DNA of 64,000 nt from Methanosarcina sp. MSH10X1 (GTDB lineage: Archaea > Halobacteriota > Methanosarcinia > Methanosarcinales > Methanosarcinaceae). This document shows positions 1 through 64,000 of this stretch, in pieces; the stretch's first letter is position 1, and each line of letters opens with the position of its first letter. A program made the position numbers and the translations under genes. Location of the stretch: assembly GCF_004099695.1 (NCBI RefSeq), contig NZ_SCHL01000011.1, positions 1-64,000 of the forward strand, in the 5' to 3' direction. The notes below the pieces were generated by a model that was not told the origin of the DNA, made no database searches, and saw only the letters and a list, made by a program, of their open reading frames with translations.

Positions 1-247
1 AAAAGGAAATTTGGAGAAACATTAAGAGCAAGAAAGGTTAGAAATCAAGTAAAAGAAGTAAAAGTTAAACTGATAGTTTATAACATGAACAAAAAAGTAA
101 TAGAAATAATATGGATCGAATTAAGGATTTCTACAGAGCCGGATCTTCTAATCTTTAACTTCACTCAGCCCGGTTGTCAGTAATGATACTTATTGACAGT
201 TTCCTGTATAACAACATTTATATTATTTAAAAATTAAATTTATTTTG
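1..247. other. AT-rich intergenic region upstream of antiporter
   Basis: No gene is seen here. The stretch is AT-rich, and its last 40 bases (a run of TTTATATTATTTAAAA type) are a plausible TATA/promoter region for the rightward antiporter gene. The left flank is outside the window. Confidence 0.4.
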
Positions 248-2239
248 ATGACAACGGATTTTCTAACCGACCTCCTGATCATCTTTGGACTTTCCATTCC
301 TGTAGTCTTTATTTTCTCAAAACTAAAGATAGCTCCGCTGATCGGCTTCTTACTCGCAGGTATTCTTGCCGGACCCTTCGGTCTTGAACTGATTCGGGAC
401 GTGGAAAATATCGAACTTCTGGCGGAAATAGGAGTAGTACTCCTGCTTTTTACAATAGGCATGGAGTTTTCACTGCGCGACCTGCTGCAGCTTCGCAGGG
501 TAGTGATTTTCGGAGGCGGGTTGCAGCTTTCCATAACTGCGATTATTGTTGCTCTCATATTCCTATGGCTTGGCAATTCCGAAGAATCCTCGATTTTCAT
601 CGGGCTTTTAGTGGCACTGAGCAGCACTGCAATTGTCCTTAAACTATTACAGGAAAAAGGAGAAATCTATAGTCTTCACGGGCGAACTTCTTTAGGAATA
701 CTGATCTTTCAGGATATAGCTGCAGTGATAATTATCCTCCTGATCCCGGTTCTCGCAGGTACCCCCGGAACAGAGAAATCTTTCCTGGAGCTTATTCTGC
801 AGGGGCTCGGGCTAATCGTGCTTACCCTTGTAAGCGCCAGATATATAGTCCCCTTCATCATGTATCAGGTGGCAAAGACACGGAATAATGAACTTTTCCT
901 CCTGAGTGTCATAGCAATAGGGCTCGCTGTAGCCTGGTTGACTTCAATTATTGGTCTCTCTCTGGCTCTCGGAGCTTTTCTTGCTGGTCTGATTATCTCC
1001 GAATCCGAGTATTCGGTTCAGGCTCTTGGAAATCTTATCCCATTCAGAGATGTGTTCATGAGCATTTTCTTTGTTTCAATAGGGATGTTGCTCGATCTCG
1101 ATATCTTGAGAGAGCATCTTCTTCTCATCCTGGCTGCTACATTAATTGTACTGCTCCTGAAGCTTCTGGCAAATAGTCTAAGTACCTTTCTCATAGGCTT
1201 CCCTTTGCATACAATGATCCTGGTAGGGTTCTCCCTTTCACAGGTGGGGGAGTTTTCCTTTATTCTTGCAAAAGTAGGCTATACGAGCAGGCTGATCTCC
1301 CCTCTTATGTATCAGGAATTCCTGGATATGGCAGTGCTTTCAATGGTACTTACCCCTCTTTTTATGGGTATAGGTTATCGAACCACAAGTTTTGCTGAGA
1401 CGTTACCTTTCCCGCCAATCTTGAAGCAAGGCTGGTACAGTAAATTTAAACAGGGCGAATCCGAAGAAAAACCTGAAAACCATGTAATTATAGTAGGATT
1501 CGGGATAAATGGCAAAAATGTCGTGACTGCCGCGAAGGACACTTCAATTCCTTATATCGTGATTGATATGAATCCTGAAGTCGTAAGAGTAGAGAAACTA
1601 AGGGGAGAGCATATCTTCTACGGCGATGCTGCTCAGAGTGCTGTGCTGGAACATGCAGGTATCCATTCCGCGAAATCCGTTGTTGTGACTGCAGGCGATC
1701 CTGCCAGTGCCAAAAGGATAATTGAAGTTGCCCGGAGGTTGAACCCTCAAATCCACATAATTGCAAGGACGCATTTCCTGAGTGAACTGGATAAATTCTA
1801 TGCTTTCGGGGCAGATGAAGTAATTTCTGACGAATTTGAAAGCTCAATAGAGCTTTTCACAAGGGTGCTTCACAGGTACTTAGTTCCCAGCAGCGAGATA
1901 AATTCTTTGGGTTCAACTCTACGTGCCGACCATTACGAGATGCTCCGGAATCCTGAAGTCCGCAGGAAGAAGATGTCCGATCTAGCTCTTGATTTTGCAG
2001 ATGTAGAGATCCGGAGCATCAGGGTCGGGAAGTCCTCCAGAGCGGCAGGAATGACTCTTGGAGAACTTAATCTCCGGAAAAATTATGGAGTATCTGCACT
2101 TGCAATCTCCCGGCTTCACAAAATCATTCCGGGTCCTGAAGCCAAAACTGAGATTCTCGCGAATGACATCCTGCTAGTTATCAGCCCGCCGGAAAAGCTT
2201 GATGAGGTAAGAAAGCTTTGTGAAGATAGTGTGGGATAA
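248..2239 (+). CDS. CPA2-family cation:proton antiporter with RCK (TrkA-N/TrkA-C) domains
   Basis: Membrane monovalent-cation:proton antiporter of the KefB/CPA2 type, expected to exchange K+ or Na+ for H+ at the cytoplasmic membrane. The first ~390 residues are a chain of about 12 hydrophobic segments carrying family-typical stretches (LAGILAGPFGL; LSSTAIVLKLL; FLAGLIISESEY). From about residue 411 a cytosolic TrkA-N Rossmann domain begins with VIIVGFGINGKNVV, the nucleotide-binding GxGxxG. A TrkA-C domain occupies roughly residues 580-655. At 663 residues it has normal KefB-like length. An in-frame TTG lies directly before the ATG at 248; the ATG is preferred. It stands alone, but the next genes also concern cation transport. 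Family assignment is firm; ion specificity cannot be read. Confidence 0.93.
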   Translation: MTTDFLTDLLIIFGLSIPVVFIFSKLKIAPLIGFLLAGILAGPFGLELIRDVENIELLAEIGVVLLLFTIGMEFSLRDLLQLRRVVIFGGGLQLSITAIIVALIFLWLGNSEESSIFIGLLVALSSTAIVLKLLQEKGEIYSLHGRTSLGILIFQDIAAVIIILLIPVLAGTPGTEKSFLELILQGLGLIVLTLVSARYIVPFIMYQVAKTRNNELFLLSVIAIGLAVAWLTSIIGLSLALGAFLAGLIISESEYSVQALGNLIPFRDVFMSIFFVSIGMLLDLDILREHLLLILAATLIVLLLKLLANSLSTFLIGFPLHTMILVGFSLSQVGEFSFILAKVGYTSRLISPLMYQEFLDMAVLSMVLTPLFMGIGYRTTSFAETLPFPPILKQGWYSKFKQGESEEKPENHVIIVGFGINGKNVVTAAKDTSIPYIVIDMNPEVVRVEKLRGEHIFYGDAAQSAVLEHAGIHSAKSVVVTAGDPASAKRIIEVARRLNPQIHIIARTHFLSELDKFYAFGADEVISDEFESSIELFTRVLHRYLVPSSEINSLGSTLRADHYEMLRNPEVRRKKMSDLALDFADVEIRSIRVGKSSRAAGMTLGELNLRKNYGVSALAISRLHKIIPGPEAKTEILANDILLVISPPEKLDEVRKLCEDSVG

Positions 2240-2778
2240 GAGTCAATCCCTCTTAATAATTTCATAAATATGTGCAAAGCTTTGACATCTCAGGCTGGAG
2301 GTTTTAGAAATCAGATCCTTTCTTCTGTTGATGTACTTTTTCATCAAGTACTCGTTAGAATAGTTAGAATAATATGATATTACTAACCATTGTTTATACT
2401 GCCTTCCTGTTTAAGAACCAGACTAACTGAAAATCTCCAATTAAAACGGGAGACCTAAAGGACTTTGTTAGTGCTTGAAACCGAAAATAAAATAAAAGGT
2501 AATCAACAGGGACACATGCAGAAAAGGGGGAGAACCTGTAGACCTTCAAATACCGGTTAAAATTTTTGCCAGGAAACTGTTAAGTTTTCAGTTTCGAAGT
2601 TTACTTTACTGTAAAAGTAGCCAATTTTCAAGGTGGACCTTCATATCATATCAGTTCAGATAGATCTATACGTACAGATTTAAGTTACATAAAGAACTTA
2701 AGATGCAGGCATCAATTCTCTGACGGGGTTGATATATATCTTATTTAATATATATACACATATTTGGTGGACCATTTC
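2240..2778. other. Intergenic region with candidate promoter for the DUF1538 operon
   Basis: About 540 bases without a convincing reading frame. Near the right end, the AT stretch around 2728-2757 (GATATATATCTTATTTAATA) is a good archaeal TATA-box candidate for the DUF1538 operon. I see nothing else that I can name. Confidence 0.35.
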
Positions 2779-3471
2779 ATGATGAGGGGTATAAAAGAAA
2801 CTTTTCTGGAAGTCACTCGGGCTGTCTTTCCTTTAACTCTGGCAGTAGTGTTACTCTTGCTTTTGTTCGTTGGTATAAGCTTGAACAACCTTATTTCCTT
2901 TTTAATAGCTACAATTCTAACTGCGATAGGAATGACCTTTTTTCTAACTGGGGTTAAGCTGAGTATGCTCCCGATAGGAGAGGCAATTGGAGGTGACTTG
3001 CCTAAGCATAATTCACTGGCGTTCATCGCATTGGTAGTGTTTTTACTCTCATCCTTTGTAGCCGTAGCAGAACCGAATGTGAGTGTTTTAATTGGCATGA
3101 TTGACTCAGCTTTGCAGGGAAGCATAGATAACAATTTATTAGTAATTTCCATAGCCTGTGGAGTAGGTATCCTTATGGTTATTTCCATCCTGAGGATAAT
3201 CTATGGAACCCCTATCAAATATTTATTTGCTGTAATTTATTCATTTATACTCGTGCTGTCCTTTTTCATATCTGATGATTACCTGGCAATTGCTTTTGAT
3301 TCCGGAAGCGTAACTACCGGGGCTATGTTTGTGCCTGTGCTTATGGGACTTGGAATCGGGATAGCTTCAGTATTGCAGGATAGATCTGAACTTGATGGAT
3401 TCGGACTTGTAGGTCTGGCAACTACGGGCCCCATAATAAGTATCATGCTCATGGGGGTTCTGTCTTCATGA
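2779..3471 (+). CDS. DUF1538 membrane protein, first subunit of a pair
   Basis: Polytopic membrane protein of the DUF1538 family, about 230 residues with about six to seven hydrophobic segments. The family-typical features are GVKLSMLPIGEAIGG after the third segment, a VAVAEPNVSVL stretch, and the terminal half-repeat AFDSGSVTTGAMFVPVL. In Halomonas a DUF1538 gene pair (UmpA/UmpB) has been described as a two-component Na+(Li+,K+)/H+ antiporter, so cation/proton exchange is the best guess here. The ATG at 2779 is preferred because GGTGGA precedes it by seven bases; TTG at 2764 and GTG at 2767 also open the frame. The stop overlaps the start of the next gene (ATGA), so the two are translationally coupled. 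Confidence 0.88.
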   Translation: MMRGIKETFLEVTRAVFPLTLAVVLLLLLFVGISLNNLISFLIATILTAIGMTFFLTGVKLSMLPIGEAIGGDLPKHNSLAFIALVVFLLSSFVAVAEPNVSVLIGMIDSALQGSIDNNLLVISIACGVGILMVISILRIIYGTPIKYLFAVIYSFILVLSFFISDDYLAIAFDSGSVTTGAMFVPVLMGLGIGIASVLQDRSELDGFGLVGLATTGPIISIMLMGVLSS

Positions 3472-4196
3472 TTTCAGGTATGGAGGAAATTTTGGCTGTA
3501 TTCTTTGAGGTTATTCAGTCAATCGCTCCTCTAATTATTTTCTTCACATTGTTCCAGATATTGTATTTAAAGTTGCCTCCAACGCAGTTAAAAAAACTTT
3601 ACTTAGGTTTAACCCTTACTGCATTTGGCATGATATTGTTTCTTCATGGTGTTAACAATAGCTTTCTACCTGCGGGAACGGCAATAGGAGAATTCTTTGG
3701 CGGTTCTAAAAAAAACTTTTTAATTCCCATAGGTTTCCTACTGGGTTTACTTGCTACTTTTGCAGAACCTTCTGTACGGGTATTATGTTACCAGGTTGAG
3801 GAATCTTCCGGTGGTTATATAAGAGCAAATCTCATGCTTTATACATTATCTCTTGCAGTTGCTATGCTGGCTGCTATCACGATGGCAAAAATTATCTATA
3901 GAATCCCTTTCCTGTACATAATAGTTCCAGGTTATTTACTTGTCCTTATTTTGTTATTTTTTTCCGACAGGGACTTTATAGGTATCGCGTTTGATGCAGG
4001 AGGAGCTGTAACAGGTCCAATGGCTGTGTCTTTCCTTATGTCGATGGCTCTCGGAGTGGCTACTGCGCACGAGGGCGCAGATCCTGTCGCAGACGGCTTT
4101 GGCTTGATTGCAATGATCGCACTCGCACCTATTATTTTTGTTATGCTGTTGGGTGTTTATATAAGATTTAATGGAGGTAAAAACAATGTGCAATAA
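3468..4196 (+). CDS. DUF1538 membrane protein, second subunit of a pair
   Basis: Second DUF1538 polytopic membrane protein, 242 residues, paralogous to the preceding one. The shared landmarks are GVNNSFLPAGTAIGEFFGG, LATFAEPSVRVL and AFDAGGAVTGPMAVSFLMS, matching the equivalent segments of its partner. Its ATG overlaps the partner's stop codon by four bases, and its 3' end overlaps the P-II-like gene by eleven bases. The three genes therefore look like one tightly coupled operon making a heteromeric transporter and its cytosolic regulator. The substrate is inferred only from described bacterial DUF1538 pairs that act as cation/proton antiporters. Confidence 0.88.
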   Translation: MISGMEEILAVFFEVIQSIAPLIIFFTLFQILYLKLPPTQLKKLYLGLTLTAFGMILFLHGVNNSFLPAGTAIGEFFGGSKKNFLIPIGFLLGLLATFAEPSVRVLCYQVEESSGGYIRANLMLYTLSLAVAMLAAITMAKIIYRIPFLYIIVPGYLLVLILLFFSDRDFIGIAFDAGGAVTGPMAVSFLMSMALGVATAHEGADPVADGFGLIAMIALAPIIFVMLLGVYIRFNGGKNNVQ

Positions 4197-4542
4197 GAGT
4201 GAATTTGTGTTAATAGTAACAATTGTCAAAAAGGGATGGGGTGACGAGGTTATTAAAGCCTCAAGAAAAGCCGGTGCCCAGGGAGGAACAATCTTATTTG
4301 GTCGTGGCACAGGAATTCATGAGACTAAAAGTATTCTTGGTTTAATGATTGAACCCGAAAAAGAAATGGTACTTACAATAGCCGAGTCAGGTATTGAAGA
4401 TAATATTCGGAATAGCATTATTAATGCTATAAACCTCAATGAACCCGGAGTGGGAATAGGGTTTGTAGTTTCACTGGACAAAGTATTCGGGATCTGTCAT
4501 TCGTTTTATGAAACGAGGAAGTGTCCGCAGGACGAAAAATAA
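4186..4542 (+). CDS. P-II-like signalling protein linked to the DUF1538 transporter
   Basis: Small soluble protein of the P-II/GlnB-like superfamily, about 118 residues. The pattern KKGWGDEVIKASRKAGAQGG followed by ILFGRGTG is the characteristic beta-alpha-beta start with the GRGTG turn, and NEPGVGIGFVVSLDKVFGI corresponds to the C-terminal P-II strand. The region that would hold the T-loop reads IHETKSILGLMIEPEKEMV and lacks the conserved uridylylated tyrosine of classical GlnB, so it is a P-II-like sensor and not a nitrogen regulator in the strict sense. The ATG at 4186 is favoured over 4171 because GGAGGT lies seven bases upstream. By position it probably gates or senses for the DUF1538 pair; the ligand is unknown. 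Confidence 0.82.
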   Translation: MCNKSEFVLIVTIVKKGWGDEVIKASRKAGAQGGTILFGRGTGIHETKSILGLMIEPEKEMVLTIAESGIEDNIRNSIINAINLNEPGVGIGFVVSLDKVFGICHSFYETRKCPQDEK

Positions 4543-4714
4543 GCTTTAGAGAGCTCTGGACTTACGAAGCTTATAGTTTTTTGGTGATTGTCTGGTATTG
4601 CCTACACGCTCTGTAGAACAGGACCTCACCAGATTAAAACTATGAACCGCATCTTATCATTACCAGCTGCCGTCGCCTGGATCTGTTATATAAATTAAAT
4701 CGGAAAAATGAGTA

Positions 4715-4993
4715 TTGAAACTGGCAGACGAAATGACTTACTCAAGGGTCAAAGAAACTCTTGACGAGCTCGCCTTCGACCCCGTTCCACCGCGATTAAT
4801 AAGAACAATCGAGAGCAAAGGAAAACTTTTCCGATTACGGTCCCGGCATTTAAGACCCTTTTACAGGATCAATTATGAAAACCAGATTCTGGTAGTTATA
4901 TTAATTGATCCTTTGAATCATATATCTCGTGAAAAGAGCAGTAATTTAGATTTTTTTATACATTCTGACTGCAGGAAATTAGAAAAAGTATAA
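4715..4993 (+). CDS. RelE/ParE-like toxin fragment, N-terminally incomplete
   Basis: The reading frame matches the second two-thirds of a RelE/ParE-superfamily mRNA-interferase toxin: RVKETLDELAFDPVPP, then GKLFRLRSRHLRPFYRINYE and a hydrophobic strand ILVVILIDP. The first helix, which normally precedes this by about 20 residues, is missing. Only a TTG (4715) or a late ATG (4733) could start it. No antitoxin-like gene is visible on either side. It therefore looks like a decayed or orphaned toxin. An ATG at 4708 is in another frame and runs only about 18 codons. Fold assignment is moderate; functionality is doubtful. Confidence 0.5.
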   Translation: MKLADEMTYSRVKETLDELAFDPVPPRLIRTIESKGKLFRLRSRHLRPFYRINYENQILVVILIDPLNHISREKSSNLDFFIHSDCRKLEKV

Positions 4994-5335
4994 TGAGACA
5001 AATACAAAATATGATTTCAGCGTATCTTAAAAAATTATCTTGCATGGTTTGATATATGTAAGACTGATATAAATTATTTTTTCAGTCAATTTTTTAAAGC
5101 ATTGAAATTTTCCAAAAGCAGGTTGCAATTTTCAAATTTTGATCTATACTTTTAATCTGCGTTTTAATCTTCAGATCATCCACTCAATAAGTTTAAATAA
5201 TGTAATCTTTTATTTACTATATGTAAAGTTTAAATTACTTATTATATCTAAAATGAGTCAATTTGTAAATATAAGCATACATCAGGATGCTAAACAATCT
5301 ATTTACTGAACACTATACTCAAGAAGGTTCTTCAG
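4994..5335. other. AT-rich intergenic region
   Basis: About 340 bases, very AT-rich, with several TATA-like stretches (for example around 5206-5255) that could serve the rightward DUF2178 gene. There is no reading frame or structured element that I trust. Confidence 0.3.
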
Positions 5336-5719
5336 ATGAAGTGGAAGCAGTTCAGAATAATTTCCTTGCTGATTGTAACAGTCCTCGGGGCTGTTGTAGG
5401 TTTTTCAGTTTCCAGTGGAAATCTTGCACTTGCGGCAGGTGCTGCATTTACAGGCATGGCCGCCATGTATATTTCCAGGCACAGGGTTGAAGATATAGTC
5501 GAAGATGAGAGGATCCGCCAGGTAAGTCAGAGAGCTTCCTGGGTTACTCTTCAGTTTACAGCTATCGGCTTTGCACTAGGAGGGGCAATTCTGATAGCCA
5601 TGAGAGAAGCCCATCCAGGCTATGTTGACCTTGGCTTTTTCATGGCATATGCAAGCTGTGCAGTGCTTGTGCTTTACTCAATCTTTTATATGTACTTTAA
5701 TCTAAAATCCGGGGGCTGA
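5336..5719 (+). CDS. DUF2178-type small membrane protein
   Basis: 127-residue membrane protein with four hydrophobic segments: residues ~7-25, ~28-45, ~72-92 and ~100-122. The cytosolic stretch RHRVEDIVEDERIRQVSQRA between segments 2 and 3 is the hallmark of DUF2178 proteins. In many archaea and Firmicutes such a protein is encoded directly before a very small Xre regulator, exactly as here, with the regulator about 100 bases downstream. The pair is probably a membrane-linked regulatory unit, but no biochemical role is established. The ATG at 5336 is chosen because the protein then begins MKWKQFRIISLLIV, a good membrane-insertion start; an overlapping frame from 5287 is a shadow. Confidence 0.75.
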   Translation: MKWKQFRIISLLIVTVLGAVVGFSVSSGNLALAAGAAFTGMAAMYISRHRVEDIVEDERIRQVSQRASWVTLQFTAIGFALGGAILIAMREAHPGYVDLGFFMAYASCAVLVLYSIFYMYFNLKSGG

Positions 5720-5819
5720 ACTGACGGTTGGATTTTATGAATTTTCTGGTTGTAAATGTACCATGTCTTGCACTCGATTCATATCTGACAACAATCTAGC
5801 AAATAATACGGGGCATGTG

Positions 5820-6044
5820 ATGAAGAACAATATTAAAGTTTACAGGGCAATGCATGATCTTACTCAGGAAAGCCTGGCTGAGAAAGTGGGAGTGACAAGG
5901 CAAACCATACATGCAATTGAGAAGGGCAAGTACGATCCCTCCCTTGAGCTTGCATTCAAACTCGCCAGGCTTTTCGATACCCTTATTGAGGATATTTTTC
6001 TCTATGAAGATTCCGAAACAGGAAATTTTGAAAAAAAAGGCTAA
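5820..6044 (+). CDS. Small Xre-family HTH regulator
   Basis: 74-residue DNA-binding protein made of little more than one helix-turn-helix: IKVYRAMHDLTQESLAEKVG, VTRQTIHAIEKGKYDPSLEL and AFKLARLFDTLIEDIF. This is the YozG/Xre-like mini-regulator class, which often represses its own operon together with a neighbouring membrane protein. The ATG at 5820 is chosen because the protein starts MKNNIKVYRAMHDL, the usual N-terminus of the class; the longer frame from 5763 adds an unrelated leader. Together with the DUF2178 gene upstream it forms a regulator/membrane-protein pair. Confidence 0.85.
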   Translation: MKNNIKVYRAMHDLTQESLAEKVGVTRQTIHAIEKGKYDPSLELAFKLARLFDTLIEDIFLYEDSETGNFEKKG

Positions 6045-6471
6045 TCTGCTTGATTCTGACGGAATTGCTCGTTTAACTCCGCGAGATTTCTTTTGACGCT
6101 TTGCCGGAAAGCTTCGGATTAATTCTTTTTTATTAGAAATAAGTTCATAAGGTTTTGTCGGGTAAACTTAGCTTTCCCGGCTCCCCGAAGCAAATAAACC
6201 CGAAGAAAAGAGACCATGTAATCGTTTTTTATTTCCGGGAAAACGAGACCTGACAACTAATGTCCACGGGATCAGCAAGTTAATCTTTCCTTCAGAGACT
6301 AAGGGCATCCCAGCCCGAAAAACAATTTTAGTTTCTAAATATATTTATATGGAATGAAAGATTAGTTACAGTTAAAGGGCATCTGGATATATAAAGACCG
6401 ACAGCTTATGCCATCAAACAGACTAACAGCTAAATAAACAAGTTGCCAAAAAATAATCAGGAGAGAAATCT
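6045..6471. other. Intergenic region upstream of two small paralogues
   Basis: About 430 bases without a believable gene. The first half is GC-richer with several short inverted repeats around pyrimidine runs. The second half contains a clear TATA-like stretch (listed separately). Confidence 0.3.
6337..6352 (+). promoter_or_regulatory. Candidate TATA box for the small-protein pair
   Basis: AAATATATTTATATGG is a strong archaeal TATA-box candidate. Transcription would begin about 25 bases downstream, giving a leader of roughly 90-100 bases before the ATG at 6472. Assignment is by motif and position only. Confidence 0.4.
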
Positions 6472-6651
6472 ATGATGCAATCGTTTATAGTAGAACATTA
6501 TCTGAATAAGGATGTAGATGTTTACTGCGGCGGGCCTGACGTTTTCAGGGGAAGTGTAGTAGCCTGTGCCGATAATGTCCTGACACTCAGCAGTGAAGGA
6601 AAACTTACCCATATAGCCATCGATAAAATAATAGCCCTATGGAGCCAATAA
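6472..6651 (+). CDS. 59-residue conserved small protein, first of a tandem pair
   Basis: Encodes 59 residues beginning MMQSFIVEHYLNKDVDVYCG and ending IDKIIALWSQ. It contains the pattern VDVYCGGPDVF-x-G-x-V-x2-CADN-x-L, then a T-x-IA-x-DKII strand. The short strand-rich pattern, with a Gly-x-Val turn and a closing DKIIA-W strand, looks like an Sm/LSm-like or other small beta-barrel; this is inference. It resembles what I recall being labelled the MM0924 family in Methanosarcina, which I could not verify. GGAGAG precedes the ATG by a suitable distance. A paralogue lies 197 bases downstream on the same strand, with about two-thirds of positions alike. Function unknown. Confidence 0.8.
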   Translation: MMQSFIVEHYLNKDVDVYCGGPDVFRGSVVACADNVLTLSSEGKLTHIAIDKIIALWSQ

Positions 6652-6848
6652 GCTCAAAATTTTATATTTTAATATCGTATAATATAAGGGGATAAAGGAA
6701 CAGGTGAAATCTTACTTGTTTTCTAAACCTGGGTAAAACTGAATAAAGTTCTGGACGGCTGGATCGGACTCTGTTTTTCAGAAAAGGAAGCAAACTCAAA
6801 CCAGCATGGAAGAGTTCGATATTGGGAGAATATCTGAGGTGCAAAGAA

Positions 6849-7034
6849 ATGCAATCTTTTATAGTGGAACACCTTCGAGGTGAGGTTGTAGACGTCTACT
6901 GTGGGGGTCCTGACGTTTTTAGTGGAAGGGTAGAAAGCTGCGCAGACAATATACTTTGTCTTGAACAGAATGGAAGATATACCTACATAGCAATGGATAA
7001 AATCATAGCTATATGGCGTGCGCAAACTCCATAA
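6849..7034 (+). CDS. 61-residue conserved small protein, second of a tandem pair
   Basis: Paralogue of the gene at 6472: MQSFIVEHLRGEVVDVYCGG is followed by PDVFSGRVESCADNILCLEQ and TYIAMDKIIAIW. The two proteins share the DVYCGGPDVF core, the CADN motif and the final DKIIA-W strand. They differ in the second half of the barrel-like region, where this one carries an extra cysteine. The ATG at 6849 is favoured over an in-frame ATG at 6822 because GAGGTG lies seven bases before it and the N-terminus then matches the paralogue exactly. A recent local duplication is the simplest explanation. Function unknown. Confidence 0.8.
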   Translation: MQSFIVEHLRGEVVDVYCGGPDVFSGRVESCADNILCLEQNGRYTYIAMDKIIAIWRAQTP

Positions 7035-7192
7035 AGAGTTCACTGGACAAAAGGTATACTGGATACAATGGAAAAGCCTGGAAGGAAGTAAGAAGTTCCT
7101 CCTTTTCCACCAGTTTTTAAGCTCTCAAAAGATCAAGACTGTCCTTTCAGTTGAGAATTTTGTGTATACGGTCGTTCTTCAGTTTTCGTAGT

Positions 7193-8068
7193 TTATGCTT
7201 TCATACAGCTTCTTGCATGGGAAGCAATAAACTCCCTCATTAGTTTTGCCCCGAGCATCGCCGTTTGTCCGGAATCGTATTCAGGGGCAATTTCTACAAT
7301 ATCAAAAGCCATTGAGAAAGGAGCAAGAGTCCTTATTGCAGTCCTTACGTCCCGCGCACTCAACCCGAAGGGCTCAGGCGTGCCCAGACCGGGAGCAAAA
7401 GCCGGATCTATGGCATCCATATCAAGGGAAAGGTATAGCTGGCTGCAGTCAAGCCACTCAAGGGCTTCCTTGATGACTTCTACCATACCTGTGGATTCGA
7501 CGTCGTCGGATGTATAGTATTTCAGGTTATTCTGCCTGGCAAAAACCCATTCTTCCTCAGGGCCGCTTCTTATGCCTATAGAAACCAGATTCTCTGTAAC
7601 CTGATTGAGAATATTTCGGGATACACAGGCATGGTTATGCTTAAAGCCCCTGTACTCTTCCCTGAGGTCAAAATGAGCGTCCAGAATAAGCACCCCGAAG
7701 TCCTCTCCTGCGAGTTCGGCACAGGCTTTTACCATAGCAAAGGTCAGGGAATGCTCCCCTCCAAGCATAATGGGAAGCTTTCCATCTTTCAGAAGGTCCT
7801 TTGTAGCCTCATAAAGGTTTGCCAGGGTCTCGTCAACCGAGGCTGAAGTTTCCAAATTTCCGGCGTCGTAGATCGGGAGATCCACAAGGTCGATGTTGAA
7901 AGTCGGGTTATAACTCTCAAAATTTGCAGAAACCTGACGCATAGCGTCCGGAGCCCAGCGGCTGCCTGCCCTGTAAGAGGAGGTATTGTCAAAAGGCACA
8001 CCGAAGATAACATAACGTGCAGATTCATAGTCTGCAAGAGCATCTATAAAGGAATTGGGTAAAAACAT
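7193..8068 (-). CDS. speB: Ureohydrolase (agmatinase family), next to aIF5A
   Basis: Binuclear manganese ureohydrolase of the arginase/agmatinase family, 291 residues. All metal-binding motifs are visible: GGEHS (~residues 103-107), DAHFD (~129-133), SLDMDAIDP (~214-222) and the following PGLGTPEP loop. The classical reaction is agmatine + water to putrescine + urea. It lies 78 bases downstream of the aIF5A gene on the same strand. In archaea without a conventional deoxyhypusine route it has been proposed that agmatine is attached to the aIF5A lysine and that an agmatinase-like enzyme then removes urea, so this enzyme may act on free agmatine, on modified aIF5A, or both. The family call is firm; the substrate is open. 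Confidence 0.9.
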   Translation of the reverse strand: MFLPNSFIDALADYESARYVIFGVPFDNTSSYRAGSRWAPDAMRQVSANFESYNPTFNIDLVDLPIYDAGNLETSASVDETLANLYEATKDLLKDGKLPIMLGGEHSLTFAMVKACAELAGEDFGVLILDAHFDLREEYRGFKHNHACVSRNILNQVTENLVSIGIRSGPEEEWVFARQNNLKYYTSDDVESTGMVEVIKEALEWLDCSQLYLSLDMDAIDPAFAPGLGTPEPFGLSARDVRTAIRTLAPFSMAFDIVEIAPEYDSGQTAMLGAKLMREFIASHARSCMKA

Positions 8069-8090
8069 AATGTAACCTATATAATTATAT

Positions 8091-8125
8091 TATTAAAAAA
8101 AGAATGGCTCAGGCTCTTACCTGAG
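8091..8125 (-). terminator. Hairpin plus oligo-U terminator after aIF5A
   Basis: On the minus strand, the six-base stem CTCAGG/CCTGAG with a six-base loop is followed within six bases by seven consecutive T residues. It lies about 20 bases after the aIF5A stop and before the ureohydrolase start. This is a textbook intrinsic-type terminator, and it suggests that much aIF5A message ends before the ureohydrolase. Confidence 0.55.
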
Positions 8126-8146
8126 TTTCGCTTTAGTTTAGGAAGT

Positions 8147-8533
8147 TTATGTCCGTATATCGAGCTTTACCTTGCCAAGAGCCGTAATGTAAGAAATTTC
8201 TTCGCCCTCTTTGACCTTATCCTTGTATTCCTCAGGAATTACGATCTCAAAGGTTGAGAAGTCTCCCATGTCCATGAGCTGGGCAATATCGCCAGTAATC
8301 GAAATTACCTGCGCAGACTTTCTTTCCACAATCGGGACATATACTTTGGTTGCAACTGAGCCTATAAAGGAGCGCTTCTGGCCGTCAAAGAGTCCGATAG
8401 CCTCTACTCTCGCCTTTGCAGCTCCGTGTTTTCCCGGCTTGGATTTGGTAATGCTCTTTATGACGCATGCTTCGTCATCAATAATTACGTATTTCCCTTC
8501 TTTAAGTTCTTTTACTTCTACCTGCTGTTTCAT
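8147..8533 (-). CDS. eif5A: Translation factor aIF5A
   Basis: Archaeal homologue of eIF5A, 128 residues, the hypusine-bearing factor that relieves ribosome stalling. It has the N-terminal SH3-like barrel with the modification loop SKPGKHGAAKAR at about residues 31-42; the lysine of PGKHG is the predicted hypusination site. An OB-fold half runs from about residue 70 to the end (VISITGDIAQLMDMGDF). A good ribosome site (AAGGGAGAA) precedes the ATG. It is immediately upstream of an agmatinase-family gene, a pairing that fits hypusine biosynthesis. High confidence. Confidence 0.97.
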   Translation of the reverse strand: MKQQVEVKELKEGKYVIIDDEACVIKSITKSKPGKHGAAKARVEAIGLFDGQKRSFIGSVATKVYVPIVERKSAQVISITGDIAQLMDMGDFSTFEIVIPEEYKDKVKEGEEISYITALGKVKLDIRT

Positions 8534-9047
8534 AACGATTCTCCCTTACGTTTTTAGGATGTTTCTAATAAGCTGTAAACGCCATTCAGGATTTGCCGGA
8601 AAAATTTCTGCGGCTCCGGTAAAGTAGTATAAGAAGGCTTTCCTGATCTTTAAGCCTGTCTATTATTTGTCCATACATTGCTTAATGTACTGCATGGAAA
8701 AACTGGAAAATATTCTGAGCTTGGGGTGCCTGCAGAAGCCATCCGCAGGTCGAGAACTAATACGATTAATTATCCTTGACTATATAACGTTTGTGCGAGA
8801 TTTTGCGTCTTTGGACCAGCTTCCTGGGAAAATTCCCCGAAAGGTCCGCAAAATCCGTGGGTTAAAGGTAATATTGCACTGAAGGAAATATTGGATTTCA
8901 AAGAGAAGATCTTTTACCCTAAAAGATTTTTATTCCAGCAGGGTTTGAGACAGTAAATATCCCGAAGGCTTATTTCATTTTTCTTTAACAGGCGTTTCCG
9001 GACTTAAGTCTGTACTTTTCGGTAGCCTCTACTCCTTTCCCGTTCCT
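8534..9047. other. Intergenic region between divergent transcription units
   Basis: About 510 bases. It carries the leader of the leftward aIF5A gene and the 3' flank of the leftward AOR-like gene. A 71-codon frame (8667-8882, plus strand) has no recognisable similarity or ribosome site and I do not call it. Confidence 0.3.
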
Positions 9048-10766
9048 TTAGAAACTGAGCCCAAGCTCCTCTAATTTCTCCGATCTGGGCACCCCTTTCT
9101 CATCCCAGTTGCGGTAATGGTAATACTCCTGAAGCGCAGCTTTAAACTCCTTCCTGGGAAGCCCGTATTCTTCACTTCCTCCCTTATTTTCAAACAGCTT
9201 TGCCGGGAGAGTGTCATCTTCCAGGGTAAATCCCGCGTTAAGATTATAAATTCTCTCAAGGTTATAGATTCTTTCTCCGATTTTCAGGAGCCCGGCAGGC
9301 GATATCTCCATACCCGCAGCCGCAAGCAGGAGAGCTGAACCGAGTTCTTCATTAAGGGCAAAGCCCGAGAAGGGGCAAACCACAAAAGAATCCAGTACTG
9401 CTGTCAAGTTTTCGAATACCTGGAGGATGCCTGCTTTCCCTTTAAGGCTCAGGCGTTCAAGACTAACGGGTTTTCCAAGTACCTCTGGTCCTACCATGAA
9501 AGCCGTCAGGTAGTCTCCACCGTGGCTGGATGTGGCATACGCCAGGGCCTGCCCCCGAATTCCTCGCGGATCAAAACCTCCGAGTTCGAGTCCCTTTACA
9601 TCCATGCTCAAATCCTCTCTCCCAAGGCCTGAGAGATACCTTCTGGCTCCACTACCCGGCTCTCCTCCTTCCCCGATTCCCAGGAGCAGGGATTCCATTC
9701 CTTTAGCCTCGATTATTCCGGGCTCGAGTTCTGCGCACGCACCGAGCACGGAGCCTGCCGAGATCGGGTCAAGCCCGTAATCCTTGCATATCCTGTCAGC
9801 CCTGAGTACAGCCGCAAGATCAGGGTTCTCAAGATTAAACCCGAAAGCCCAGAGGGAATCATAATCCGGCATAATCTGCCCGGTCGCTTTGATCCTTTTC
9901 TTGCAGCCCAGAGGACAGCCCGGGCAGCTCTCTTTTTCAAGCTCGAAATCAGATTTGATACGCTCTCCTGAAAGCGAATCTGCGAAAGAAGTTTCTCTTC
10001 CTGAAAAATTCCTGATCGGAATGAGATTCATATAGTCCAGCAATTTCACAAGCGCAGATGTGCCGTAATTTGCAAGTCCTTTAGAAAGCATAGGGCTTGC
10101 ATCAAAAAGCTTCATTATTTTTGCCTCAAGCTGCTTGAAACTCTCTGAATCGGAAGGTAAAAGCTCACTTTCTCCCCTTACGACCACGGCTTTAAGCAGC
10201 TTTGAGCCGGCTACTGCACCAAGCCCTCCTCTTCCGCTGTGAATTGAGTCCGCAACAAAGGAAGAAATAAGAACCTGTTTCTCTCCTGCTCTGCCTATAC
10301 AGGCTACTCTACCTCTTTTCTCAAGGACTTCAGTGCAGGCGCTAATATTTTTTCCCCAAAACTGTTCTGCGGGCAGGACTATAACGTTTCCTTCCCCGAT
10401 TTCAACATATGAAGGTTTTTCTGCTCTCCCGGTAAGGATCAGGGCGTCAATCCCGGCTTTCTTGAGCTCTCTCCCGAAACCTCCACCCATGTTCCAGCTA
10501 AATATTGTGCCTGTCAGTGGGGATTTTGATGTAAGGACTGCCCCCGACGCCATTGGAGCAAGACCAGAAAGAGGTCCGGAAGTAAAAATTAAAGGATTTT
10601 CCGGACCAAGAGGATCAATATCAGGTTCTGTAAGTTCGGAAAGCAGTTTTACCCCAAGTCCCCTGCCGCCCAAATATTCTCTGATTAAACTTTCCTCAGT
10701 CCTGACGGACTTCACCGATCCGGAACCAAGGTCTACATATACTGTCATTCCTGCCCAGCCAGCCAT
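9048..10766 (-). CDS. Aldehyde:ferredoxin oxidoreductase-family tungstopterin enzyme
   Basis: 572-residue member of the AOR family, whose enzymes oxidise aldehydes to acids with ferredoxin, using a tungsten bis-pterin centre and one [4Fe-4S] cluster. The N-terminus GWAGMTVYVDLGSGSVK is the AOR start pattern. The cluster motif CPGCPLGC sits near residues 280-287, with a late cysteine in VCPFSGFAL. The pterin-contact regions GGRGLGVKLL and GRGGLGAVAGSKLLKAV are present. At 572 residues it is slightly shorter than classical AOR (~605). GAGGAA stands just before the ATG. No ferredoxin or molybdopterin gene is adjacent. The physiological aldehyde is unknown. Confidence 0.9.
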   Translation of the reverse strand: MAGWAGMTVYVDLGSGSVKSVRTEESLIREYLGGRGLGVKLLSELTEPDIDPLGPENPLIFTSGPLSGLAPMASGAVLTSKSPLTGTIFSWNMGGGFGRELKKAGIDALILTGRAEKPSYVEIGEGNVIVLPAEQFWGKNISACTEVLEKRGRVACIGRAGEKQVLISSFVADSIHSGRGGLGAVAGSKLLKAVVVRGESELLPSDSESFKQLEAKIMKLFDASPMLSKGLANYGTSALVKLLDYMNLIPIRNFSGRETSFADSLSGERIKSDFELEKESCPGCPLGCKKRIKATGQIMPDYDSLWAFGFNLENPDLAAVLRADRICKDYGLDPISAGSVLGACAELEPGIIEAKGMESLLLGIGEGGEPGSGARRYLSGLGREDLSMDVKGLELGGFDPRGIRGQALAYATSSHGGDYLTAFMVGPEVLGKPVSLERLSLKGKAGILQVFENLTAVLDSFVVCPFSGFALNEELGSALLLAAAGMEISPAGLLKIGERIYNLERIYNLNAGFTLEDDTLPAKLFENKGGSEEYGLPRKEFKAALQEYYHYRNWDEKGVPRSEKLEELGLSF

Positions 10767-10869
10767 ATTAATTCCTCTATCTCTTTTTCAGCCATTTTTT
10801 AGTTTGTCACTTGTCTCAGTAACTGCAAAGAAGTTATAATCTACTTTCATCCGGTTTTTTATTTTTTAG

Positions 10870-11445
<576 letters not shown>

Positions 11446-11479
11446 TCCGGTTGTCGCTGAGGCTACTCTAAGGCAAATT

Positions 11480-12265
11480 TTACTTGAAGTATTTATCCTC
11501 AAGTCTTTTCCTTTTTTTCCTGCTGTGCTGCCAGCTTACCCCGAGGTACAGGAAAACCGCCAGAGCTGCGAAACCTGCTACACGCAATAAGGGCCTGTAT
11601 TTGCTCAACAGGAGAGGATTTATATTGTCTCTTAGCTCGTAATTGGGATACATAATGTCTCGCCTGTCGCTGCTGTGCCCCAGGCCAAGAGCATGCCCGA
11701 ATTCATGTTTTGCAATAGAGAGCATTGTTGCATCCCCATACTGGCGCCAGGCTCTTCCTTTAAAGTTCCCTACCTCAAGCACTATATCAACCCTTACAAA
11801 TTGCTCACGAGATATCGTGGGGCTTGCATAGCCGGCAACGCCTGAAGGAGCTCCCTCGACATTCTCAAGGTTTTCGACCCATCTCACCCTGATATCAGCA
11901 TCCTTCGAATCCACAGGTTCGAAAACAGGCTTGTATTTCAGATTTCCGTTTCCTCCTTTCTCCCAGTATTCCATAGCCTTTTCTATCTGTGTGTAATAGG
12001 TCGGGCTGTAATGTTCGGGCACATTGCTGTCATCTATATATACAGTGATAGGAGAATGGTCCCACGGATAATCCAGAATCATTTCTTGATTTGCTTTAGA
12101 TGCAGCTGAGACCGTATATGAAACAGGTACCATCAGTAACAGCATAAAAAGCAACATAATTCCGTACATACTGTTTCGATTTATATGAATCGGCCTCCGT
12201 ACCAAGTACTGCCTGACCTTGAAAACCTGACGTAAGGGTATCGATCTCCTGAATATATCCCGCAT
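11480..12265 (-). CDS. Membrane-anchored matrixin-like zinc metalloprotease
   Basis: 261-residue predicted extracytoplasmic protease. A hydrophobic segment at residues ~36-55 ends in a signal-peptide-like VSAASKA. The catalytic zinc site HEFGHALGLGH is at about 188-198, followed by IMYPNY as the Met-turn, which is the metzincin/matrixin (M10) pattern. A second hydrophobic segment lies near the C-terminus (RVAGFAALAVFLYLGVSW) followed by a Lys/Arg tail, so the catalytic domain is probably tethered outside the membrane. The first ~33 residues are unusually long and basic for a signal peptide; the true start may be an internal ATG near 12169. Four 14-bp tandem repeats lie just upstream. The substrate is unknown. 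Confidence 0.85.
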   Translation of the reverse strand: MRDIFRRSIPLRQVFKVRQYLVRRPIHINRNSMYGIMLLFMLLLMVPVSYTVSAASKANQEMILDYPWDHSPITVYIDDSNVPEHYSPTYYTQIEKAMEYWEKGGNGNLKYKPVFEPVDSKDADIRVRWVENLENVEGAPSGVAGYASPTISREQFVRVDIVLEVGNFKGRAWRQYGDATMLSIAKHEFGHALGLGHSSDRRDIMYPNYELRDNINPLLLSKYRPLLRVAGFAALAVFLYLGVSWQHSRKKRKRLEDKYFK

Positions 12266-12334
12266 ATTCCCACATGTCTCTTGCTTATACTCGCATAAAT
12301 CCGATGCAAAAGCGTGGTCTAATAATGAGTAATC

Positions 12335-12390
12335 ATTGACAGATAATTATTGACAGATAATTATTGACGGATAATTATTGATGGATAAAT
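12335..12390. repeat. Four 14-bp tandem repeats upstream of the protease gene
   Basis: The unit ATTGACAGATAATT occurs at 12335, 12349, 12363 and 12377; the third copy has one and the last has three substitutions. The array sits 70-125 bases before the leftward protease start, where a promoter or operator would lie. It may be a regulator-binding array or a slippage product. Confidence 0.75.
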
Positions 12391-12527
12391 ATTGCTTTAA
12401 ATATTTATGGAAGCACTCTCAGAGTAGCTTCTGGTCAGGGAGTTACTTTGTAAAAATTAAATAGGTTTTTATGATTTTAATTTACAATATTTACAAAAAC
12501 GGATTGATATATCACAGGTCTTCCTAT

Positions 12528-13013
12528 TTACTTAAGAGTTGCTCTGGAGATATCACAGATCTCACAATTGGGATCACGGCAGTGTTTTTCTTTTTCTTCT
12601 TCCTCTTCCTCACATCCATCACCCGGAAATTCGGATGCAAGCGCTCTTGTACTTTCGGCAAGCACGGCAGCATTGGAAATGGATGCTCCTATCATAATAG
12701 CGTAAAATATCTTTTCTTTTTTTATCCCTCTTCTTTTTGCAATCCTGATGTGCATCTTAAGGCAATGTTCGCAGCGAAGAGCAGAAGCCACACCTATAGA
12801 AATAAGTTCCACTGTCTCCGGGTCAAGATTCTTGAATTCCCTCATTATGGAGTTATCATAAAGCGTTTTCGGAATAAATATCTCTGGAAGATCCTTCATA
12901 AAGTTCATGATGTAAGGAACTTCGCCATACTGATTCCGGACATCCTCAAGGAGTTCAGGAACGGCTCTCTCAGGGTCCTCTTTCAAAATTTCCACAATAT
13001 CCTCAAGTTCCAT
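12528..13013 (-). CDS. Carboxymuconolactone decarboxylase/AhpD-family protein
   Basis: About 161-residue CMD-family protein, an all-helical fold used by AhpD-like peroxidase partners and decarboxylases. The redox motif CEHCLKMH, near residues 79-86, has the C-x-x-C-x3-H spacing of AhpD-type active sites. A helix rich in small residues (MIGASISNAAVLAEST) follows. The C-terminal tail is acidic (EEEEEEKEK) and ends with a second cysteine pair, NCEICD. The ATG at 13013 is preferred because GGTGG lies just before it and the upstream extension is atypical. It is 144 bases downstream of mmp7 on the same strand, so readthrough from the marker operon is possible but unproven. A redox role is inference. 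Confidence 0.85.
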   Translation of the reverse strand: MELEDIVEILKEDPERAVPELLEDVRNQYGEVPYIMNFMKDLPEIFIPKTLYDNSIMREFKNLDPETVELISIGVASALRCEHCLKMHIRIAKRRGIKKEKIFYAIMIGASISNAAVLAESTRALASEFPGDGCEEEEEEKEKHCRDPNCEICDISRATLK

Positions 13014-13157
13014 ACGAAACCACCAGCATAGATTAACGTGGAAAAAGGGTTCAATCACCGTTTTCCGAGTTAGGCTTTACAGTTTAAAGGATAAGTGAAA
13101 ATACACAAATCCAGTAAAAATGCAAAGTTGACAACTCTTAACGCAACAGAATCCGGA

Positions 13158-14090
13158 TCAAATTGCAAAACCAACGTCAGACTTAGATTTGATTTTTATC
13201 AATATATAATTTTTCATTTTTGATCTCGAAATATTTGCAAGCTCCGAAAGCGTGACTCCTTCATCAAACTCCAGTTTTTCAAGCCTTTCGTGAAATTCGT
13301 CATAGGGCAGCTTGACCCTGAGCCCGTTAAGCTGGAGAGTGAGCGGGGCAGGCGAAAGTACGGTTCGGATTTCAGGAACCTGGTTTTCAACCTCCTTCAT
13401 AACTCTGGCAGGAAGCACTGCAAGGGGGTCTTTTGCCTGCTGTCTGCGAATATTGTCAGCAATTTTCCCAACCTCTTCATTGAGTTTATCAAGGGCGCTA
13501 ACCTCCTCGGATTTCCTTAACCTGTGTGAAGTCCTTCCGATATTTCCAACATACAGGTCTGATCCGGCGACTTCCTCGGTTTTCAGGTCAGGCCCGCCTG
13601 TAACTACGATAGGAATTTCTATGCCTTCAAAGAGTTTTGGCTTCTTGTTTATAATGCAGTCGCTGAAGGACCCGAATGTGAAAACCACAATGTCGTGCTC
13701 ATTTATCAGTTTCCTTTCATAATCCATAGACAGAGACACTCTGCGCCCCATTCCTCTTGCAAGGCCTATCATGTTTGTATTGGCACCGGGGTGACGGAGA
13801 TACTCGGCTACGTCACAGGCTGAATGTGGAAGGTGATGGGAGGCAAGGGTAGGAGAAACAACTGCGATCTCAACTCCGGTAAGGGGAGCTTCTGCCATCA
13901 TCCCAAGCAGTTCGTCAGCTTGCTCTTTTACTATCGGGATATCTTTTTCAGGAATAAGCATTATAATGTTGACTTCAGTCCCTGTGACCACTTTCTGGAT
14001 TATGTAGCCTCCCAGGTCTTCCAGCAGCTCGATTAAAAGCCCATGCTTGTGGACACCGCCTGTGTAAAGATAGGGTCTGAGTACAGCCAT
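13158..14090 (-). CDS. mmp7: Methanogenesis marker protein 7 (Mmp7)
   Basis: 310-residue protein found only in MCR-bearing archaea. Its start (MAVLRPYLYTGGVHKHGLLI) and the stretch SHHLPHSACDVAEYLRHPGA are as I recall for marker 7. Mmp7 has been reported in the ATP-dependent MCR activation complex together with McrC, Mmp3, Mmp17 and component A2, which reduces the nickel of coenzyme F430 in MCR. Conserved cysteines (SACD; FSDCII) are candidates for metal-cluster binding. It is the last gene of the mmp6-mmp5-mmp15-mmp17-mmp7 run and starts one base after the mmp17 stop, so it is surely co-transcribed. Confidence 0.92.
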   Translation of the reverse strand: MAVLRPYLYTGGVHKHGLLIELLEDLGGYIIQKVVTGTEVNIIMLIPEKDIPIVKEQADELLGMMAEAPLTGVEIAVVSPTLASHHLPHSACDVAEYLRHPGANTNMIGLARGMGRRVSLSMDYERKLINEHDIVVFTFGSFSDCIINKKPKLFEGIEIPIVVTGGPDLKTEEVAGSDLYVGNIGRTSHRLRKSEEVSALDKLNEEVGKIADNIRRQQAKDPLAVLPARVMKEVENQVPEIRTVLSPAPLTLQLNGLRVKLPYDEFHERLEKLEFDEGVTLSELANISRSKMKNYILIKIKSKSDVGFAI

Positions 14091-14091
14091 C

Positions 14092-14691
14092 TTACTTTTT
14101 CCCTCCTTTTATCAGTTCCTCGAGCATTGACTCTGTTTCTTCAATCCATTCACGTTTTAATGCTTCCTCGGATGCTACGAAAATAAATCGGTTACCTTTA
14201 TACAGGTGATAACGGACTCTAAAACCCTCTGGAGTGACTCGGATAGCGAAATCAACAAGGTTTTCATGAAGTCTGTGCCTGGGGTCCGCGACCATCAGAT
14301 CTTTAAGAAAATTTGCTTCTTCCTCTGGCTTGTCCGTACTTATAGCTACAGTCCAGCGGTCGGGCTGGCTGATATTTGCTTTCCCGTAACGTTCCCAGAG
14401 TTTTCCTAGTAACTCCGGAATATATTGCTCTTTCTTGATCGAAATTATTATCTCACCGGCAACCGGCTTTGCTTCTACGTCGGCAATATCAACGGTTGTA
14501 ACTCTGGTGCCTACATCCCTCAAGATGATTGCCATCTGAAAGAGGGAGTCTTCAGGTCTCAACACTACCTTTATTCTCCCTATTGCCGGGGCAAGCCTGA
14601 GACTTGCCATGTTGTCCTCGATAATTTTCCTGTAAAATTCCTGCTCCGAAGCGACTATGGACTCAACAGCAAAAATCTCAAGCGAATCCAT
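14092..14691 (-). CDS. mmp17: Methanogenesis marker protein 17 (Mmp17)
   Basis: 199-residue methanogen-specific protein matching marker 17, beginning MDSLEIFAVESIVASEQEFY. It has alternating strands and helices with no membrane segment or cysteine motif, so it is likely a structural or scaffold subunit. Mmp17 co-purifies in the MCR activation complex with Mmp7, Mmp3, McrC and A2. It starts six bases after mmp15 stops, with GAGGAGTGAGG inside the mmp15 end acting as ribosome site, and ends one base before mmp7. Functional detail beyond complex membership is inferred. Confidence 0.92.
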   Translation of the reverse strand: MDSLEIFAVESIVASEQEFYRKIIEDNMASLRLAPAIGRIKVVLRPEDSLFQMAIILRDVGTRVTTVDIADVEAKPVAGEIIISIKKEQYIPELLGKLWERYGKANISQPDRWTVAISTDKPEEEANFLKDLMVADPRHRLHENLVDFAIRVTPEGFRVRYHLYKGNRFIFVASEEALKREWIEETESMLEELIKGGKK

Positions 14692-14697
14692 TTTTCC

Positions 14698-15945
14698 TCA
14701 CTCCTCTATAAAGCCTGAAGCAAGCAAAGCTGACCCTACTGCTCCTATAAGGTGTGAGTTCTCGGGCACGAGAACATCGATCTTGAGAAGCTTCCCAAGG
14801 GCCATTGGGACTCCTTCAATAAGGGAAGAGCCGCCCACAAGAATCAGCGGCTCTCTTACATCCACTTCCTGTAACTGCTGCTCGTAGATCTGTTCTACCA
14901 CGCTATAGCAGGCTGCAGCCGCTACATCTTCAGGGGTAGATCCTTTGGCAAGGGAATTTACAAGGGACTGAATCCCGAAAACTATGCAGTAGCTGTTCAT
15001 GGATACTTTTTCGTGCATCCCTTTGACTGCCAGAGCTCCGAGTTCGGTAATGTCTACACCAAGGCGTTTTGAGATCATTTCAAAGAATCGTCCTGAAGCG
15101 CCTGCGCAGATCCCACCCATTGTAAACATTCCGGGAATTCCGTCTTCAACTGAGATCGCTTTGTTATCCATACCGCCTATATCAATAACGGTTGCAGGGC
15201 CTTTTTGCCTGCCAGCAAGGTATACCGCACCTTTCGAGTTGACAGTTATTTCTTCCTGAATAAGCTGAGCTTTTAAATGATTTCCTATAAGAAAGCGCCC
15301 GTATCCTGTCGTACCCATGGCCTGAACTTCTTCTCTGGAAACTCCTGCTTCTTTCAGGGCAATAGAATACGCCTCTTCAGCACTTTCAAGGACTTTTGTT
15401 GTGGGTACCCAGCCCTTGCCTATTATTTTGTTATCCCTCATTATCACGGCTTTTGTAGTCGTTGACCCTGAATCTATTCCCGCAGTCAGTCCTGTCTGTA
15501 CCTCCCTTGTAAGAAGGTGCCTGCGTCTGGCAATCGTTGTCAGGGCTTCCAGGCGAGTGAGCAGGGTGCCTGCAGTGGTACTTTCGGTAAACGAATAACT
15601 GATTACCGGGATTCTGGAGTGTTTATGGATGTACCTCCGGACCTCATTTCGTACAATAGCTCCTTCGGCACAGCGGAAGCAGGTGGTAATAAAAACTCCG
15701 TCCACATTAGTTGTACCTTCAACGACAGCCTTTGCCCTGGCCATCATAAGCCTCAGGTCTCCGCTTGCAACCTCAAGCCCGAAATCACGGCCTATAGTAT
15801 CTATGGATGCAATATCAACCTCAGGGAAAACAAATTTTGCGTTCACTTTGGCTGCAGCTTCTTCAAATTCGGGCTGAACTCCAGCATATTCAGAGCCACA
15901 TGATACCAGCGCAATCTTGACAACTGCAGACTCTTCAGCACTCAT
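14698..15945 (-). CDS. mmp15: Methanogenesis marker protein 15, BadF/HgdC-like ATPase
   Basis: 415-residue protein. The second half is an ASKHA-fold ATPase of the BadF/BadG/HgdC activator type: [14 protein letters not shown] (phosphate loop 1), [17 protein letters not shown] (loop 2) and [14 protein letters not shown], whose cysteine matches the bridging [4Fe-4S] ligand of 2-hydroxyacyl-CoA dehydratase activators. The first ~150 residues form a separate domain with [10 protein letters not shown]. Family members couple ATP hydrolysis to low-potential electron transfer, which would suit F430 reduction, but the role of Mmp15 is not established. It overlaps mmp5 by four bases (ATGA) and abuts mmp17. 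Confidence 0.92.
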
Positions 15946-16454
15946 TCCTTACCCTCCTTTTCTGGCAATCCTTCTTCTTTCGCCTTTTCATTTTCTTCAG
16001 GCTTCTCCCTGGGCAGCGTTTCTAGAAATTCTGCGATCTTATTTACGAAATCGCGGGCTTCGTCGTCTGACTCCGGATATTTCACCTCAAGAACAGGAAC
16101 ACCTTTTGAGCGGATTAAATATTTTATCAGCTCGTTTGTGCGATTACAGCCTATGCAGCCGAAATTCGCAGGTGGGTTTTCAACTATAATTGCAGCTTCT
16201 GTCTGTTCTATAAGGGGACCCATAAGGGACATTCTTCCTCTTACTCCAGCCGGCACTTCGATTGCAGCATATTTAAGGCCCAGTTTAGGATCTTCAGAAG
16301 TTATATTCATGGGAGGAGAATCCAGACTGAGACCTGTAACCTTTTCTCGGATCTGGCTCATCATGGTAAGGGGTTTATGCCCGAAGCGTTCAACCAGGTC
16401 AGCCAGAATAAGACTATTTAATGGGTAAATGAAGACCTTTGCCAAAAAACTCAC
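15942..16454 (-). CDS. mmp5: Methanogenesis marker protein 5
   Basis: 170-residue methanogen-specific protein. The central motif [18 protein letters not shown] contains a C-x-x-C pair, and the following [20 protein letters not shown] resembles the small-subunit pattern of proteins working with BadF-type activators. The C-terminal ~25 residues are a charged Glu/Lys tail. It starts with GTG at 16454, overlapping the mmp6 stop (GTGA), and its own stop overlaps the mmp15 start. That places it in a translationally coupled chain with a putative activator ATPase. A metal-binding partner of Mmp15 is a reasonable guess, not a known fact. Confidence 0.88.
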
Positions 16455-16894
16455 CTCGCAAGCTCTTCTTCAATAACTTTCTCCAGGTCCGAAGTTTTAA
16501 GCCTGCATTTCGTTTTACATTTTTCTTTTACATGTTCCTTTGCTTCAAGTTCGTCAAGTGCAGCTCCTATAGCCGGAAGCATTTCCACTTCTTCCCTCAA
16601 AAAATGGAATCCTGGCCGCGGACCTCCACCCCTGCTTGCGCGGCAACGTCTCTCATCTCCTGGAGGGAATCCCCTATCCTTTATAAAAATATGATTTTTA
16701 TCCAGTTGCCGGATTTTTTCGACTACTCCCTGGACATCGTTTTTAGCTCCTGATACGATAAGTCCAAAACATGTCTCCTTTACCGTAACTGGAAACTCTG
16801 ATTCGTAGATCTTCATAGCTGCGTCTGAAGGCAGCACTTTATCCGAACTGATTACAATGTATTTTGTAATCTCTTCTTTTTTCGTTTCCGTCAT
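16451..16894 (-). CDS. mmp6: Methanogenesis marker protein 6
   Basis: About 147-residue methanogen-specific protein. The N-terminal half (YIVISSDKVLPSDAAMKIYE; ETCFGLIVSGAKNDVQGVVE) is a compact alpha/beta domain. The middle carries PPGDERRCRASRGGGPRPG, and the C-terminal helix has CKTKC. The ATG at 16894 is preferred to the one at 16942: GGAG lies nine bases upstream and the length better fits the family. It is the first gene of the leftward five-gene marker operon, with its stop overlapping the mmp5 GTG. 15-bp tandem repeats lie in its upstream region. Function unknown. Confidence 0.88.
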   Translation of the reverse strand: MTETKKEEITKYIVISSDKVLPSDAAMKIYESEFPVTVKETCFGLIVSGAKNDVQGVVEKIRQLDKNHIFIKDRGFPPGDERRCRASRGGGPRPGFHFLREEVEMLPAIGAALDELEAKEHVKEKCKTKCRLKTSDLEKVIEEELAR

Positions 16895-17051
16895 CTTTCG
16901 TCTCTCCTTCACCCCGGGAGACTCCACCTTCGATGAATCCATATAAATCCGCTCAAGCTTCTGGATCCATTAAAGCGGCCGCATCATAATGAGTTGACTT
17001 ATTTCTAATCCAGGTTTTAACCTGATACAAGCAACCGATTTTCTGCCTGAG

Positions 17052-17096
17052 TTATTTATTAGCCTGTTATTTATTAGCCTGATATTTATTACGGCT
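17052..17096. repeat. 15-bp tandem repeats between mmp3 and mmp6
   Basis: TTATTTATTAGCCTG is repeated perfectly at 17052 and 17067 and again in degraded form at 17082. The array lies about 160-200 bases upstream of the mmp6 ATG, in the only sizeable gap of the marker region, where a promoter for the mmp6-mmp7 operon would be expected. It is either an operator or a slippage repeat. Confidence 0.7.
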
Positions 17097-17188
17097 ACTT
17101 ATTTATTACTGCGCTAACGTATATTACTTCTTTTATATATTATCTTTATTATGTACTCTTAATATTTATCCATTATTTACCTGTAAAT

Positions 17189-18745
17189 TTACTTGCGCAC
17201 AACTTCAGTTACGTATATCGCATCTCCTTCTTTGACATCGAGAAGTTTCTCAGGATTTATTATCCGGCCGATAATATTAGTTGAGGAAAACTTTTCTCCG
17301 GTGGGGCCGAAAAGCTCGTCATCTCCAATTCTTACTCCTATAGTCCCCATTCTTTTTGCAGCCTGATTTGTAATTCCTATTTCTCCTCCGAGTACCTTAT
17401 TTGTGGGCGTGTTTTCAGGAAGGATTTCCTTATACTTGACGACTTCTTTTTCGGTTTTAAAAAGGTAAGTGTCATCGTATATCATATAAACCGGCAGCTT
17501 TCCGACGGTTTTTGTTTTAAGCTCAAGAGCATGGCGGAAAAAATCTACGGATTTGGGGGCTTTTTCAGGGTAAAGTTCAATTTCAATCAGTCTTGCTCTG
17601 GATACTGCATACGCAGTTACCTTTGCTTCTCCAAGAATTTCCAGGGTTGTGGGCGGATCCTGCCTGACAATTACTGCATCCTCCCCGATATATCCGTCCT
17701 TTACCAGTTCAACCCCTATGGAAGAAAGTACTGGCTCGGCTTCTTCAAAGCTATGCCCCAGAAGAACTATCTGGGGAGGAAGGCTCTCAACAGAGAGTTT
17801 TTGTCCTTCTTCTGCGAGCTTGATAAGTTCGATACCTTTAGTTACCTGCCCTACAACGGAATGTATCAGGCTTGAAGGCCGTTCCTCCTTGGAAATATAC
17901 GTCCTGCCCAGCCCGTATCCTACTGTTCGGACGGAGATCGCACCTTCTCTTCTCGGCTCGAAATTTTCGTAAGGAACAGTTTCTCCTTTCAGGCCATCGT
18001 CCGAAATAAATGAACTGGTAGTAACATCTACAGCAAGACTTCCTTCACGGGTCAGGGCATAGAAATGTTCTGCTCCTCTGGGAGCATTTCTGGAAAGCTC
18101 AACTTCAAAATAAGTAAATATGCTATTTCCATCTTCAAGCGAAATAGTTAGATCAGTTGTACAGGTCTTCTCTGAGATTTGCTCCCATTCTATTATTGGC
18201 TCAATGGTCAGAATCGTATCGTCTCTGGATAGCCTGGATAAAATTTTTCTTCCGGTTACAACTTCTGCAAAAATTCCGTCTTCAGGCATTCCATACTCTG
18301 CCGTATGTCTTTTTAGTGAAAAAATAAGATGAGTGTTATGGGGGTCAAATCCACCTGCTCCAAACATTACCTCAAAAGCTTCAAAGCTCCCTGTCCCATG
18401 CGAAGGTTTAATTTCGGCTTCAAAGGGCCCGAAAGCCAGAGCTTCAGGGCTCGCCCAGTGCACAGGCTTCCCTTCATACTCTTCAAAATGCTTCGCCCAT
18501 AATTTTCCTGAAGGTGACTCAGGATTTTTTATTTCTATCCTGAATTCCCCTCTGGAAGTATTGATAGCGTATTCGGTGATTATTTCTGTCTTTTCTTCAG
18601 CGGTCTCTTTCAGAATTCCGATCGCTGTACCTGCCATGTAAGAGGCTCTGGAAACTTTAAGGGCATCTCCAAGGGTAGAGCCTTCAGGTAAGGTATATTT
18701 TTGCCCATTCACCTCTACGCTGATCTCATTACTCGTAATCGGCAC
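17189..18745 (-). CDS. mmp3: Methanogenesis marker protein 3 (Mmp3), cyclophilin-like domain
   Basis: 518-residue methanogen-specific protein. It opens with a ubiquitin/ThiS-like segment (ISVEVNGQKYTLPEGSTLGD). Two long beta-rich regions follow, with repeated cyclophilin-like elements (AEHFYALTREGSLAV; PEKAPKSVDFFRHALELKTK; GGEIGITNQAAKRMGTIGVR). Marker 3 proteins were long annotated as peptidyl-prolyl isomerase-like, and Mmp3 has been identified in the MCR activation complex. It lies 40 bases downstream of atwA on the same strand, so atwA and mmp3 form one operon, while mmp6 and its followers start 247 bases later. Identity is secure; mechanism is not readable. Confidence 0.93.
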   Translation of the reverse strand: MPITSNEISVEVNGQKYTLPEGSTLGDALKVSRASYMAGTAIGILKETAEEKTEIITEYAINTSRGEFRIEIKNPESPSGKLWAKHFEEYEGKPVHWASPEALAFGPFEAEIKPSHGTGSFEAFEVMFGAGGFDPHNTHLIFSLKRHTAEYGMPEDGIFAEVVTGRKILSRLSRDDTILTIEPIIEWEQISEKTCTTDLTISLEDGNSIFTYFEVELSRNAPRGAEHFYALTREGSLAVDVTTSSFISDDGLKGETVPYENFEPRREGAISVRTVGYGLGRTYISKEERPSSLIHSVVGQVTKGIELIKLAEEGQKLSVESLPPQIVLLGHSFEEAEPVLSSIGVELVKDGYIGEDAVIVRQDPPTTLEILGEAKVTAYAVSRARLIEIELYPEKAPKSVDFFRHALELKTKTVGKLPVYMIYDDTYLFKTEKEVVKYKEILPENTPTNKVLGGEIGITNQAAKRMGTIGVRIGDDELFGPTGEKFSSTNIIGRIINPEKLLDVKEGDAIYVTEVVRK

Positions 18746-18785
18746 CTCATTTTAGTATTTTCCATACTAAGAGGTGGCAGCATAT

Positions 18786-20399
18786 TTATATTTCTTCTGC
18801 AGCTTTGATTTTTTCTTCTTCGGTGAGCTGAGACAGTATATTGTTTGGCTGACCTATGTCTACAATTTTCCCGTTACGCATAAGTGCAACACGGTCACAG
18901 ATCTCGTTTACAAAATCGATATCGTGAGAAACTACGACAAACGTTTCTCCTATCTCCTCTCTGGCTTTCAGGATGGAATTCGTTACCGATACCTTGGTGA
19001 TCGGGTCCATAGTCCCTGTCGGCTCATCCATAATGACAATTCTCGGCTCCTTTATCAGAACCTGCGCAAGTGCAATTCTATGCCGCTCCCCTTCACTCAG
19101 TTCATCGGTCATTTTGGGTAAAATGGCTTTTGCCTTGTTTTCCTCAAAGCCTGCAGCCTTGAGAGTAATTACGGCTTTTCTAACCCCGAGTTCAAAAGGC
19201 AGGTCAAGGCTAATAGACTCGGTAAGGTTGTCTATTACGGAGCTGTGAGTGTAAAGGCCGTATTCCTGATGCAGGAATCCCATGTACTTAGTTGCCCTTC
19301 CTTTATTCTCCACTCCCAGTTTTGTCATGTCAACCCATTCGTCTCCCACGCGAACCTCAACTTCTCCGGATGTGGGCGGTAGAATTCCCATAAGAATCTT
19401 TGAGGTTGTGGTTTTGCCTGCTCCGCTCACTCCGACCAGCCCGAAAATTTCTCCTTCCTTTACATCAAAGGAGATATCATCTACGGCTCTTACCACGCCA
19501 CGGTCAACTGAGATATAGCGTTTTGAAAGGTTTCTTACCCTGATTATAGGCTCGCCGACCATCACATTTTTTTCTTGCTTTACCATGGACACACTTTGCA
19601 TGAATATCGCAGAAACCTCAAGCGGGTCACCTTCCTGGACTACCTCTCCATTTTCAAGCAGGATAGCCTTATCTGCCATCTGTTCGATAACCTCAGGCCA
19701 GTGAGAAGTCAGGATCATGCTCATATTATAGTTCTTAACTGACCTGATCATAGCATCATGGACCAGTCTTGCAGTCATGGGGTCAAGAGTGCCTGTAGGC
19801 TCATCAGCTAGCAGAAGCAGGGGATTTCTCACAAGCTGCCTTGCAAGCACAACTCTCTGTTTTTCTCCACCCGAAAGTTCTCTTGCAACATGCATCATGC
19901 GGTGACTCAGGTTTACTTCTTCCAGCAGTTCGACTGCTTTTTTCATAGAGTCTTTTCCTGCATACCCGATCTCATTCAGAGAGTTAATAACGTTTACAAG
20001 AACTCTTTCGTCTCCGTAAAGTGCAAAGGTGCGCTGAAGCATAATGGCTATACGTTTGGTAACATCTTTTCTTACCGGACTGTAAAGGGAGAGTTTTACG
20101 AAATCCGCTTCAAAAGCCTCCAGCGTCTCTCCACATACCGGGCACCTCTGGCCTGTTTTGCTGGGGCGCTCTATGAAACCGCATTTCGGGCAGCGGGCAA
20201 GATGATAAATCACTTCACCTGATATGTTTTCAAAAGATTCTGTGCCGCGCAGTACGTGCATCAGGATCGTTTTCCCGGACCCGCTTTTTCCCAGAACTCC
20301 AACGATTTCCCCTTCGTTAATGCTTAAGTTTACGTTTTTCAGGGCCTTGTGACCATCGAAATCTATGGTTAGATTTTTAACTTCAATAAATACTGGCAT
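18786..20399 (-). CDS. atwA: MCR activation component A2 (AtwA), tandem ABC ATPase
   Basis: 537-residue soluble protein with two ABC ATPase domains, the ATP-binding component A2 needed for reductive activation of methyl-CoM reductase. Domain 1 has Walker A GKSGSGKT (~residues 37-44). An inserted zinc-ribbon (CPKCGF ... CPVCGE, ~69-95) is typical of A2. Its signature is [16 protein letters not shown] with [11 protein letters not shown]. Domain 2 has [13 protein letters not shown] (~321), signature [15 protein letters not shown] and [10 protein letters not shown]. No membrane domain is present. GGAGG stands seven bases before the ATG. It leads the atwA-mmp3 operon, and an 18-bp tandem array lies about 265-335 bases upstream. 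High confidence. Confidence 0.96.
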
Positions 20400-20755
20400 G
20401 GATTTTCCTCCGCAATTATGAGCTGCAAAACTTTCTGGTGGTTCTTGCCTGCCTGGGCATATAGCTCAAGAGTGAAAAGCAATTATTACAAGTGAATAAT
20501 ACAGTAACATAAACAATGAATTTCACACATTTGGGCAACAAGTACATAAGAGTAAAGATTACATAAACGTAACGCATTATTTTTTCACTGTTAACATTTA
20601 AAGCAGGGTTTATAATCAAATTCATCTGGTGAACTTCCTTAGTCAAATTAATTTCGTCCTGCTATATTGACTCGTTGTGTTATATTGATTAGTCTTCTTA
20701 TATTGACTCGTCGTGTTATATTATTCGTTTTATATATTAATTTCTTTTATACAAG
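20400..20755. other. Upstream region of atwA
   Basis: About 355 bases between a HAD gene and atwA, both leftward. It holds the 18-bp tandem array described separately. A minus-strand frame at 20416-20646 is rich in hydrophobic and rare codons without family similarity, and I do not call it. Confidence 0.35.
20663..20734. repeat. 18-bp tandem repeats upstream of atwA
   Basis: Units start at 20663 (TATATTGACTCGTTGTGT), 20681 (TATATTGATTAGTCTTCT), 20699 (TATATTGACTCGTCGTGT) and, degraded, at 20717. Copies one and three differ at a single base. The array sits 3' of the HAD gene and 5' of atwA. Each unit starts with a TATA-like run. It may contain promoter elements, bind a regulator, or both. Confidence 0.75.
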
Positions 20756-21556
20756 TTACAGCGCTTTTACCACATCCACAACCTTTATTATGTTGTCAAT
20801 TATCACATCTGCCGCTTTTCTAAGTTCTTCGGGTCTTCTGTCACCCTGTTGCGTTGTCATTATCCCCACGTCTGCTGCCCTGAAAGCCAGTATGTCATTG
20901 ATTCCATCCCCTACCATGACTACTTTTTCATATTTACTTTTTAGTTCAAGCACAATTTTTTCCTTCATGAGGGTGTTTGAGAAGGCAAAAACTCTTTCCT
21001 GGGGAATATTTACAAACTCAGCCAATTGCATGAGAGCAAATAAACTATCTCCTGACGCGATATAAGTGTCTATTTTCATGGAATGCAGAGTCTGGATTGT
21101 TTGCAGCGTTGTGCTGAATACGTGTCCACCTGTGCTCAGTACATACGGCACGCTTCTGGCCTCGGAGTCTACTATCAAGCCTGCTGCAATGTAAAAAACA
21201 TTAGGGCAGCGGGCTGTAACTGCTTCCAGCACTTCATGTACGTCACCAATTCTTGCGGCGGTTCCTCTTATAATTTCACATGCAATTTCCGGAGTAAATT
21301 TTCCTTTTGAGCAGCTTATGCCTAATGAAACTCGGTGCTCTCTTATAAATTCGAATAATGGCATATCTTTTCTTGAACGCAGGATTATATCACTTTCGGC
21401 ATTCAGAACTACAAGCCCGCATCCGTTTTTTTGCGCGACGATAGCAGTGCTCTCTATGTTTTCAAGAATATTCCCTGTGCTGGCTTCCTTTGCAACCCTG
21501 TACATATGTAGAAGGGTTCCAGCGCTGTCAAAGACCACTGCAATTCTTTTGGACAT
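20756..21556 (-). CDS. HAD-superfamily protein with P-type-ATPase-like core
   Basis: 266-residue soluble HAD-fold protein. Motif I is DSAGT at residues 10-14, where most HAD phosphatases have DxDGT; the general acid/base Asp is replaced by Ala, as in phosphonoacetaldehyde hydrolase. Motif III is a Lys in LELKSKYEKV, and motif IV is GDGINDILAFRAADVGIM (~residue 212), close to the P-domain of P-type ATPases. A ~110-residue insert separates motif I from motif II. The gene lies just upstream of atwA on the same strand, preceded by a presenilin-like protease. It may act on a phosphorylated metabolite or phosphonate, or bind without hydrolysis. Substrate unknown. Confidence 0.82.
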   Translation of the reverse strand: MSKRIAVVFDSAGTLLHMYRVAKEASTGNILENIESTAIVAQKNGCGLVVLNAESDIILRSRKDMPLFEFIREHRVSLGISCSKGKFTPEIACEIIRGTAARIGDVHEVLEAVTARCPNVFYIAAGLIVDSEARSVPYVLSTGGHVFSTTLQTIQTLHSMKIDTYIASGDSLFALMQLAEFVNIPQERVFAFSNTLMKEKIVLELKSKYEKVVMVGDGINDILAFRAADVGIMTTQQGDRRPEELRKAADVIIDNIIKVVDVVKAL

Positions 21557-21654
21557 ATCAAGTGATTATGCTATAAAATAAAAAAATCTTTGTAAAAATC
21601 CGGAAAACTCAATAGAGATTTGATGAAAATAAAATATGTGAAGAAAAGCTAACT

Positions 21655-22548
21655 TCACATTATCTGGGCTCCTGAGAGCAGGACACCTGCAAAGAATCCA
21701 AGGATCACTCCGGAGTTCAGGAAAGGGAGCCCTGCCTGGGGTTTTCCTCTCATTACCAGGATGGAAAGTATTGCGTGCCCCGCAAGGGTGCCCAATATAG
21801 CCCCGAGAACTGGATATGAGATCCCATTGCTTTCCATAAAGACATTTGCCGAGACCACCAGAAGGGTAGGCATAACCGCATCTCCGAGACCCATGAAGAA
21901 GGCTTCGCGCTTTTCTCCCGATTTGAAGTTCTCCTTCAGGAAGGAGTAACCTGAATTTTTTGGAATTACGAACAGGATCGGAAGCTTCAGGTCCATTATC
22001 CCCTCAGCCATAGTAACCATATGCTTTGTTTTGTATACCGAGATAGCATCATAGATTGCAAGAAGTAGCAGGAGTACTATTATGGGGATAATTGAAAGGG
22101 AAATCCCTATCAGGGCACTGACCCCCGCTGCAATACAAACGCCCACAATGTCAACTATGTACCATTCGGGATATTTATAGAGCAGTACTGTTATTCCTGT
22201 GGATAGCACCGCTGAGGCAATGACTTCAAATCCCGACAGAGACGGAATGAGAGTAAACAGGGCAAAGAATACGTAGTATAGGGTACTTATTATAGCCAGG
22301 TAAATAAAGAGGCTGATTACCCATTTCATATTTCTCTTTAGTGCGATCAGGACAAACAGGGTGAAAACCAGGATCATTATAATATAATATATGGAATTGG
22401 ACACCTGGGTAGGGTCTTCAAAAGCCTGCATTTCATTAACTTCCATGGGTGCGGATAAAAAAAGTGCAAGAATCTGCACTACCAAGATTAATCCTCCCAT
22501 GGAGAGAATAGGTAAATAATCTTTAATTGATTGTTCGCTGGAACTCAA
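21655..22548 (-). CDS. Presenilin/signal-peptide-peptidase-like intramembrane aspartyl protease
   Basis: 297-residue polytopic membrane protein with about nine hydrophobic segments and the GxGD-protease signature: IYDAISVY with the first catalytic Asp (~164), GLGDAV with the second (~218), and a C-terminal QAGLPFLNSG corresponding to the PAL element (~269). This is the archaeal presenilin/SPP homologue family, which cleaves peptides within the membrane, often leftover signal peptides. The frame opens with TTG (not ATG), supported by GAGGAG eight bases upstream. It is followed by the HAD gene 98 bases downstream and may share a transcript with it. Confidence 0.88.
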   Translation of the reverse strand: MSSSEQSIKDYLPILSMGGLILVVQILALFLSAPMEVNEMQAFEDPTQVSNSIYYIIMILVFTLFVLIALKRNMKWVISLFIYLAIISTLYYVFFALFTLIPSLSGFEVIASAVLSTGITVLLYKYPEWYIVDIVGVCIAAGVSALIGISLSIIPIIVLLLLLAIYDAISVYKTKHMVTMAEGIMDLKLPILFVIPKNSGYSFLKENFKSGEKREAFFMGLGDAVMPTLLVVSANVFMESNGISYPVLGAILGTLAGHAILSILVMRGKPQAGLPFLNSGVILGFFAGVLLSGAQIM

Positions 22549-23007
22549 GTGCTAAACTCCTCAATTCTTAACAGTATGCCTCTTTTATTCCTTTATATAT
22601 TTACTGTATTTTTATCTCCTGTTCTTCTAGCCTGTTTATATAATAACCTTGCCTGGAAAATCTCTTTCTTTTGTCATATTTTTCAGGAAGGGGATTTATC
22701 ACATAGTATTTCAGGCGCAGTACTTCTGATACATTCCTTAAGATCTGGCTCTTTTTTCTAGAGCATTCGCTTATCGACTTTTCGGGTAGGCTATAAGTTT
22801 TTGCGCTTTCAATCCGGGAGATAAGAGTTGAAAACAAAAAATTTGTCATTTGATGAAAGTTTTGTTCTCAGGCGCTCTATTCGAACCTTAAACGAACGTA
22901 CACTACAATCAGATATTGATATCTACTTTCTGACACGGAATTCCCTTTTCAAAAGAAATTTCGGTTTTGATGCTTTCTCCCGGATAAACCATGCCCTATA
23001 TTTTTCA
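22549..23007. other. Intergenic region next to a decayed integrase
   Basis: About 460 bases. A minus-strand frame (22601-22849) ending in a charged stretch has no recognisable family and no clear start site. The region adjoins an integrase remnant and may be old mobile-element debris, but I cannot show this. Confidence 0.3.
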
Positions 23008-23508
23008 CTGACTTACAGGCAATATTGCTTTTTTCAAAGGATCATATACCTTGAGGACTTCCTGCAGTTGCTCCTCAGTATGGATATCCATATTACCTTT
23101 CAGCGGGTACGCTTTGATCCTGGCCTGCGGCAATTCAGGAATCTCAATATCAAGAGCCTGGTAAAAACTTTTGAGTCCTGCTAAACGACTCCTGGCGGTC
23201 AGATTGGCGTTGCCCCTTTCCTTTTGTAAGCGCTTTCCAGACCCAATTAGATACTTTTTTATACTGCGCTGTCGCATCAGTTTACCAGATTTAACTTCCT
23301 GTTCGGCCTCCGTTAATAGTTAACCCGGTGTCTTCCCGGTCCATTTGGTAAAGTGTCTCATAGCTAACAAGTAATTCCTTTCCGTATTCGACTGCGGGAT
23401 CGGAGTGTCAGGCTACTCTCTAATTACCGGATCATCGCGCAGGCCGTCAAAGTTTATAAGGAGATCCCCAAACTCTTGATATATTACCTTTGGGTTGATA
23501 CTTTAGCA
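23008..23508 (-). pseudogene. Decayed tyrosine recombinase (integrase), N-terminal part
   Basis: Read leftward in one frame, the stretch gives an N-terminal SAM-like, core-binding segment of an XerC/D-type integrase. It reads RNYLLAMRHFTKWTGKTPG, a stop, then LLTEAEQEVKSGKLMRQRSI, then LTARSRLAGLKSFYQALDIE and HTEEQLQEVLKVYDPLKKAI. There are in-frame stops at about 23414 and 23322, and the catalytic C-terminal domain (with Arg, His and Tyr) is absent after LKKAILPV. It cannot encode an active enzyme. It marks an old integration event beside the presenilin-like gene. I see no attachment site or cargo. Confidence 0.65.
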
Positions 23509-23596
23509 AAAGTATCTCCGCTTGATCGTTTTGAAATATATATTACAGAACACTTGTGTATGCGGAAAAATCTTACAGGTATATTAGAGGTATACA

Positions 23597-23920
23597 ATGG
23601 AAACTAGAGATACAGTATTTCTTGTTGTGATGGTTCTGTCAGCCTTTCTTCTATCCTTTGAATGGCTTAGAAGATTTGCATACAAACCCACAAACCCCTT
23701 GATTATTCTCTCGGTTATGGTCCTGGTCGGAACGCTAGCGATTATGCTCATCTCTATTAACAACAGGCTTCAGGAGCTCGAAGATAAAATGGAAGCAAAG
23801 GACCGCACCCTCAAGGTCAACATGGAGAGTACGGGAATGAAGATTGAAGAAAGGATGAATGAACTCTCAAGCAAAGTTGATAATTCAATCTACGAGTTCA
23901 ACCGCAGAAAGTATCACTGA
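23597..23920 (+). CDS. Small membrane protein with C-terminal coiled coil
   Basis: 107 residues. There are two hydrophobic segments (~6-20 and ~34-54), then a charged, heptad-like helix (INNRLQELEDKMEAKDRTLK; MKIEERMNELSSKVDNSIYE) that should form a cytosolic coiled coil. The arrangement suggests an oligomeric membrane-anchored scaffold, but no family function is known to me. A purine-rich stretch (AGAGGTATACA) precedes the ATG. It stands alone between an integrase remnant and a TrmO-like gene. Confidence 0.72.
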   Translation: METRDTVFLVVMVLSAFLLSFEWLRRFAYKPTNPLIILSVMVLVGTLAIMLISINNRLQELEDKMEAKDRTLKVNMESTGMKIEERMNELSSKVDNSIYEFNRRKYH

Positions 23921-24427
23921 ATTTTACTTATAATTCTATTTTTTATAAGGACCGGACTTTCAATCTTCTATTCTAAGAAAAAGATATGGTTGGATATTCA
24001 AATTTTGCTGACAATTAAATACAGTTTTTTATTTGAGAATATCTAACATTTTAGCAGCATCCCCTTTATAGTGCAGGAATCTTCCACGTGGGCGAGGTTA
24101 ATTTTAAAAAACAGTAGATAAGAAATTTATTAAACAGATTCTCAGGTTTTATTCGAGTTTGAGTATAAACTTATTACTATTTATCCTAGTCTGAATTGCA
24201 ATATCTACTAATATTTCCGATTTATTCAGGTTCAATCCGGCCATTTCGGGTGCAAGCACCTTGATTTAGTAAGGTATATATATTGGTTCTTCTGTAGTAG
24301 AGAGGAATATCTGAGATCCGATTATTAATAAAAATATTAAAGAAGTTATCACATATCGCAAGTTATTATTACTCAGAGTTAGTATTATTTGATTACTTGT
24401 GTAAGCAGGTAAAGAAGGAAAGCTAAT
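23921..24427. other. Intergenic region with TATA candidate
   Basis: About 500 AT-rich bases without a gene. AAGGTATATATATTGG at about 24270-24285 is a good TATA candidate for the rightward 100-residue gene at 24428, which would give a leader of roughly 115 bases. The stretch near 24230 (GGTTCAATCCGG) looks like a tRNA T-arm, but nothing around it folds as a tRNA. Confidence 0.35.
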
Positions 24428-24730
24428 ATGCACCTCAATCTGGAACCGATTGGCATTATCAAGAAGGTTGCAAATAAGTCGGAAATTTTGATTTATTCTG
24501 ATTTTGAACAGGTCATACGAAATATTGTGTCCAAAATAGGAGAAGGAGCTGAAAAAGGACAGAAGCTCCTGGTCATCCATAAAAACAATAACAAAAAACA
24601 GATAGATGGGCACCAGGTTCAGGTCACGAAAGCGACCTTACTGGAGAGAAAAGGCAATTTGCTGACAATATCCAAGATAGAGGCAAATGAAGATTCAGTG
24701 ATCGATGTTCGACTTGACCTTACCGCCTGA
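24428..24730 (+). CDS. Short TrmO/TsaA-like beta-barrel protein
   Basis: 100-residue protein beginning MHLNLEPIGIIKKVANKSE. It loosely matches the TrmO (TsaA/YaeB) fold: a first strand with xPIGIIxxx, a middle strand (QKLLVIHKN) where TrmO has a hydrophobic-Trp/Phe-His strand, and a closing DSVIDVRLDL where TrmO has the PVLDIKP strand. It is shorter than the ~130-160 residues of catalytic TrmO and lacks the usual RxSxRPN-type motif, so a tRNA methyltransferase activity is unlikely. AAGGAAAG precedes the ATG. Conserved small protein of unknown function with a probable SAM-binding-like barrel. Confidence 0.55.
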   Translation: MHLNLEPIGIIKKVANKSEILIYSDFEQVIRNIVSKIGEGAEKGQKLLVIHKNNNKKQIDGHQVQVTKATLLERKGNLLTISKIEANEDSVIDVRLDLTA

Positions 24731-25293
24731 GTTCTGAAGTCTCTGAAGAGACTTATGAAACCCATTAAAATATCATCTCTTTTTCATCCCTTACTGGATA
24801 GCTTTGATGGGCGACCAGGAAATGGTAATAAGGTATAAACAAAATAAGCGGGACTTAAGCTTTGTGAATTTAGCTGAAACATCATGAGCCGGATTTAAGC
24901 TCCATGAGCAGAAACTGTATGGTTGAATCAGAGCTGGATTAATTAGACTGAAACTCTGTGGTTAGTTGCTTTATTTTTACTATTATGCTGAGCAGTTACT
25001 GTTTCTCTGAAGCTTCTACCTTCAACGGGATATCTCAGAATAACTCGAAATGCGCGGTAAATATAAAACTTCAGTACCTATAAAGCGTATTGAGCAGTAA
25101 AACTACAGGATTACTGTAAAACACCTCTGATATTTAGCCGCAGCAAAGCATATATGATATTGGCTTGAGGTAAAAGGCCTTTGATATTGAATTCTCACGG
25201 AACCGTTGGAAGGCTAATGAATAAGGCAAGGGGTAAGAAAGAAAATAATTGGAGCGCTGAAGCTTCAGGAAAACTTAAGACTCGAGGGAAAAT
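24731..25293. other. Intergenic region upstream of fen
   Basis: About 560 bases without a convincing gene. The left part has imperfect direct repeats containing TTAAGCT followed by ATGAG or GTGAA and GAAAC. Near the right end GCATATATGATATTGG (about 25147-25162) is a TATA candidate for fen, implying a leader of more than 100 bases. Confidence 0.3.
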
Positions 25294-26310
25294 ATGGGCA
25301 CAGACATAGGCGATCTGCTTCAGAAAAGAAAAGTTGAGTTTTCGGATCTTGCAAACCAGGTGGTTGCAATTGATGCATTTAATACGCTGCACCAGTTTTT
25401 GAGCATTATTCGCCAGCGGGATGGAAATCCTCTGGTCGATTCCGCAGGTAGAGTAACTTCCCACCTCTCAGGTCTGCTTTACCGGACAGCAAGCCTTGTT
25501 GAAGTCGGTATCAAGCCTCTTTTTGTTTTTGATGGCAAACCTCCTGCTCTCAAGTCCGAAACACTGAATAAAAGGAAAGAAGTAAGGGAATCTTCAAGGG
25601 AAAAATGGGAAAATGCAAAAGCCGTCGGGGATCTCGAATCGGCTTATAGGTATGCCCAGGCTTCCTCAAAAGTAAATCAGGAGATTATTGAAGATTCCAA
25701 GTATCTTCTTAGCGCTATGGGAATTCCTTTCGTTCAGGCACCCTGTGAAGGGGAAGCTCAGGCTGCACATATGGTTCTCAAAAAAGATGCTAATTGCGTT
25801 GCTTCGCAGGATTATGACTCATTCCTTTTTGGAGCGCCGGTTGTTGTCCGGAACCTGGCCGTAACAGGAAAACGCAAGCTTCCGGGAAAGAATATTTACG
25901 TCGACGTCGAAGCCGAAATAATAGAACTGGACGAAACTCTCCAGGCCCTGGAAATTACCAGGGAGCAGCTTATAGATATCGCGATCTGTGTGGGGACGGA
26001 TTATAATAAAGGCCTGGAAAAAGTAGGCCCGAAAACAGCCCTCAAACTTATTAAAAAGCATGGAGATATTTATGCCGTGCTCCGCGAAAAAAGGGCAGAA
26101 ATCGAAGCTGTGGACCGGATCCGGGAAATCTTTCTCAACCCTGATGTGACGGATAATTACGAAATAAAATGGGGCAAACCTGACTCCGAAAAACTTCTTG
26201 AATTCCTTTGTGAAAAGCATGATTTCTCGGTTGACAGGGTGGAAAAAGCTGCAGAACGGCTTAAAGCGGCTTCAGGAGCCAGACAAAAAACTCTTGACCA
26301 GTGGTTTTAA
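25294..26310 (+). CDS. fen: Flap endonuclease 1
   Basis: 338-residue structure-specific 5' nuclease that removes flaps in Okazaki-fragment maturation and base-excision repair. Active-site acids are all present: D27 (VVAIDAFN), [26 protein letters not shown] and [10 protein letters not shown]. The helix-hairpin-helix region [17 protein letters not shown] follows. The C-terminus KTLDQWF is a PCNA-binding PIP box. The length is normal for archaeal FEN-1. It stands as a single gene, with the metal exporter 80 bases downstream on the same strand. Confidence 0.97.
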
Positions 26311-26375
26311 GGAATCTTTTATTCAGAAGCATTTTGCTCCATAATTTTCCTTTATAATTTCTATCGTATCCAGCC

Positions 26376-26383
26376 AAGGAGGT
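26376..26383 (+). promoter_or_regulatory. Strong ribosome-binding site deciding a CTG start
   Basis: AAGGAGGT, complementary to the 3' end of archaeal 16S rRNA, ends six bases before a CTG at 26390. No ATG, GTG or TTG in this frame lies between the upstream stop (26342) and an ATG inside the first membrane helix (26519). The site is the main evidence for a non-canonical start. Confidence 0.7.
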
Positions 26384-26389
26384 CTGAGA

Positions 26390-27391
26390 CTGACAAAAGC
26401 AGACCCTAACTCTTCCCGGGAAAAACACTCACATGCCCATGCTCATGGAGCTGTAGACCCTGAACTTCTCTCTACATCCAGGGGACTTTATGCGATCAAA
26501 TGGTCCTTTGTCGGGCTGATGGCTACAGCTCTTTTTCAGATTCTCATTGTCTGGATCTCGGGAAGTGTAGCCCTCCTGGCTGATACACTCCACAATTTCG
26601 GGGATGCTGCGACCGCAATTCCTCTGGGTCTTGCTTTTCTCCTTTCCCGGAAAAAACCGAACAAACGTTTCACTTACGGCTACGGCAGGGCAGAAGACCT
26701 TGCGGGCTTACTAATTGTCTTTTTAATTCTTCTAAGCGCTGTTGTAGCAGCCTATGAGTCGATATCTAGATTTTTCTACCCTCAGCCCGTGGAATTTCTT
26801 GGAGGGGTAATTGCAGCTTCGATTATCGGATTCCTGGGAAATGAGTTTGTTGCAAAATTCCGGATAAAAATAGGAAAGGAAATCGGAAGTGCAGCTCTTG
26901 TGGCTGACGGTTACCATGCACGAGCGGATGGTTTTACAAGTCTCGCCGTGCTTTTCGGAGCGTTTGGGGTCTGGCTTGGCTTTCCACTCTCGGATCCTCT
27001 TATAGGACTCCTTATTACAATTACAATTCTGAGAATCGTCTGGGACGCGGGCAAATCCGTATTTTCCCGTATGCTTGATGGTGTGGAACCGGACATTGTT
27101 GACGAAATTCACCAGGTAATCAATAAAATAGAAGAGGTAGGGAATGTTACCGAAGTAAGGGTTCGCTGGCTAGGGCACAGACTATATGCGGAAGTAAACA
27201 TTGCGGTAGACCCATTACTTTCGGTTGAAGAGGGGCATTTGATTGCCGTAGAGGTACGGCACAGGATGATGCACGGTCTGGGTTATCTGTCAAACGTGAT
27301 CGTTCATGTGGACCCGCTCGGTTCAGCCGGGGAGTCATTTCACAGGCTGCCTGAGCATGAGCACGACAATCTCCCTTCTCATTCGCACTGA
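26390..27391 (+). CDS. Cation diffusion facilitator (CDF) metal exporter
   Basis: CDF-family proton-coupled exporter of divalent metals (Zn, Fe, Mn or Co) with six membrane segments. Metal-site pairs HNFGD (TM2) and HARAD (TM5) both have the H-x-x-x-D pattern of zinc-type members. A soluble C-terminal domain (residues ~230-310) and a His-rich tail follow. An ATG at 26519 would cut into TM1. Translating upstream adds TKADPNSSREKHSHAHAHGA, then VDPELLSTSRGLYAIKWSFV, which is the usual His-rich cytosolic N-terminus of the family. The start therefore appears to be CTG at 26390 behind AAGGAGGT. It converges on mptG with 12 bases between stops. Confidence 0.9.
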   Translation: MTKADPNSSREKHSHAHAHGAVDPELLSTSRGLYAIKWSFVGLMATALFQILIVWISGSVALLADTLHNFGDAATAIPLGLAFLLSRKKPNKRFTYGYGRAEDLAGLLIVFLILLSAVVAAYESISRFFYPQPVEFLGGVIAASIIGFLGNEFVAKFRIKIGKEIGSAALVADGYHARADGFTSLAVLFGAFGVWLGFPLSDPLIGLLITITILRIVWDAGKSVFSRMLDGVEPDIVDEIHQVINKIEEVGNVTEVRVRWLGHRLYAEVNIAVDPLLSVEEGHLIAVEVRHRMMHGLGYLSNVIVHVDPLGSAGESFHRLPEHEHDNLPSHSH

Positions 27392-27403
27392 ACCTGAGAG
27401 GTT

Positions 27404-28360
27404 TTAGACTCTGGAGATTTCTGCTCCTCGGTTTTTTGCCCTGGTAAGTATAACAGTCCCGCCAACGGATTCATCGAGCATTTTCTGAACCTCCACCTGG
27501 AGGTGCCTGCCTTCCGATTTATTGTCTACAAAGGAATACACTACAGGTCCAAAGGAACTTACCCCGGCGCCGTAACTCTGGCTGCGCATGAAGGAAGCGA
27601 TATTCTTCACAAACTCAGGCCAGATAAGGCTTTCCCTTTTATTGAAACCAACGTTCTGGACATGATTTACTGCAGCTCCAAAGCTCTCTATATCTTTCTC
27701 TATTACTGCAGGCATCATCTGCATGAGAACGACATGGCAGATTTCCCTGACTTCCTCTATAGGGAGAGGGCAGAATTTCTTGAAGGTATCGATCTCCTCC
27801 TGGTCGTGCATTCCCTTCTCATTAGGGATTGCTACCACCATATCCCAATCAGGAAAATCCTCCCTGAAGAGTACTGGCCCGGGGGGTACCCGGCTGGCAG
27901 CCGACGGCATAAAACCACCCTTGTCTTTGAACCTGTGACCTCCGTCAACTATAAATCCGCCTTCCTCAAAAGCAGTTACTCCGATGCCCGAAGTTCCTCC
28001 TCGTTTTACTGCTAGTGCAAGTTCTCTAACACTCTTTCCAAGATCATATAATTCATTCACGGCTGCTGCCGCGGCAAGAGAAGATTGAGTCCCAGATCCA
28101 AAACCCACATGGGCTGGATACACTTCCTGTACGTTGATCCTGATGCCTTTCCCTTCTGGAAGCAGAGCTTCTGCAGCTCTTTTCATTCGATCGGTGAAAT
28201 CCTGCAGACCCTCGATACTGACTCCATCGGCTTCTTCGGCCGTAATCTTTATGTTGGGAGAGGAAAGGGTTAGTCCTGCTCCTCCGTCAACTCTTCCGAT
28301 CTCTCCGTTCATATCTATGAGAGTCATATGAATTCGGCAAGGGGTGGTTACTTTGATCAT
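27404..28360 (-). CDS. mptG: Beta-ribofuranosylaminobenzene 5'-phosphate synthase
   Basis: 318-residue GHMP-kinase-fold enzyme of tetrahydro(sarcina)pterin biosynthesis. It condenses PRPP with 4-hydroxybenzoate or p-aminobenzoate, releasing CO2 and pyrophosphate, to make the arylamine ribofuranoside precursor of methanopterin. The GHMP ATP/phosphate loop reads AHVGFGSGTQSSLAAAAAV (~residues 87-105), preceded by RIHMTLIDMNGEIGRVDGG and followed by RGGTSGIGVTAFEEGGFIVD, as in characterised RFAP synthases. It is a single gene facing the CDF gene. Substrate preference cannot be read. Confidence 0.95.
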   Translation of the reverse strand: MIKVTTPCRIHMTLIDMNGEIGRVDGGAGLTLSSPNIKITAEEADGVSIEGLQDFTDRMKRAAEALLPEGKGIRINVQEVYPAHVGFGSGTQSSLAAAAAVNELYDLGKSVRELALAVKRGGTSGIGVTAFEEGGFIVDGGHRFKDKGGFMPSAASRVPPGPVLFREDFPDWDMVVAIPNEKGMHDQEEIDTFKKFCPLPIEEVREICHVVLMQMMPAVIEKDIESFGAAVNHVQNVGFNKRESLIWPEFVKNIASFMRSQSYGAGVSSFGPVVYSFVDNKSEGRHLQVEVQKMLDESVGGTVILTRAKNRGAEISRV

Positions 28361-28611
28361 TACTATTAAACTCCGAAACTGGACTGGAAATTTCTAATTT
28401 GCTAAGTATCTGCGCTCTTTTATTATAACTGCTGATATTTAATCTTTTTAAAATTATCTTTGATCAAGCTTCATTTTCATGAAAATAATGAATAAGATGA
28501 GAAGGGCAAGATTAAAAGGGGGGCAAGAGCAGAAGGGAAATTAAGGTTCCTGATATCTCAGGTGGTTTTTTTCTCTGCTTAATTTCCTTTTCACATTTTT
28601 TCTTTATTTGT

Positions 28612-30159
28612 TTACTCTTTTACGATAAGGGATTCCCCTTTCATATCTTCAGGTTTTCGGATCTTGAGGAGTTCCAGGAGAGTTGGTGCAAGATCGCAAA
28701 GTTTTCCATCCTTAAAAGCTTTAACCTCATGATTTCCTGCGTAAATGCATCTTACAAGATTTGAGGTATGTGCGGTATGAGGTTCTCCTGTTGTCGAGTT
28801 TTCCATCTGTTCGGCATTCCCGTGGTCTGCAGTTATGAGAGCTACACCTCCCACTTCTTTAAGAGCCGCTGCAATTTTGCCCACGCAGTTATCTACAGCT
28901 TCCACCGCCTTTGCTGCGGCGTCAAAAATTCCGGTGTGTCCTACCATATCCATGTTTGCTAGATTAAGGATTATCACATCGTATTTTCCTGACCTGATTC
29001 TCTTTATCACTTCATTCGTAACTTCATATGCACTCATTTCGGGCTTGAGGTCATAGGTAGCGATCTTTGGTGACGGAATTAGGCAGCGGTCCTCACCTTC
29101 ATAGCATTTCTCCTGCCCTCCGTTGAGGAAAAAAGTCACATGGGCGTACTTTTCGGTTTCGGCAATCCGAAGCTGGGTTAACCCCTGCTTGCTCAAAACC
29201 TCGCCAAGTACATTTTCCAGTTCTTCAGGGGGGAAAGCTATAGGCAAATCAAGAGTTTCATCATACTGTGCCATACAGACATAGTGAACCTTCGGGTGTT
29301 TTTCCCTGGGGAAGCCTTCAAAATCTTTATTCACAAAAGCCCAGGTAAGCTGCCGTGCCCTATCAGGCCTGAAATTGAAGAAGATTAAAGAATCACTATC
29401 CTGTATAACTGCCTCGGGCTTTCCTTCTGAATCCATGATTATAGTCGGTTTCACAAATTCGTCAGTTTCTCCCCTGCCGTAGGCTTCAGAAACTGCAGTC
29501 TCCGCATCAGGAGCTTTGTAAGGGGCAATCCCCAGAGTCAGGGCATCATAGGCAAGTTTTGTCCTCTCCCAGCGTTTATCCCTATCCATTGCGTAGTAAC
29601 GCCCTGATACAGTTGCGATTTTAACATTACCATTCTCCTTGCAAATAGCGTCAAGCTCCTTTATGTCCTTGAGGGCAGCTTTAGGGGGCACATCTCTGCC
29701 GTCCAGAAATGCATGTATATATACTTTTTTCAGCCCTTTCTCCTTTGCAAGTTTAATGAGGGCATAAATGTGAGTCATGTGGCTATGGACGCCTCCGTAA
29801 GAGACAAGCCCCAAGAGGTGCAGGCTTGAGTCGTTATCTCTGGCGTTTGTAATAGCATCCAAAAAAGCCGGATTTTCGAAGAAGTCTCCATTCCTGATAG
29901 CAAGGTTTATGCGGGTAAGGTCCTGGTAAACAATTCGTCCTGCTCCTATATTCAGGTGACCTACTTCAGAATTCCCCATCTGGCCTTCCGGAAGACCTAC
30001 GGCTTCCCCTGATGATTCTAAAAGACAACAGGGATATTCTTCTATCAAGCGGTCAAGGTTTGGAGTTCTGGCTGCCAGGATAGCATTTCCTTCTCTGGCT
30101 TCCCTGTAGCCCCAGCCATCAAGAATTATGAGCATAAGAGGTCTTTTTGCCTGAATCAT
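28612..30159 (-). CDS. gpmI: Cofactor-independent phosphoglycerate mutase
   Basis: About 515-residue 2,3-bisphosphoglycerate-independent phosphoglycerate mutase interconverting 3- and 2-phosphoglycerate in glycolysis and gluconeogenesis. The N-terminal metal site is [12 protein letters not shown], the phosphoserine motif [14 protein letters not shown], and later metal ligands are in [12 protein letters not shown] and [12 protein letters not shown]. This is the bacterial-type iPGM, not the shorter archaeal ApgM. The ATG at 30159 ([17 protein letters not shown]) is preferred to 30177 because it matches the usual N-terminus, though neither has a strong ribosome site. It stands alone. Confidence 0.96.
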
Positions 30160-30416
30160 ATGAAGCAAATTCCACACATGTTCATAAATAGCTTATTATG
30201 GAACCTCATATGACTCTGTGATGGCATAATTTAATATTATTATATGTTCTGATACTTCCACAGTCATTAATTATAGTGGGCTATTATAGTGGGATTACAT
30301 GATTTCCTGTTGTAGCTACACTATCTATGCCTGGTACCATCGCGGCCCTCATACTTCTGGCGCTAACAAAAATAACTGCCTGTAGAATCATTCCAGCAAG
30401 CGAAATAAAAAAGTCT

Positions 30417-30947
30417 CTACCTTATCCCTATTCTTCTCATTTTAGACTTCAGGCCATAGCTGGAGGCGAACTCCTTATTTATTTTAATTACCTCGTCATT
30501 AAAGTATTTAAGGTCGTCCGGGATATCTCCAAGTGCATCGGCTTTATACTGTGTATCAACTAAAGTAGCAGGTGGCACAAACTTGCCATCTGCAAGCTTT
30601 ACGCCTATAACTACCGCCCCATGTGCTACAAAACACTTCTCTCCTAAAGTGGATGCATGCACCACTGCGTTAAAACCTACAAAACTGTCATTCCCGATCT
30701 TCATGGGGCCGTGGATTACAGCGCCGTGAGCTATTGAAATGCGCTTTCCCAGCTCAATCGAACTGCCCTCAAGGCCATGAAAGATTACGCCGTCCTGAAT
30801 ATTACATTCGTCGCCTATGATGATGGGATAAGCTTCATCTGCCCGGAGTGATACTGCAGGCGCGACATAAACATTATCACCGATCCTCACATCCCCTATG
30901 AGTATAGCTGAATCATCCACATAAGCAGTTGCCGATACTGTCGGCAT
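30417..30947 (-). CDS. Gamma-class carbonic anhydrase homologue (CamH-like hexapeptide protein)
   Basis: 176-residue left-handed beta-helix protein with repeated hexapeptides (ILIGDVRIGDNVYVAP; IIIGDECNIQDGVI). The expected zinc or iron ligands are present: H57 (VIFHGLE), H74 and H79 (AHGAVIHGP, five apart as in Cam). It lacks the N-terminal signal sequence and the acidic loop with the proton-shuttle glutamate of the Methanosarcina Cam enzyme, so it is the CamH/YrdA type. CO2 hydration is plausible but several such proteins are inactive or weak. It diverges from the OFA transporter across a 710-base gap. Confidence 0.88.
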   Translation of the reverse strand: MPTVSATAYVDDSAILIGDVRIGDNVYVAPAVSLRADEAYPIIIGDECNIQDGVIFHGLEGSSIELGKRISIAHGAVIHGPMKIGNDSFVGFNAVVHASTLGEKCFVAHGAVVIGVKLADGKFVPPATLVDTQYKADALGDIPDDLKYFNDEVIKINKEFASSYGLKSKMRRIGIR

Positions 30948-31657
30948 GCGCTCTGTGCTATTCCACGAAGTTTTTGGATTGCTTTTCAGCGTAATAACAC
31001 CACCCCTTCAGGTATCCGGTATTCTCCTTAGAAAAAGTCACCACCAGTACTAATTCCCCCTCGAGAAAGGTTCTCAATAATCGATTACAAAGGACAGTAA
31101 TATTTCTTTTGCTACGGTTTTTGATTAATTTCAGAGTTTGGTTTATACCGTAAGTCTGTAGAAACGACTTCGTATATTTATAACGAATAATACTGACAAA
31201 TTGCCATCAGGTTTAAATAGGGGGGAAGCCGAGTAAAATAATGGGGGATTGGTGAAACTAAATTTACACAGGTCCTCGATAAGTAACGGTAACTATTCGG
31301 CCTGGGTAAAACAATACCAGTAGCCATATTTTTAATTTATGAACATCTCATGAATTAGATTTCAATTACTGGTTACTGATTTTGCTTTTTTCCTACCGGT
31401 TAGTGTTTTTACTAACTCATTCCATCAAAACCGACTTATTGATGTCGATTTTGAGCAGGCTGAATCTTACGAATTTGATCGGTACAGGCTTACGCATGAG
31501 ATCTAAAACAGGTACAGTAAAATTGTAGTTCAATTTACACTTTAGACAGCTAAAAAGTTTAACGCCATTATTCTTCGTTTCAATTGCGTAAGTCTTTCGA
31601 CATTTATTGTCTGCATTGAAAAGAATGAAATAATTTTCTTTCAGAGGTGTTAAACTT
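30948..31657. other. Long divergent intergenic region
   Basis: 710 bases between divergent genes. It contains AT-rich promoter-like stretches on both sides. A minus-strand frame at 31417-31731 runs into the transporter gene and lacks a credible start; I do not call it. I recognise no structured RNA. Confidence 0.3.
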
Positions 31658-32992
31658 ATGGCAGATGATGTCAGGATTTTAGGTATGCCCGCCGAGTCGG
31701 GACGGTGGATACTGGTTATTATAGGCACCATTATCGAACTCTGTCTGGGTGCCGTCTATGCATACAGTATACTTAGCGTACCGCTAAAGAAAATTTTCAC
31801 AGACCCGGTATCAGCCGGGGGTTTCGGTCTAACGGTCAGTGCAATTGAGATGCAGCTACCGTACATTGTGTCCCTTGCCATGTTCGCTGTAACCATGCCA
31901 CTGGTCGGCAGGTATATCGAAAGCCTGGGGCCCAGAAAAGTGGGAATGATCGGTGGGGTTATCGTAGGACTGGGCTGGATTCTAGCTTCTTTTGCAACCT
32001 CGCCGACAATGCTTGCGATTTTATATGGTGTTGTTGCCGGGGTGGGCGTTGGTATTGCTTACGGCTGCCCGATTACAACCTCTGCAAGGTGGTTCCCTGA
32101 CAAAAGAGGTCTTGCAGTAGGACTTACATTGCTGGGATTCGGATTTTCTGCATTCGTTACTGGGAAGGTAGCGGATATGCTGACCGCAAACGTCGGAATA
32201 TTCAATACATTTCGTTTCCTGGGAATTGGTTTCCTGGCATTGATCGTAGTTCTTTCAATGTTCCTGGTCTTTCCACCTGCAGGTTGGTGCCCGAGAGGCT
32301 GGAAACCCCCTGCACCAATTGGGGGAATTGCGAAGGTGGATTTCACCAGAGAAGAAATGATAAGAACTAGGAGCTTTATCGGCCTCTGGGTCTGCTACAC
32401 TATAGGCGCTCTTGCCGGGCTCATGGCTATAGGCGTTGCCAAACCCGCAGGTATGGAGGTGGCTGGCAATGCAGGCATAGGTGAATTGACCGCAGGTGTG
32501 CTGATGACTAACCTCATTCTTCCATTTGCAATTTGTAATGCAGGCGGAAGGCCTCTCTTCGGCACGTTGACGGATAAGATCACTCCCTCAAAAGCGGCCA
32601 TTCTATCATATATTCTGATTATAATCGCATCCCTGCTGGTATACCTGAATCCGGCTTCTGTCAGCATGTACACGATAGCGTTCTCACTACTCTGGCTCTG
32701 TCTCGGTGGCTGGCTGGCTATTGCTCCCGCGGCTACAGCTTGCTATTTTGGCACTACGGACTATGCACGTAACTATGGCTTGATCTTTACAGCTTATGGT
32801 GTCGGGGCTATAATAGGAAACCTGATGGCAGGCGCAGCAAAAGATATTCTTGGGGGATATGTCAATGTCTTCCCATACGTTGCCGTGCTGTCGGTACTTG
32901 GCATTGTCGTAGCTTTCTTAATGCTGAAGCCACCTGCAACGGCTGCCTCCAAAGCCATTTCTTCAACTGAGACAAAGAAATCTTCTATTTAA
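31658..32992 (+). CDS. OFA-family MFS transporter (oxalate/formate antiporter-like)
   Basis: 444-residue twelve-helix major facilitator. The N-terminus RWILVIIGTIIELCLGAVYA, the loop PLVGRYIESLGPRKVGMIGG after TM2, AYGCPITTSARWFPDKRGLA in TM4-5, and the C-terminal TAYGVGAIIGNLMAG are standard for the oxalate/formate antiporter (OFA) family. Members exchange or take up small carboxylates; the substrate here is not known. GAGGTG lies about nine bases before the ATG. A degenerate copy of the C-terminal third of a related gene lies 500 bases downstream, and an acetate-type transporter follows, so this may be a carboxylate-transport region. Confidence 0.9.
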   Translation: MADDVRILGMPAESGRWILVIIGTIIELCLGAVYAYSILSVPLKKIFTDPVSAGGFGLTVSAIEMQLPYIVSLAMFAVTMPLVGRYIESLGPRKVGMIGGVIVGLGWILASFATSPTMLAILYGVVAGVGVGIAYGCPITTSARWFPDKRGLAVGLTLLGFGFSAFVTGKVADMLTANVGIFNTFRFLGIGFLALIVVLSMFLVFPPAGWCPRGWKPPAPIGGIAKVDFTREEMIRTRSFIGLWVCYTIGALAGLMAIGVAKPAGMEVAGNAGIGELTAGVLMTNLILPFAICNAGGRPLFGTLTDKITPSKAAILSYILIIIASLLVYLNPASVSMYTIAFSLLWLCLGGWLAIAPAATACYFGTTDYARNYGLIFTAYGVGAIIGNLMAGAAKDILGGYVNVFPYVAVLSVLGIVVAFLMLKPPATAASKAISSTETKKSSI

Positions 32993-33196
32993 TTTTTATT
33001 TTTTACAGCCTCAGGTATTGTGCCTGTTGAAAGGCTTAATATTATAAAAGAATATAAAATAAAATTATACAGCTCTCTGCTAAGTAAATCTCAAAATTTT
33101 TCGAGACAGGAGTTTAGCAGGGACTAGTCGAAAATATTTATTCATTTAAAAATGTTATTTACTAAAATAGATACATAGATACTTAGGGGGATAATA

Positions 33197-33397
33197 ATGC
33201 CAGACGTTGAATATATGTTGTTCTGCTGCAGAGATCAGGAGCATAAGTGTGGCTTCCGTGTACAGGCAAAGACAAAGGAAGAAGCTATGGAACATGCCAG
33301 AGCCCATATGGCAAGTGAGCATGGCATGAAGGAGATTTCCGAGGAGACCGAACGCAGTATAAAGGAAAAGATAAAACCTGTGAAGGTCGAGGAGTGA
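33197..33397 (+). CDS. DUF1059 small protein
   Basis: 66-residue protein of the DUF1059 family: MPDVEYMLFCCRDQEHKCGF, then QAKTKEEAMEHARAHMASEH. The cysteines CC and the following C, with the late His pair, are typical of this family and could bind a metal. The family has a mixed alpha/beta fold and no assigned function. GGGGGAT stands just before the ATG. It lies between the OFA transporter and the remnant of a second OFA gene. Confidence 0.82.
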   Translation: MPDVEYMLFCCRDQEHKCGFRVQAKTKEEAMEHARAHMASEHGMKEISEETERSIKEKIKPVKVEE

Positions 33398-33504
33398 GAC
33401 CGAAGACCGGTATTTATATCTTCTGTCAGGTTATTTGCGCAGCCGCGCATCTCTCACCTGGAATCTCCGGGAATTGACACTGATATAAGACAACCTTCAG
33501 GTTT

Positions 33505-33735
33505 TACCCTCATTTTATTGCTCTGTGGTACAGTTACCTGCTCTGGCAGCAGAAACTATGTGCGCAACTATAGCCCGGTCCTCGCAGCCTGCTATATAGG
33601 TGCCATTATGTGGAAACCTGATTTTAGATGCGGCAAAAAATGCCCTGAGAGGATATATCAGTGTCTTTCCCCTGAATGGTTGTGCTATGGCAGCAGTATT
33701 ATCACGATCTTCGTGATGCTGAAGCCACATTAGCA
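33505..33735 (+). pseudogene. Remnant of a second OFA-family MFS gene (C-terminal part)
   Basis: The stretch reads NYVRNYSPVLAACYIGAIMW, then degraded sequence, then IFVMLKPH and a stop. It aligns with the C-terminal end of the intact OFA transporter 750 bases upstream (DYARNYGLIFTAYGVGAII ... AFLMLKPP). At DNA level GGAAACCTGAT, GCGGCAAAAAAT, GGATATATCAGTGTCTTTCCC-like and GTGATGCTGAAGCCAC segments match closely, with small deletions shifting the frame. The N-terminal two-thirds are gone. It is a duplicated transporter in decay, and it explains the otherwise long gap before the SatP-like gene. Confidence 0.75.
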
Positions 33736-34058
33736 ACTGCCCTCAGAGCCTCTACAGTCAACAGGCGAAGATCTCAACTTAAATCTTTTTATGACTTTTC
33801 CGGCTTCAAGGCTGTCAGTTACAGAACAGATTCTAACTTAAAATTATATTTTTCTGTTTTATTTAACTAATACGTCAAGCAAATGACCAGCTCTCGCTTT
33901 TTTTTATATAGCTGTATCGTAAACTCTATAACTATTAACTATGACATATCTTTTCAAGAGGTAAAAAACAGATCCAAAAACAGTCTAATATCTCACAATT
34001 AATTTTCATTAGGAGTTCAGGCTAAATCTTCGGTTAATGGGAAGGAGGATCTGATTTA
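33736..34058. other. Leader/promoter region of the SatP-like gene
   Basis: About 320 AT-rich bases. Poly-pyrimidine TTTTTTTATATAGC at 33899-33912 contains a TATA-like element for the rightward gene, which would then have a leader of ~125 bases. No gene is seen. Confidence 0.3.
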
Positions 34059-34673
34059 ATGAGTCAAAATATTAAAGATGTTATGAATATTCGTGATATT
34101 AAAATTACGGATTTATCCGCAAACCCCGCTCCTCTGGGTTTGATGGGCTTTGGAATGACGACTGTGTTGTTGAACATACACAATGCAGGCTTCTATCCGA
34201 TGAACGCTATGATCCTTTCGATGGGCTTCTTTTATGGCGGATTGGCTCAGGTTATTGCAGGGATAATGGAATGGAAAAAAGGCAATACATTCGGAACTAC
34301 AGCTTTTACCTCATATGGGCTGTTCTGGCTTACGCTTGTGGGAATTAATCTGCTCCCTGGGATTGAGATTTATTCAGGGTTTGCTACAGGGCCATTCCCA
34401 CTTGCCGCATATATGTTTATGTGGGGACTTTTTACCCTTGTTATGTTTATAGGTACACTAAGAGGCTCAAAGGCTCTCTCTGTTGTTTTCCTGACTCTTG
34501 CAATTCTATTTTTCCTGCTTACAGCAGCTTTCTATCTTGGCGCAGAAGGTGCAGGCGCCGGAATCCTGAGAATAGCTGGCTACGAAGGGATCTTTACGGG
34601 ACTTGCCGCAATATATACAGCCCTCGGTCAGGTGTTAAATGAAGCATATGGAAAGAAAATAGTTCCTTTGTAA
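34059..34673 (+). CDS. SatP/YaaH-type acetate transporter (GPR1/FUN34 family)
   Basis: 204-residue, six-helix membrane protein of the acetate uptake transporter family. The diagnostic N-terminal motif [14 protein letters not shown] is intact, followed by [16 protein letters not shown] and [19 protein letters not shown]. Family members move acetate or succinate with protons. In an acetate-using Methanosarcina an acetate role is attractive, but this is inference. GGAGGAT lies upstream of the ATG. It follows an OFA-transporter remnant. Confidence 0.93.
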
Positions 34674-34868
34674 TAGTTATAGTCTATTTTTGGGCGATTT
34701 TGCCCTTATTTCAATTTTTGGCAGTTACCTGTCAGAATCTCCAGTGAGATTCCTTTTTTATTTCTTTCGGGCTGCATATTCGTTTGCAGGTTATCTTTTT
34801 CTTGTGCAGGATTTTAACCTTAATCATTCCTGAAGCGCCAGTCCGTATGTTTATTATTCCATAACTCG

Positions 34869-37706
34869 TCAGAATTCGGTTTTACGAACTGCTCCCACTC
34901 TTTTAAATATCTCCATCACAACAATAATAACACCGGCAATTATGAAGAAGCTGAACCACCTTTCAACCGAAACCGGACTTATGCCCAGAAGATCCTGCAT
35001 TAAAGGCACATGCATGGAGAGAATATGGAGTCCCTGCATCAGTACAACGCCAGTGACTAACAAATAATTATTTCTTAGTGGTATCCGGAATACGGAGCGA
35101 TATTCCGAGCGGCAGTTAAACACATGGAAGTTTTCAAAAAGCACCATCAAAAGTAGCAGGAGATTGCGCGATTCTATTTCTCCGTATCCCATAAAGGAAA
35201 ACCATGCCCATACCGTAAATGCTACCGCACCTATGGTTATGCCCGAGATCAGTGTCTGCTTAATCATGAGGCTATTGAAAATCCCCTCTCCCGGCCTTCT
35301 CGGCTTTTTACGCATTGTCTCAGGTTCTCCGTCTTCAAAAGCCAGAGCCACTCCCTGAATTCCGTTTGTAACCAGATTAAGCCAGAGGAGCTGTACTGCG
35401 AGCAGTGGTATTGGCAGTCCCGCAATTAATGCCAGTATGAAAAGAACCACTTCAGCAAGCCCTGTTGAGATCAGAAGATAGGTAACCTTTCTAATATTGT
35501 CATATGCAACTCTTCCTTCCTCAACTCCCGCAACAATTGAAGAAAAGTTGTCGTCAGTCACGATCATCGATGCGGTATCCTTTGCGACATCCGTACCTGA
35601 GCCCATAGCCACACCGATATTTGCCCTCCTGAGCGCAGGGGCATCATTAACCCCATCCCCTGTAACAGCAACAAAATGACCCCTTCTTACAAGTGCATCA
35701 ACAATTTCCATTTTCTGCACCGGGGTAACCCTTGCGAAAACTCTTGGCTTTTCGAGAGTAGCGATAAAAGCAGGAGTCTCCGGATCTTCCATTTCTTCCA
35801 TCTCTCTACCTGTAATCATCTCTTCCATGGAATGGGCGATGCCAAGCTCGCTGGCTATTGCAAGTGCAGTCTTTGGATGGTCTCCCGTAATCATTACGAC
35901 ATCAATTCCAGCCTTTTTACAGGTCTCCACCGCTTCATTAACATCGGGCCTTACAGGGTCTATAAATCCTGTAATGCCCAGGAATGTGAGTCCCGGTCTG
36001 ACAGATTCAAGGTCTGGGTCGGTGGTTACTTCTTCCGGAAAGCCATCAGCAACTACCAGTACACGATATCCTTTTTCCATCAAAGAGTTTTGTTCTTCAT
36101 AAAGGATATCAGGATCGATTCGGGTCTCTCCTTCTAAAGTATTCATTTTTGTACAGTATGGAAGGACAGCCTCCATGGCTCCCTTAACGGCTACCCTCAG
36201 AGAACCTTCTTTTTCTTTCCTGTAGTATACGGCAGAGTACATTCTCTCGGACTCGAAGGGAACCTCAGCAACTATCTTTGCCCGTTCTCTGACTTCACGC
36301 GGGTTAATTCCCAGCTTAAACGCAAGCGCAAGGAAAGCGACATCTATAGCATCTCCGTGGTGCACCCACTCCCCTTCTTCCTGAAAAAGCGTCCCTTCAT
36401 TACATATAGCAGCCGCCAGAGCGAGCCTTTGAAGCCCTGTCATCTCTTCTGTGCCAGAAATGCTTTTATTTTCTCTCCGGACTTCGCCCACAGGGATGTA
36501 ACCTTCCCCTGAAACTTCAAAACTCTCGCCTGGGGGCAGCAGAACTACTTTCGCAGTTTGCTGATTGACAGTCAAAGTCCCTGTTTTATCCGTTGCTATT
36601 GTAGTGCAGCTTCCAAGGCTTTCTACTGCAGAGAGTCTGCGAACTATCACGTGTCTTTTAGCCATTCTTGTGGATGCAATCGAGAGTGCTACTGTGACCC
36701 CTACTGGCAAACCCTCAGGAATGGCTGACACTATAAGGGCTATTGCAAGGAAAAATACCTCAATAGGCGCTATCCCCTGTGCGAGGGCAATTGCACTCAT
36801 CACAAAACTTGCCGCGATTACAAGGATACCTACTTTCTGGGCAAAATCCTCCATCCGTATAAGAAGAGGCGGCTTTGCAGCTTCTGCCTCAGTGACCGCA
36901 CGTGCAATCATACCAACCTCAGTTCGGTTGCCGGTTGCAGTCACGACCCCGCAGCCTCGTCCTGTAATTACCGTACTTCCTGCATACGCCATATTGTGAC
37001 GGTCGCTTACAGGTGTATCCTTCTTCAGAACGCTTGCGGTTTTCTGTACGGCAGCGGACTCCCCTGTAAGGAGCGATTCATCAATGGTAAGGTTTGTGGC
37101 ATAAAGTATCCGGAGGTCAGCCGGAGTACGGTTTCCGGATTCGAGCAATACAATATCTCCGGGAACTATTTCTTCAGCAGGGACTTTCAGCTCGGTATTT
37201 CCTCTCCTGACCCGAGCCATTATTTTTAAAATTGTCTGAAGTTGTGATGCGCTCTGTTCCGCTTTCCATTCCTGAAGGGTACCAATTACCGCATTGATTA
37301 CCACCACGAGGAAAATGAATGCCGCATCCTTGATGTCATCCAGGAGAATAGAGATAATCGCTGCTATGAGAAGGATATAAATTAGAGGACTTTTAAATTG
37401 ATGAAAAACTATTTCTGCCAGTCCCGGAGGTTTTCTTGCCGGAAGGGTATTCCTTCCGTATTCCTCCAGCCTTAAGGTTGCTTCTTCAGATGCCAGACCT
37501 TCGGATGAGGTCATAAGCTTTTTAAAGACCTCTTCAGTTTGCAAGGCATGCCACGAAGTAGACTGTTCGGGCGTCGCATATTCCGTACGGTCTTCTGTAG
37601 AGCCGAAGTCCTCTGGAGGCTTCTTTAAAGAATGATTACCTTTCTTTTCTTTCGAGTCGGGTCTTTTACGGTCCCCTTCAGGGTTATCCGGGTCTGTCTG
37701 GAACAT
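34869..37706 (-). CDS. P2-type cation-transporting ATPase
   Basis: About 945-residue P-type ATPase of the Ca2+/Na+,K+-like (P2) group. The cation-ATPase N-terminal domain (STSWHALQTEEVFKKL) is followed by the actuator loop with LLTGESAAV and SAIPEGLPVGVTVALSIAST (TM4, PEGL). The phosphorylation site DKTGTLT is at about residue 373, then MITGDHPKTA and the hinge GDGVNDAPALRRANIG. The C-terminal six-helix region carries LLWLNLVTNGIQGVALAFE, where the TM6 residues differ from SERCA (NLVTDG). Calcium or sodium export is likely. The ATG at 37706, preceded by AAGGGGT, is preferred to 37724. Confidence 0.94.
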   Translation of the reverse strand: MFQTDPDNPEGDRKRPDSKEKKGNHSLKKPPEDFGSTEDRTEYATPEQSTSWHALQTEEVFKKLMTSSEGLASEEATLRLEEYGRNTLPARKPPGLAEIVFHQFKSPLIYILLIAAIISILLDDIKDAAFIFLVVVINAVIGTLQEWKAEQSASQLQTILKIMARVRRGNTELKVPAEEIVPGDIVLLESGNRTPADLRILYATNLTIDESLLTGESAAVQKTASVLKKDTPVSDRHNMAYAGSTVITGRGCGVVTATGNRTEVGMIARAVTEAEAAKPPLLIRMEDFAQKVGILVIAASFVMSAIALAQGIAPIEVFFLAIALIVSAIPEGLPVGVTVALSIASTRMAKRHVIVRRLSAVESLGSCTTIATDKTGTLTVNQQTAKVVLLPPGESFEVSGEGYIPVGEVRRENKSISGTEEMTGLQRLALAAAICNEGTLFQEEGEWVHHGDAIDVAFLALAFKLGINPREVRERAKIVAEVPFESERMYSAVYYRKEKEGSLRVAVKGAMEAVLPYCTKMNTLEGETRIDPDILYEEQNSLMEKGYRVLVVADGFPEEVTTDPDLESVRPGLTFLGITGFIDPVRPDVNEAVETCKKAGIDVVMITGDHPKTALAIASELGIAHSMEEMITGREMEEMEDPETPAFIATLEKPRVFARVTPVQKMEIVDALVRRGHFVAVTGDGVNDAPALRRANIGVAMGSGTDVAKDTASMIVTDDNFSSIVAGVEEGRVAYDNIRKVTYLLISTGLAEVVLFILALIAGLPIPLLAVQLLWLNLVTNGIQGVALAFEDGEPETMRKKPRRPGEGIFNSLMIKQTLISGITIGAVAFTVWAWFSFMGYGEIESRNLLLLLMVLFENFHVFNCRSEYRSVFRIPLRNNYLLVTGVVLMQGLHILSMHVPLMQDLLGISPVSVERWFSFFIIAGVIIVVMEIFKRVGAVRKTEF

Positions 37707-37724
37707 ATATACCCCTTTTTCCAA

Positions 37725-38194
37725 TATCCCCTTTTCGAAGGCTTGATCTCAAAATCCGGTCTTCTTTAACCTTCCTGCCTTTATTTTTTTTCCCTGCCCG
37801 ATCTAACCAAAAACTGATTGGTCAGGTTTGCCTCTGAACCTGCGGCTTTAAAGCCCTTATTCGGGATAGAAGTACCATATAAAATCGAATAAATCTGCAA
37901 TTAGCTGAGCACACTCAAAGTTAGTCCCCTTCGATACATGGATTGCTTATTATATAAATCTCATTTTGGTAATTGCAGCTTTTATACGTGTAATAACCTG
38001 AACAGCGTTCTAAATTGCGTTATTTATTCAGTCTATGACAAGAATAAATTTAAAAAGGAATTATGCCCGTTTTTTCCTTATTGTTTTACACAAACTCCAG
38101 GACTGAGATTTGATCAGGTTTCTAACTTTCCGGAACCTGCTTTGGAAAGTGCCAGTCCTGAGCTTTTACTTCAGCCTTTTAAATTGGGGCTTTC
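37725..38194. other. Intergenic region with structured element
   Basis: About 470 bases between two leftward genes. It includes a nested inverted repeat (listed separately) just 3' of the purine permease, and AT-rich promoter-like sequence for the ATPase. No gene is seen. Confidence 0.3.
38098..38160 (-). repeat. Nested inverted repeat downstream of the purine permease
   Basis: Outer arms CAGGACTG (38098-38105) and CAGTCCTG (38153-38160) are exact complements. Inside, ACTTTCC (38125-38131) pairs with GGAAAGT (38144-38150). Read on the minus strand, this is a long stem-loop starting about 35 bases after the permease stop. It may protect or terminate the mRNA 3' end; there is no oligo-U run right after it. 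Confidence 0.45.
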
Positions 38195-39493
38195 TTAAAG
38201 GTATATTTCCTTTAACAGGAAGATGAGAGTTAGAAAAACCATTATTAAACTTATATCTTTGAATTTCCCGGTTCCGACTTTTATTGCGGTGTAGGAAATT
38301 ATGCCCCAGACAATTCCTTCGGCAATTGAATAGCTGAAGGTCATCACCAGAATGGTAAATGCCGCAGGGACTGCCTCGGTCCAGGTTTCAAAATCGAGAT
38401 CTCTTAAGCTCTGGATCATGAAAATCCCTACCACGATGAGGGCTGGAGAAGTCGCATATCCCGGAATAATGGCTGCTATGGGAGATATGAAAACCGCAAG
38501 CAAAAACAGTACTGCTACTACAACTGAAGTAAGCCCTGTTCTTCCTCCTTCCTCAACACCTGAAGCACTTTCAACATAGGTAGTTACTGTAGACGTTCCC
38601 ATGACTGCACCTGCACATGTGGCAACGGCGTCGGCCATAAGAGCCTGTCTGGCTCTGGGAAGCCTTCCCTCCTCATCCAGGAAATCCGCCCTGGAAGAAA
38701 CTCCAACCAGAGTGCCTACCGTATCAAAGAAATCCGTGAAGAGAAAGGTGAACATGATTACGTAAAAATCAGGATTTGTAAGAAGCGAGAAGTCAAACTT
38801 GAAAGCAATAGGGGCGAGAGAAGGGGGCATTGAAAATAATCTTTCAGGAATTTCTACAATGCCAAGAGCCATTCCCAGAACTGTCACCGCAAGTATTCCC
38901 CAGAGAATTGCTCCCTTTATCCTGTAAGCCTGCAGCACTATCATAATGGTAAGACCAAGTATAGAAAGAAGTACTGTTGTTTCTCTCAGGTTTCCCAGAG
39001 TAACAAAGGTATTAGGGTCCTGGACAATAATCCTTGATCCCGTAAACCCGATAAAAGCAATAAAGAAACCAATTCCTGCACTTATTGCAATCTTAAGGTT
39101 TTTTGGAATTTCATTGACAACAGTCTCTCTGAATCTTGTCAGGGTCAGAAGAATAAAGATAAGTCCATCGATAAGAACCGCAGTAAGGGCAGCCTGCCAG
39201 CTTATGTTCATGCCGAGCACTACGGTAAATGCAAAAAAGGCATTCAGCCCCATTCCAGGAGCCAGAGCAAATGGGTAATTGGCCCACAATCCCATAATAA
39301 GCGTTCCGATTGCTGCTGAGAGACAGGTTGCAACCATGACAGCTCCGAAATCCATGCCTGTGCTGCTCAGGATAGTGGGGTTCACAAAAATTATGTAAGC
39401 CATTGTTACAAACGTAGTTAGCCCGGCAAGAGTCTCGGTTTTGGAATCGGTTTTATTCTGGCTCAGTTTGAATAGCTTTTCCAGGATTTCCAT
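38195..39493 (-). CDS. AzgA/PbuG-like purine permease (NCS2)
   Basis: About 432-residue membrane permease. The start (NKTDSKTETLAGLTTFVTMA), the APGMGLNAFFAF helix with its conserved Asn, FRETVVNEIPKNLKIAISAG and the TDFFDTVGTLVGVSSRADFL segment are characteristic of AzgA-type adenine/guanine/hypoxanthine transporters. About 12-14 hydrophobic segments are present. The frame opens at GTG 39502, but the ATG at 39493 is better placed behind GGTGG. It stands alone; purine import is the likely role. Confidence 0.93.
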   Translation of the reverse strand: MEILEKLFKLSQNKTDSKTETLAGLTTFVTMAYIIFVNPTILSSTGMDFGAVMVATCLSAAIGTLIMGLWANYPFALAPGMGLNAFFAFTVVLGMNISWQAALTAVLIDGLIFILLTLTRFRETVVNEIPKNLKIAISAGIGFFIAFIGFTGSRIIVQDPNTFVTLGNLRETTVLLSILGLTIMIVLQAYRIKGAILWGILAVTVLGMALGIVEIPERLFSMPPSLAPIAFKFDFSLLTNPDFYVIMFTFLFTDFFDTVGTLVGVSSRADFLDEEGRLPRARQALMADAVATCAGAVMGTSTVTTYVESASGVEEGGRTGLTSVVVAVLFLLAVFISPIAAIIPGYATSPALIVVGIFMIQSLRDLDFETWTEAVPAAFTILVMTFSYSIAEGIVWGIISYTAIKVGTGKFKDISLIMVFLTLIFLLKEIYL

Positions 39494-39746
39494 TTGTGCC
39501 ACCCGGTAAACTTCTTTGATTTTATTGATTTCGGGGTCCGCAAGTATTCTAATATCTTATAATACGTATGCCAATATCTTTTTTATGGAATAACAAGAAA
39601 ATAATTTTCTTATAATAATAATGGTTAGTTTACTCGGCTAGTATTAGTTCATTTCTCTAAAACGTAGTTGACTCCTCATATCTTATAAACATTGTAAAAT
39701 CTTATATTGAGTAAATAATATTTGAAAGTCGTCCAGTATTACTTTT

Positions 39747-40670
39747 ATGAGCTCCAATGTATTTTTCGGAAGTTTCGAACGCTTTCTCAGGTACAGACGA
39801 AAGAACACCCCTGAATTTAAGCAAAAAAATGCTACAACCGAACTCTTAAAAAGTTCCGTCCTGGTTGCGTTTTCAGGCGCATTAAGAATTCACATTGCTT
39901 TCCTCCTGCTTCAAATTGATTCCAGTATATTTACCTGCATTGCAGGAGGACTCGTAATCTACAGCGTATATACACTCGATAGGGCCCTTGGCTCTGAAGA
40001 GGATATTGTAAACCGGAAGGAGTTAAGTGGTTCAAGAAAGGAAATAGGGCTTGCAGCCTCTATGCTTACCTTTGTGATAGGAAGTTATGTACTGGCAAAA
40101 GAAGAAATGATTGCACTTGCATTCTTACCCTTGATAGTCGGTTTCCTTTACAGTAAAGGCATTAAGATTGGAAAATTCGTTTTGAAACTCAAAGGTGGAC
40201 TTGGAGTCAAAAACTTTGTTGTAGGTCTCACCTGGGGTGCTTTTATTTCAGGACTTGCAGGCAGTACCTGTAAAAGTATGCTCCCTCTACTTCTAGTTTT
40301 TACTTTCTTTGGAGTTAAACTCTTTATCAATTCTGCAATATATGATTTTAAAGATATCAAAGGGGACGCGCTTGCAGGTATCAAAACTCTTCCTGTAAGC
40401 TTTGGGGCACGAAATACCCGAAACTTCCTTCTAGGACTGCATCTCCTCTCCCACCTGATACTCGGCATCGCTCTGATTAATGGGGTTCTTGGCCCCGAGC
40501 CTCTTATCGTCCTCTATAGTTTTATGGGCGGTCTGATCTGCATTCAGAACTACACAAAAACTGATGATGAGGAACCTTCTTTCCGGAAATTCGAAAGAAT
40601 TGTTCTTGTGGATGGAGAATCAACTTCAATTGTCGGATTGAGAACGATTGCAGGTGCCTTCCTGGCATAA
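39747..40670 (+). CDS. UbiA-family prenyltransferase
   Basis: 307-residue membrane protein with eight to nine hydrophobic segments. The second Asp-rich motif AIYDFKDIKGDALAGIKTLP (~residue 195) is the classical YDxxDxxGD of UbiA prenyltransferases. The first motif is the atypical VYTLDRALGSEEDI (~75), which keeps Asp and acidic residues but not the NDxxD form; this variant belongs to a subgroup seen in archaea and cyanobacteria. Enzymes of this family attach isoprenoid chains to aromatic or glycerol acceptors. The acceptor here is unknown, with quinone-like, haem or lipid all possible. It is a single gene with no biosynthetic neighbours. Confidence 0.88.
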   Translation: MSSNVFFGSFERFLRYRRKNTPEFKQKNATTELLKSSVLVAFSGALRIHIAFLLLQIDSSIFTCIAGGLVIYSVYTLDRALGSEEDIVNRKELSGSRKEIGLAASMLTFVIGSYVLAKEEMIALAFLPLIVGFLYSKGIKIGKFVLKLKGGLGVKNFVVGLTWGAFISGLAGSTCKSMLPLLLVFTFFGVKLFINSAIYDFKDIKGDALAGIKTLPVSFGARNTRNFLLGLHLLSHLILGIALINGVLGPEPLIVLYSFMGGLICIQNYTKTDDEEPSFRKFERIVLVDGESTSIVGLRTIAGAFLA

Positions 40671-40835
40671 AATACGTATCTGGAATGGGATCTATGCTCA
40701 GGGTCAAAAGCAGTAAGACAGGTAGAATACCTCAGAGAAACCGATCCGGTTCCCAGAAAATCTACCGGGACAAAAATCAGGTCCCTATCTTTCCATCCAG
40801 TTTTAAGGATTCTTTACGGAAATTTTCAACAGGCT

Positions 40836-41693
40836 TTATAAATTCTTTATTTCAATTGAATTCTCTTTGTAATGCTTAAAAAGATCTTCTCCCCATTTGA
40901 TTGATAATGAGTCAAAACCTATCAGATCATTTCGAGGATCAAAGGTTCCGTTTTTGAAGAAGAGCGAAAGGGATAGGAAGCGCTCTGTCACCACAAAGGC
41001 TATCTTTGCATTGTCGTATACATGGAAACTAGTGTGCTTGAATTTAAGGAATTCTTCAATCTCGGCACTATGCTCACTTTTTATTTTGAAAAATACATTG
41101 GGCGTAACAATTATGGAAACCGGAATGTTCCTGCGGGCCAATTCCAGGAACATCGAGGGATGGCTTGGAAGAAAAATGGACGCAAAACCCGAGAAGCGGG
41201 TGGAGGACAGCACATTCTCCAGAAATGCCTTATGAGTATCATAAATATGCTCGTGTTCATCTCTTACTATTCTGCATTCTTTAAGCTCCTGAATCCTGTT
41301 CAATAGTATCTCAGGAATTGCAGTAAGATCGTGGTCTCTCCAGAAATCTTCGTTTGTTTCTATTGCTTTGAGGGTATCCAGAAAGGGCTTGTAATATATT
41401 GCTGAAACTTTTCCGAGAGATGTTAATCGATACATTCCTTCCTGCCTGACAATCAAATTTGCGGTTTCCATTTCTTTAAGGCGAGGCAGGATTTCGGGTG
41501 ACCTTACATCAAAATAATCTTTGATCTCGGAAAGAGTTCTTGGATTCTCCTGAAGTAAAAATAGAATATCCTTCCTTTTTTCAGAAAAGGTTAGAATGCT
41601 TAAAAGTCCGCTGGATTTCACTTCTATCAACCCATAATTTTCATATGCTTCTGGAGCTAATTGAGGCTTAATATTCGTAAATACGTTCTTCAC
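40836..41693 (-). CDS. Winged-helix regulator with methanogen output (DUF1724) domain
   Basis: 285-residue transcription regulator. The N-terminal winged helix-turn-helix (ILTFSEKRKDILFLLQENPR; EIKDYFDVRSPEILPRLKEM; GMYRLTSLGKVSAI) is at about residues 33-100. The C-terminal ~170 residues match the DUF1724 methanogen output domain (YDTHKAFLENVLSSTRFSGF; RNIPVSIIVTPNVF; VVTERFLSLSLFFKNGTFD), which is confined largely to Methanosarcina, where many paralogues exist. It probably senses a metabolite or redox cue. It stands alone, diverging from purH across an AT-rich gap. Confidence 0.9.
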   Translation of the reverse strand: MKNVFTNIKPQLAPEAYENYGLIEVKSSGLLSILTFSEKRKDILFLLQENPRTLSEIKDYFDVRSPEILPRLKEMETANLIVRQEGMYRLTSLGKVSAIYYKPFLDTLKAIETNEDFWRDHDLTAIPEILLNRIQELKECRIVRDEHEHIYDTHKAFLENVLSSTRFSGFASIFLPSHPSMFLELARRNIPVSIIVTPNVFFKIKSEHSAEIEEFLKFKHTSFHVYDNAKIAFVVTERFLSLSLFFKNGTFDPRNDLIGFDSLSIKWGEDLFKHYKENSIEIKNL

Positions 41694-42271
41694 TTTTGAT
41701 TCACAATAAATAAAATTTAAGTTTTATATTCCTCTTATTTTTTATATTGATCTAAGGGTGCAGTTATTTCCTGTCGATATAGCAATGCTAGAATGCTATA
41801 CGAATTCAATATATATTATCTTTTTCGAAAGTCTATTTAATTATCGGTGATTTTTCTCTTTTATTCCGGCTTGTAAGTATCAGTCTTTCGAAAACGTAAA
41901 CCATCTTCCTAAACAAATTTTCCTCCAACCTCAAGAAACTTTATATGTCAATAGTATCAGATTATTTCACTAATATAAGTTCATAATTGGTCTCATGGGA
42001 GTATAGCACAACATGTTACTAAAAAAAATTAATATTTAAAATTGAAATATATAATAATAATTTAAAAGAGTGTTCAGGGGTTTGAATTAAAGATGTGTTC
42101 AATGGGACAATAAATAAAATTCATCTGCGCTAATATCAGGAAAGATCAGGAAAGCACTGAAATTTGCTTAAATCAAATTTTTAATTAAAGTTTTCCCTGC
42201 CCGGAGTTGGCAGGGTTGTTCGGATTCAGGCTTCAGCCTATTTGTTATTTCTAGATAACCTGAAAATGTTC
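41694..42271. other. AT-rich intergenic region with a stem-loop after purH
   Basis: About 580 bases without a gene. A stem CCCTGCC (42195-42201) with GGCAGGG (42209-42215) and a smaller AGGCTTCAGCCT palindrome (about 42227-42238) lie 35-75 bases after the leftward purH stop and could end or stabilise its message. The rest is AT-rich promoter-like sequence for the leftward regulator gene. Confidence 0.4.
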
Positions 42272-43888
42272 TCAATGGAGGAAGTGGCGCATGCCTGTGA
42301 AAATCATGGCAATCCCGAGCCGATTTGCAGTAGCAATGACTTCGCCGTCCCGAATTGATCCGCCCGGAGAGACTATGTAGCGGATATTATTCTCTGAGGC
42401 ATGAATTATGCTGTCATCGAAGGGGAAAAAGGCATCAGAAGCCATTACGCACTCTGATATAATTTTCTGGCAATAGGCTTCAAACGAGGTTGCAGGCTGT
42501 TCCCTTTTGTGAATCACTCTGAGGTTTTCCACAGCTTTTGTGGCTGCCAGTTTGCGAATCGAGTCAACTCTGTTCGGCTGCCCTGCGCCCATGGCAAGTA
42601 CCATGAAGAATCCGGGCTCGTACTCGTGAGCAAGAATTACTGCGTTGGATTTAGTTGCCTTGCAGGCTTTCAGGCAGAATTCCGAAAGAGAGCGTTTTTC
42701 TTCGGGATACGGAACTTCGGTCACTGATTCCCATTTTTCGTAAAGGCCGATATCACGGCTCTGCTTGAGCATGCCTCCGATTATGTATTTATATGTGCAG
42801 TCAGTTCCGAAAACTTCTCTGAGTTCAGGCAGTTTGAGGAGTCTGAGATTTTCACTTTTGTTTTTCAGGTATTCAAGGGCATCAGGCTTGAAGTCAGGAG
42901 CAAGAATAATTTCCACGAATTTCCCATTCAGAAAAGTTGCAGCCTCAAGGTCAAATACTTCATTAGTGCAGATTATGCTTCCGTAAGCTGAAATTGGGTC
43001 TCCGTCCCAGGCAGCCTGAAGAGCCTGCAGGAGTGTGCTTCCGGTAGCAAGCCCGCATGGATTATTGTGTTTTACGATTGCCACTGCAGGAGAAGCATTT
43101 CCGAGTTCTTTGACTGTCTGAAGGGCATTGTCGGCGTCTATATAATTATTATAGGAAAGTTCTTTTCCGTGCAGCTGGGCAGCTTTTGCCAGGGTGGGGC
43201 CTTCTATTTCAGGATCTTTATAAAAAAAGGCTTTCTGATGCCAGTTTTCTCCATAGCGGAGTTTTACGCCGTCGGTGAAATTCAGGCGGAGTATATCTTC
43301 TCCGAGCAGGGTCCTGCTAAGGTAGGCATCAATGGCTGCATCATAATCCGCAGTATGCCTGAAAGCTTTAACTGCAAGGGCAGCCCGGGTTGACTCCGAG
43401 ATTACCCCGGTCGAACGCAGTTCTTTCAGGACATGCCCGTAGTCCGATGGGTCGGAAAGCACTGTGACCGAACGGTAATTTTTTGCGGCCGAACGAAGAA
43501 GGGTTGGACCTCCGATATCTATATTTTCGATGGCTTCTTCAAGTTCCACGCCTTCTTTTGAAACCGTTTCCTCAAAAGGATAAAGGTTTACAGCCACTAT
43601 ATCAATGAGCGAGATATCTTCTTTTAAAGCCTGAGCCATATGTTCCTTGCTTTCTCGCAGGCACAAGAGCCCACCATGAATTCTCGGATGGAGAGTTTTA
43701 ACCCTTCCTCCCATCATCTCCGGAAAGCCCGTAACCTCCGAGACATCGGCAACTTCTATGCCGGCATCGCGAAGAATTTTCGCGGTTCCGCCTGTTGAAA
43801 TAATCTTCACGCCAAGTGCTTCAAGCCCGCGTGCGAATTCTGCAATTCCTGTCTTGTCTGAGACGCTGAGCAGTGCCCTTTTTACCAA
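42272..43888 (-). CDS. purH: Bifunctional AICAR transformylase/IMP cyclohydrolase
   Basis: 538-residue enzyme for the last two steps of IMP synthesis. The N-terminal ~190 residues are the MGS-like cyclohydrolase domain ([50 protein letters not shown]). The C-terminal part is AICAR formyltransferase, with the catalytic KHNNPCG motif (~residue 271) and [20 protein letters not shown] near the end. The length is typical. Bacterial-type PurH is present in Methanosarcina, while many other methanogens use PurO/PurP. It stands alone. Confidence 0.97.
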
Positions 43889-44311
43889 AAAATCACCAAT
43901 ATACTTGCTTTAAAAATTCTTAGCTATATAACTTATGGTCTACATGTTATTTTATTAAAAAGAAGCGTTTTCCCTGGAAAACTGGACTTAATTCTGCAAA
44001 CCCCAGTATTCTATCAGGGTGCTGCCAGAACTCTTCTGGGAATATAGTTCTTTAAGTTTTTGGTACTTTGCATGCATAACTCTATGAAATTAGACTATTA
44101 TTTGCTTTTTTCAGGAAAAATCTTCAGGTAAATGCTTCTTCTCTGTAAAGGAGTCAGGTGAAATATCTATTCTTTGAATCAGCTCCGTAATTGGAATTCA
44201 GGTGAAATACTTATTCTTTGAAATCAGAATGGATAGGGGATGCATAGAAAATATGCTTTTAGGTCTTCTTTAATCCATTTCCGGAAATGATCTTGAAGGT
44301 TGGGGAGTTGA
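43889..44311. other. Divergent intergenic region with direct repeats
   Basis: About 420 bases between leftward purH and the rightward flavoprotein. The left part holds the purH promoter area; the right part holds a duplicated 29-bp block (listed separately). No gene is seen. Confidence 0.3.
44154..44226. repeat. Duplicated 29-bp block upstream of the flavoprotein gene
   Basis: Two near-identical copies begin TCAGGTGAAATA at 44154 and 44198 and continue through TATTCTTTGAA to ATCAG, with a 44-base period. A more degraded third copy starts near 44124 (TCAGGTAAATGC). They lie 85-190 bases before the flavoprotein ATG and are candidate regulator sites. Confidence 0.65.
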
Positions 44312-45664
44312 ATGGAAAGGACATATGATATTATAATTCTCGGGACAGGCACTGCGGGCAGGACTCTTGCAGGCAGGGCAGGGTCATCAGCATTGAAATT
44401 CGCCATTATTGACTCAAGGGAGTATGGAGGTACCTGCCCGCTCAGAGGCTGTGACCCAAAAAAGACGCTTGCAAGTGTTTCTGAAGCCACGGACTGGAAT
44501 AACAGGCTCATAGGAAGAGGTGCAGGGACAAAAGAGCCTTTAAAAGTTGATTGGCCTTCACTTATCAAATTTAAGAGAACTTTTACTGAAGGCTATCCCC
44601 GTGAGACTGAAGAAATGTTTACGGAAATGGGGATTGACATGTATCGCGGGAGAGCATATTTCGCTGATGAAAATACAGTCGTTGTAGGCGAAGATAGACT
44701 CAAAGGGGAACACATCTTCATTGCCACGGGTTCAAAGCCCAGGAAATTAGGCATACCCGGGGAAGAATATCTTACGACAAGTGAGGGTTTTATGGAAACT
44801 GAAAAGCTCCCCCAAAGGGTCATTTTTATCGGGGGTGGCTATATCTCTTTTGAATTTGCACATATTGCGAGAAGGGCGGGGTCTGAGGTTTTAATCCTGC
44901 ACAGGAGCGAAAGGCCGCTCAAGCCTTTCGATTCTGATATGGTGGAGCTGCTTGTAAAAGCCTCAGAAGCATCAGGCATTAAAGTCCTTACAAATAACCC
45001 GGTGGTAGCTGTAGAAAAGGAAAATAACGGTTTTCTGGTCAGAACCGAACTCAAAACCGGAGATAAGTCCGAAACCCAGACTTTTCATGCGGATATGGTC
45101 GTTAACGGAGCTGGAAGAGTCGCTGATATCGAAGACCTGAAACTTGAAAATGCAGGCGTTAAAACTGAAAAAAAGGGTATTACAGTTGACAAACACATGC
45201 AGACTTCAAACCCCCGCATTTATGCCGGAGGAGACTGTGTGGCCGATGGAATGCAGCTCACTCCCGTAGCAACCCTCCAGGGAAAAGTCGCCGCATCTAA
45301 CATTCTGGACGGAGATGGTGCCGAAATTGATTACACCGGTATCCCCAGTGCGGTCTTCACCATTCCTGCCCTGGCTTCGGTAGGAATCAATGCCCCTGAG
45401 GACAGTGATAAGTACAGGGTAATCTTCCGGGACCGAAGCAACTGGAATTCAACACGCAGAGCCGGATTTGAATTTGCAGCATCAAAGGTTATTCTTGATG
45501 AAACCAGTGACCGTATAATGGGAGCTCATATCCTCGGCCCGAATGCTGAAGAAGCCATAAATATTTTCGCTGTGGCAGTAAGGCTTAACCTCAGCATGTC
45601 GGATATAAAGAAAGTTATCTTCACTTATCCTACGGTATGTTCGGATATTCCTTATATGCTGTAA
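44312..45664 (+). CDS. FAD/NAD(P)-dependent disulfide-reductase-family oxidoreductase
   Basis: 450-residue flavoprotein of the glutathione-reductase/mercuric-reductase family. The FAD motif GTGTAGRTLAGRAG is at residues 11-24, and the redox-active disulfide C42/C47 lies in GGTCPLRGCDPKK. A second Rossmann motif (FIGGGYISFEFAHIARRAG) binds NAD(P)H, and YAGGDCVADG completes the FAD site. Classical members end with an HPT-x-x-E catalytic dyad; here the position reads YPTVCSDIP, so the active-site His is replaced by Tyr. It may reduce a non-disulfide acceptor or a methanogen-specific thiol. GGTTGGGGAG precedes the ATG. The substrate is unknown. Confidence 0.92.
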   Translation: MERTYDIIILGTGTAGRTLAGRAGSSALKFAIIDSREYGGTCPLRGCDPKKTLASVSEATDWNNRLIGRGAGTKEPLKVDWPSLIKFKRTFTEGYPRETEEMFTEMGIDMYRGRAYFADENTVVVGEDRLKGEHIFIATGSKPRKLGIPGEEYLTTSEGFMETEKLPQRVIFIGGGYISFEFAHIARRAGSEVLILHRSERPLKPFDSDMVELLVKASEASGIKVLTNNPVVAVEKENNGFLVRTELKTGDKSETQTFHADMVVNGAGRVADIEDLKLENAGVKTEKKGITVDKHMQTSNPRIYAGGDCVADGMQLTPVATLQGKVAASNILDGDGAEIDYTGIPSAVFTIPALASVGINAPEDSDKYRVIFRDRSNWNSTRRAGFEFAASKVILDETSDRIMGAHILGPNAEEAINIFAVAVRLNLSMSDIKKVIFTYPTVCSDIPYML

Positions 45665-45791
45665 CCTGGGGCAGGAAGCAGGCAATTAATATTACCAGGA
45701 ATTTATTCAAGAAAGACAGTTTTAAATAAAGTTTCCGCAAACATATTATTCCCTACTGACACCTGAAAGCAAATCTGAAAATGGAGCCGTT

Positions 45792-46505
45792 ATGCCTGAA
45801 AAAAATCCAGAAAAATCGGACACGCAGGACCTTGTTTCTGAGTATGATCTCCCTGACAATACTCATAATTTCGACCGAATCTGGGCTCTTCTAAAGGAAG
45901 AGTATCCTGATGTAAAACCCTCCCTTAATTACAGCAATCCCCTTGAACTGCTTGTAGCGACAGTGCTTTCAGCCCAGTCAACCGATGTCCAGATTAATAA
46001 AGTGACTGCGGAACTGTTCAAAAAGTACAGAACCGCAGAAGACTATGCCGGTGCAGACCCGAGGGAGCTTGAGAATAATCTCTACTCTACAGGCTTTTAC
46101 AAAAGCAAGGCAAGAAACATTAAAGCCGCTGCACAGATAATTCTTGAAAAACATAACGGCGAAGTCCCGAAGACTATGGAAGAGCTGGTTACTTTGCCAG
46201 GCGTGGGAAGAAAAACCGCCAATATAGTGCTTGCCAGGGCATTCGGGATAATTGAGGGAGTTGCTGTAGATACACATGTAAAAAGGGTTTCGAGAAGGTT
46301 GGGATTCACTAAAAATTCCGATCCTGAGAAAATCGAAAGGGATCTCATCTCGCTTGCTCGAAGGGAAGACCTTGATTCGATTTCCATGACCCTGATTTAC
46401 CATGGGAGGAAAATCTGCCAGGCAAGGAAGCCAAAATGCCCCTCCTGCGTTGTGAACCAGTTCTGCCCCTCAAGTATAATATTTATGGCGCGATACTATT
46501 CATAA
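45792..46505 (+). CDS. nth: Endonuclease III
   Basis: 237-residue base-excision DNA glycosylase/AP lyase for oxidised pyrimidines. The helix-hairpin-helix with catalytic Lys is LPGVGRKTANIVLARAFG (~residues 134-151), and the catalytic Asp is in VAVDTHVKRVSRRLGF. The [4Fe-4S] ligands have the canonical C-x6-C-x2-C-x5-C spacing in CQARKPKCPSCVVNQFC. After the cluster the protein ends in a short hydrophobic tail (IIFMARYYS) directly before the palindromic repeat array, so the last residues may have been altered by the repeat. The ATG gives an N-terminal ~25-residue charged extension, common in archaeal homologues. Confidence 0.95.
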   Translation: MPEKNPEKSDTQDLVSEYDLPDNTHNFDRIWALLKEEYPDVKPSLNYSNPLELLVATVLSAQSTDVQINKVTAELFKKYRTAEDYAGADPRELENNLYSTGFYKSKARNIKAAAQIILEKHNGEVPKTMEELVTLPGVGRKTANIVLARAFGIIEGVAVDTHVKRVSRRLGFTKNSDPEKIERDLISLARREDLDSISMTLIYHGRKICQARKPKCPSCVVNQFCPSSIIFMARYYS

Positions 46506-47400
46506 CCTTAGCTTTTTTAAAAATAGCTTGCCCGCAAGCCTTTTCAAAAAAGGCTTGAGCGAAAACCTTTTGAGAAAAGGTTTTATCGCAAACTTTTTCA
46601 AAAAAAGTTTGATCAAAAACTAATGCTTTATCGAAACCGGTGTAACCGGAGCGTGATCGACCGGCGCAACGCAAGCCTTTTACAAAAAGGCTTGAGCGAA
46701 AACTTTTTCAAAAAAAGTTTTATCAAAAACTCATGTTTTATCTAGACCGGTGTAACCGGGGCGTGATAAACCGGCGCAACGCAAGCCTTTTACAAAAAGG
46801 CTTGAGCGAAAACTTTTTCAAAAAAAGTTTTATCAAAAACTCATGTTTTATCTAGACCGGTGTAACCGGGGCGTGATAAACCGGCGCAACGCAAGCCTTT
46901 TACAAAAAGGCTTGAGCGAAAACTTTTTCAAAAAAAGTTTTATCAAAAACTCATGTTTTATCTAGACCGGTGTAACCGGGGCGTGATAAACCGGCGCAAC
47001 GCAAGCCTTTTACAAAAAGGCTTGAGCGAAAACTTTTTCAAAAAAAGTTTTATCAAAAACTCATGTTTTATCTAGACCGGTGTAACCGGGGCGTGATAAA
47101 CCGGCGCAACGGTTTCAACGCAAACTTTTTCAAAAAGGCTTGAGCGAAAACTCATGATTTATCGAAACCGGTGTAACCGGAGCGTGATCGACCGGCACAA
47201 CGGTCGAGGCACAATGGTTTCGGCGCAATGCAAGCTTTTCCCAAAAAATGTTTTATCACAAACTTTTTGGAAAAAAGTTTGATCAAAAACGCATGTCTAT
47301 TGAAAACCACATAGATGCGTTGTAAACCGACGCAATGCAAGCTTTTCCCAAAAAATGTTTTATCACAAACTTTTTTCCAAAAAGTTTGATCAAAAACGGT
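46506..47400. repeat. Palindromic repeat array: 27-bp hairpin units nested in a 110-bp tandem repeat
   Basis: Three 27-bp units at 46533, 46560 and 46587 each hold one hairpin, with stems AAGCCTTTT/AAAAGGCTT, AAACCTTTT/AAAAGGTTT and AAACTTTTT/AAAAAGTTT. The stem ends change in a compensated way. Next come four near-identical 110-bp units (46671, 46781, 46891, 47001), each made of two 27-bp hairpin units and a 56-base spacer with TAGACCGGTGTAACCGG and CCGGCGCAAC. Degenerate copies run to about 47400. The array separates the 3' ends of nth and the CbiN-like gene. Apparent reading frames on both strands are by-products of the period. A related block lies at 54.8 kb. Confidence 0.88.
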
Positions 47401-47467
47401 ATTATTTCTTTAGTATTATTCCTTTAATCAGTATTGAGCAGTTAGATTGTAAGCCAGCATTAAGAGT

Positions 47468-47773
47468 TCAGGCTTTCTTTTTGAACACTTTTCCAAATCC
47501 AAAACTGATTGCCAGTACTGCAAGAGTTCCGGCTGCTATTGCTGCAACTTCTCCGCTTTTGCCCATGCCTTCAATTGAGTAATCAGGCATTGGAGAACTT
47601 ATAACCGGTCCACTTTCTTCCAGGTCGGACAGTTTTGATTCATCGACCACGCCCGCAGCAGCACTCTCCAGTCCGTCTGGATCTGGTGAAGCGAGAAATG
47701 GGGCTAGTATCGCAATCATGAGGGCGACTGCAATCCCAAAATAAAAAAATTTTTTATTAGCTCTACCGCTCAC
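47468..47773 (-). CDS. PDGLE-domain (CbiN/NikN-like) cobalt/nickel transport subunit
   Basis: 101-residue protein with two membrane segments, one near the N-terminus (FFYFGIAVALMIAILAPFLA) and one near the C-terminus (VAAIAAGTLAVLAISFGFGK). The extracytoplasmic loop begins SPDPDGLESAA, the PDGLE signature of small accessory subunits that replace or resemble CbiN/NikN in Co2+/Ni2+ ECF transporters. Its start overlaps the cbiM stop by four bases, so it is translationally coupled to it. The 3' end faces the palindromic repeat array. Confidence 0.9.
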   Translation of the reverse strand: MSGRANKKFFYFGIAVALMIAILAPFLASPDPDGLESAAAGVVDESKLSDLEESGPVISSPMPDYSIEGMGKSGEVAAIAAGTLAVLAISFGFGKVFKKKA

Positions 47774-48435
47774 GCCATTGCCTCCGTTTCAGCTCTCTCG
47801 GTTCTCGTGTTAAGATCGTCTTCAAGAAGGTCAGGCCGGGATTTTGCAATGGCTGTAATTGCAACCGAGGTAATGAGTCCTTCTCCTATGAAGCCGATGA
47901 TAAGGTGAAATGTTCCCATAGCTATAAGTCCAGAAACCAGGGGGAAAGTGCCAGCCAGCCATAACTGGATAGTACAGGTAATTGCCGAAATAAAAAGTCC
48001 AAGCCAGGCACCTGCGAAAGCTGCAATATTTGCGCTCAGACCTCTACGGAGGATACTGTAAGTGTAATATCCGACAAATCCAGACACAACTCCCATGTTC
48101 AGGATGTTTGCGCCCATTGTAGTAATTCCTCCGTCAGCAAAGGCAAAACCCTGTACCAGCAGCACCAGCGTCAGCACAAGCACTCCCGCCCAGGGACTTC
48201 CGAAAACTATAGCTACAAGGGCTGCCCCGACCATATGTCCGCTTGTCCCCATCCCAATTGGAATATTCATGGCCTGGATTGCAAAAATCCCGGCTGCAAG
48301 AGCAGCAAGAATAGGCACTTTCATCTCATCAAGCTCGTTTTTTGCCCACTTAACTGACATTATAATAAATGGAAGGGCAAGAACCCAGTAAATTATTGCA
48401 TGGTCAAGCGGTATGAACGAATCAGGTATATGCAT
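47770..48435 (-). CDS. cbiM: CbiM/NikM-like metal-binding S-component of ECF transporter
   Basis: 221-residue integral membrane protein. The free N-terminus MHIPDSFIPLDHAI supplies the metal-ligating Met-His of CbiM/NikM, and the conserved GTSGHMVGAALVAI loop supplies another His. About six to seven hydrophobic segments are present. It captures Co2+ or Ni2+, metals needed in methanogens for corrinoids and F430, and works with a small PDGLE/CbiN subunit, CbiQ and CbiO. GAGGG lies before the ATG. It is separated from cbiQ by 500 bases containing repeats phased at 32 bp, so it probably has its own promoter. Confidence 0.92.
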   Translation of the reverse strand: MHIPDSFIPLDHAIIYWVLALPFIIMSVKWAKNELDEMKVPILAALAAGIFAIQAMNIPIGMGTSGHMVGAALVAIVFGSPWAGVLVLTLVLLVQGFAFADGGITTMGANILNMGVVSGFVGYYTYSILRRGLSANIAAFAGAWLGLFISAITCTIQLWLAGTFPLVSGLIAMGTFHLIIGFIGEGLITSVAITAIAKSRPDLLEDDLNTRTERAETEAMA

Positions 48436-48935
48436 TCATTTTCCCTCTTTTTACCCCTATCTCTTTTTTCCTGTCAAATCAAGCAGGAACCTTTTTTTAC
48501 GTTGGAAAATATTCCTGAAACGAGGAATAGAAAACGTTCTAAATATTGAACCTGAAACTCTCTTTCAGCGAAGAACTTAATTTCCAAGAGTCTCTTACAG
48601 TGTTTCTGGTTACTGTTTTCAATGAATATTTTTGATAATAATAGATTGTCCAGTATTACATATATACGTTTTGATATTACTTTGTTCGACGATTTTTCGC
48701 TTTCATCTAATTGAGTATCTCTGTATTTATATATACGTCAAATTGCGTATTCTATATTAACGGTATATATAGAATTGAGTATTCACGGGTAATCGTTTAG
48801 TATTAAACTTTATAATCAATAATCTCACCATTTCGAAGCTCTTCTTCCTATTGACCTGCCTGAAAACCTTTTCATAAAGATCGGGAAAAAGAAAAAAAGG
48901 ATTTTGAAAAATGAAAATGCCCGCAGCATGAGCCT
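48436..48935. other. Regulatory gap inside the metal-transport cluster
   Basis: 500 bases between cbiQ and cbiM, both leftward, without a credible gene. It contains three AATTG(A/C)GTAT elements at exact 32-base spacing and an inverted repeat (listed separately). Placement 270-330 bases before cbiM suggests control of the CbiMN half of the transporter. Confidence 0.4.
48709..48784. promoter_or_regulatory. Three direct repeats phased at 32 bp, plus an inverted repeat
   Basis: AATTGAGTAT (48709), AATTGCGTAT (48741) and AATTGAGTAT (48773) are spaced exactly 32 bases apart, about three helical turns. Between the last two, ATTCTATAT (48749-48757) pairs with ATATAGAAT (48767-48775). The arrangement looks like a multi-site operator or promoter region for the leftward cbiM. 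It could respond to metal or corrinoid status; this is inference. Confidence 0.6.
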
Positions 48936-49742
48936 TCAGACAAGAAAATGGATATATGCTATGCTCGCGGTACTGAGAAGCAAAAAGAGTATGTCCGTAG
49001 TCCGAATTTTTGCTCTGTAATATGCTTTTTCATGGCCGCTCCCATAACCTCTGCAGAGCATGCTGATATACGTCTTTTCTCCCTGCTCATACGAGCGCAC
49101 GAAAATTGCACTTATACTGTGTCCTATTTGTTTGAGAATCCACTTCCTGGGCACCTTACTATTCCATATATTGAAGAGACGCGTCTCCTGTGCAACCTTT
49201 ATTCTTTTCAGGACAGCCCAGAACAGGAAAAGATAGCGTACCATCATACTGAGGAGCAGGGTAAATTCCCTTGGAATCCCCATCCTGTCTGCGGCTGCAA
49301 CCATATCCCTGAGTCGGGTGGTTGAAGAAAGCAGGACTATAGCTGTTATGCACACCAGAAACTTCGCAAGCAATGTACTCCCGAAAGCCAGTCCTTCGTA
49401 GGTTATGCTGAGTCCGAGAGGCAGGTCAAGCGGATAAGGTGTATAATTTTCCACAAAGGAAGGTCTCAGGAAAAGCTGAATAATGGCAATCCCGAGCCCG
49501 AAAGGTAAGACTGCAAGGATTCGAATGAGAAAATATTTTAAGTCCAGCCCTGCGGCAAGCACAAGGAGCATCAAATAGGCTTCTATGGCAAGAAGGCGAA
49601 CCATATTTTTTTCATGAATCCGGGGCAGGCTAACTGCATAAACGATTATCGCAAGTGCAAAAATTAACTTTATCCGGGAGTCAAGCCTGTGCACAGGACT
49701 GTCTTTATATGATTCGCGTTCGATATCAGTAAGGGTTACCAT
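48936..49742 (-). CDS. cbiQ: CbiQ-like T-component of cobalt/nickel ECF transporter
   Basis: 268-residue membrane protein with about five to six hydrophobic segments. It begins with the CbiQ pattern VHRLDSRIKLIFALAIIVYA, and it carries the two T-component coupling elements near RYLFLFWAVLKRIKVAQETR and FVRSYEQGEKTYISMLCRGY. T-components transmit ATPase motion to the metal-binding S-component. It lies 37 bases downstream of the ATPase gene on the same strand, while cbiM is 500 bases further on. Confidence 0.92.
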   Translation of the reverse strand: MVTLTDIERESYKDSPVHRLDSRIKLIFALAIIVYAVSLPRIHEKNMVRLLAIEAYLMLLVLAAGLDLKYFLIRILAVLPFGLGIAIIQLFLRPSFVENYTPYPLDLPLGLSITYEGLAFGSTLLAKFLVCITAIVLLSSTTRLRDMVAAADRMGIPREFTLLLSMMVRYLFLFWAVLKRIKVAQETRLFNIWNSKVPRKWILKQIGHSISAIFVRSYEQGEKTYISMLCRGYGSGHEKAYYRAKIRTTDILFLLLSTASIAYIHFLV

Positions 49743-49779
49743 TAAAAGTTCTCCTTTGAGGAAGAGTTTTCTCTGGTTT

Positions 49780-50763
49780 TCACTTCATCCCTGCCTTCTG
49801 GTTTCCGGGGCCGATAACCCTGAGAATTTCGTCCCTGGCTTTTTCAGCCGTTATCTGTATATTGACGTCGAGTCCTTCCTGCTGGAGCATCTCGAATACC
49901 TCAGCTACCCTGGGAAGCCTGAGATGGGCTTTCCTGAGAAGTTCGGGATCACTGAAGATCTCTTCCGGGGTTCCATCAGCTTCAAGCCTTCCATGATGGA
50001 GAACAAAAACCCTTTCCGCAAAATAAGGGACAACATCCACATCGTGGGTGGAAAGGAGCAGGGTAATTCCAAGTTCCCGGTTCATTTTCATAATCAGTTC
50101 AAGCACGCGGGCAGAACTGAGAGGATCAAGGCCGGCGGTTGGCTCATCAAGGACTATAACCTCAGGGCGCATGGCAAGGATGCCTGCAATTGCCACAAGC
50201 TTTTTTTGCCCTCCACTCAGATGATGAGGGGCTCTCTCCTCAAAACCTGTGAGTCCGACCATCTCAAGGGCTTCTTTAACTCTTACTTCGACCTCGCTTC
50301 TGGGCAAACCCATATTAATTGGCCCAAAAGCGATATCTTCCTCGACACTCGGCGCAAGCACCTGGTCGTCAGGGTCCTGAAAAACAATGCCTATGGTCTC
50401 CCTGCATACCCGGACATTCTTTTTAGTCACTTTTTCTCCCTTTACCAGGACTTCTCCTGAAAGAGGGCGCAGGATTCCATTAAGGTGTTTGAATAAAGTT
50501 GATTTTCCGGCTCCATTAGCCCCAAGCACTGCGACTCTCTCCCCTTTGAACACTTTAAGGTTGATTTTATCCAGGGCGTTTGACTCGAGATGAGGATATC
50601 TATGGCAGAGATCTTTTGCTTCCAGGATAGGAACAATGTTTCTTTCGGAACTGTTACCCGGTTTTTCGGAGCCTGATCCGGATCTATGATTCCTCCTGCC
50701 TGTTGTCTCTTTCGGGAAAATTGCTGCTTCATCGGGGTTATGTGGGGAATTCGGAATACTCAT
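49780..50763 (-). CDS. cbiO: CbiO-like ATPase of cobalt/nickel ECF transporter
   Basis: About 327-residue ABC ATPase. Walker A GANGAGKST is at about residues 73-81, the Q-loop lies in IVFQDPDDQVLAPSVEEDIA (typical ECF form), the signature is HLSGGQKKLVAIAGILA, and Walker B is VIVLDEPTAGLD. An N-terminal ~40-residue extension rich in Ser, Gly and Arg precedes the ABC fold and is unusual. The C-terminus (residues ~255-327) has the extra domain often seen in CbiO proteins. The ATG at 50763 is preferred to the GTG at 50781. It is the first gene of a leftward cbiO-cbiQ unit and powers the metal transporter completed by cbiM and the PDGLE gene. Confidence 0.92.
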   Translation of the reverse strand: MSIPNSPHNPDEAAIFPKETTGRRNHRSGSGSEKPGNSSERNIVPILEAKDLCHRYPHLESNALDKINLKVFKGERVAVLGANGAGKSTLFKHLNGILRPLSGEVLVKGEKVTKKNVRVCRETIGIVFQDPDDQVLAPSVEEDIAFGPINMGLPRSEVEVRVKEALEMVGLTGFEERAPHHLSGGQKKLVAIAGILAMRPEVIVLDEPTAGLDPLSSARVLELIMKMNRELGITLLLSTHDVDVVPYFAERVFVLHHGRLEADGTPEEIFSDPELLRKAHLRLPRVAEVFEMLQQEGLDVNIQITAEKARDEILRVIGPGNQKAGMK

Positions 50764-50930
50764 ACTGAAAACGTCCTGCACGAAACTCGCGTCTAACTGC
50801 GGAAACTAACTTTTTTCAAAATAGTGCTACTATTAATGAAGTTATCTTTTTTATGCGTTATGGTTTATACTTTTCTGCTTTTGAAGTTTAAGAGATAATT
50901 ATACAAATCTTCCCGGCATATTTTTTTCCA

Positions 50931-52028
50931 ATGCAGCGTGTTGTTCTACATGTGGATATGGACTATTTTTTTGCAGCTATTGAAGAGCGGGAAAATCTCG
51001 GGCTTCAGGGAAAAGCCGTTGTGGTCTGCATGCTCTCAGGAAGAAGCGGGCTAAGTGGGGCTGTAAGTACCTGCAACTATATTGCACGGGAATCCGGAAT
51101 CAGGGCAGGTATGCCCTGCTCAAAGGCAAAGAAACTGAATCCTGAGGCTGTTTTTTTACCTGTCAGAAAGGATTTCTACACTTCGGTTTCGGACCGGGTT
51201 ATGGAAATTCTCAGAAGTTATGCGGATATCAGCGAGACCGGGGAGGCATTTGAGCAAATCAGCATAGATGAGGCATTCCTGGTAATTACCGACAGGGCAG
51301 GTGGGGACTTCAGCCTTGCCTATGAGACTGGAATCCAGATTAAGAATGAAATAAAGGATAAGGAAAAACTGACCTGTTCAGTAGGGATAGGTCCGAATAA
51401 GCTTATTGCCAAGATGGCTTCCTCTGTACAGAAACCTGACGGAATTACAGTTATAAGTCCGGACAAGCTCGAGAGCTTTCTCTGGCCCCTTAAGGTGTCT
51501 AAACTCTGGGGGATCGGAAATGTAACCGCAGGAAAGTTACAGGAAATGGGCATAGTCACATTAAAAGACCTGGCTGAGCACGATGTCATCGACCTGATTT
51601 CCACCTTCGGAAAAACCCGGGGGATCTGGCTTAAACAGGCTGCGGCAGGAATCGATGATTCTCCCGTAAAAGAAAGGGACGGCTCCGAGCAGATAGGGAG
51701 GATTGCAACCCTGCCTGAAGATACCCTTGATATCAACTTTATCTCTCAGTTGCTTGACAGGCTGGCAGGAGATGTAATCTCAAAACTCGATTCAAGGGGG
51801 CTCTCCTTCAGGACTGTAACCGTTACGGTCATAAATTCGAAGTTCAAAATGTATACCAAAAGCCGTACATTAAACCACCCCGCATATTCAAAGGAGACTC
51901 TTCTCGAAGTCGCTAATGAAATCCTGGATGAGTTTCTATCGGAAAGCAGGACTGAGTTCAGGCGTGTAGGGGTCAGGGTAGGGGAGCTACAGAAAACAAT
52001 GGGTCAGAAAAGCCTTTTCGATTATTGA
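50931..52028 (+). CDS. dinB: DNA polymerase IV (Y-family translesion polymerase)
   Basis: 365-residue Y-family polymerase for lesion bypass. The catalytic acids are in VLHVDMDYFFAAIEERENL (residues ~5-23) and ISIDEAFLVITDRAGG (~105). The finger/thumb pattern VSTCNYIARESGIRAGMPCS and the helix-hairpin-helix of the thumb (LWGIGNVTAGKLQEMGIVTL) are present. The C-terminus QKSLFDY is a PCNA-interacting PIP box. The length is normal. It diverges from cbiO across ~165 bases. Confidence 0.96.
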   Translation: MQRVVLHVDMDYFFAAIEERENLGLQGKAVVVCMLSGRSGLSGAVSTCNYIARESGIRAGMPCSKAKKLNPEAVFLPVRKDFYTSVSDRVMEILRSYADISETGEAFEQISIDEAFLVITDRAGGDFSLAYETGIQIKNEIKDKEKLTCSVGIGPNKLIAKMASSVQKPDGITVISPDKLESFLWPLKVSKLWGIGNVTAGKLQEMGIVTLKDLAEHDVIDLISTFGKTRGIWLKQAAAGIDDSPVKERDGSEQIGRIATLPEDTLDINFISQLLDRLAGDVISKLDSRGLSFRTVTVTVINSKFKMYTKSRTLNHPAYSKETLLEVANEILDEFLSESRTEFRRVGVRVGELQKTMGQKSLFDY

Positions 52029-52385
52029 GTTTTCCTCTTCTGAAGTTTTATATTTATTCGGTTTGAGGTACAAAGTACTGTATATAACTCTGACCGTGCT
52101 TATATTCCCGTATTGTTTATCTGACGTTCCCTGCTTCAATTCGGGGAATCTAATATTTCTAATATTACATTTCTCCTTTTCTGTCAATTTCAAAGCATTT
52201 TTTCATAAAATTTATCAAACAAGAAATGTAATAATAATATGAGTTATATTTCAGAATTGCATCCATGACCTGAAATTCTACTCCCATATTTTCAACGGTG
52301 GCTACTTTTAATTTTTATTTTGTCAGAATGTGTAAATTGGGATAGGAAAGGACGGCTGCAGAAGAGACGGTTAGGAGAGAACTGT
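52029..52385. other. Intergenic region
   Basis: About 355 AT-rich bases between dinB and the chagasin-like gene, with a pyrimidine-rich stretch after dinB and TATA-like runs near 52290-52320. No gene or structure is recognised. Confidence 0.3.
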
Positions 52386-52640
52386 ATGATTAAAAAACCG
52401 TTTACCATCCAGTTTCCGGAAAACCCGGTCAGCGGGTTTAGCTGGGATATCGCAACCAGTAATGGACTGCAGGTAACCGGGGACAGGTTTGTTCCCGAGG
52501 ACGATGGAAAAATTGGCGGCGGCGGGTACCATATATGGGATATTCAGGTAACGTGCCAGGGAAGCCAAAAGCTTACAGGTACATACCGCAGGGGTAAGCA
52601 GATAGCGAGTTGTTTTGAAATTATTATTGATGCTGAGTAA
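52386..52640 (+). CDS. Chagasin-like (I42) protease inhibitor, short and without signal peptide
   Basis: 84-residue protein resembling the I42 chagasin family of cysteine-protease inhibitors. The first inhibitory loop is FPENPVSGFSWDI, equivalent to the NPTTGYSW loop. The second is GKIGGGGYHIWDIQV, equivalent to GxGG with the following Trp strand. The third loop, usually RPW, here reads GTYRRGKQIAS, so its Trp is missing. AGGAG lies eight bases before the ATG at 52386. The usual N-terminal strand and any signal peptide are absent, so it is either a short cytosolic member or N-terminally truncated. It converges on a large leftward gene, with two hairpins between. Confidence 0.78.
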   Translation: MIKKPFTIQFPENPVSGFSWDIATSNGLQVTGDRFVPEDDGKIGGGGYHIWDIQVTCQGSQKLTGTYRRGKQIASCFEIIIDAE

Positions 52641-52663
52641 TACCCTGGTCCCCCGAAGGTTTT

Positions 52664-52720
52664 GATCCCTGCCAGGGATTTTCTCCGGCAAAGCCAGATC
52701 CGCCCGGCTTTGCTGGAGGC
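52664..52720. terminator. Two hairpins between convergent genes
   Basis: ATCCCT-GCC-AGGGAT (52665-52679) is followed by a longer stem CCGGCAAAGCC (52685-52695) with GGCTTTGCTGG (52706-52716), one wobble pair. T-rich sequence flanks both. They sit between two convergent stops (52640 and 52832) and probably end transcription from one or both sides. Confidence 0.5.
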
Positions 52721-52831
52721 TCATTTTATTCCTTTTCAGATTTTTCAGGTTCTTTTACTCCTCACCTATTCTCTCTTCCCACTTCCTCTTTTTGAAGGCT
52801 GATCCTTCTGATTCGAGACAACCGACGAAAA

Positions 52832-54736
52832 TTATATGAATTTAACAAGCGGACAGACTTCGATACATGCTCCGCAATGAGTACAGTTTTCTTTAATCCT
52901 TGCCTTCCGGTCTTTCATTTCAATCGAATTGTACTCACAATGCCCCACACAAACTCCGCATCCCTGGCAGAGCAAAGCCCTTCTTACCGAGAACTCAACA
53001 ATTCTCATAAGCCCTTTCAGAGTTTTTTCATTGTCACTTCTCCCATTAACGTTTCCCGAGGCAAAAACCTGTGCTCTGGATTCTCCGAAAGTGACCGAGG
53101 CCGCACCTTCTATAAAAGAAACCTTCCCAACAGGGGAAAGCATTCCGCTTTCTTGCAGGGTTTCTATATCGATTGCCTGCCCGAAACTTCCATCTGAAGA
53201 CATTCCTCCTGCCTTGCAGGGCCTGTATCCTGTTGCCACTTCAAAATGAAGTTCTTTCTGGACTTCCTGGGACGGGAGGAGGGAAATGCCTTTTTTCTCG
53301 GCAAGTGTCTGAAGAACCCGCGGATATCGCTTATAGCGCCATAAGCCGTATTTTACCCACTCAGCCGAGAGACCCATTTTTTCAGCATAGGCAAGGAGAT
53401 GGGAGTTAAGTTTTTTTGCAAGTTCGGGGTGGCTTTCTTCGAGCTGGAAAAAGTCTGCAAGCGAAGAAGATGGGCAGAGCCAGCATCCCATTCTGTCATA
53501 TCCGTGCTCGTAAGCCGGATTGTAGGGAGCTTTAGTCCTGAAAATATAAAACCAGATATGAAGGGCTGTCCACTCCTGAATAGGGGAAGCTCCTACCTGA
53601 TTTCCTACCCAGGGGTTTTTCCAGACTTTCTTGCTGATTGAACGGGCGTGGGATTCGTACTGGCGCTGCCCTATGAAACTCAGGCATCCGCCTTCGTAAT
53701 TCTCATCAATTAACCGGGTAATTGGTCCGAGTTTGCAGATCTTACAGCACCAGCGGGTATCCATGGTAGGGGGGCCAAAGACACCTATAGAATCCCAGAA
53801 AGAGTCTCCTGCACTTGCGGTCCTGAGCTCTTTCCCGTAGTGCTCAGCAACCTGTTTGACATTCTCAAGGGTTTCTGGAAACTCAAGCCCTGTATCTGCA
53901 AACATGATCTCGTAATCGTCAAGACTTTCGTGAACTAACTGGAGCACGGCAAGGCTGTCCTTTCCCCCGGAATAGGATACGCTTACTTTCAGATTCATGC
54001 TTCCTGTTACATTTTTGATGAAGGCGTGGGATTTTTCTATCATGCCGTCCAGGATTTTTTCGTTGGCTCTTACGGCATCTTCCCAGTTCTGACCCGCAGA
54101 ATTTGTTTTTTGAGATTCTGGCTCTCCGCTCCAGCGCGGTTTTACGGCATGCCCGCGGGTTTCCTCACACATTTCCTTTCCCGCCATTCGGGCACGCCCA
54201 CAACAGATTACCTCTCCTGCAGGGTTCAGCACAACGACCTCGTCCTCTTTCTGGATTTCGGGGTCTGCATCAAGAACTCCGGGAGCAAGGACACTTGCAC
54301 CCTTTTTTAAAATGAAAGGTACAACGGACTGCTCGATAACGACCCATTTCTTCAGGGCCTTTATATCCTCTCCCTGGAAAAGCCTTCTTGCCCCTTCGAG
54401 CCTGGGAAGCAGGACCCATTCGCAGCTCTCGATTTCAAATCTGATAGATGCAAGCACTTCCCCGTCAACTATAATCTCATCCATACGGTCTTCGTATGGG
54501 GCTTTATTCAGCACTACCAGGTGCCCGTCGGCTATGAGGGGCGCATTGAATTGTTTTTCAGAAACCGAATTTATGCGTTTTATATCATAATCAAAAGCAG
54601 GGCGGATATCCCCTGGGGGGGTGACCTCGACCCTTTTTGTGTTTTTGCCGCATCCGCATCGTTTTCCCAGTACAGGCACATTACAGGCCTCGCACCAGTG
54701 CAGAAGCATTTTACCAAGATAAGCTGGTCTGGACAT
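52832..54736 (-). CDS. PUA / PAPS-reductase-like / 4Fe-4S ferredoxin fusion protein
   Basis: 634-residue multidomain protein. The N-terminal zinc ribbon is CEACNVPVLGKRCGCGK (~14-30). A PUA domain (~85-175; GARRLFQGEDIKALKKWVVI, then VLAPGVLDADPEIQKEDEVV) is expected to bind RNA. A PAPS-reductase-like ATP-pyrophosphatase has the PP-loop SYSGGKDSLAVLQL (~250) and cysteines in TRWCCKICKLGP and GCWLCPSSS. Two [4Fe-4S] clusters are at the C-terminus (CQGCGVCVGHC; CTHCGACIEVCP). Such fusions are common in methanogens and are usually annotated as PAPS reductase. The PUA domain and PP-loop make an RNA thiolation or sulfur-transfer role more likely than sulfate assimilation. Start ATG at 54736. Confidence 0.93.
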   Translation of the reverse strand: MSRPAYLGKMLLHWCEACNVPVLGKRCGCGKNTKRVEVTPPGDIRPAFDYDIKRINSVSEKQFNAPLIADGHLVVLNKAPYEDRMDEIIVDGEVLASIRFEIESCEWVLLPRLEGARRLFQGEDIKALKKWVVIEQSVVPFILKKGASVLAPGVLDADPEIQKEDEVVVLNPAGEVICCGRARMAGKEMCEETRGHAVKPRWSGEPESQKTNSAGQNWEDAVRANEKILDGMIEKSHAFIKNVTGSMNLKVSVSYSGGKDSLAVLQLVHESLDDYEIMFADTGLEFPETLENVKQVAEHYGKELRTASAGDSFWDSIGVFGPPTMDTRWCCKICKLGPITRLIDENYEGGCLSFIGQRQYESHARSISKKVWKNPWVGNQVGASPIQEWTALHIWFYIFRTKAPYNPAYEHGYDRMGCWLCPSSSLADFFQLEESHPELAKKLNSHLLAYAEKMGLSAEWVKYGLWRYKRYPRVLQTLAEKKGISLLPSQEVQKELHFEVATGYRPCKAGGMSSDGSFGQAIDIETLQESGMLSPVGKVSFIEGAASVTFGESRAQVFASGNVNGRSDNEKTLKGLMRIVEFSVRRALLCQGCGVCVGHCEYNSIEMKDRKARIKENCTHCGACIEVCPLVKFI

Positions 54737-55180
54737 ATCAAGCAGATTGAGATATGTTCCCCTTTAAAAGGTTTGTCTTTCCTGCAAATTTTTTCAAAAA
54801 AACGGCTTGATCACAAGCCTTTTCAAAAAAGGCTTGAGCGAAAACCTTTTGAGAAAAGGTTTTATCGCAAACTTTTTCAAAAAAAGTTTAATCACAAGTC
54901 TTTTCAAAAAAGGCTTGAGCGAAAACTCATGCTTTATCTAGACCGGTGTAACCGGAGCGTGATCGACCGGCGCAACGGTTGTGCTTGAGCGAAAACCTTT
55001 TGAGAAAAGATTTTATTGCAAAATTTTTCAAAAAATTTGGTCAAAAACTACTGCTTTATCTGAACCGGCGCAACGCAAACTTTTCCAAAAAAATTTTGAG
55101 TAAAATTTCCTTTAACACTTCTCGATAGCAGTAGTTAAATTATATACACTAAAACGAGAAACAATGTATGGGGGAATTTA
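54737..55180. repeat. Second locus of the 27-bp palindromic repeat
   Basis: Between divergent genes. Four 27-bp hairpin units at 54812, 54839, 54866 and 54893 repeat the pattern of the 46.5-kb array. The first three are nearly identical to its opening units. TAGACCGGTGTAACCGG and the CCGGCGCAAC spacer follow, then degraded copies to about 55110. Here the repeat lies in a promoter-containing gap, whereas the first array lies between convergent 3' ends. A plus-strand frame through it shows a 9-residue period (KPFQKRLER type), which is only the 27-bp repeat read as codons. Confidence 0.85.
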
Positions 55181-55498
55181 ATGGTAATTATAAAAGAAAT
55201 CGATCCTGTGGAGTTCGGAAAAACTCTTTTGATCGTTCAGGGGACAATGGGTTTAGTTTTCGGGTTTTTCACAACAATTGCTACTTTCATGGGATTTTCC
55301 ATGCCAAAAAGACTGGGAATTTTCTCCCTGATCTTCGGAAGACAGGCTGTATTCAGCTTACCGCTATTTTATGGAGTGTCGGGCTATCTTATAGGGCGTA
55401 TTACGGCTGGCTTATATAACACTCTGATAGGTTCGAAAAAAGGGCTCAGGGTGGAGATTTTGCGTAAAAATACGGCCTTTAATAATGTTAAAACCTGA
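55181..55498 (+). CDS. Small membrane protein, conserved in archaea
   Basis: 105-residue protein. The opening IKEIDPVEFGKTLLIVQGTM, followed by hydrophobic segments (LVFGFFTTIATFMGF; FSLPLFYGVSGYLIGRITAG), gives two to three membrane helices. The IDP-x-x-x-xK start followed by a long helix is a pattern of small archaeal membrane proteins of unknown function. GGGGGAATTTA precedes the ATG at 55181; a longer overlapping frame from 55168 is a shadow. It stands alone beside the palindromic repeat. Confidence 0.72.
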   Translation: MVIIKEIDPVEFGKTLLIVQGTMGLVFGFFTTIATFMGFSMPKRLGIFSLIFGRQAVFSLPLFYGVSGYLIGRITAGLYNTLIGSKKGLRVEILRKNTAFNNVKT

Positions 55499-55802
55499 AG
55501 TTTCGCATCTCTTCAATTCGTCTTTTTCTGGTTTCTTTTATTTTAAGGAGATTGATAATAGCTAATGATCATTGGGCAGTGTTACGAATTTGCTGTAAAT
55601 TCAAAGTTATTTTTTTGTACTAGGAGAAAAATCGTCACACTGCTGGTTTTTTCCCATTTTTCTTACTTTTTGTTCTTTGATTAGAAAATTTTCGAAAAAT
55701 AGATACTCCTGGCTCAATCTTTAATAATTTTTGAAATCATTAGCTCTCTCTGTTTTTTGAGTATTTATAGTTATAAATACTATGATAACTATAGTGATTA
55801 TT
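55499..55802. other. Intergenic region with toxin-antitoxin promoter
   Basis: About 300 AT-rich bases. The right end contains the palindromic operator and TATA region of the toxin-antitoxin operon (listed separately). Nothing else is recognised. Confidence 0.35.
55760..55781 (+). promoter_or_regulatory. Palindromic operator over the TATA region of a toxin-antitoxin operon
   Basis: AGTATTTATA (55760-55769) and TATAAATACT (55772-55781) are exact inverted copies separated by two bases. The element covers the TATA-like sequence and ends 21 bases before the antitoxin ATG. The symmetry is what a dimeric antitoxin needs for autorepression, and the short distance suggests a nearly leaderless message. 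Confidence 0.65.
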
Positions 55803-55997
55803 ATGTCAGAAACCACAACCATACAGATTTCCAAAGACACTCGTGATGAGTTAAAAAACATTGGGAAAATGGGCGATGACTACAATACCGTTATACGAAA
55901 ATTGATCCATGAACACAACTGTAATAAACTTATAGACGAAGGCGATAGGCTCATAAAAGAACATCGTGACGAGTTCGTGAGCATCGATGACCTTTAA
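55803..55997 (+). CDS. RelB/VapB-like antitoxin
   Basis: 64-residue protein with an N-terminal ribbon-helix-helix-like segment (ETTTIQISKDTRDELKNIGK, DDYNTVIRKLIHEHN) for DNA binding and an acidic C-terminal tail (IDEGDRLIKEHRDEFVSIDD) that would wrap the toxin. The ATG at 55803 is chosen over 55782 because the latter lies directly against the operator and would be upstream of the expected transcription start. It overlaps the toxin gene by eleven bases. Antitoxin autoregulation through the upstream palindrome is likely. Confidence 0.88.
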   Translation: MSETTTIQISKDTRDELKNIGKMGDDYNTVIRKLIHEHNCNKLIDEGDRLIKEHRDEFVSIDDL

Positions 55998-56256
55998 AGT
56001 TCTGATCCACCCTAAGGTCTTCGAAAATATTCCTGTAGATCGTAGGGATCAAATAAAAGAGGCACTTCAAGAACTAAAAGACCCCCTGCCAGGGGGAAAC
56101 AAAAAAGAAGTAAAAGGAAGTCACAAAACAGTTTATAGGCTTCATGTAGGCGATTTTCGCATTTTATACGAAATTGATTTTGAACGAAACGAAGTTCTTG
56201 TTTTTAATATAATAACGGCTGAACAGGCGCATAAGAAGTACAATCATTTTAAATAG
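55987..56256 (+). CDS. relE: RelE-family toxin
   Basis: 89-residue ribosome-dependent mRNA endonuclease of the RelE/ParE superfamily. It shows IHPKVFENIPVDRRDQIKEA at the start, LKDPLPGGNKKEVKGSHKTV with the basic strand, YRLHVGDFRILYEIDFERNE and VLVFNIITAEQAHKKY at the end. The Arg in GDFRILY and the C-terminal His-x-x-x-Tyr match the family active site. It is translationally coupled to the antitoxin through an eleven-base overlap. It is complete, unlike the fragment at 4.7 kb. Confidence 0.9.
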   Translation: MTFKVLIHPKVFENIPVDRRDQIKEALQELKDPLPGGNKKEVKGSHKTVYRLHVGDFRILYEIDFERNEVLVFNIITAEQAHKKYNHFK

Positions 56257-56291
56257 TCCCAAACTTTTTTCTCACTTACCCTTTCTTATTT

Positions 56292-56762
56292 TTATTCTAT
56301 AAGTTTCCTGCCGTGTCGCATCATATAGCGGTTGCATTTTTTGAAATAATCGCTGTTACAGCGTTCTTTCTTCTCATTTCTTCTGGATAGTATTTTACTT
56401 GAAGAGCTATACAGCGTTTCGAGTTTTTCTGGTTGTATTGTTATCAGCAAGCCATCTACCATTTTCCCAGCTGGCCTGGTTGGCCTTTCATAATAATTAC
56501 AAGGTATTTTTATGTCTCCTGTCACTTTTCTATGCGATAATTTAAGCTTCTTTTTTCCTTCGGGTTTCTGGGTTACTATCTCCCTCTCTTCCTGGATTAT
56601 ATGCGCCTCTCCTGGGCTGCTGGCTGGCTCTTCTTCTCTTCTTTTGCATTCTCTTGAGTTCTGAAGATGCAGGTATAAGAATTCCGAAGCCAAACCCTTC
56701 AGGTAGTTTTTAAATTTATGCCGTTTAGAAAAACTTCGACATAAGGGACGAATCTGAAGCAC
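56292..56762 (-). CDS. Uncharacterised reading frame after the Cas4-like gene
   Basis: A 156-codon frame whose first 38 bases overlap the end of the Cas4-like gene. It is very basic (GKKKLKLSHRKVTGD; SRRNEKKERCNSDYFKKCNR) with no recognisable domain. The later part, from GDIKIPCNYYERPTRPAGKM onward, is more protein-like and an internal ATG (MVDGLLITIQ) is possible. I cannot decide whether it is real, a decayed gene or chance. Its position directly downstream of a nuclease-like gene on the same strand is the only contextual support. Confidence 0.3.
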   Translation of the reverse strand: MLQIRPLCRSFSKRHKFKNYLKGLASEFLYLHLQNSRECKRREEEPASSPGEAHIIQEEREIVTQKPEGKKKLKLSHRKVTGDIKIPCNYYERPTRPAGKMVDGLLITIQPEKLETLYSSSSKILSRRNEKKERCNSDYFKKCNRYMMRHGRKLIE

Positions 56763-57564
56763 AATGCTCCAAAAAGTTGCATTCCTTACAGAATTTCTCT
56801 TCTTTTCTCTCGGGCATTAATCCGGCTTTAATTTTCTCAACTTCCCTGCTGATTTTGAGAACTTCCCGCCTGTCCGAGCTTCGAACAACTACCCGTCTGA
56901 GAAGACCGAAGCTCACGTACTCTACAAAAGCAAAAGGAACCTCTTTCCCATTCTGGGCTTCAAGAAGCATGACAAGAGCTGCGGCATGTATCCGGTCAGA
57001 AGTCCATACTCCCTGTTCAGGGCAGCTTCCCGGCTTTAAGATTGACGGAACCTGCGCGCCTTCAAAGCAAACCAGTTTGGAGGGAACACCTTTAAGATTA
57101 AGTTTCTCTGAGGAAAGGAAGGGCTCGGTTTTAACAGGGTTGAATGCCGCAAGCATGGGCTCTTTCCCATATTCCTCAAGTGCCCTCAGAAGATTGGCTG
57201 CAATTTCAGGAATTTTGGTTCTCGCCTGCGCTTCTCCTACCTCAAGAATTTCCTTTGTGGCATCGGCAAGTTCCCGTGGAAACAGGAGTGGCAGATCCCT
57301 ACATGTCTGTGCCAGGGAGGTTTCAAGCTCTTTACGAAGGTTATCGGCGTTTAACGAACACTTTCTCAAAATTTCAGGGTAGGTCAGGGAAAGTTCTTTC
57401 AGGATCATTCTTTCGAGCCTCTGCCCATTCATTTCTGGGAAGAGTTCAAAGCCCCGATTGACAAAGTATACCTTTCGCGGGCAGTTGGCATATAATAGAA
57501 GATCTGATACATTTATCTCCGGATTTGGTGATTCGGCTGGCATCAGATAATAATTCTTTTGCAA
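56725..57564 (-). CDS. Cas4-like RecB-family protein (COG4343 type), catalytic residues altered
   Basis: 279-residue protein with the framework of Cas4/RecB-like nucleases. The N-terminal cysteine is in DLLLYANCPRKVYFVNRG, and the C-terminal three-cysteine cluster is FCKECNFLEHC, together the usual [4Fe-4S] ligand set. In the expected PD-(D/E)XK core, GVPSKLV stands where G-x-D-x-V is expected and VPSILKPG where E-x-K is expected, so the acidic metal ligands seem replaced by Ser while Lys remains. A helix WTSDRIHAAALVMLLE follows as in Cas4. No CRISPR array or other cas gene is in the window. DNA binding or a degenerate nuclease role is possible. Confidence 0.8.
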   Translation of the reverse strand: MQKNYYLMPAESPNPEINVSDLLLYANCPRKVYFVNRGFELFPEMNGQRLERMILKELSLTYPEILRKCSLNADNLRKELETSLAQTCRDLPLLFPRELADATKEILEVGEAQARTKIPEIAANLLRALEEYGKEPMLAAFNPVKTEPFLSSEKLNLKGVPSKLVCFEGAQVPSILKPGSCPEQGVWTSDRIHAAALVMLLEAQNGKEVPFAFVEYVSFGLLRRVVVRSSDRREVLKISREVEKIKAGLMPERKEEKFCKECNFLEHCASDSSLMSKFF

Positions 57565-57639
57565 ACTTTATATATTTTTTTGAAAGTTCTCGCCGTAATT
57601 CAATAGAACTTCTGCGACAATTGCCGAACTCATATTCGT

Positions 57640-57652
57640 TAGATATATATGG
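57640..57652 (+). promoter_or_regulatory. Candidate TATA box for the regulator-mevalonate unit
   Basis: TAGATATATATGG lies about 29-40 bases before the ATG of the HTH regulator at 57681, so the message would start within ~15 bases of the ATG. Motif and spacing only. Confidence 0.45.
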
Positions 57653-57680
57653 TAATGTTTCCTCTTAGAGTACGTGAGTC

Positions 57681-58421
57681 ATGACATCTAATGAATCCTC
57701 GGAAAATCTGCGCAATCGCCTTGCAGAAAAAATGGCTGGAGATATCACTCTCTCGGAAAAACCGGGTGAGTCACTCAAAAAATGGAGGTCGAATTTCGAG
57801 ATATCCCAGACCGATATTGCAAACTACCTTAAGGTTTCCCCTTCTGTTATTAGTGATTATGAAAGCGGGAGACGTAAGTCTCCAGGAACATTGATTATCA
57901 AGAAAATTGTGGAATCTCTTCTTGAAATTGATGCTGATAGGGGAGGCAAAAAGATTCACGCTTATGAATCAATACTTAACGCCGAAAGCAGTACAAAGTC
58001 CATTTACTCAACATACGAGTATACCCTCCCTATACAGCTTGCTAAATTAGTCAATCTTATCGAAGGCGAGATTGTCTACAAAGGAGTTGAGAGACCTCTC
58101 TACGGTTTCTCTGTTGTTGACAGCCAGAGGGCAATTCTGGAGCTTTCCTCCCATGAGTTCCAGAAACTCTATGGCTGGAGTACGGACAGGGCTATGGTCT
58201 TTACGAAAGTCAGCACCGGGAAATCCCCAATGGTAGCCATCAGGGTTACCAACCTTAAGCCTGGCGCGGTGGTACTGCACGGGCTTCGAAAGGAAGAAGT
58301 AGAACCCGTTGTAATCAAAATGGCGGAAGTTGACCGCATCCCTCTGGTCGCAACTACAATGGATCTCGACCAGATCGTCCAGTTACTGAAAAAATACAGT
58401 CAATATTATGCCAGGGAATAA
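57681..58421 (+). CDS. HTH regulator preceding the mevalonate genes
   Basis: 246-residue regulator. An Xre-like helix-turn-helix is at about residues 28-85 (SLKKWRSNFEISQTDIANYL, KVSPSVISDYESGRRKSPGT). A ~150-residue C-terminal domain (QLAKLVNLIEGEIVYKGVER; PLYGFSVVDSQRAILELSSH; MVAIRVTNLKPGAVVLHGLR) of archaeal type may sense a ligand. It lies 48 bases upstream of HMG-CoA synthase on the same strand, an arrangement conserved in many archaea, so it is a good candidate for control of isoprenoid synthesis. The ligand is unknown. Confidence 0.88.
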   Translation: MTSNESSENLRNRLAEKMAGDITLSEKPGESLKKWRSNFEISQTDIANYLKVSPSVISDYESGRRKSPGTLIIKKIVESLLEIDADRGGKKIHAYESILNAESSTKSIYSTYEYTLPIQLAKLVNLIEGEIVYKGVERPLYGFSVVDSQRAILELSSHEFQKLYGWSTDRAMVFTKVSTGKSPMVAIRVTNLKPGAVVLHGLRKEEVEPVVIKMAEVDRIPLVATTMDLDQIVQLLKKYSQYYARE

Positions 58422-58469
58422 ACCGCCCTGAAACTGATGCCCTGAAAAATTCAAAAACAGGTGAAAATA

Positions 58470-59519
58470 ATGGCTATTGGAATTGTATCTTACGGTGCTT
58501 ATGTCCCCCGATACCGTATAAAAATTGAAGAAATCGCCCGGCTCTGGGGTGATAACGCAGAGGCTCTTAAAAATGGCCTCATGGTATATGAAAAATCCGT
58601 GCCTGATATCGATGAAGATGCGGCAACCATAGCTGTGGAAGCGGCAAGACACGCGATGGCAAGAAGCGGAGTCGATCCAGGCCGGATCGGGGCAGTATAC
58701 ACCGGCTCGGAGAGTCATCCTTATGCCGTTAAGCCGACGAGCACAATTGTTGCCCAGGCTATAAGAGCGACTCCGCACATGACTGCAGCAGACTTTGAGT
58801 TCGCGTGTAAGGCAGGTACGGCTGCAGTTCAGGCCTGTATGGGTTTGGTGGGCTCAGGGATGGTCGATCTGGGCATGGCTATAGGAGCAGATGTTTCCCA
58901 GGGAGCTCCAAGTGATGCGCTTGAGTACACTGCGGCTGCAGGTGGAGTTGCCTGTCTCATCGGGAGAAAGGAATCCGAGCTTGCCGCAATAATTGAAGAC
59001 ACTTATTCCTTTACAACTGACACCCCTGACTTCTGGAGAAGGGAAGGAATGCCCTATCCTGAGCACGGAGGCCGTTTTACAGGAGAGCCCGGTTACTTCA
59101 AACACGTAACTAACGGCGCAAAAGGACTTATGGAAAAACTCGGAACTAAACCTGAAGATTACGATTATGCGGTTTTCCACCAGCCAAACGGCAAATTCCC
59201 GAGCAAAGCCGCAAAAACCCTGGGCTTCACTAAAGCTCAGATTACGCCGGGGCTCGTAGTTCCAAAGATCGGGAATACATATTCAGGTTCCTGCCTTATG
59301 GGGATTGCTGCGACTCTGGATCAGGCAAAACCAGGGGATAGAATTTTTGCAACTGCGTTTGGGTCAGGTGCAGGATCTGACGCTTTTAGTATAACAGTTA
59401 CAGACCGAATCGAGGAAATCCGAAACAGAGCTCCGACGGTTTCCGAACTGATTAAGGACCCAATATATATCGACTATGCAAGATATGCCAGGCATAAAGG
59501 GAAGATTCGCCTGGCCTGA
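58470..59519 (+). CDS. hmgS: Hydroxymethylglutaryl-CoA synthase
   Basis: 349-residue archaeal HMG-CoA synthase condensing acetoacetyl-CoA with acetyl-CoA in the mevalonate pathway for archaeol lipids. The N-terminus is [20 protein letters not shown]. The nucleophilic Cys is in [19 protein letters not shown] (~113), the general base in [13 protein letters not shown], and the His in [20 protein letters not shown] (~233). The ATG at 58470 is used because AGGTGA precedes it, rather than the GTG at 58461. It is followed by thiolase 16 bases downstream and DUF35, forming the known archaeal thiolase/HMGCS/DUF35 complex that channels acetoacetyl-CoA. Confidence 0.97.
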
Positions 59520-59535
59520 AAACGGAGTGAGTATA

Positions 59536-60708
59536 ATGAGAGATGTAGCAATTGTCGGAGTAAAAAATACCAGGTTTGGAGAACTCTGGGAGCGTTCCCT
59601 GAGGGATATAGTGGTAGAAGCCGGCATAGGAGCAATCGAAGACGCAGGTGTTAGCGGAAAAGAAATCGATGCTCTTTATGTAGGAAACATGAGTGGAGGC
59701 CGCTTTATTGAGCAGGAACATATAGGGGCTCTTATTGCGGATTATTCCGGGCTTTCCAGGAACCTGCACGTTCCCGCCACGCGAGTAGAGGCTGCCTGTG
59801 CCTCAGGCGGGCTTGCCCTGCGGCAGGCTATTATGGCTGTGGCATCCGGTTACAGCGATATTGTGGTTGCAGCGGGAGCGGAGAAAATGACTGACGTCGG
59901 GTCTGAGGAAGCCTCTTCAGCCCTTGCGGCGGCAGCTGACCGGGAATGGGAAGGTATGGCAGGAGCAACTTTTCCGGGACTTTATGCAATGATCGCAAGG
60001 CTGCACATGCACAGGTACGGAACTACCAGCGAGCAGCTTGCCGAAGTTGCCGTAAAGAACCATAAAAACGGATGCCTCAATCCCATTGCCCAGTACAAAA
60101 ACATAATTACTGTTGATCAGGTGCTAAATTCCATTATGGTAGCGGACCCTCTGCATATTTTCGACTGTTCCCCCATCACGGACGGAGCCTCAGCCCTTGT
60201 ACTTGCTCCTGCGGAGGTTGCCCACAAATACACAGACACTCCCATTTATATCAGGGCAACTGCCCAGGCAAGTGATACGATTGCGCTTCATGATCGTCGC
60301 GACCTGACAACTCTTGATGCAACTGTAATAGCCGCAGAGCGGGCATATTCCATGGCAAAACTGAAACCTGAGGATATCGACCTTGTGGAAGTGCATGACT
60401 GCTTCACCATTGCCGAGATTTGTGCAATTGAAGATCTCGGGTTTGCAGAAAAAGGGAAAGGCGGAATCGTCACGGAAAACGGCGAAACTGCAATTGGAGG
60501 CAGAATCCCTGTGAACACCTCCGGCGGGCTCAAAGCTTGCGGACATCCGGTGGGCGCAACAGGAATAAAACAGGCTGTAGAAATCGTAACCCAGCTGCGC
60601 GGAGAAGCAGGCAAGCGACAGGTAGAAGGCGCAAAATACGGCATGACCCACAATGTCGGAGGGTCAGGCGCAACAGCAGCAGTGCATATCTTTTCGAGGG
60701 AGAGGTGA
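59536..60708 (+). CDS. Acetoacetyl-CoA thiolase (acetyl-CoA C-acetyltransferase)
   Basis: 390-residue thiolase-fold enzyme making acetoacetyl-CoA from two acetyl-CoA. The nucleophilic Cys is in [20 protein letters not shown] (~88), the His in [19 protein letters not shown], and the C-terminal Cys-His in [15 protein letters not shown] (~335). It belongs to the archaeal SCP-x-like type. GGAGTGA precedes the ATG at 59536; the longer frame from 59476 overlaps hmgS. It sits in the middle of the three-gene operon and, by homology, forms a hetero-oligomer with HMG-CoA synthase bridged by the DUF35 protein downstream. Confidence 0.96.
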
Positions 60709-60714
60709 TATAAA

Positions 60715-61113
60715 ATGTCTTCCGTTCCTAGATTCTGGAGAAATCTCGGCAGCCGGTATAATCTTGAGGGTACCCGCTGTAAAGAATGCGGGGAGCATTT
60801 CTATCCCCCACGCAATGTCTGCGTAAACTGCAGGCGGGAAGGCGAGATTGAGCCTTACACCTTCACAGGCACTGGCGAGATCGTAACATATACATTAATT
60901 CACACAGCTGCGGAAGGGTTTGAAAATCAGTCCCCTTACACTCTTGCAATAATCCAGCTGGATGAGGGGCCCCGGTTGACCTCCCAGGTCGTTGGTGAGC
61001 CCGAAAAGATGCATATCGGAATGAGGGTTAGACCCGTATTTCGTAAGCTCGGGGAAGACGGCGAACGCGGTATGATCTATTACGGTACCAAATTCGTTCC
61101 CGCAGATGCATAA
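60715..61113 (+). CDS. DUF35 OB-fold/zinc-ribbon bridging protein
   Basis: 132-residue protein with an N-terminal rubredoxin-like zinc ribbon (CKECGEHFYPPRNVCVNC, residues ~22-39) and a C-terminal OB-fold (GTGEIVTYTLIHTAAEGFEN; YTLAIIQLDEGPRLTSQVVG). In characterised archaeal complexes the DUF35 protein holds thiolase and HMG-CoA synthase together and supplies a shared CoA-binding site for channelling. It starts six bases after the thiolase stop, so the three genes are one operon. Confidence 0.95.
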   Translation: MSSVPRFWRNLGSRYNLEGTRCKECGEHFYPPRNVCVNCRREGEIEPYTFTGTGEIVTYTLIHTAAEGFENQSPYTLAIIQLDEGPRLTSQVVGEPEKMHIGMRVRPVFRKLGEDGERGMIYYGTKFVPADA

Positions 61114-61259
61114 AAGGATCAATAAAGATCCACAATAAGATCCGGATTTTCCGGATTCTATTTTTTCAGCTGATTTAAGCAAGATTTTAGGAAGGCAGGC
61201 ACTTAATCTTAAGTGTTTAGCCAACCTTAACCGGAAATAACTGGAGATGTGTGGAGACT

Positions 61260-61793
61260 ATGATTGAAATCGAGGTCAAGGTCAAACTAGACCATTCAAA
61301 AGCCAGCCCCGTCCTCAAGAAAATAGGGGCAGTAAAACTCGGGGCTGAGAGCCAGTCCGATATTTATTTTGCAGCTCCTTACAGGGACTTTGCGAGAACC
61401 GACGAGGCGCTCCGAATCCGTTCATTAGATGGCGAGGCTGTACTGACCTACAAAGGCCCCAAGCTCGATAGAGTTTCCAAAACCAGGAAAGAATTCGAAA
61501 CCTCTGTAGATGAGGCTGCCACAATAGAAATTTTGCATGCCCTTGGCTTCTCGGAAGCCGGAGTAGTCCGCAAAAAAAGAGAAGTTTTCACCGCAGGAGA
61601 GATAACCGTCTGCCTTGATGTGGTTGAAGGGCTCGGAGAATTTCTTGAAGTTGAAATCGTGGCTGAAAATGAAAATGAGCTTGAAACCTCAAGGGCGAAG
61701 TTATTTGAACTGTTAAAACAGTTTGGCGCCGGGGAAAAGGATTCGATTAGGACTTCTTACCTTGAGATGGTACTGGAAAAAGATAAAAGTTAA
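61260..61793 (+). CDS. CYTH-domain protein (CyaB/class IV adenylyl-cyclase-like)
   Basis: 177-residue CYTH/triphosphate-tunnel protein. It begins MIEIEVKVKLDHSKA, the ExExK signature of the tunnel, with further basic and acidic strands (FARTDEALRIRSLDGEAVLT; YKGPKLDRVSKTRKEFET; ITVCLDVVEGLGEFLEVEIV). Archaeal members are usually annotated as CyaB class IV cyclases but may be triphosphatases acting on thiamin triphosphate, polyphosphate or RNA ends. An in-frame GTG at 61251 is an alternative start; both have a GGAG close upstream. It lies about 145 bases after the DUF35 gene. The physiological reaction is unknown. Confidence 0.93.
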   Translation: MIEIEVKVKLDHSKASPVLKKIGAVKLGAESQSDIYFAAPYRDFARTDEALRIRSLDGEAVLTYKGPKLDRVSKTRKEFETSVDEAATIEILHALGFSEAGVVRKKREVFTAGEITVCLDVVEGLGEFLEVEIVAENENELETSRAKLFELLKQFGAGEKDSIRTSYLEMVLEKDKS

Positions 61794-61878
61794 TACATCT
61801 GGTTGATGTATGTGCCATCCTTCAATGCATTTCGTGCCATTCTTTATTAAGTCTGAATAAGTTCTTCTTTAACTTTTG

Positions 61879-62565
61879 TTATTTTCTTCTTATGTATATG
61901 ACTGCTCCAAGAATTATTACAAGCAGATAGATAGGACTCATGAAAGGAGTAGTGTTTGATTTCTGGGTTTGATTGGAACTTTCTTTCTGCTCGTCTGCTG
62001 TTTCTGCGTTCTTTGTCATTCCGGTGTCATTTGTTTGATTTCCTGTTTGATTTCCTTCTTGCTTGCCTGCGAAGTCTGCATTTTCTATTTGTTTAGTCTC
62101 ATCCGTTTTGTTCTCAATTTGGTTTTCTTCCAGCCACTTTCCCTGAGCTTTCAGTTCCTTAATTACTGTATCTCTATCGGTAGCCGGGTGTTTCCCTGGA
62201 AAACCAAAAATAACATTGAAAAGCTGTTTATCTGGATCTACTTCTTTTAACATTATAAGTACGGATTCGTTCTTGGTAAACTCCGCTTCATCTTCAGTCC
62301 ATTGAATGCTTCCTGTTTCAGTTCTTACTTTTATAGTCTTTGCAGGTAGGGGATTATAGAGCCACTCATTAACTGTAATTGTAGTAATCGTGTATCTGCC
62401 ATAATCAATTACCTTACTCACTGTGCCAACCACTATGCGGTCAGAGTTATTTACCTGATACGGGATTTCCGCAGTTTTTGCATCTAACATAGCTGCTGCG
62501 AGGTTTGGAACTAGAAGAAGTATCAAGATCGTAAAAAGTATAGAAAGTAAATTTAGGCATTTCAC
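61879..62565 (-). CDS. Secreted, membrane-anchored protein with glycosylatable linker
   Basis: 228 residues. A signal peptide is at residues 1-25 (LLSILFTILILLLVPNLAAA). An extracytoplasmic beta-rich domain (~26-140) includes VVGTVSKVIDYGRYTITTIT. A low-complexity Glu/Asn/Thr linker (~145-205) carries many N-x-T/S sequons (NKT, NQT, NQT, NDT, NQT, NTT). A C-terminal membrane anchor ends in Arg/Lys (SPIYLLVIILGAVIYIRRK). This is the general plan of surface-exposed Methanosarcina proteins attached beneath or in the S-layer. The globular domain is not one I recognise. It stands alone, convergent with the CYTH gene. Confidence 0.82.
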   Translation of the reverse strand: MKCLNLLSILFTILILLLVPNLAAAMLDAKTAEIPYQVNNSDRIVVGTVSKVIDYGRYTITTITVNEWLYNPLPAKTIKVRTETGSIQWTEDEAEFTKNESVLIMLKEVDPDKQLFNVIFGFPGKHPATDRDTVIKELKAQGKWLEENQIENKTDETKQIENADFAGKQEGNQTGNQTNDTGMTKNAETADEQKESSNQTQKSNTTPFMSPIYLLVIILGAVIYIRRK

Positions 62566-62967
62566 TAAAATTCTCCTGTTCTTTATTTAATTTTAATGAA
62601 TAGGTTGTCGAGATCGTGGGCTGGATTTTTCATGATTCATTGTAATAGCTGCCTGTTTTTCACCTATTCAGGAAGATTAGTCTAGCTCCACTAAGGCATA
62701 AATACAAAAGCCAAAAGAGGAGACTTATCAGACAACTTATCTTCTATTCATAGAATGTGATAAATCCATAAAAATGTTCGTTTATATCAAAAAATCAATT
62801 TTGTTTTATTCTAAGATTACATTTTACACTATCTTTGTTACATTTGACTTCAAACAGCCTTTTCTGCAAAAAAAGAAAAAAAGCAAAAAGCTGAAAATAA
62901 AAAGAAGATATAGAAAAAAAATAAAAAAGAAAATAAAAAAAGATGAACACTTCTTCAGAAAATGGTT
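62566..62967. other. Intergenic region, poly-A/T rich
   Basis: About 400 bases between two leftward genes. The right half is an extreme A-rich tract on the plus strand (listed as terminator). A plus-strand frame at 62774-63145 is translated low complexity and not a gene. Confidence 0.35.
62868..62943 (-). terminator. Repeated oligo-U tract after metG
   Basis: On the minus strand, the ~75 bases starting about 25 bases after the metG stop contain at least five T runs of five to eight. Oligo-U tracts without a hairpin are the usual archaeal intrinsic terminator, so this probably ends the metG transcript. Confidence 0.6.
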
Positions 62968-64000
62968 TCAGCGTATTCTTGAACCGGGCTTTATCTCTTT
63001 GTCCGGCATAAGGGCTGCTACAATATTAGCTGCACAATCGTCGGCTGCAAGCATCATGCCGTTTGATTCTACTCCGCAGAGTTTTGCAGGTTTCAGATTG
63101 GCGAGTACGATTACAGTTTTCCCTACAAGCTCTTCAGGAGTGTAATACGAAGCCATGCCTGCAACAAGCTGCCTTGGCTTTTCCTCGCCGATATCCACCT
63201 CAACCCGAAGAAGTTTTTTGGACTTTTTCACGGGTTCGGCAAGTAAAACCTTTCCTACGCGAATATCGAGTTTCGCAAAGTCCTCGTACTCGATCGTGGG
63301 AAGGATTTCTATCGACTCGGTAGATTCAGCTTCGGCTTTTCCCGCTTTTGCGGCTTCCTCGGCAGTGCCCATTCCTTCGGATTTGGAGGATTCTTTTTCC
63401 TCTCTCTTTCCTGCGGTTTTCTTAGCATCGGCAGCTTTTACCCTCTGGTTTGCGATCTCTTCCATTTCCCCTATCCTGTCATCTTCGAGTTTGGTGAAAA
63501 GGATATGGGGCTTTGCAAGCGTTGTGCCTGCTTTTATAGGCATGAGAGCTTCGTCATAAAAGGTGGTGTGCAGGTCTCCTTCCTGGCCGAGTTCTTTCCA
63601 GGCGGTTTCCATGGTTCCGGGAAGCACAGGCTCAAAGATAAGGCTGAGAGCTTTTGCAAGATGGAGGCAGTTATAAAGCACCTGCCCGCAGGCTGCCTTA
63701 TCCTGTTTTATCAGGCTCCAGGGCTCGTGGGACTGGAAGTAGGTGTTTCCGAAAGATGCCAGAGCCATTGCAGAATCAACGGCTTTCTTGAACTCATATT
63801 CAGCCATTGCTGCTTTTACTTCTTTTAGCGCTTTTTCTATCTCTCTCTTTACTTCAGTGTCGAGTTCCCCGGCTGGAACTTCCCCGTAGTTCTTAAAAGC
63901 GAAAAGCATTGTGCGGTACAGGAAGTTCCCCAGTACGGCTACAAGCTCGGTATTAATCTTTTCCTGAAGCACGCGCCACGAGAAATTCAGCTCCTTTGTG
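62968..64000 (-). CDS. metG: Methionyl-tRNA synthetase, C-terminal part (runs off the window)
   Basis: Partial gene; its 5' part lies beyond base 64000. The visible 344 residues are the anticodon-binding helical bundle ([60 protein letters not shown]). An Ala/Glu/Lys-rich linker follows, then a C-terminal EMAP/Arc1p-like tRNA-binding domain ([30 protein letters not shown]). The fused tRNA-binding domain is normal for Methanosarcina MetRS. An internal ATG at 63972 is not the start, because the family sequence continues without a break to the window edge ([12 protein letters not shown]). Confidence 0.95.

Follow-up and report, generated by a model that had tools for sequence, protein, structure and literature searches.

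A PII-like protein gene accompanies DUF1538 transporter genes in Archaea and Bacteria: a candidate regulated cation/proton antiporter

Genes of the DUF1538 membrane protein family are near-universally linked to a gene for a PII-like protein across two domains of life. Our starting point was a 64,000-nucleotide stretch of Methanosarcina sp. MSH10X1 (contig NZ_SCHL01000011.1, positions 1 to 64,000; hereafter the window), and the explanation that we regard as probable is that a dedicated PII-type regulatory protein gates a DUF1538 cation/proton antiporter. An initial annotation of this DNA had proposed a regulated three-part system in methanogens. The operonic partnership is indeed conserved; its restriction to methanogens does not hold, as it spans Archaea and many bacterial phyla. 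The module looks like an apparently undescribed, widespread sensor-controlled ion exchanger and not like a methanogen oddity.

Results

In the window the genes for DUF1538-A, DUF1538-B and the PII-like protein overlap one another (Table 1): A and B by 4 bases (ATGA), and B and the PII-like gene, which starts at ATG 4186, by 11 bases. GGTGGA lies ahead of the A start at ATG 2779, and an alternative open TTG start is found at 2764. Both membrane proteins match PF07556 over their full length (Pfam, cut-off 22.6), with E = 1.6e-60 and 204.5 bits for A and E = 3.8e-66 and 222.8 bits for B, and they are paralogues with 36% identity over 233 columns (E = 2e-38). These overlaps and the paralogy are as the initial annotation had described them. 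The host genome (3.56 Mb, 55 contigs) holds a single DUF1538 pair and three further PII genes, which lie on another contig. Simple scans for bacterial-type promoters and terminators at the module gave no signal above shuffled sequence. A defence-system reading was dropped, PADLOC giving no match for any of the three proteins.

Table 1. Features of the DUF1538/PII-like module and its upstream neighbour in the window
Feature	Position	Strand	Basis
CPA2-type cation/proton antiporter with TrkA-N and TrkA-C domains	245..2239	+	Pfam, NCBIfam
DUF1538-A	2779..3471	+	PF07556; A clade; AEP and FDSG motifs kept; UmpA-like position
DUF1538-B	3468..4196	+	PF07556; B clade; E100 and D176; all-helix model, pLDDT 95
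GGAGGT, ribosome-binding-site-like, within the 3' end of B and preceding the PII-like start	4173..4178	+	Sequence reading
PII-like protein, 118 aa	4186..4542	+	PF00543, 23.7 bits; AlphaFold2/Foldseek PII fold; DUF1538 linkage

Within the host's order, 22 of 120 genomes carry both genes, one carries DUF1538 only and none the PII-like gene alone (Fisher p about 4e-23, without correction for relatedness), and the 22 PII-like genes sit immediately 3' of DUF1538. In the DUF1538-only genome (G107) the contig stops inside B; an additional PII-like match in another genome (G086, contig 28) is also at a contig end. Across 295 genomes of the phylum, DUF1538 scored above its cut-off in 44 and the PII-like family was found at E of 1e-12 or better in 43. 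All 46 PII-like matches listed are near DUF1538 matches, and G107 is again the sole genome with DUF1538 only.

Several loci depart from the simple arrangement. In one genome (G257; loci L165 and L270) an intact PII-like gene lies slightly more than 2.5 kb downstream of the DUF1538 pair, separated from it by ORFs for a TnpB-type transposase and an acetyltransferase-like protein. A member of the Methanosarcinaceae (G110; L008, L031) has two full DUF1538-DUF1538-PII modules, one of them with an extra partial DUF1538 upstream. The Methanosarcina genomes split on presence or absence of the module (G057, G075, G081 and G114 versus G069, G099, G103, G115 and G117), those without it being the larger ones (3.8-4.6 Mb).

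The linkage extends far beyond this phylum. When species genomes were scanned for the PII-like family, 80 loci came up in methanogens, Bacillota, Actinomycetota, Thermodesulfobacteriota/Myxococcota, Chloroflexota, Acidobacteriota and Pseudomonadota, and DUF1538 lies directly upstream in 79 of them; this sample is tilted to close relatives because the query consisted of conserved motifs of the archaeal family. The one exception, from a Bacillota MAG (L132, 5956-6315), is a solitary PII-like gene located 3' of a transhydrogenase-like sequence and 5' of a GTPase-like gene. A search starting from DUF1538, which does not favour PII, gave matches in 126 of 398 Pseudomonadota and 84 of 249 Bacillota genomes. 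At the best-scoring loci, chosen by rank and not at random, a PII-like gene follows DUF1538 in 30/30 cases in Pseudomonadota and 30/30 in Bacillota. A second Pseudomonadota set from one order, sharing some genomes with the first, gave 29/29 loci with the PII-like gene plus one contig end. This gene order recurs in four plasmid records of named organisms, in which RefSeq calls the genes DUF1538 and P-II family nitrogen regulator. Of 171 loci measured, 132 have an overlap between B and the PII-like gene, most commonly of 4, 8 or 11 bases, and no direct DUF1538-PII gene fusion was found among the loci scanned. A chance operon is ruled out by these genome surveys of linkage together with the overlap. 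The initial annotation had made its proposal depend on conservation of the PII-like gene in related genomes and had suggested a survey of DUF1538 neighbourhoods; the gene is conserved beside DUF1538 in the host's relatives, in archaea and beyond.

The architecture of the module varies between lineages. Archaeal loci mostly have the order A-B-P, where P is the PII-like gene, and Methanoperedens-like genomes and family f11 have a single DUF1538 followed by P. Bacillota mostly have A-B and then two PII domains, encoded by two genes or by one fused gene. A fused A-B ORF occurs with a fused double PII at three archaeal loci; most fused A-B loci of Bacillota likewise have the fused PII double, one of them (L214) having two separate PII genes, and two fused A-B loci of Pseudomonadota (L180, L189) retain a single P. 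These parallel fusions suggest that PII domain number is adjusted to the transporter. The pairwise distances for B correlate with those for P (r = 0.81 over 119 loci), in part through species history. In the tree, A and B form separate clades that each contain archaeal and Bacillota members, so the DUF1538 pair is old, and the Ump-like pairs of Pseudomonadota form their own deep branch, at a place in the tree that carries a long-branch warning.

By fold prediction and sequence, the PII-like protein belongs to the PII superfamily. Its match to PF00543 (E = 6.3e-5) is slightly below the cut-off of 25 bits, which most relatives tested exceed (30-38 bits), and its AlphaFold2 model aligns with solved PII and SbtB structures at a Foldseek probability of 1.00. 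The T-loop (residues 39-58, GRGTGIHETKSILGLMIEPE) is shorter than in the other PIIs of the genome and, as had been noted initially, contains no tyrosine, the classical modification site. The B-loop, GDGKIFV in the genome's own PIIs, reads PGxGIxFV, and the C-loop, there IRTG, reads GIxH. Classical PII proteins grip ATP with K90, R101 and R103 (E. coli numbering). All three are present in the genome's three other PIIs; in the PII-like protein they are replaced by I/V, G and I/V/A, respectively. Conserved in the family are the RGxG core, K59 (K/R 99%), E60 (E/D 97%), G102 and H105; most Pseudomonadota members have RGxG without the HE. These replacements are most simply read as a rebuilt ligand cleft. 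Since the lysine and both arginines for ATP are lost, the ligand is probably different and not the classical ATP/2-oxoglutarate combination; candidates would be an adenine nucleotide in a different binding mode, a cyclic dinucleotide or an anion. A classical GlnB/GlnK nitrogen PII was rejected on the lost residues and the gene context.

The helices of the DUF1538-B model, which has a high mean pLDDT, are broken around residues 99-100 and 182-185. In all DUF1538 branches E100 (E in 98%, otherwise D) and D176 (100%) are kept, and both lie at or near these breaks. Acidic residues at broken helices are typical of ion sites, and E100 and D176 may form such a site. No solved chain was matched by a PDB sequence search with DUF1538, and Foldseek with the single-subunit B model returned no match below E = 0.38; an SbtA-like, NhaA-like or other known transporter fold was recognised by neither search. 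The DUF1538 pair with measured antiport is Halomonas UmpAB, expressed in E. coli KNabc from a clone whose description includes no PII gene (PMC5484666), so the PII-like protein there can be at most a modulator and not a required subunit. DUF1538 is also among the genes that predict growth pH (PMC13255231). By analogy with UmpAB, the archaeal A-B pair is a putative cation/proton antiporter. Against the UmpA and UmpB equivalogs NF041627 and NF041628 (cut-offs 490 and 500), A and B score below cut-off at 69-98 bits, with 93-98 bits for UmpA (cut-off 490), and a search for a genuine Halomonas umpAB locus found no genome above the UmpA cut-off among 198 of one order.

The other neighbours that recur most are CPA2 antiporters (16 loci among the 80 centred on PII, seven of them non-independent Methanosarcina loci) and P-type cation ATPases (8 loci); the remaining recurrent neighbours are few and lineage-bound. 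The CPA2 antiporter of the window lies 0.5 kb upstream of the module on the same strand, outside the overlapping operon, and further members of its family are found close to DUF1538-PII loci of Methanosarcina and some other archaea and bacteria. On the 3' side, an ORF at 4715-4993 has a weak, below-cut-off match to a ParE toxin family (E = 0.028) and is conserved in a few Methanosarcina loci. At 5336-6044 lie a small membrane-type ORF and, after it, a helix-turn-helix regulator gene, a pair conserved in nearby Methanosarcina loci.

Discussion

We favour a PII gate on a DUF1538 antiporter because the gene pairing is near-universal, as for glnK-amtB. Pairing of this kind is the type of evidence that first linked glnK to amtB. 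Gating is further supported by the linkage seen from both directions of search, the translational overlap, the parallel fusions and the B/P distance correlation, and the assignment as an antiporter by UmpAB antiport, the ranking among pH genes and the cation antiporters and ATPases in the neighbourhood. In such a system the A-B pair would form the cation/proton antiporter, perhaps as a trimer of pairs, and a cytoplasmic PII trimer would dock its T-loops onto the cytoplasmic face of the transporter, which it would lock or release according to the ligand in the cleft between PII subunits. Direct binding, gating, the oligomeric state, the ligand and the ion that the archaeal branch transports are all predicted features of this model. 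Other PII proteins gate transporters directly, and in GlnK-AmtB and SbtB-SbtA a PII trimer locks a trimeric transporter from the cytoplasmic face (PMC10710835). Several points stand against the model. UmpAB was active in E. coli although the clone is described with no PII gene (PMC5484666). By sequence, a deep split lies between the archaeal A-B branch and the assayed Ump branch. UmpAB is reportedly a heterodimer. In contrast, the PII-controlled transporters known so far are trimers (PMC10710835).

The main rival concerns the substrate. The PII-like protein might control a DUF1538 transporter that here carries something else, such as bicarbonate, a weak acid or an ammonium-like cation, with UmpAB antiport being branch-specific or a side activity. 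Antiport has been measured in the Pseudomonadota branch only, from which the window proteins, with their low UmpA/UmpB scores, are deeply separated. In a 2023 review of regulated bacterial transporters the PII-controlled ones are only the Amt, nitrate, urea and bicarbonate systems, and the known substrates under PII gating are ammonium, nitrate, urea or bicarbonate (PMC10710835). Nevertheless, the acidic E100 and D176 are kept in both branches, the neighbours are cation antiporters and cation ATPases, and DUF1538 is ranked among pH-adaptation genes (PMC13255231), and we consider a different substrate unlikely.

Considerably less probable is that the PII-like protein reports the state of the transporter to another cytoplasmic target instead of gating transport. 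The model for this is AmtB, which titrates GlnK and thereby affects nitrogen enzymes. The activity of UmpAB in E. coli from the clone described without a PII gene (PMC5484666) and the several targets that PII proteins often have (PMC10710835) would fit a reporter, but no other gene is as constantly linked to the pair. An ordinary nitrogen-sensing PII of the GlnB/GlnK type that merely lies beside DUF1538, as the PF00543 match and the RefSeq name P-II family nitrogen regulator might suggest, was already disfavoured and is very improbable given the T-loop without tyrosine, the lost equivalents of K90, R101 and R103, the three other PII genes already in the genome and the near-universal linkage across two domains.

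Beyond a PII gate on a DUF1538 antiporter, we tentatively advance the possibility of a signalling class within the PII superfamily that is tied to one transporter family in both Archaea and Bacteria, would sense a ligand other than ATP/2-oxoglutarate through the rebuilt nucleotide cleft and the GRGxGxHE T-loop, and would gate an antiporter for which our searches recovered no solved relative. The module would then be the first PII-gated monovalent cation/proton antiporter, and PII proteins would control pH and salt balance besides nitrogen and carbon.

PII proteins are sensors of nitrogen, carbon and energy status. If our interpretation is true, PII control extends to cation and pH homeostasis. 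The PII partner at nearly every DUF1538 locus read implies that studies of UmpAB have left out its sensor. Our literature search, with most subscription papers outside its scope, found no paper linking DUF1538 or UmpAB with a PII protein. In RefSeq the two names stand next to each other, each gene with its own label, and the linkage can therefore be seen in databases. DUF1538 is absent from 14 of 14 control genomes, E. coli, B. subtilis and Methanosarcina acetivorans among them; this absence may be the reason that the PII link was overlooked.

Among known systems, UmpAB of Halomonas zhaodongensis, a two-component Na+(Li+,K+)/H+ antiporter, shares with the window the paired DUF1538 subunits in one operon and the residues E100 and D176, and the Ump-type pairs of Pseudomonadota also have a PII-like gene downstream. 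However, the window pair belongs to a separate deep branch far below the NCBIfam cut-offs, and no PII gene has been reported for UmpAB. SbtB-SbtA of cyanobacteria likewise combines a non-classical PII-like protein of PII fold with an adjacent gene for a transporter, in that case of bicarbonate. Unlike SbtB, the window protein lacks the C-terminal CGPxxC R-loop (PMC10117731) and has a different T-loop, GRGxGxHE; its partner belongs to PF07556, for which neither the PDB sequence search nor Foldseek recognised relatedness to SbtA. In GlnK-AmtB, too, the genes of a PII protein and a membrane transporter form a conserved pair, and the PII fold is shared, whereas in the window the classical ATP residues and the T-loop tyrosine are missing and the transporter is DUF1538 instead of Amt. 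CPA2/KefB-KefC proteins with TrkA domains resemble the proposed system in coupling cation/proton antiport to a cytosolic ligand-sensing domain, but there the sensor is a fused TrkA domain and not a separate PII protein, and the Pfam family is unrelated.
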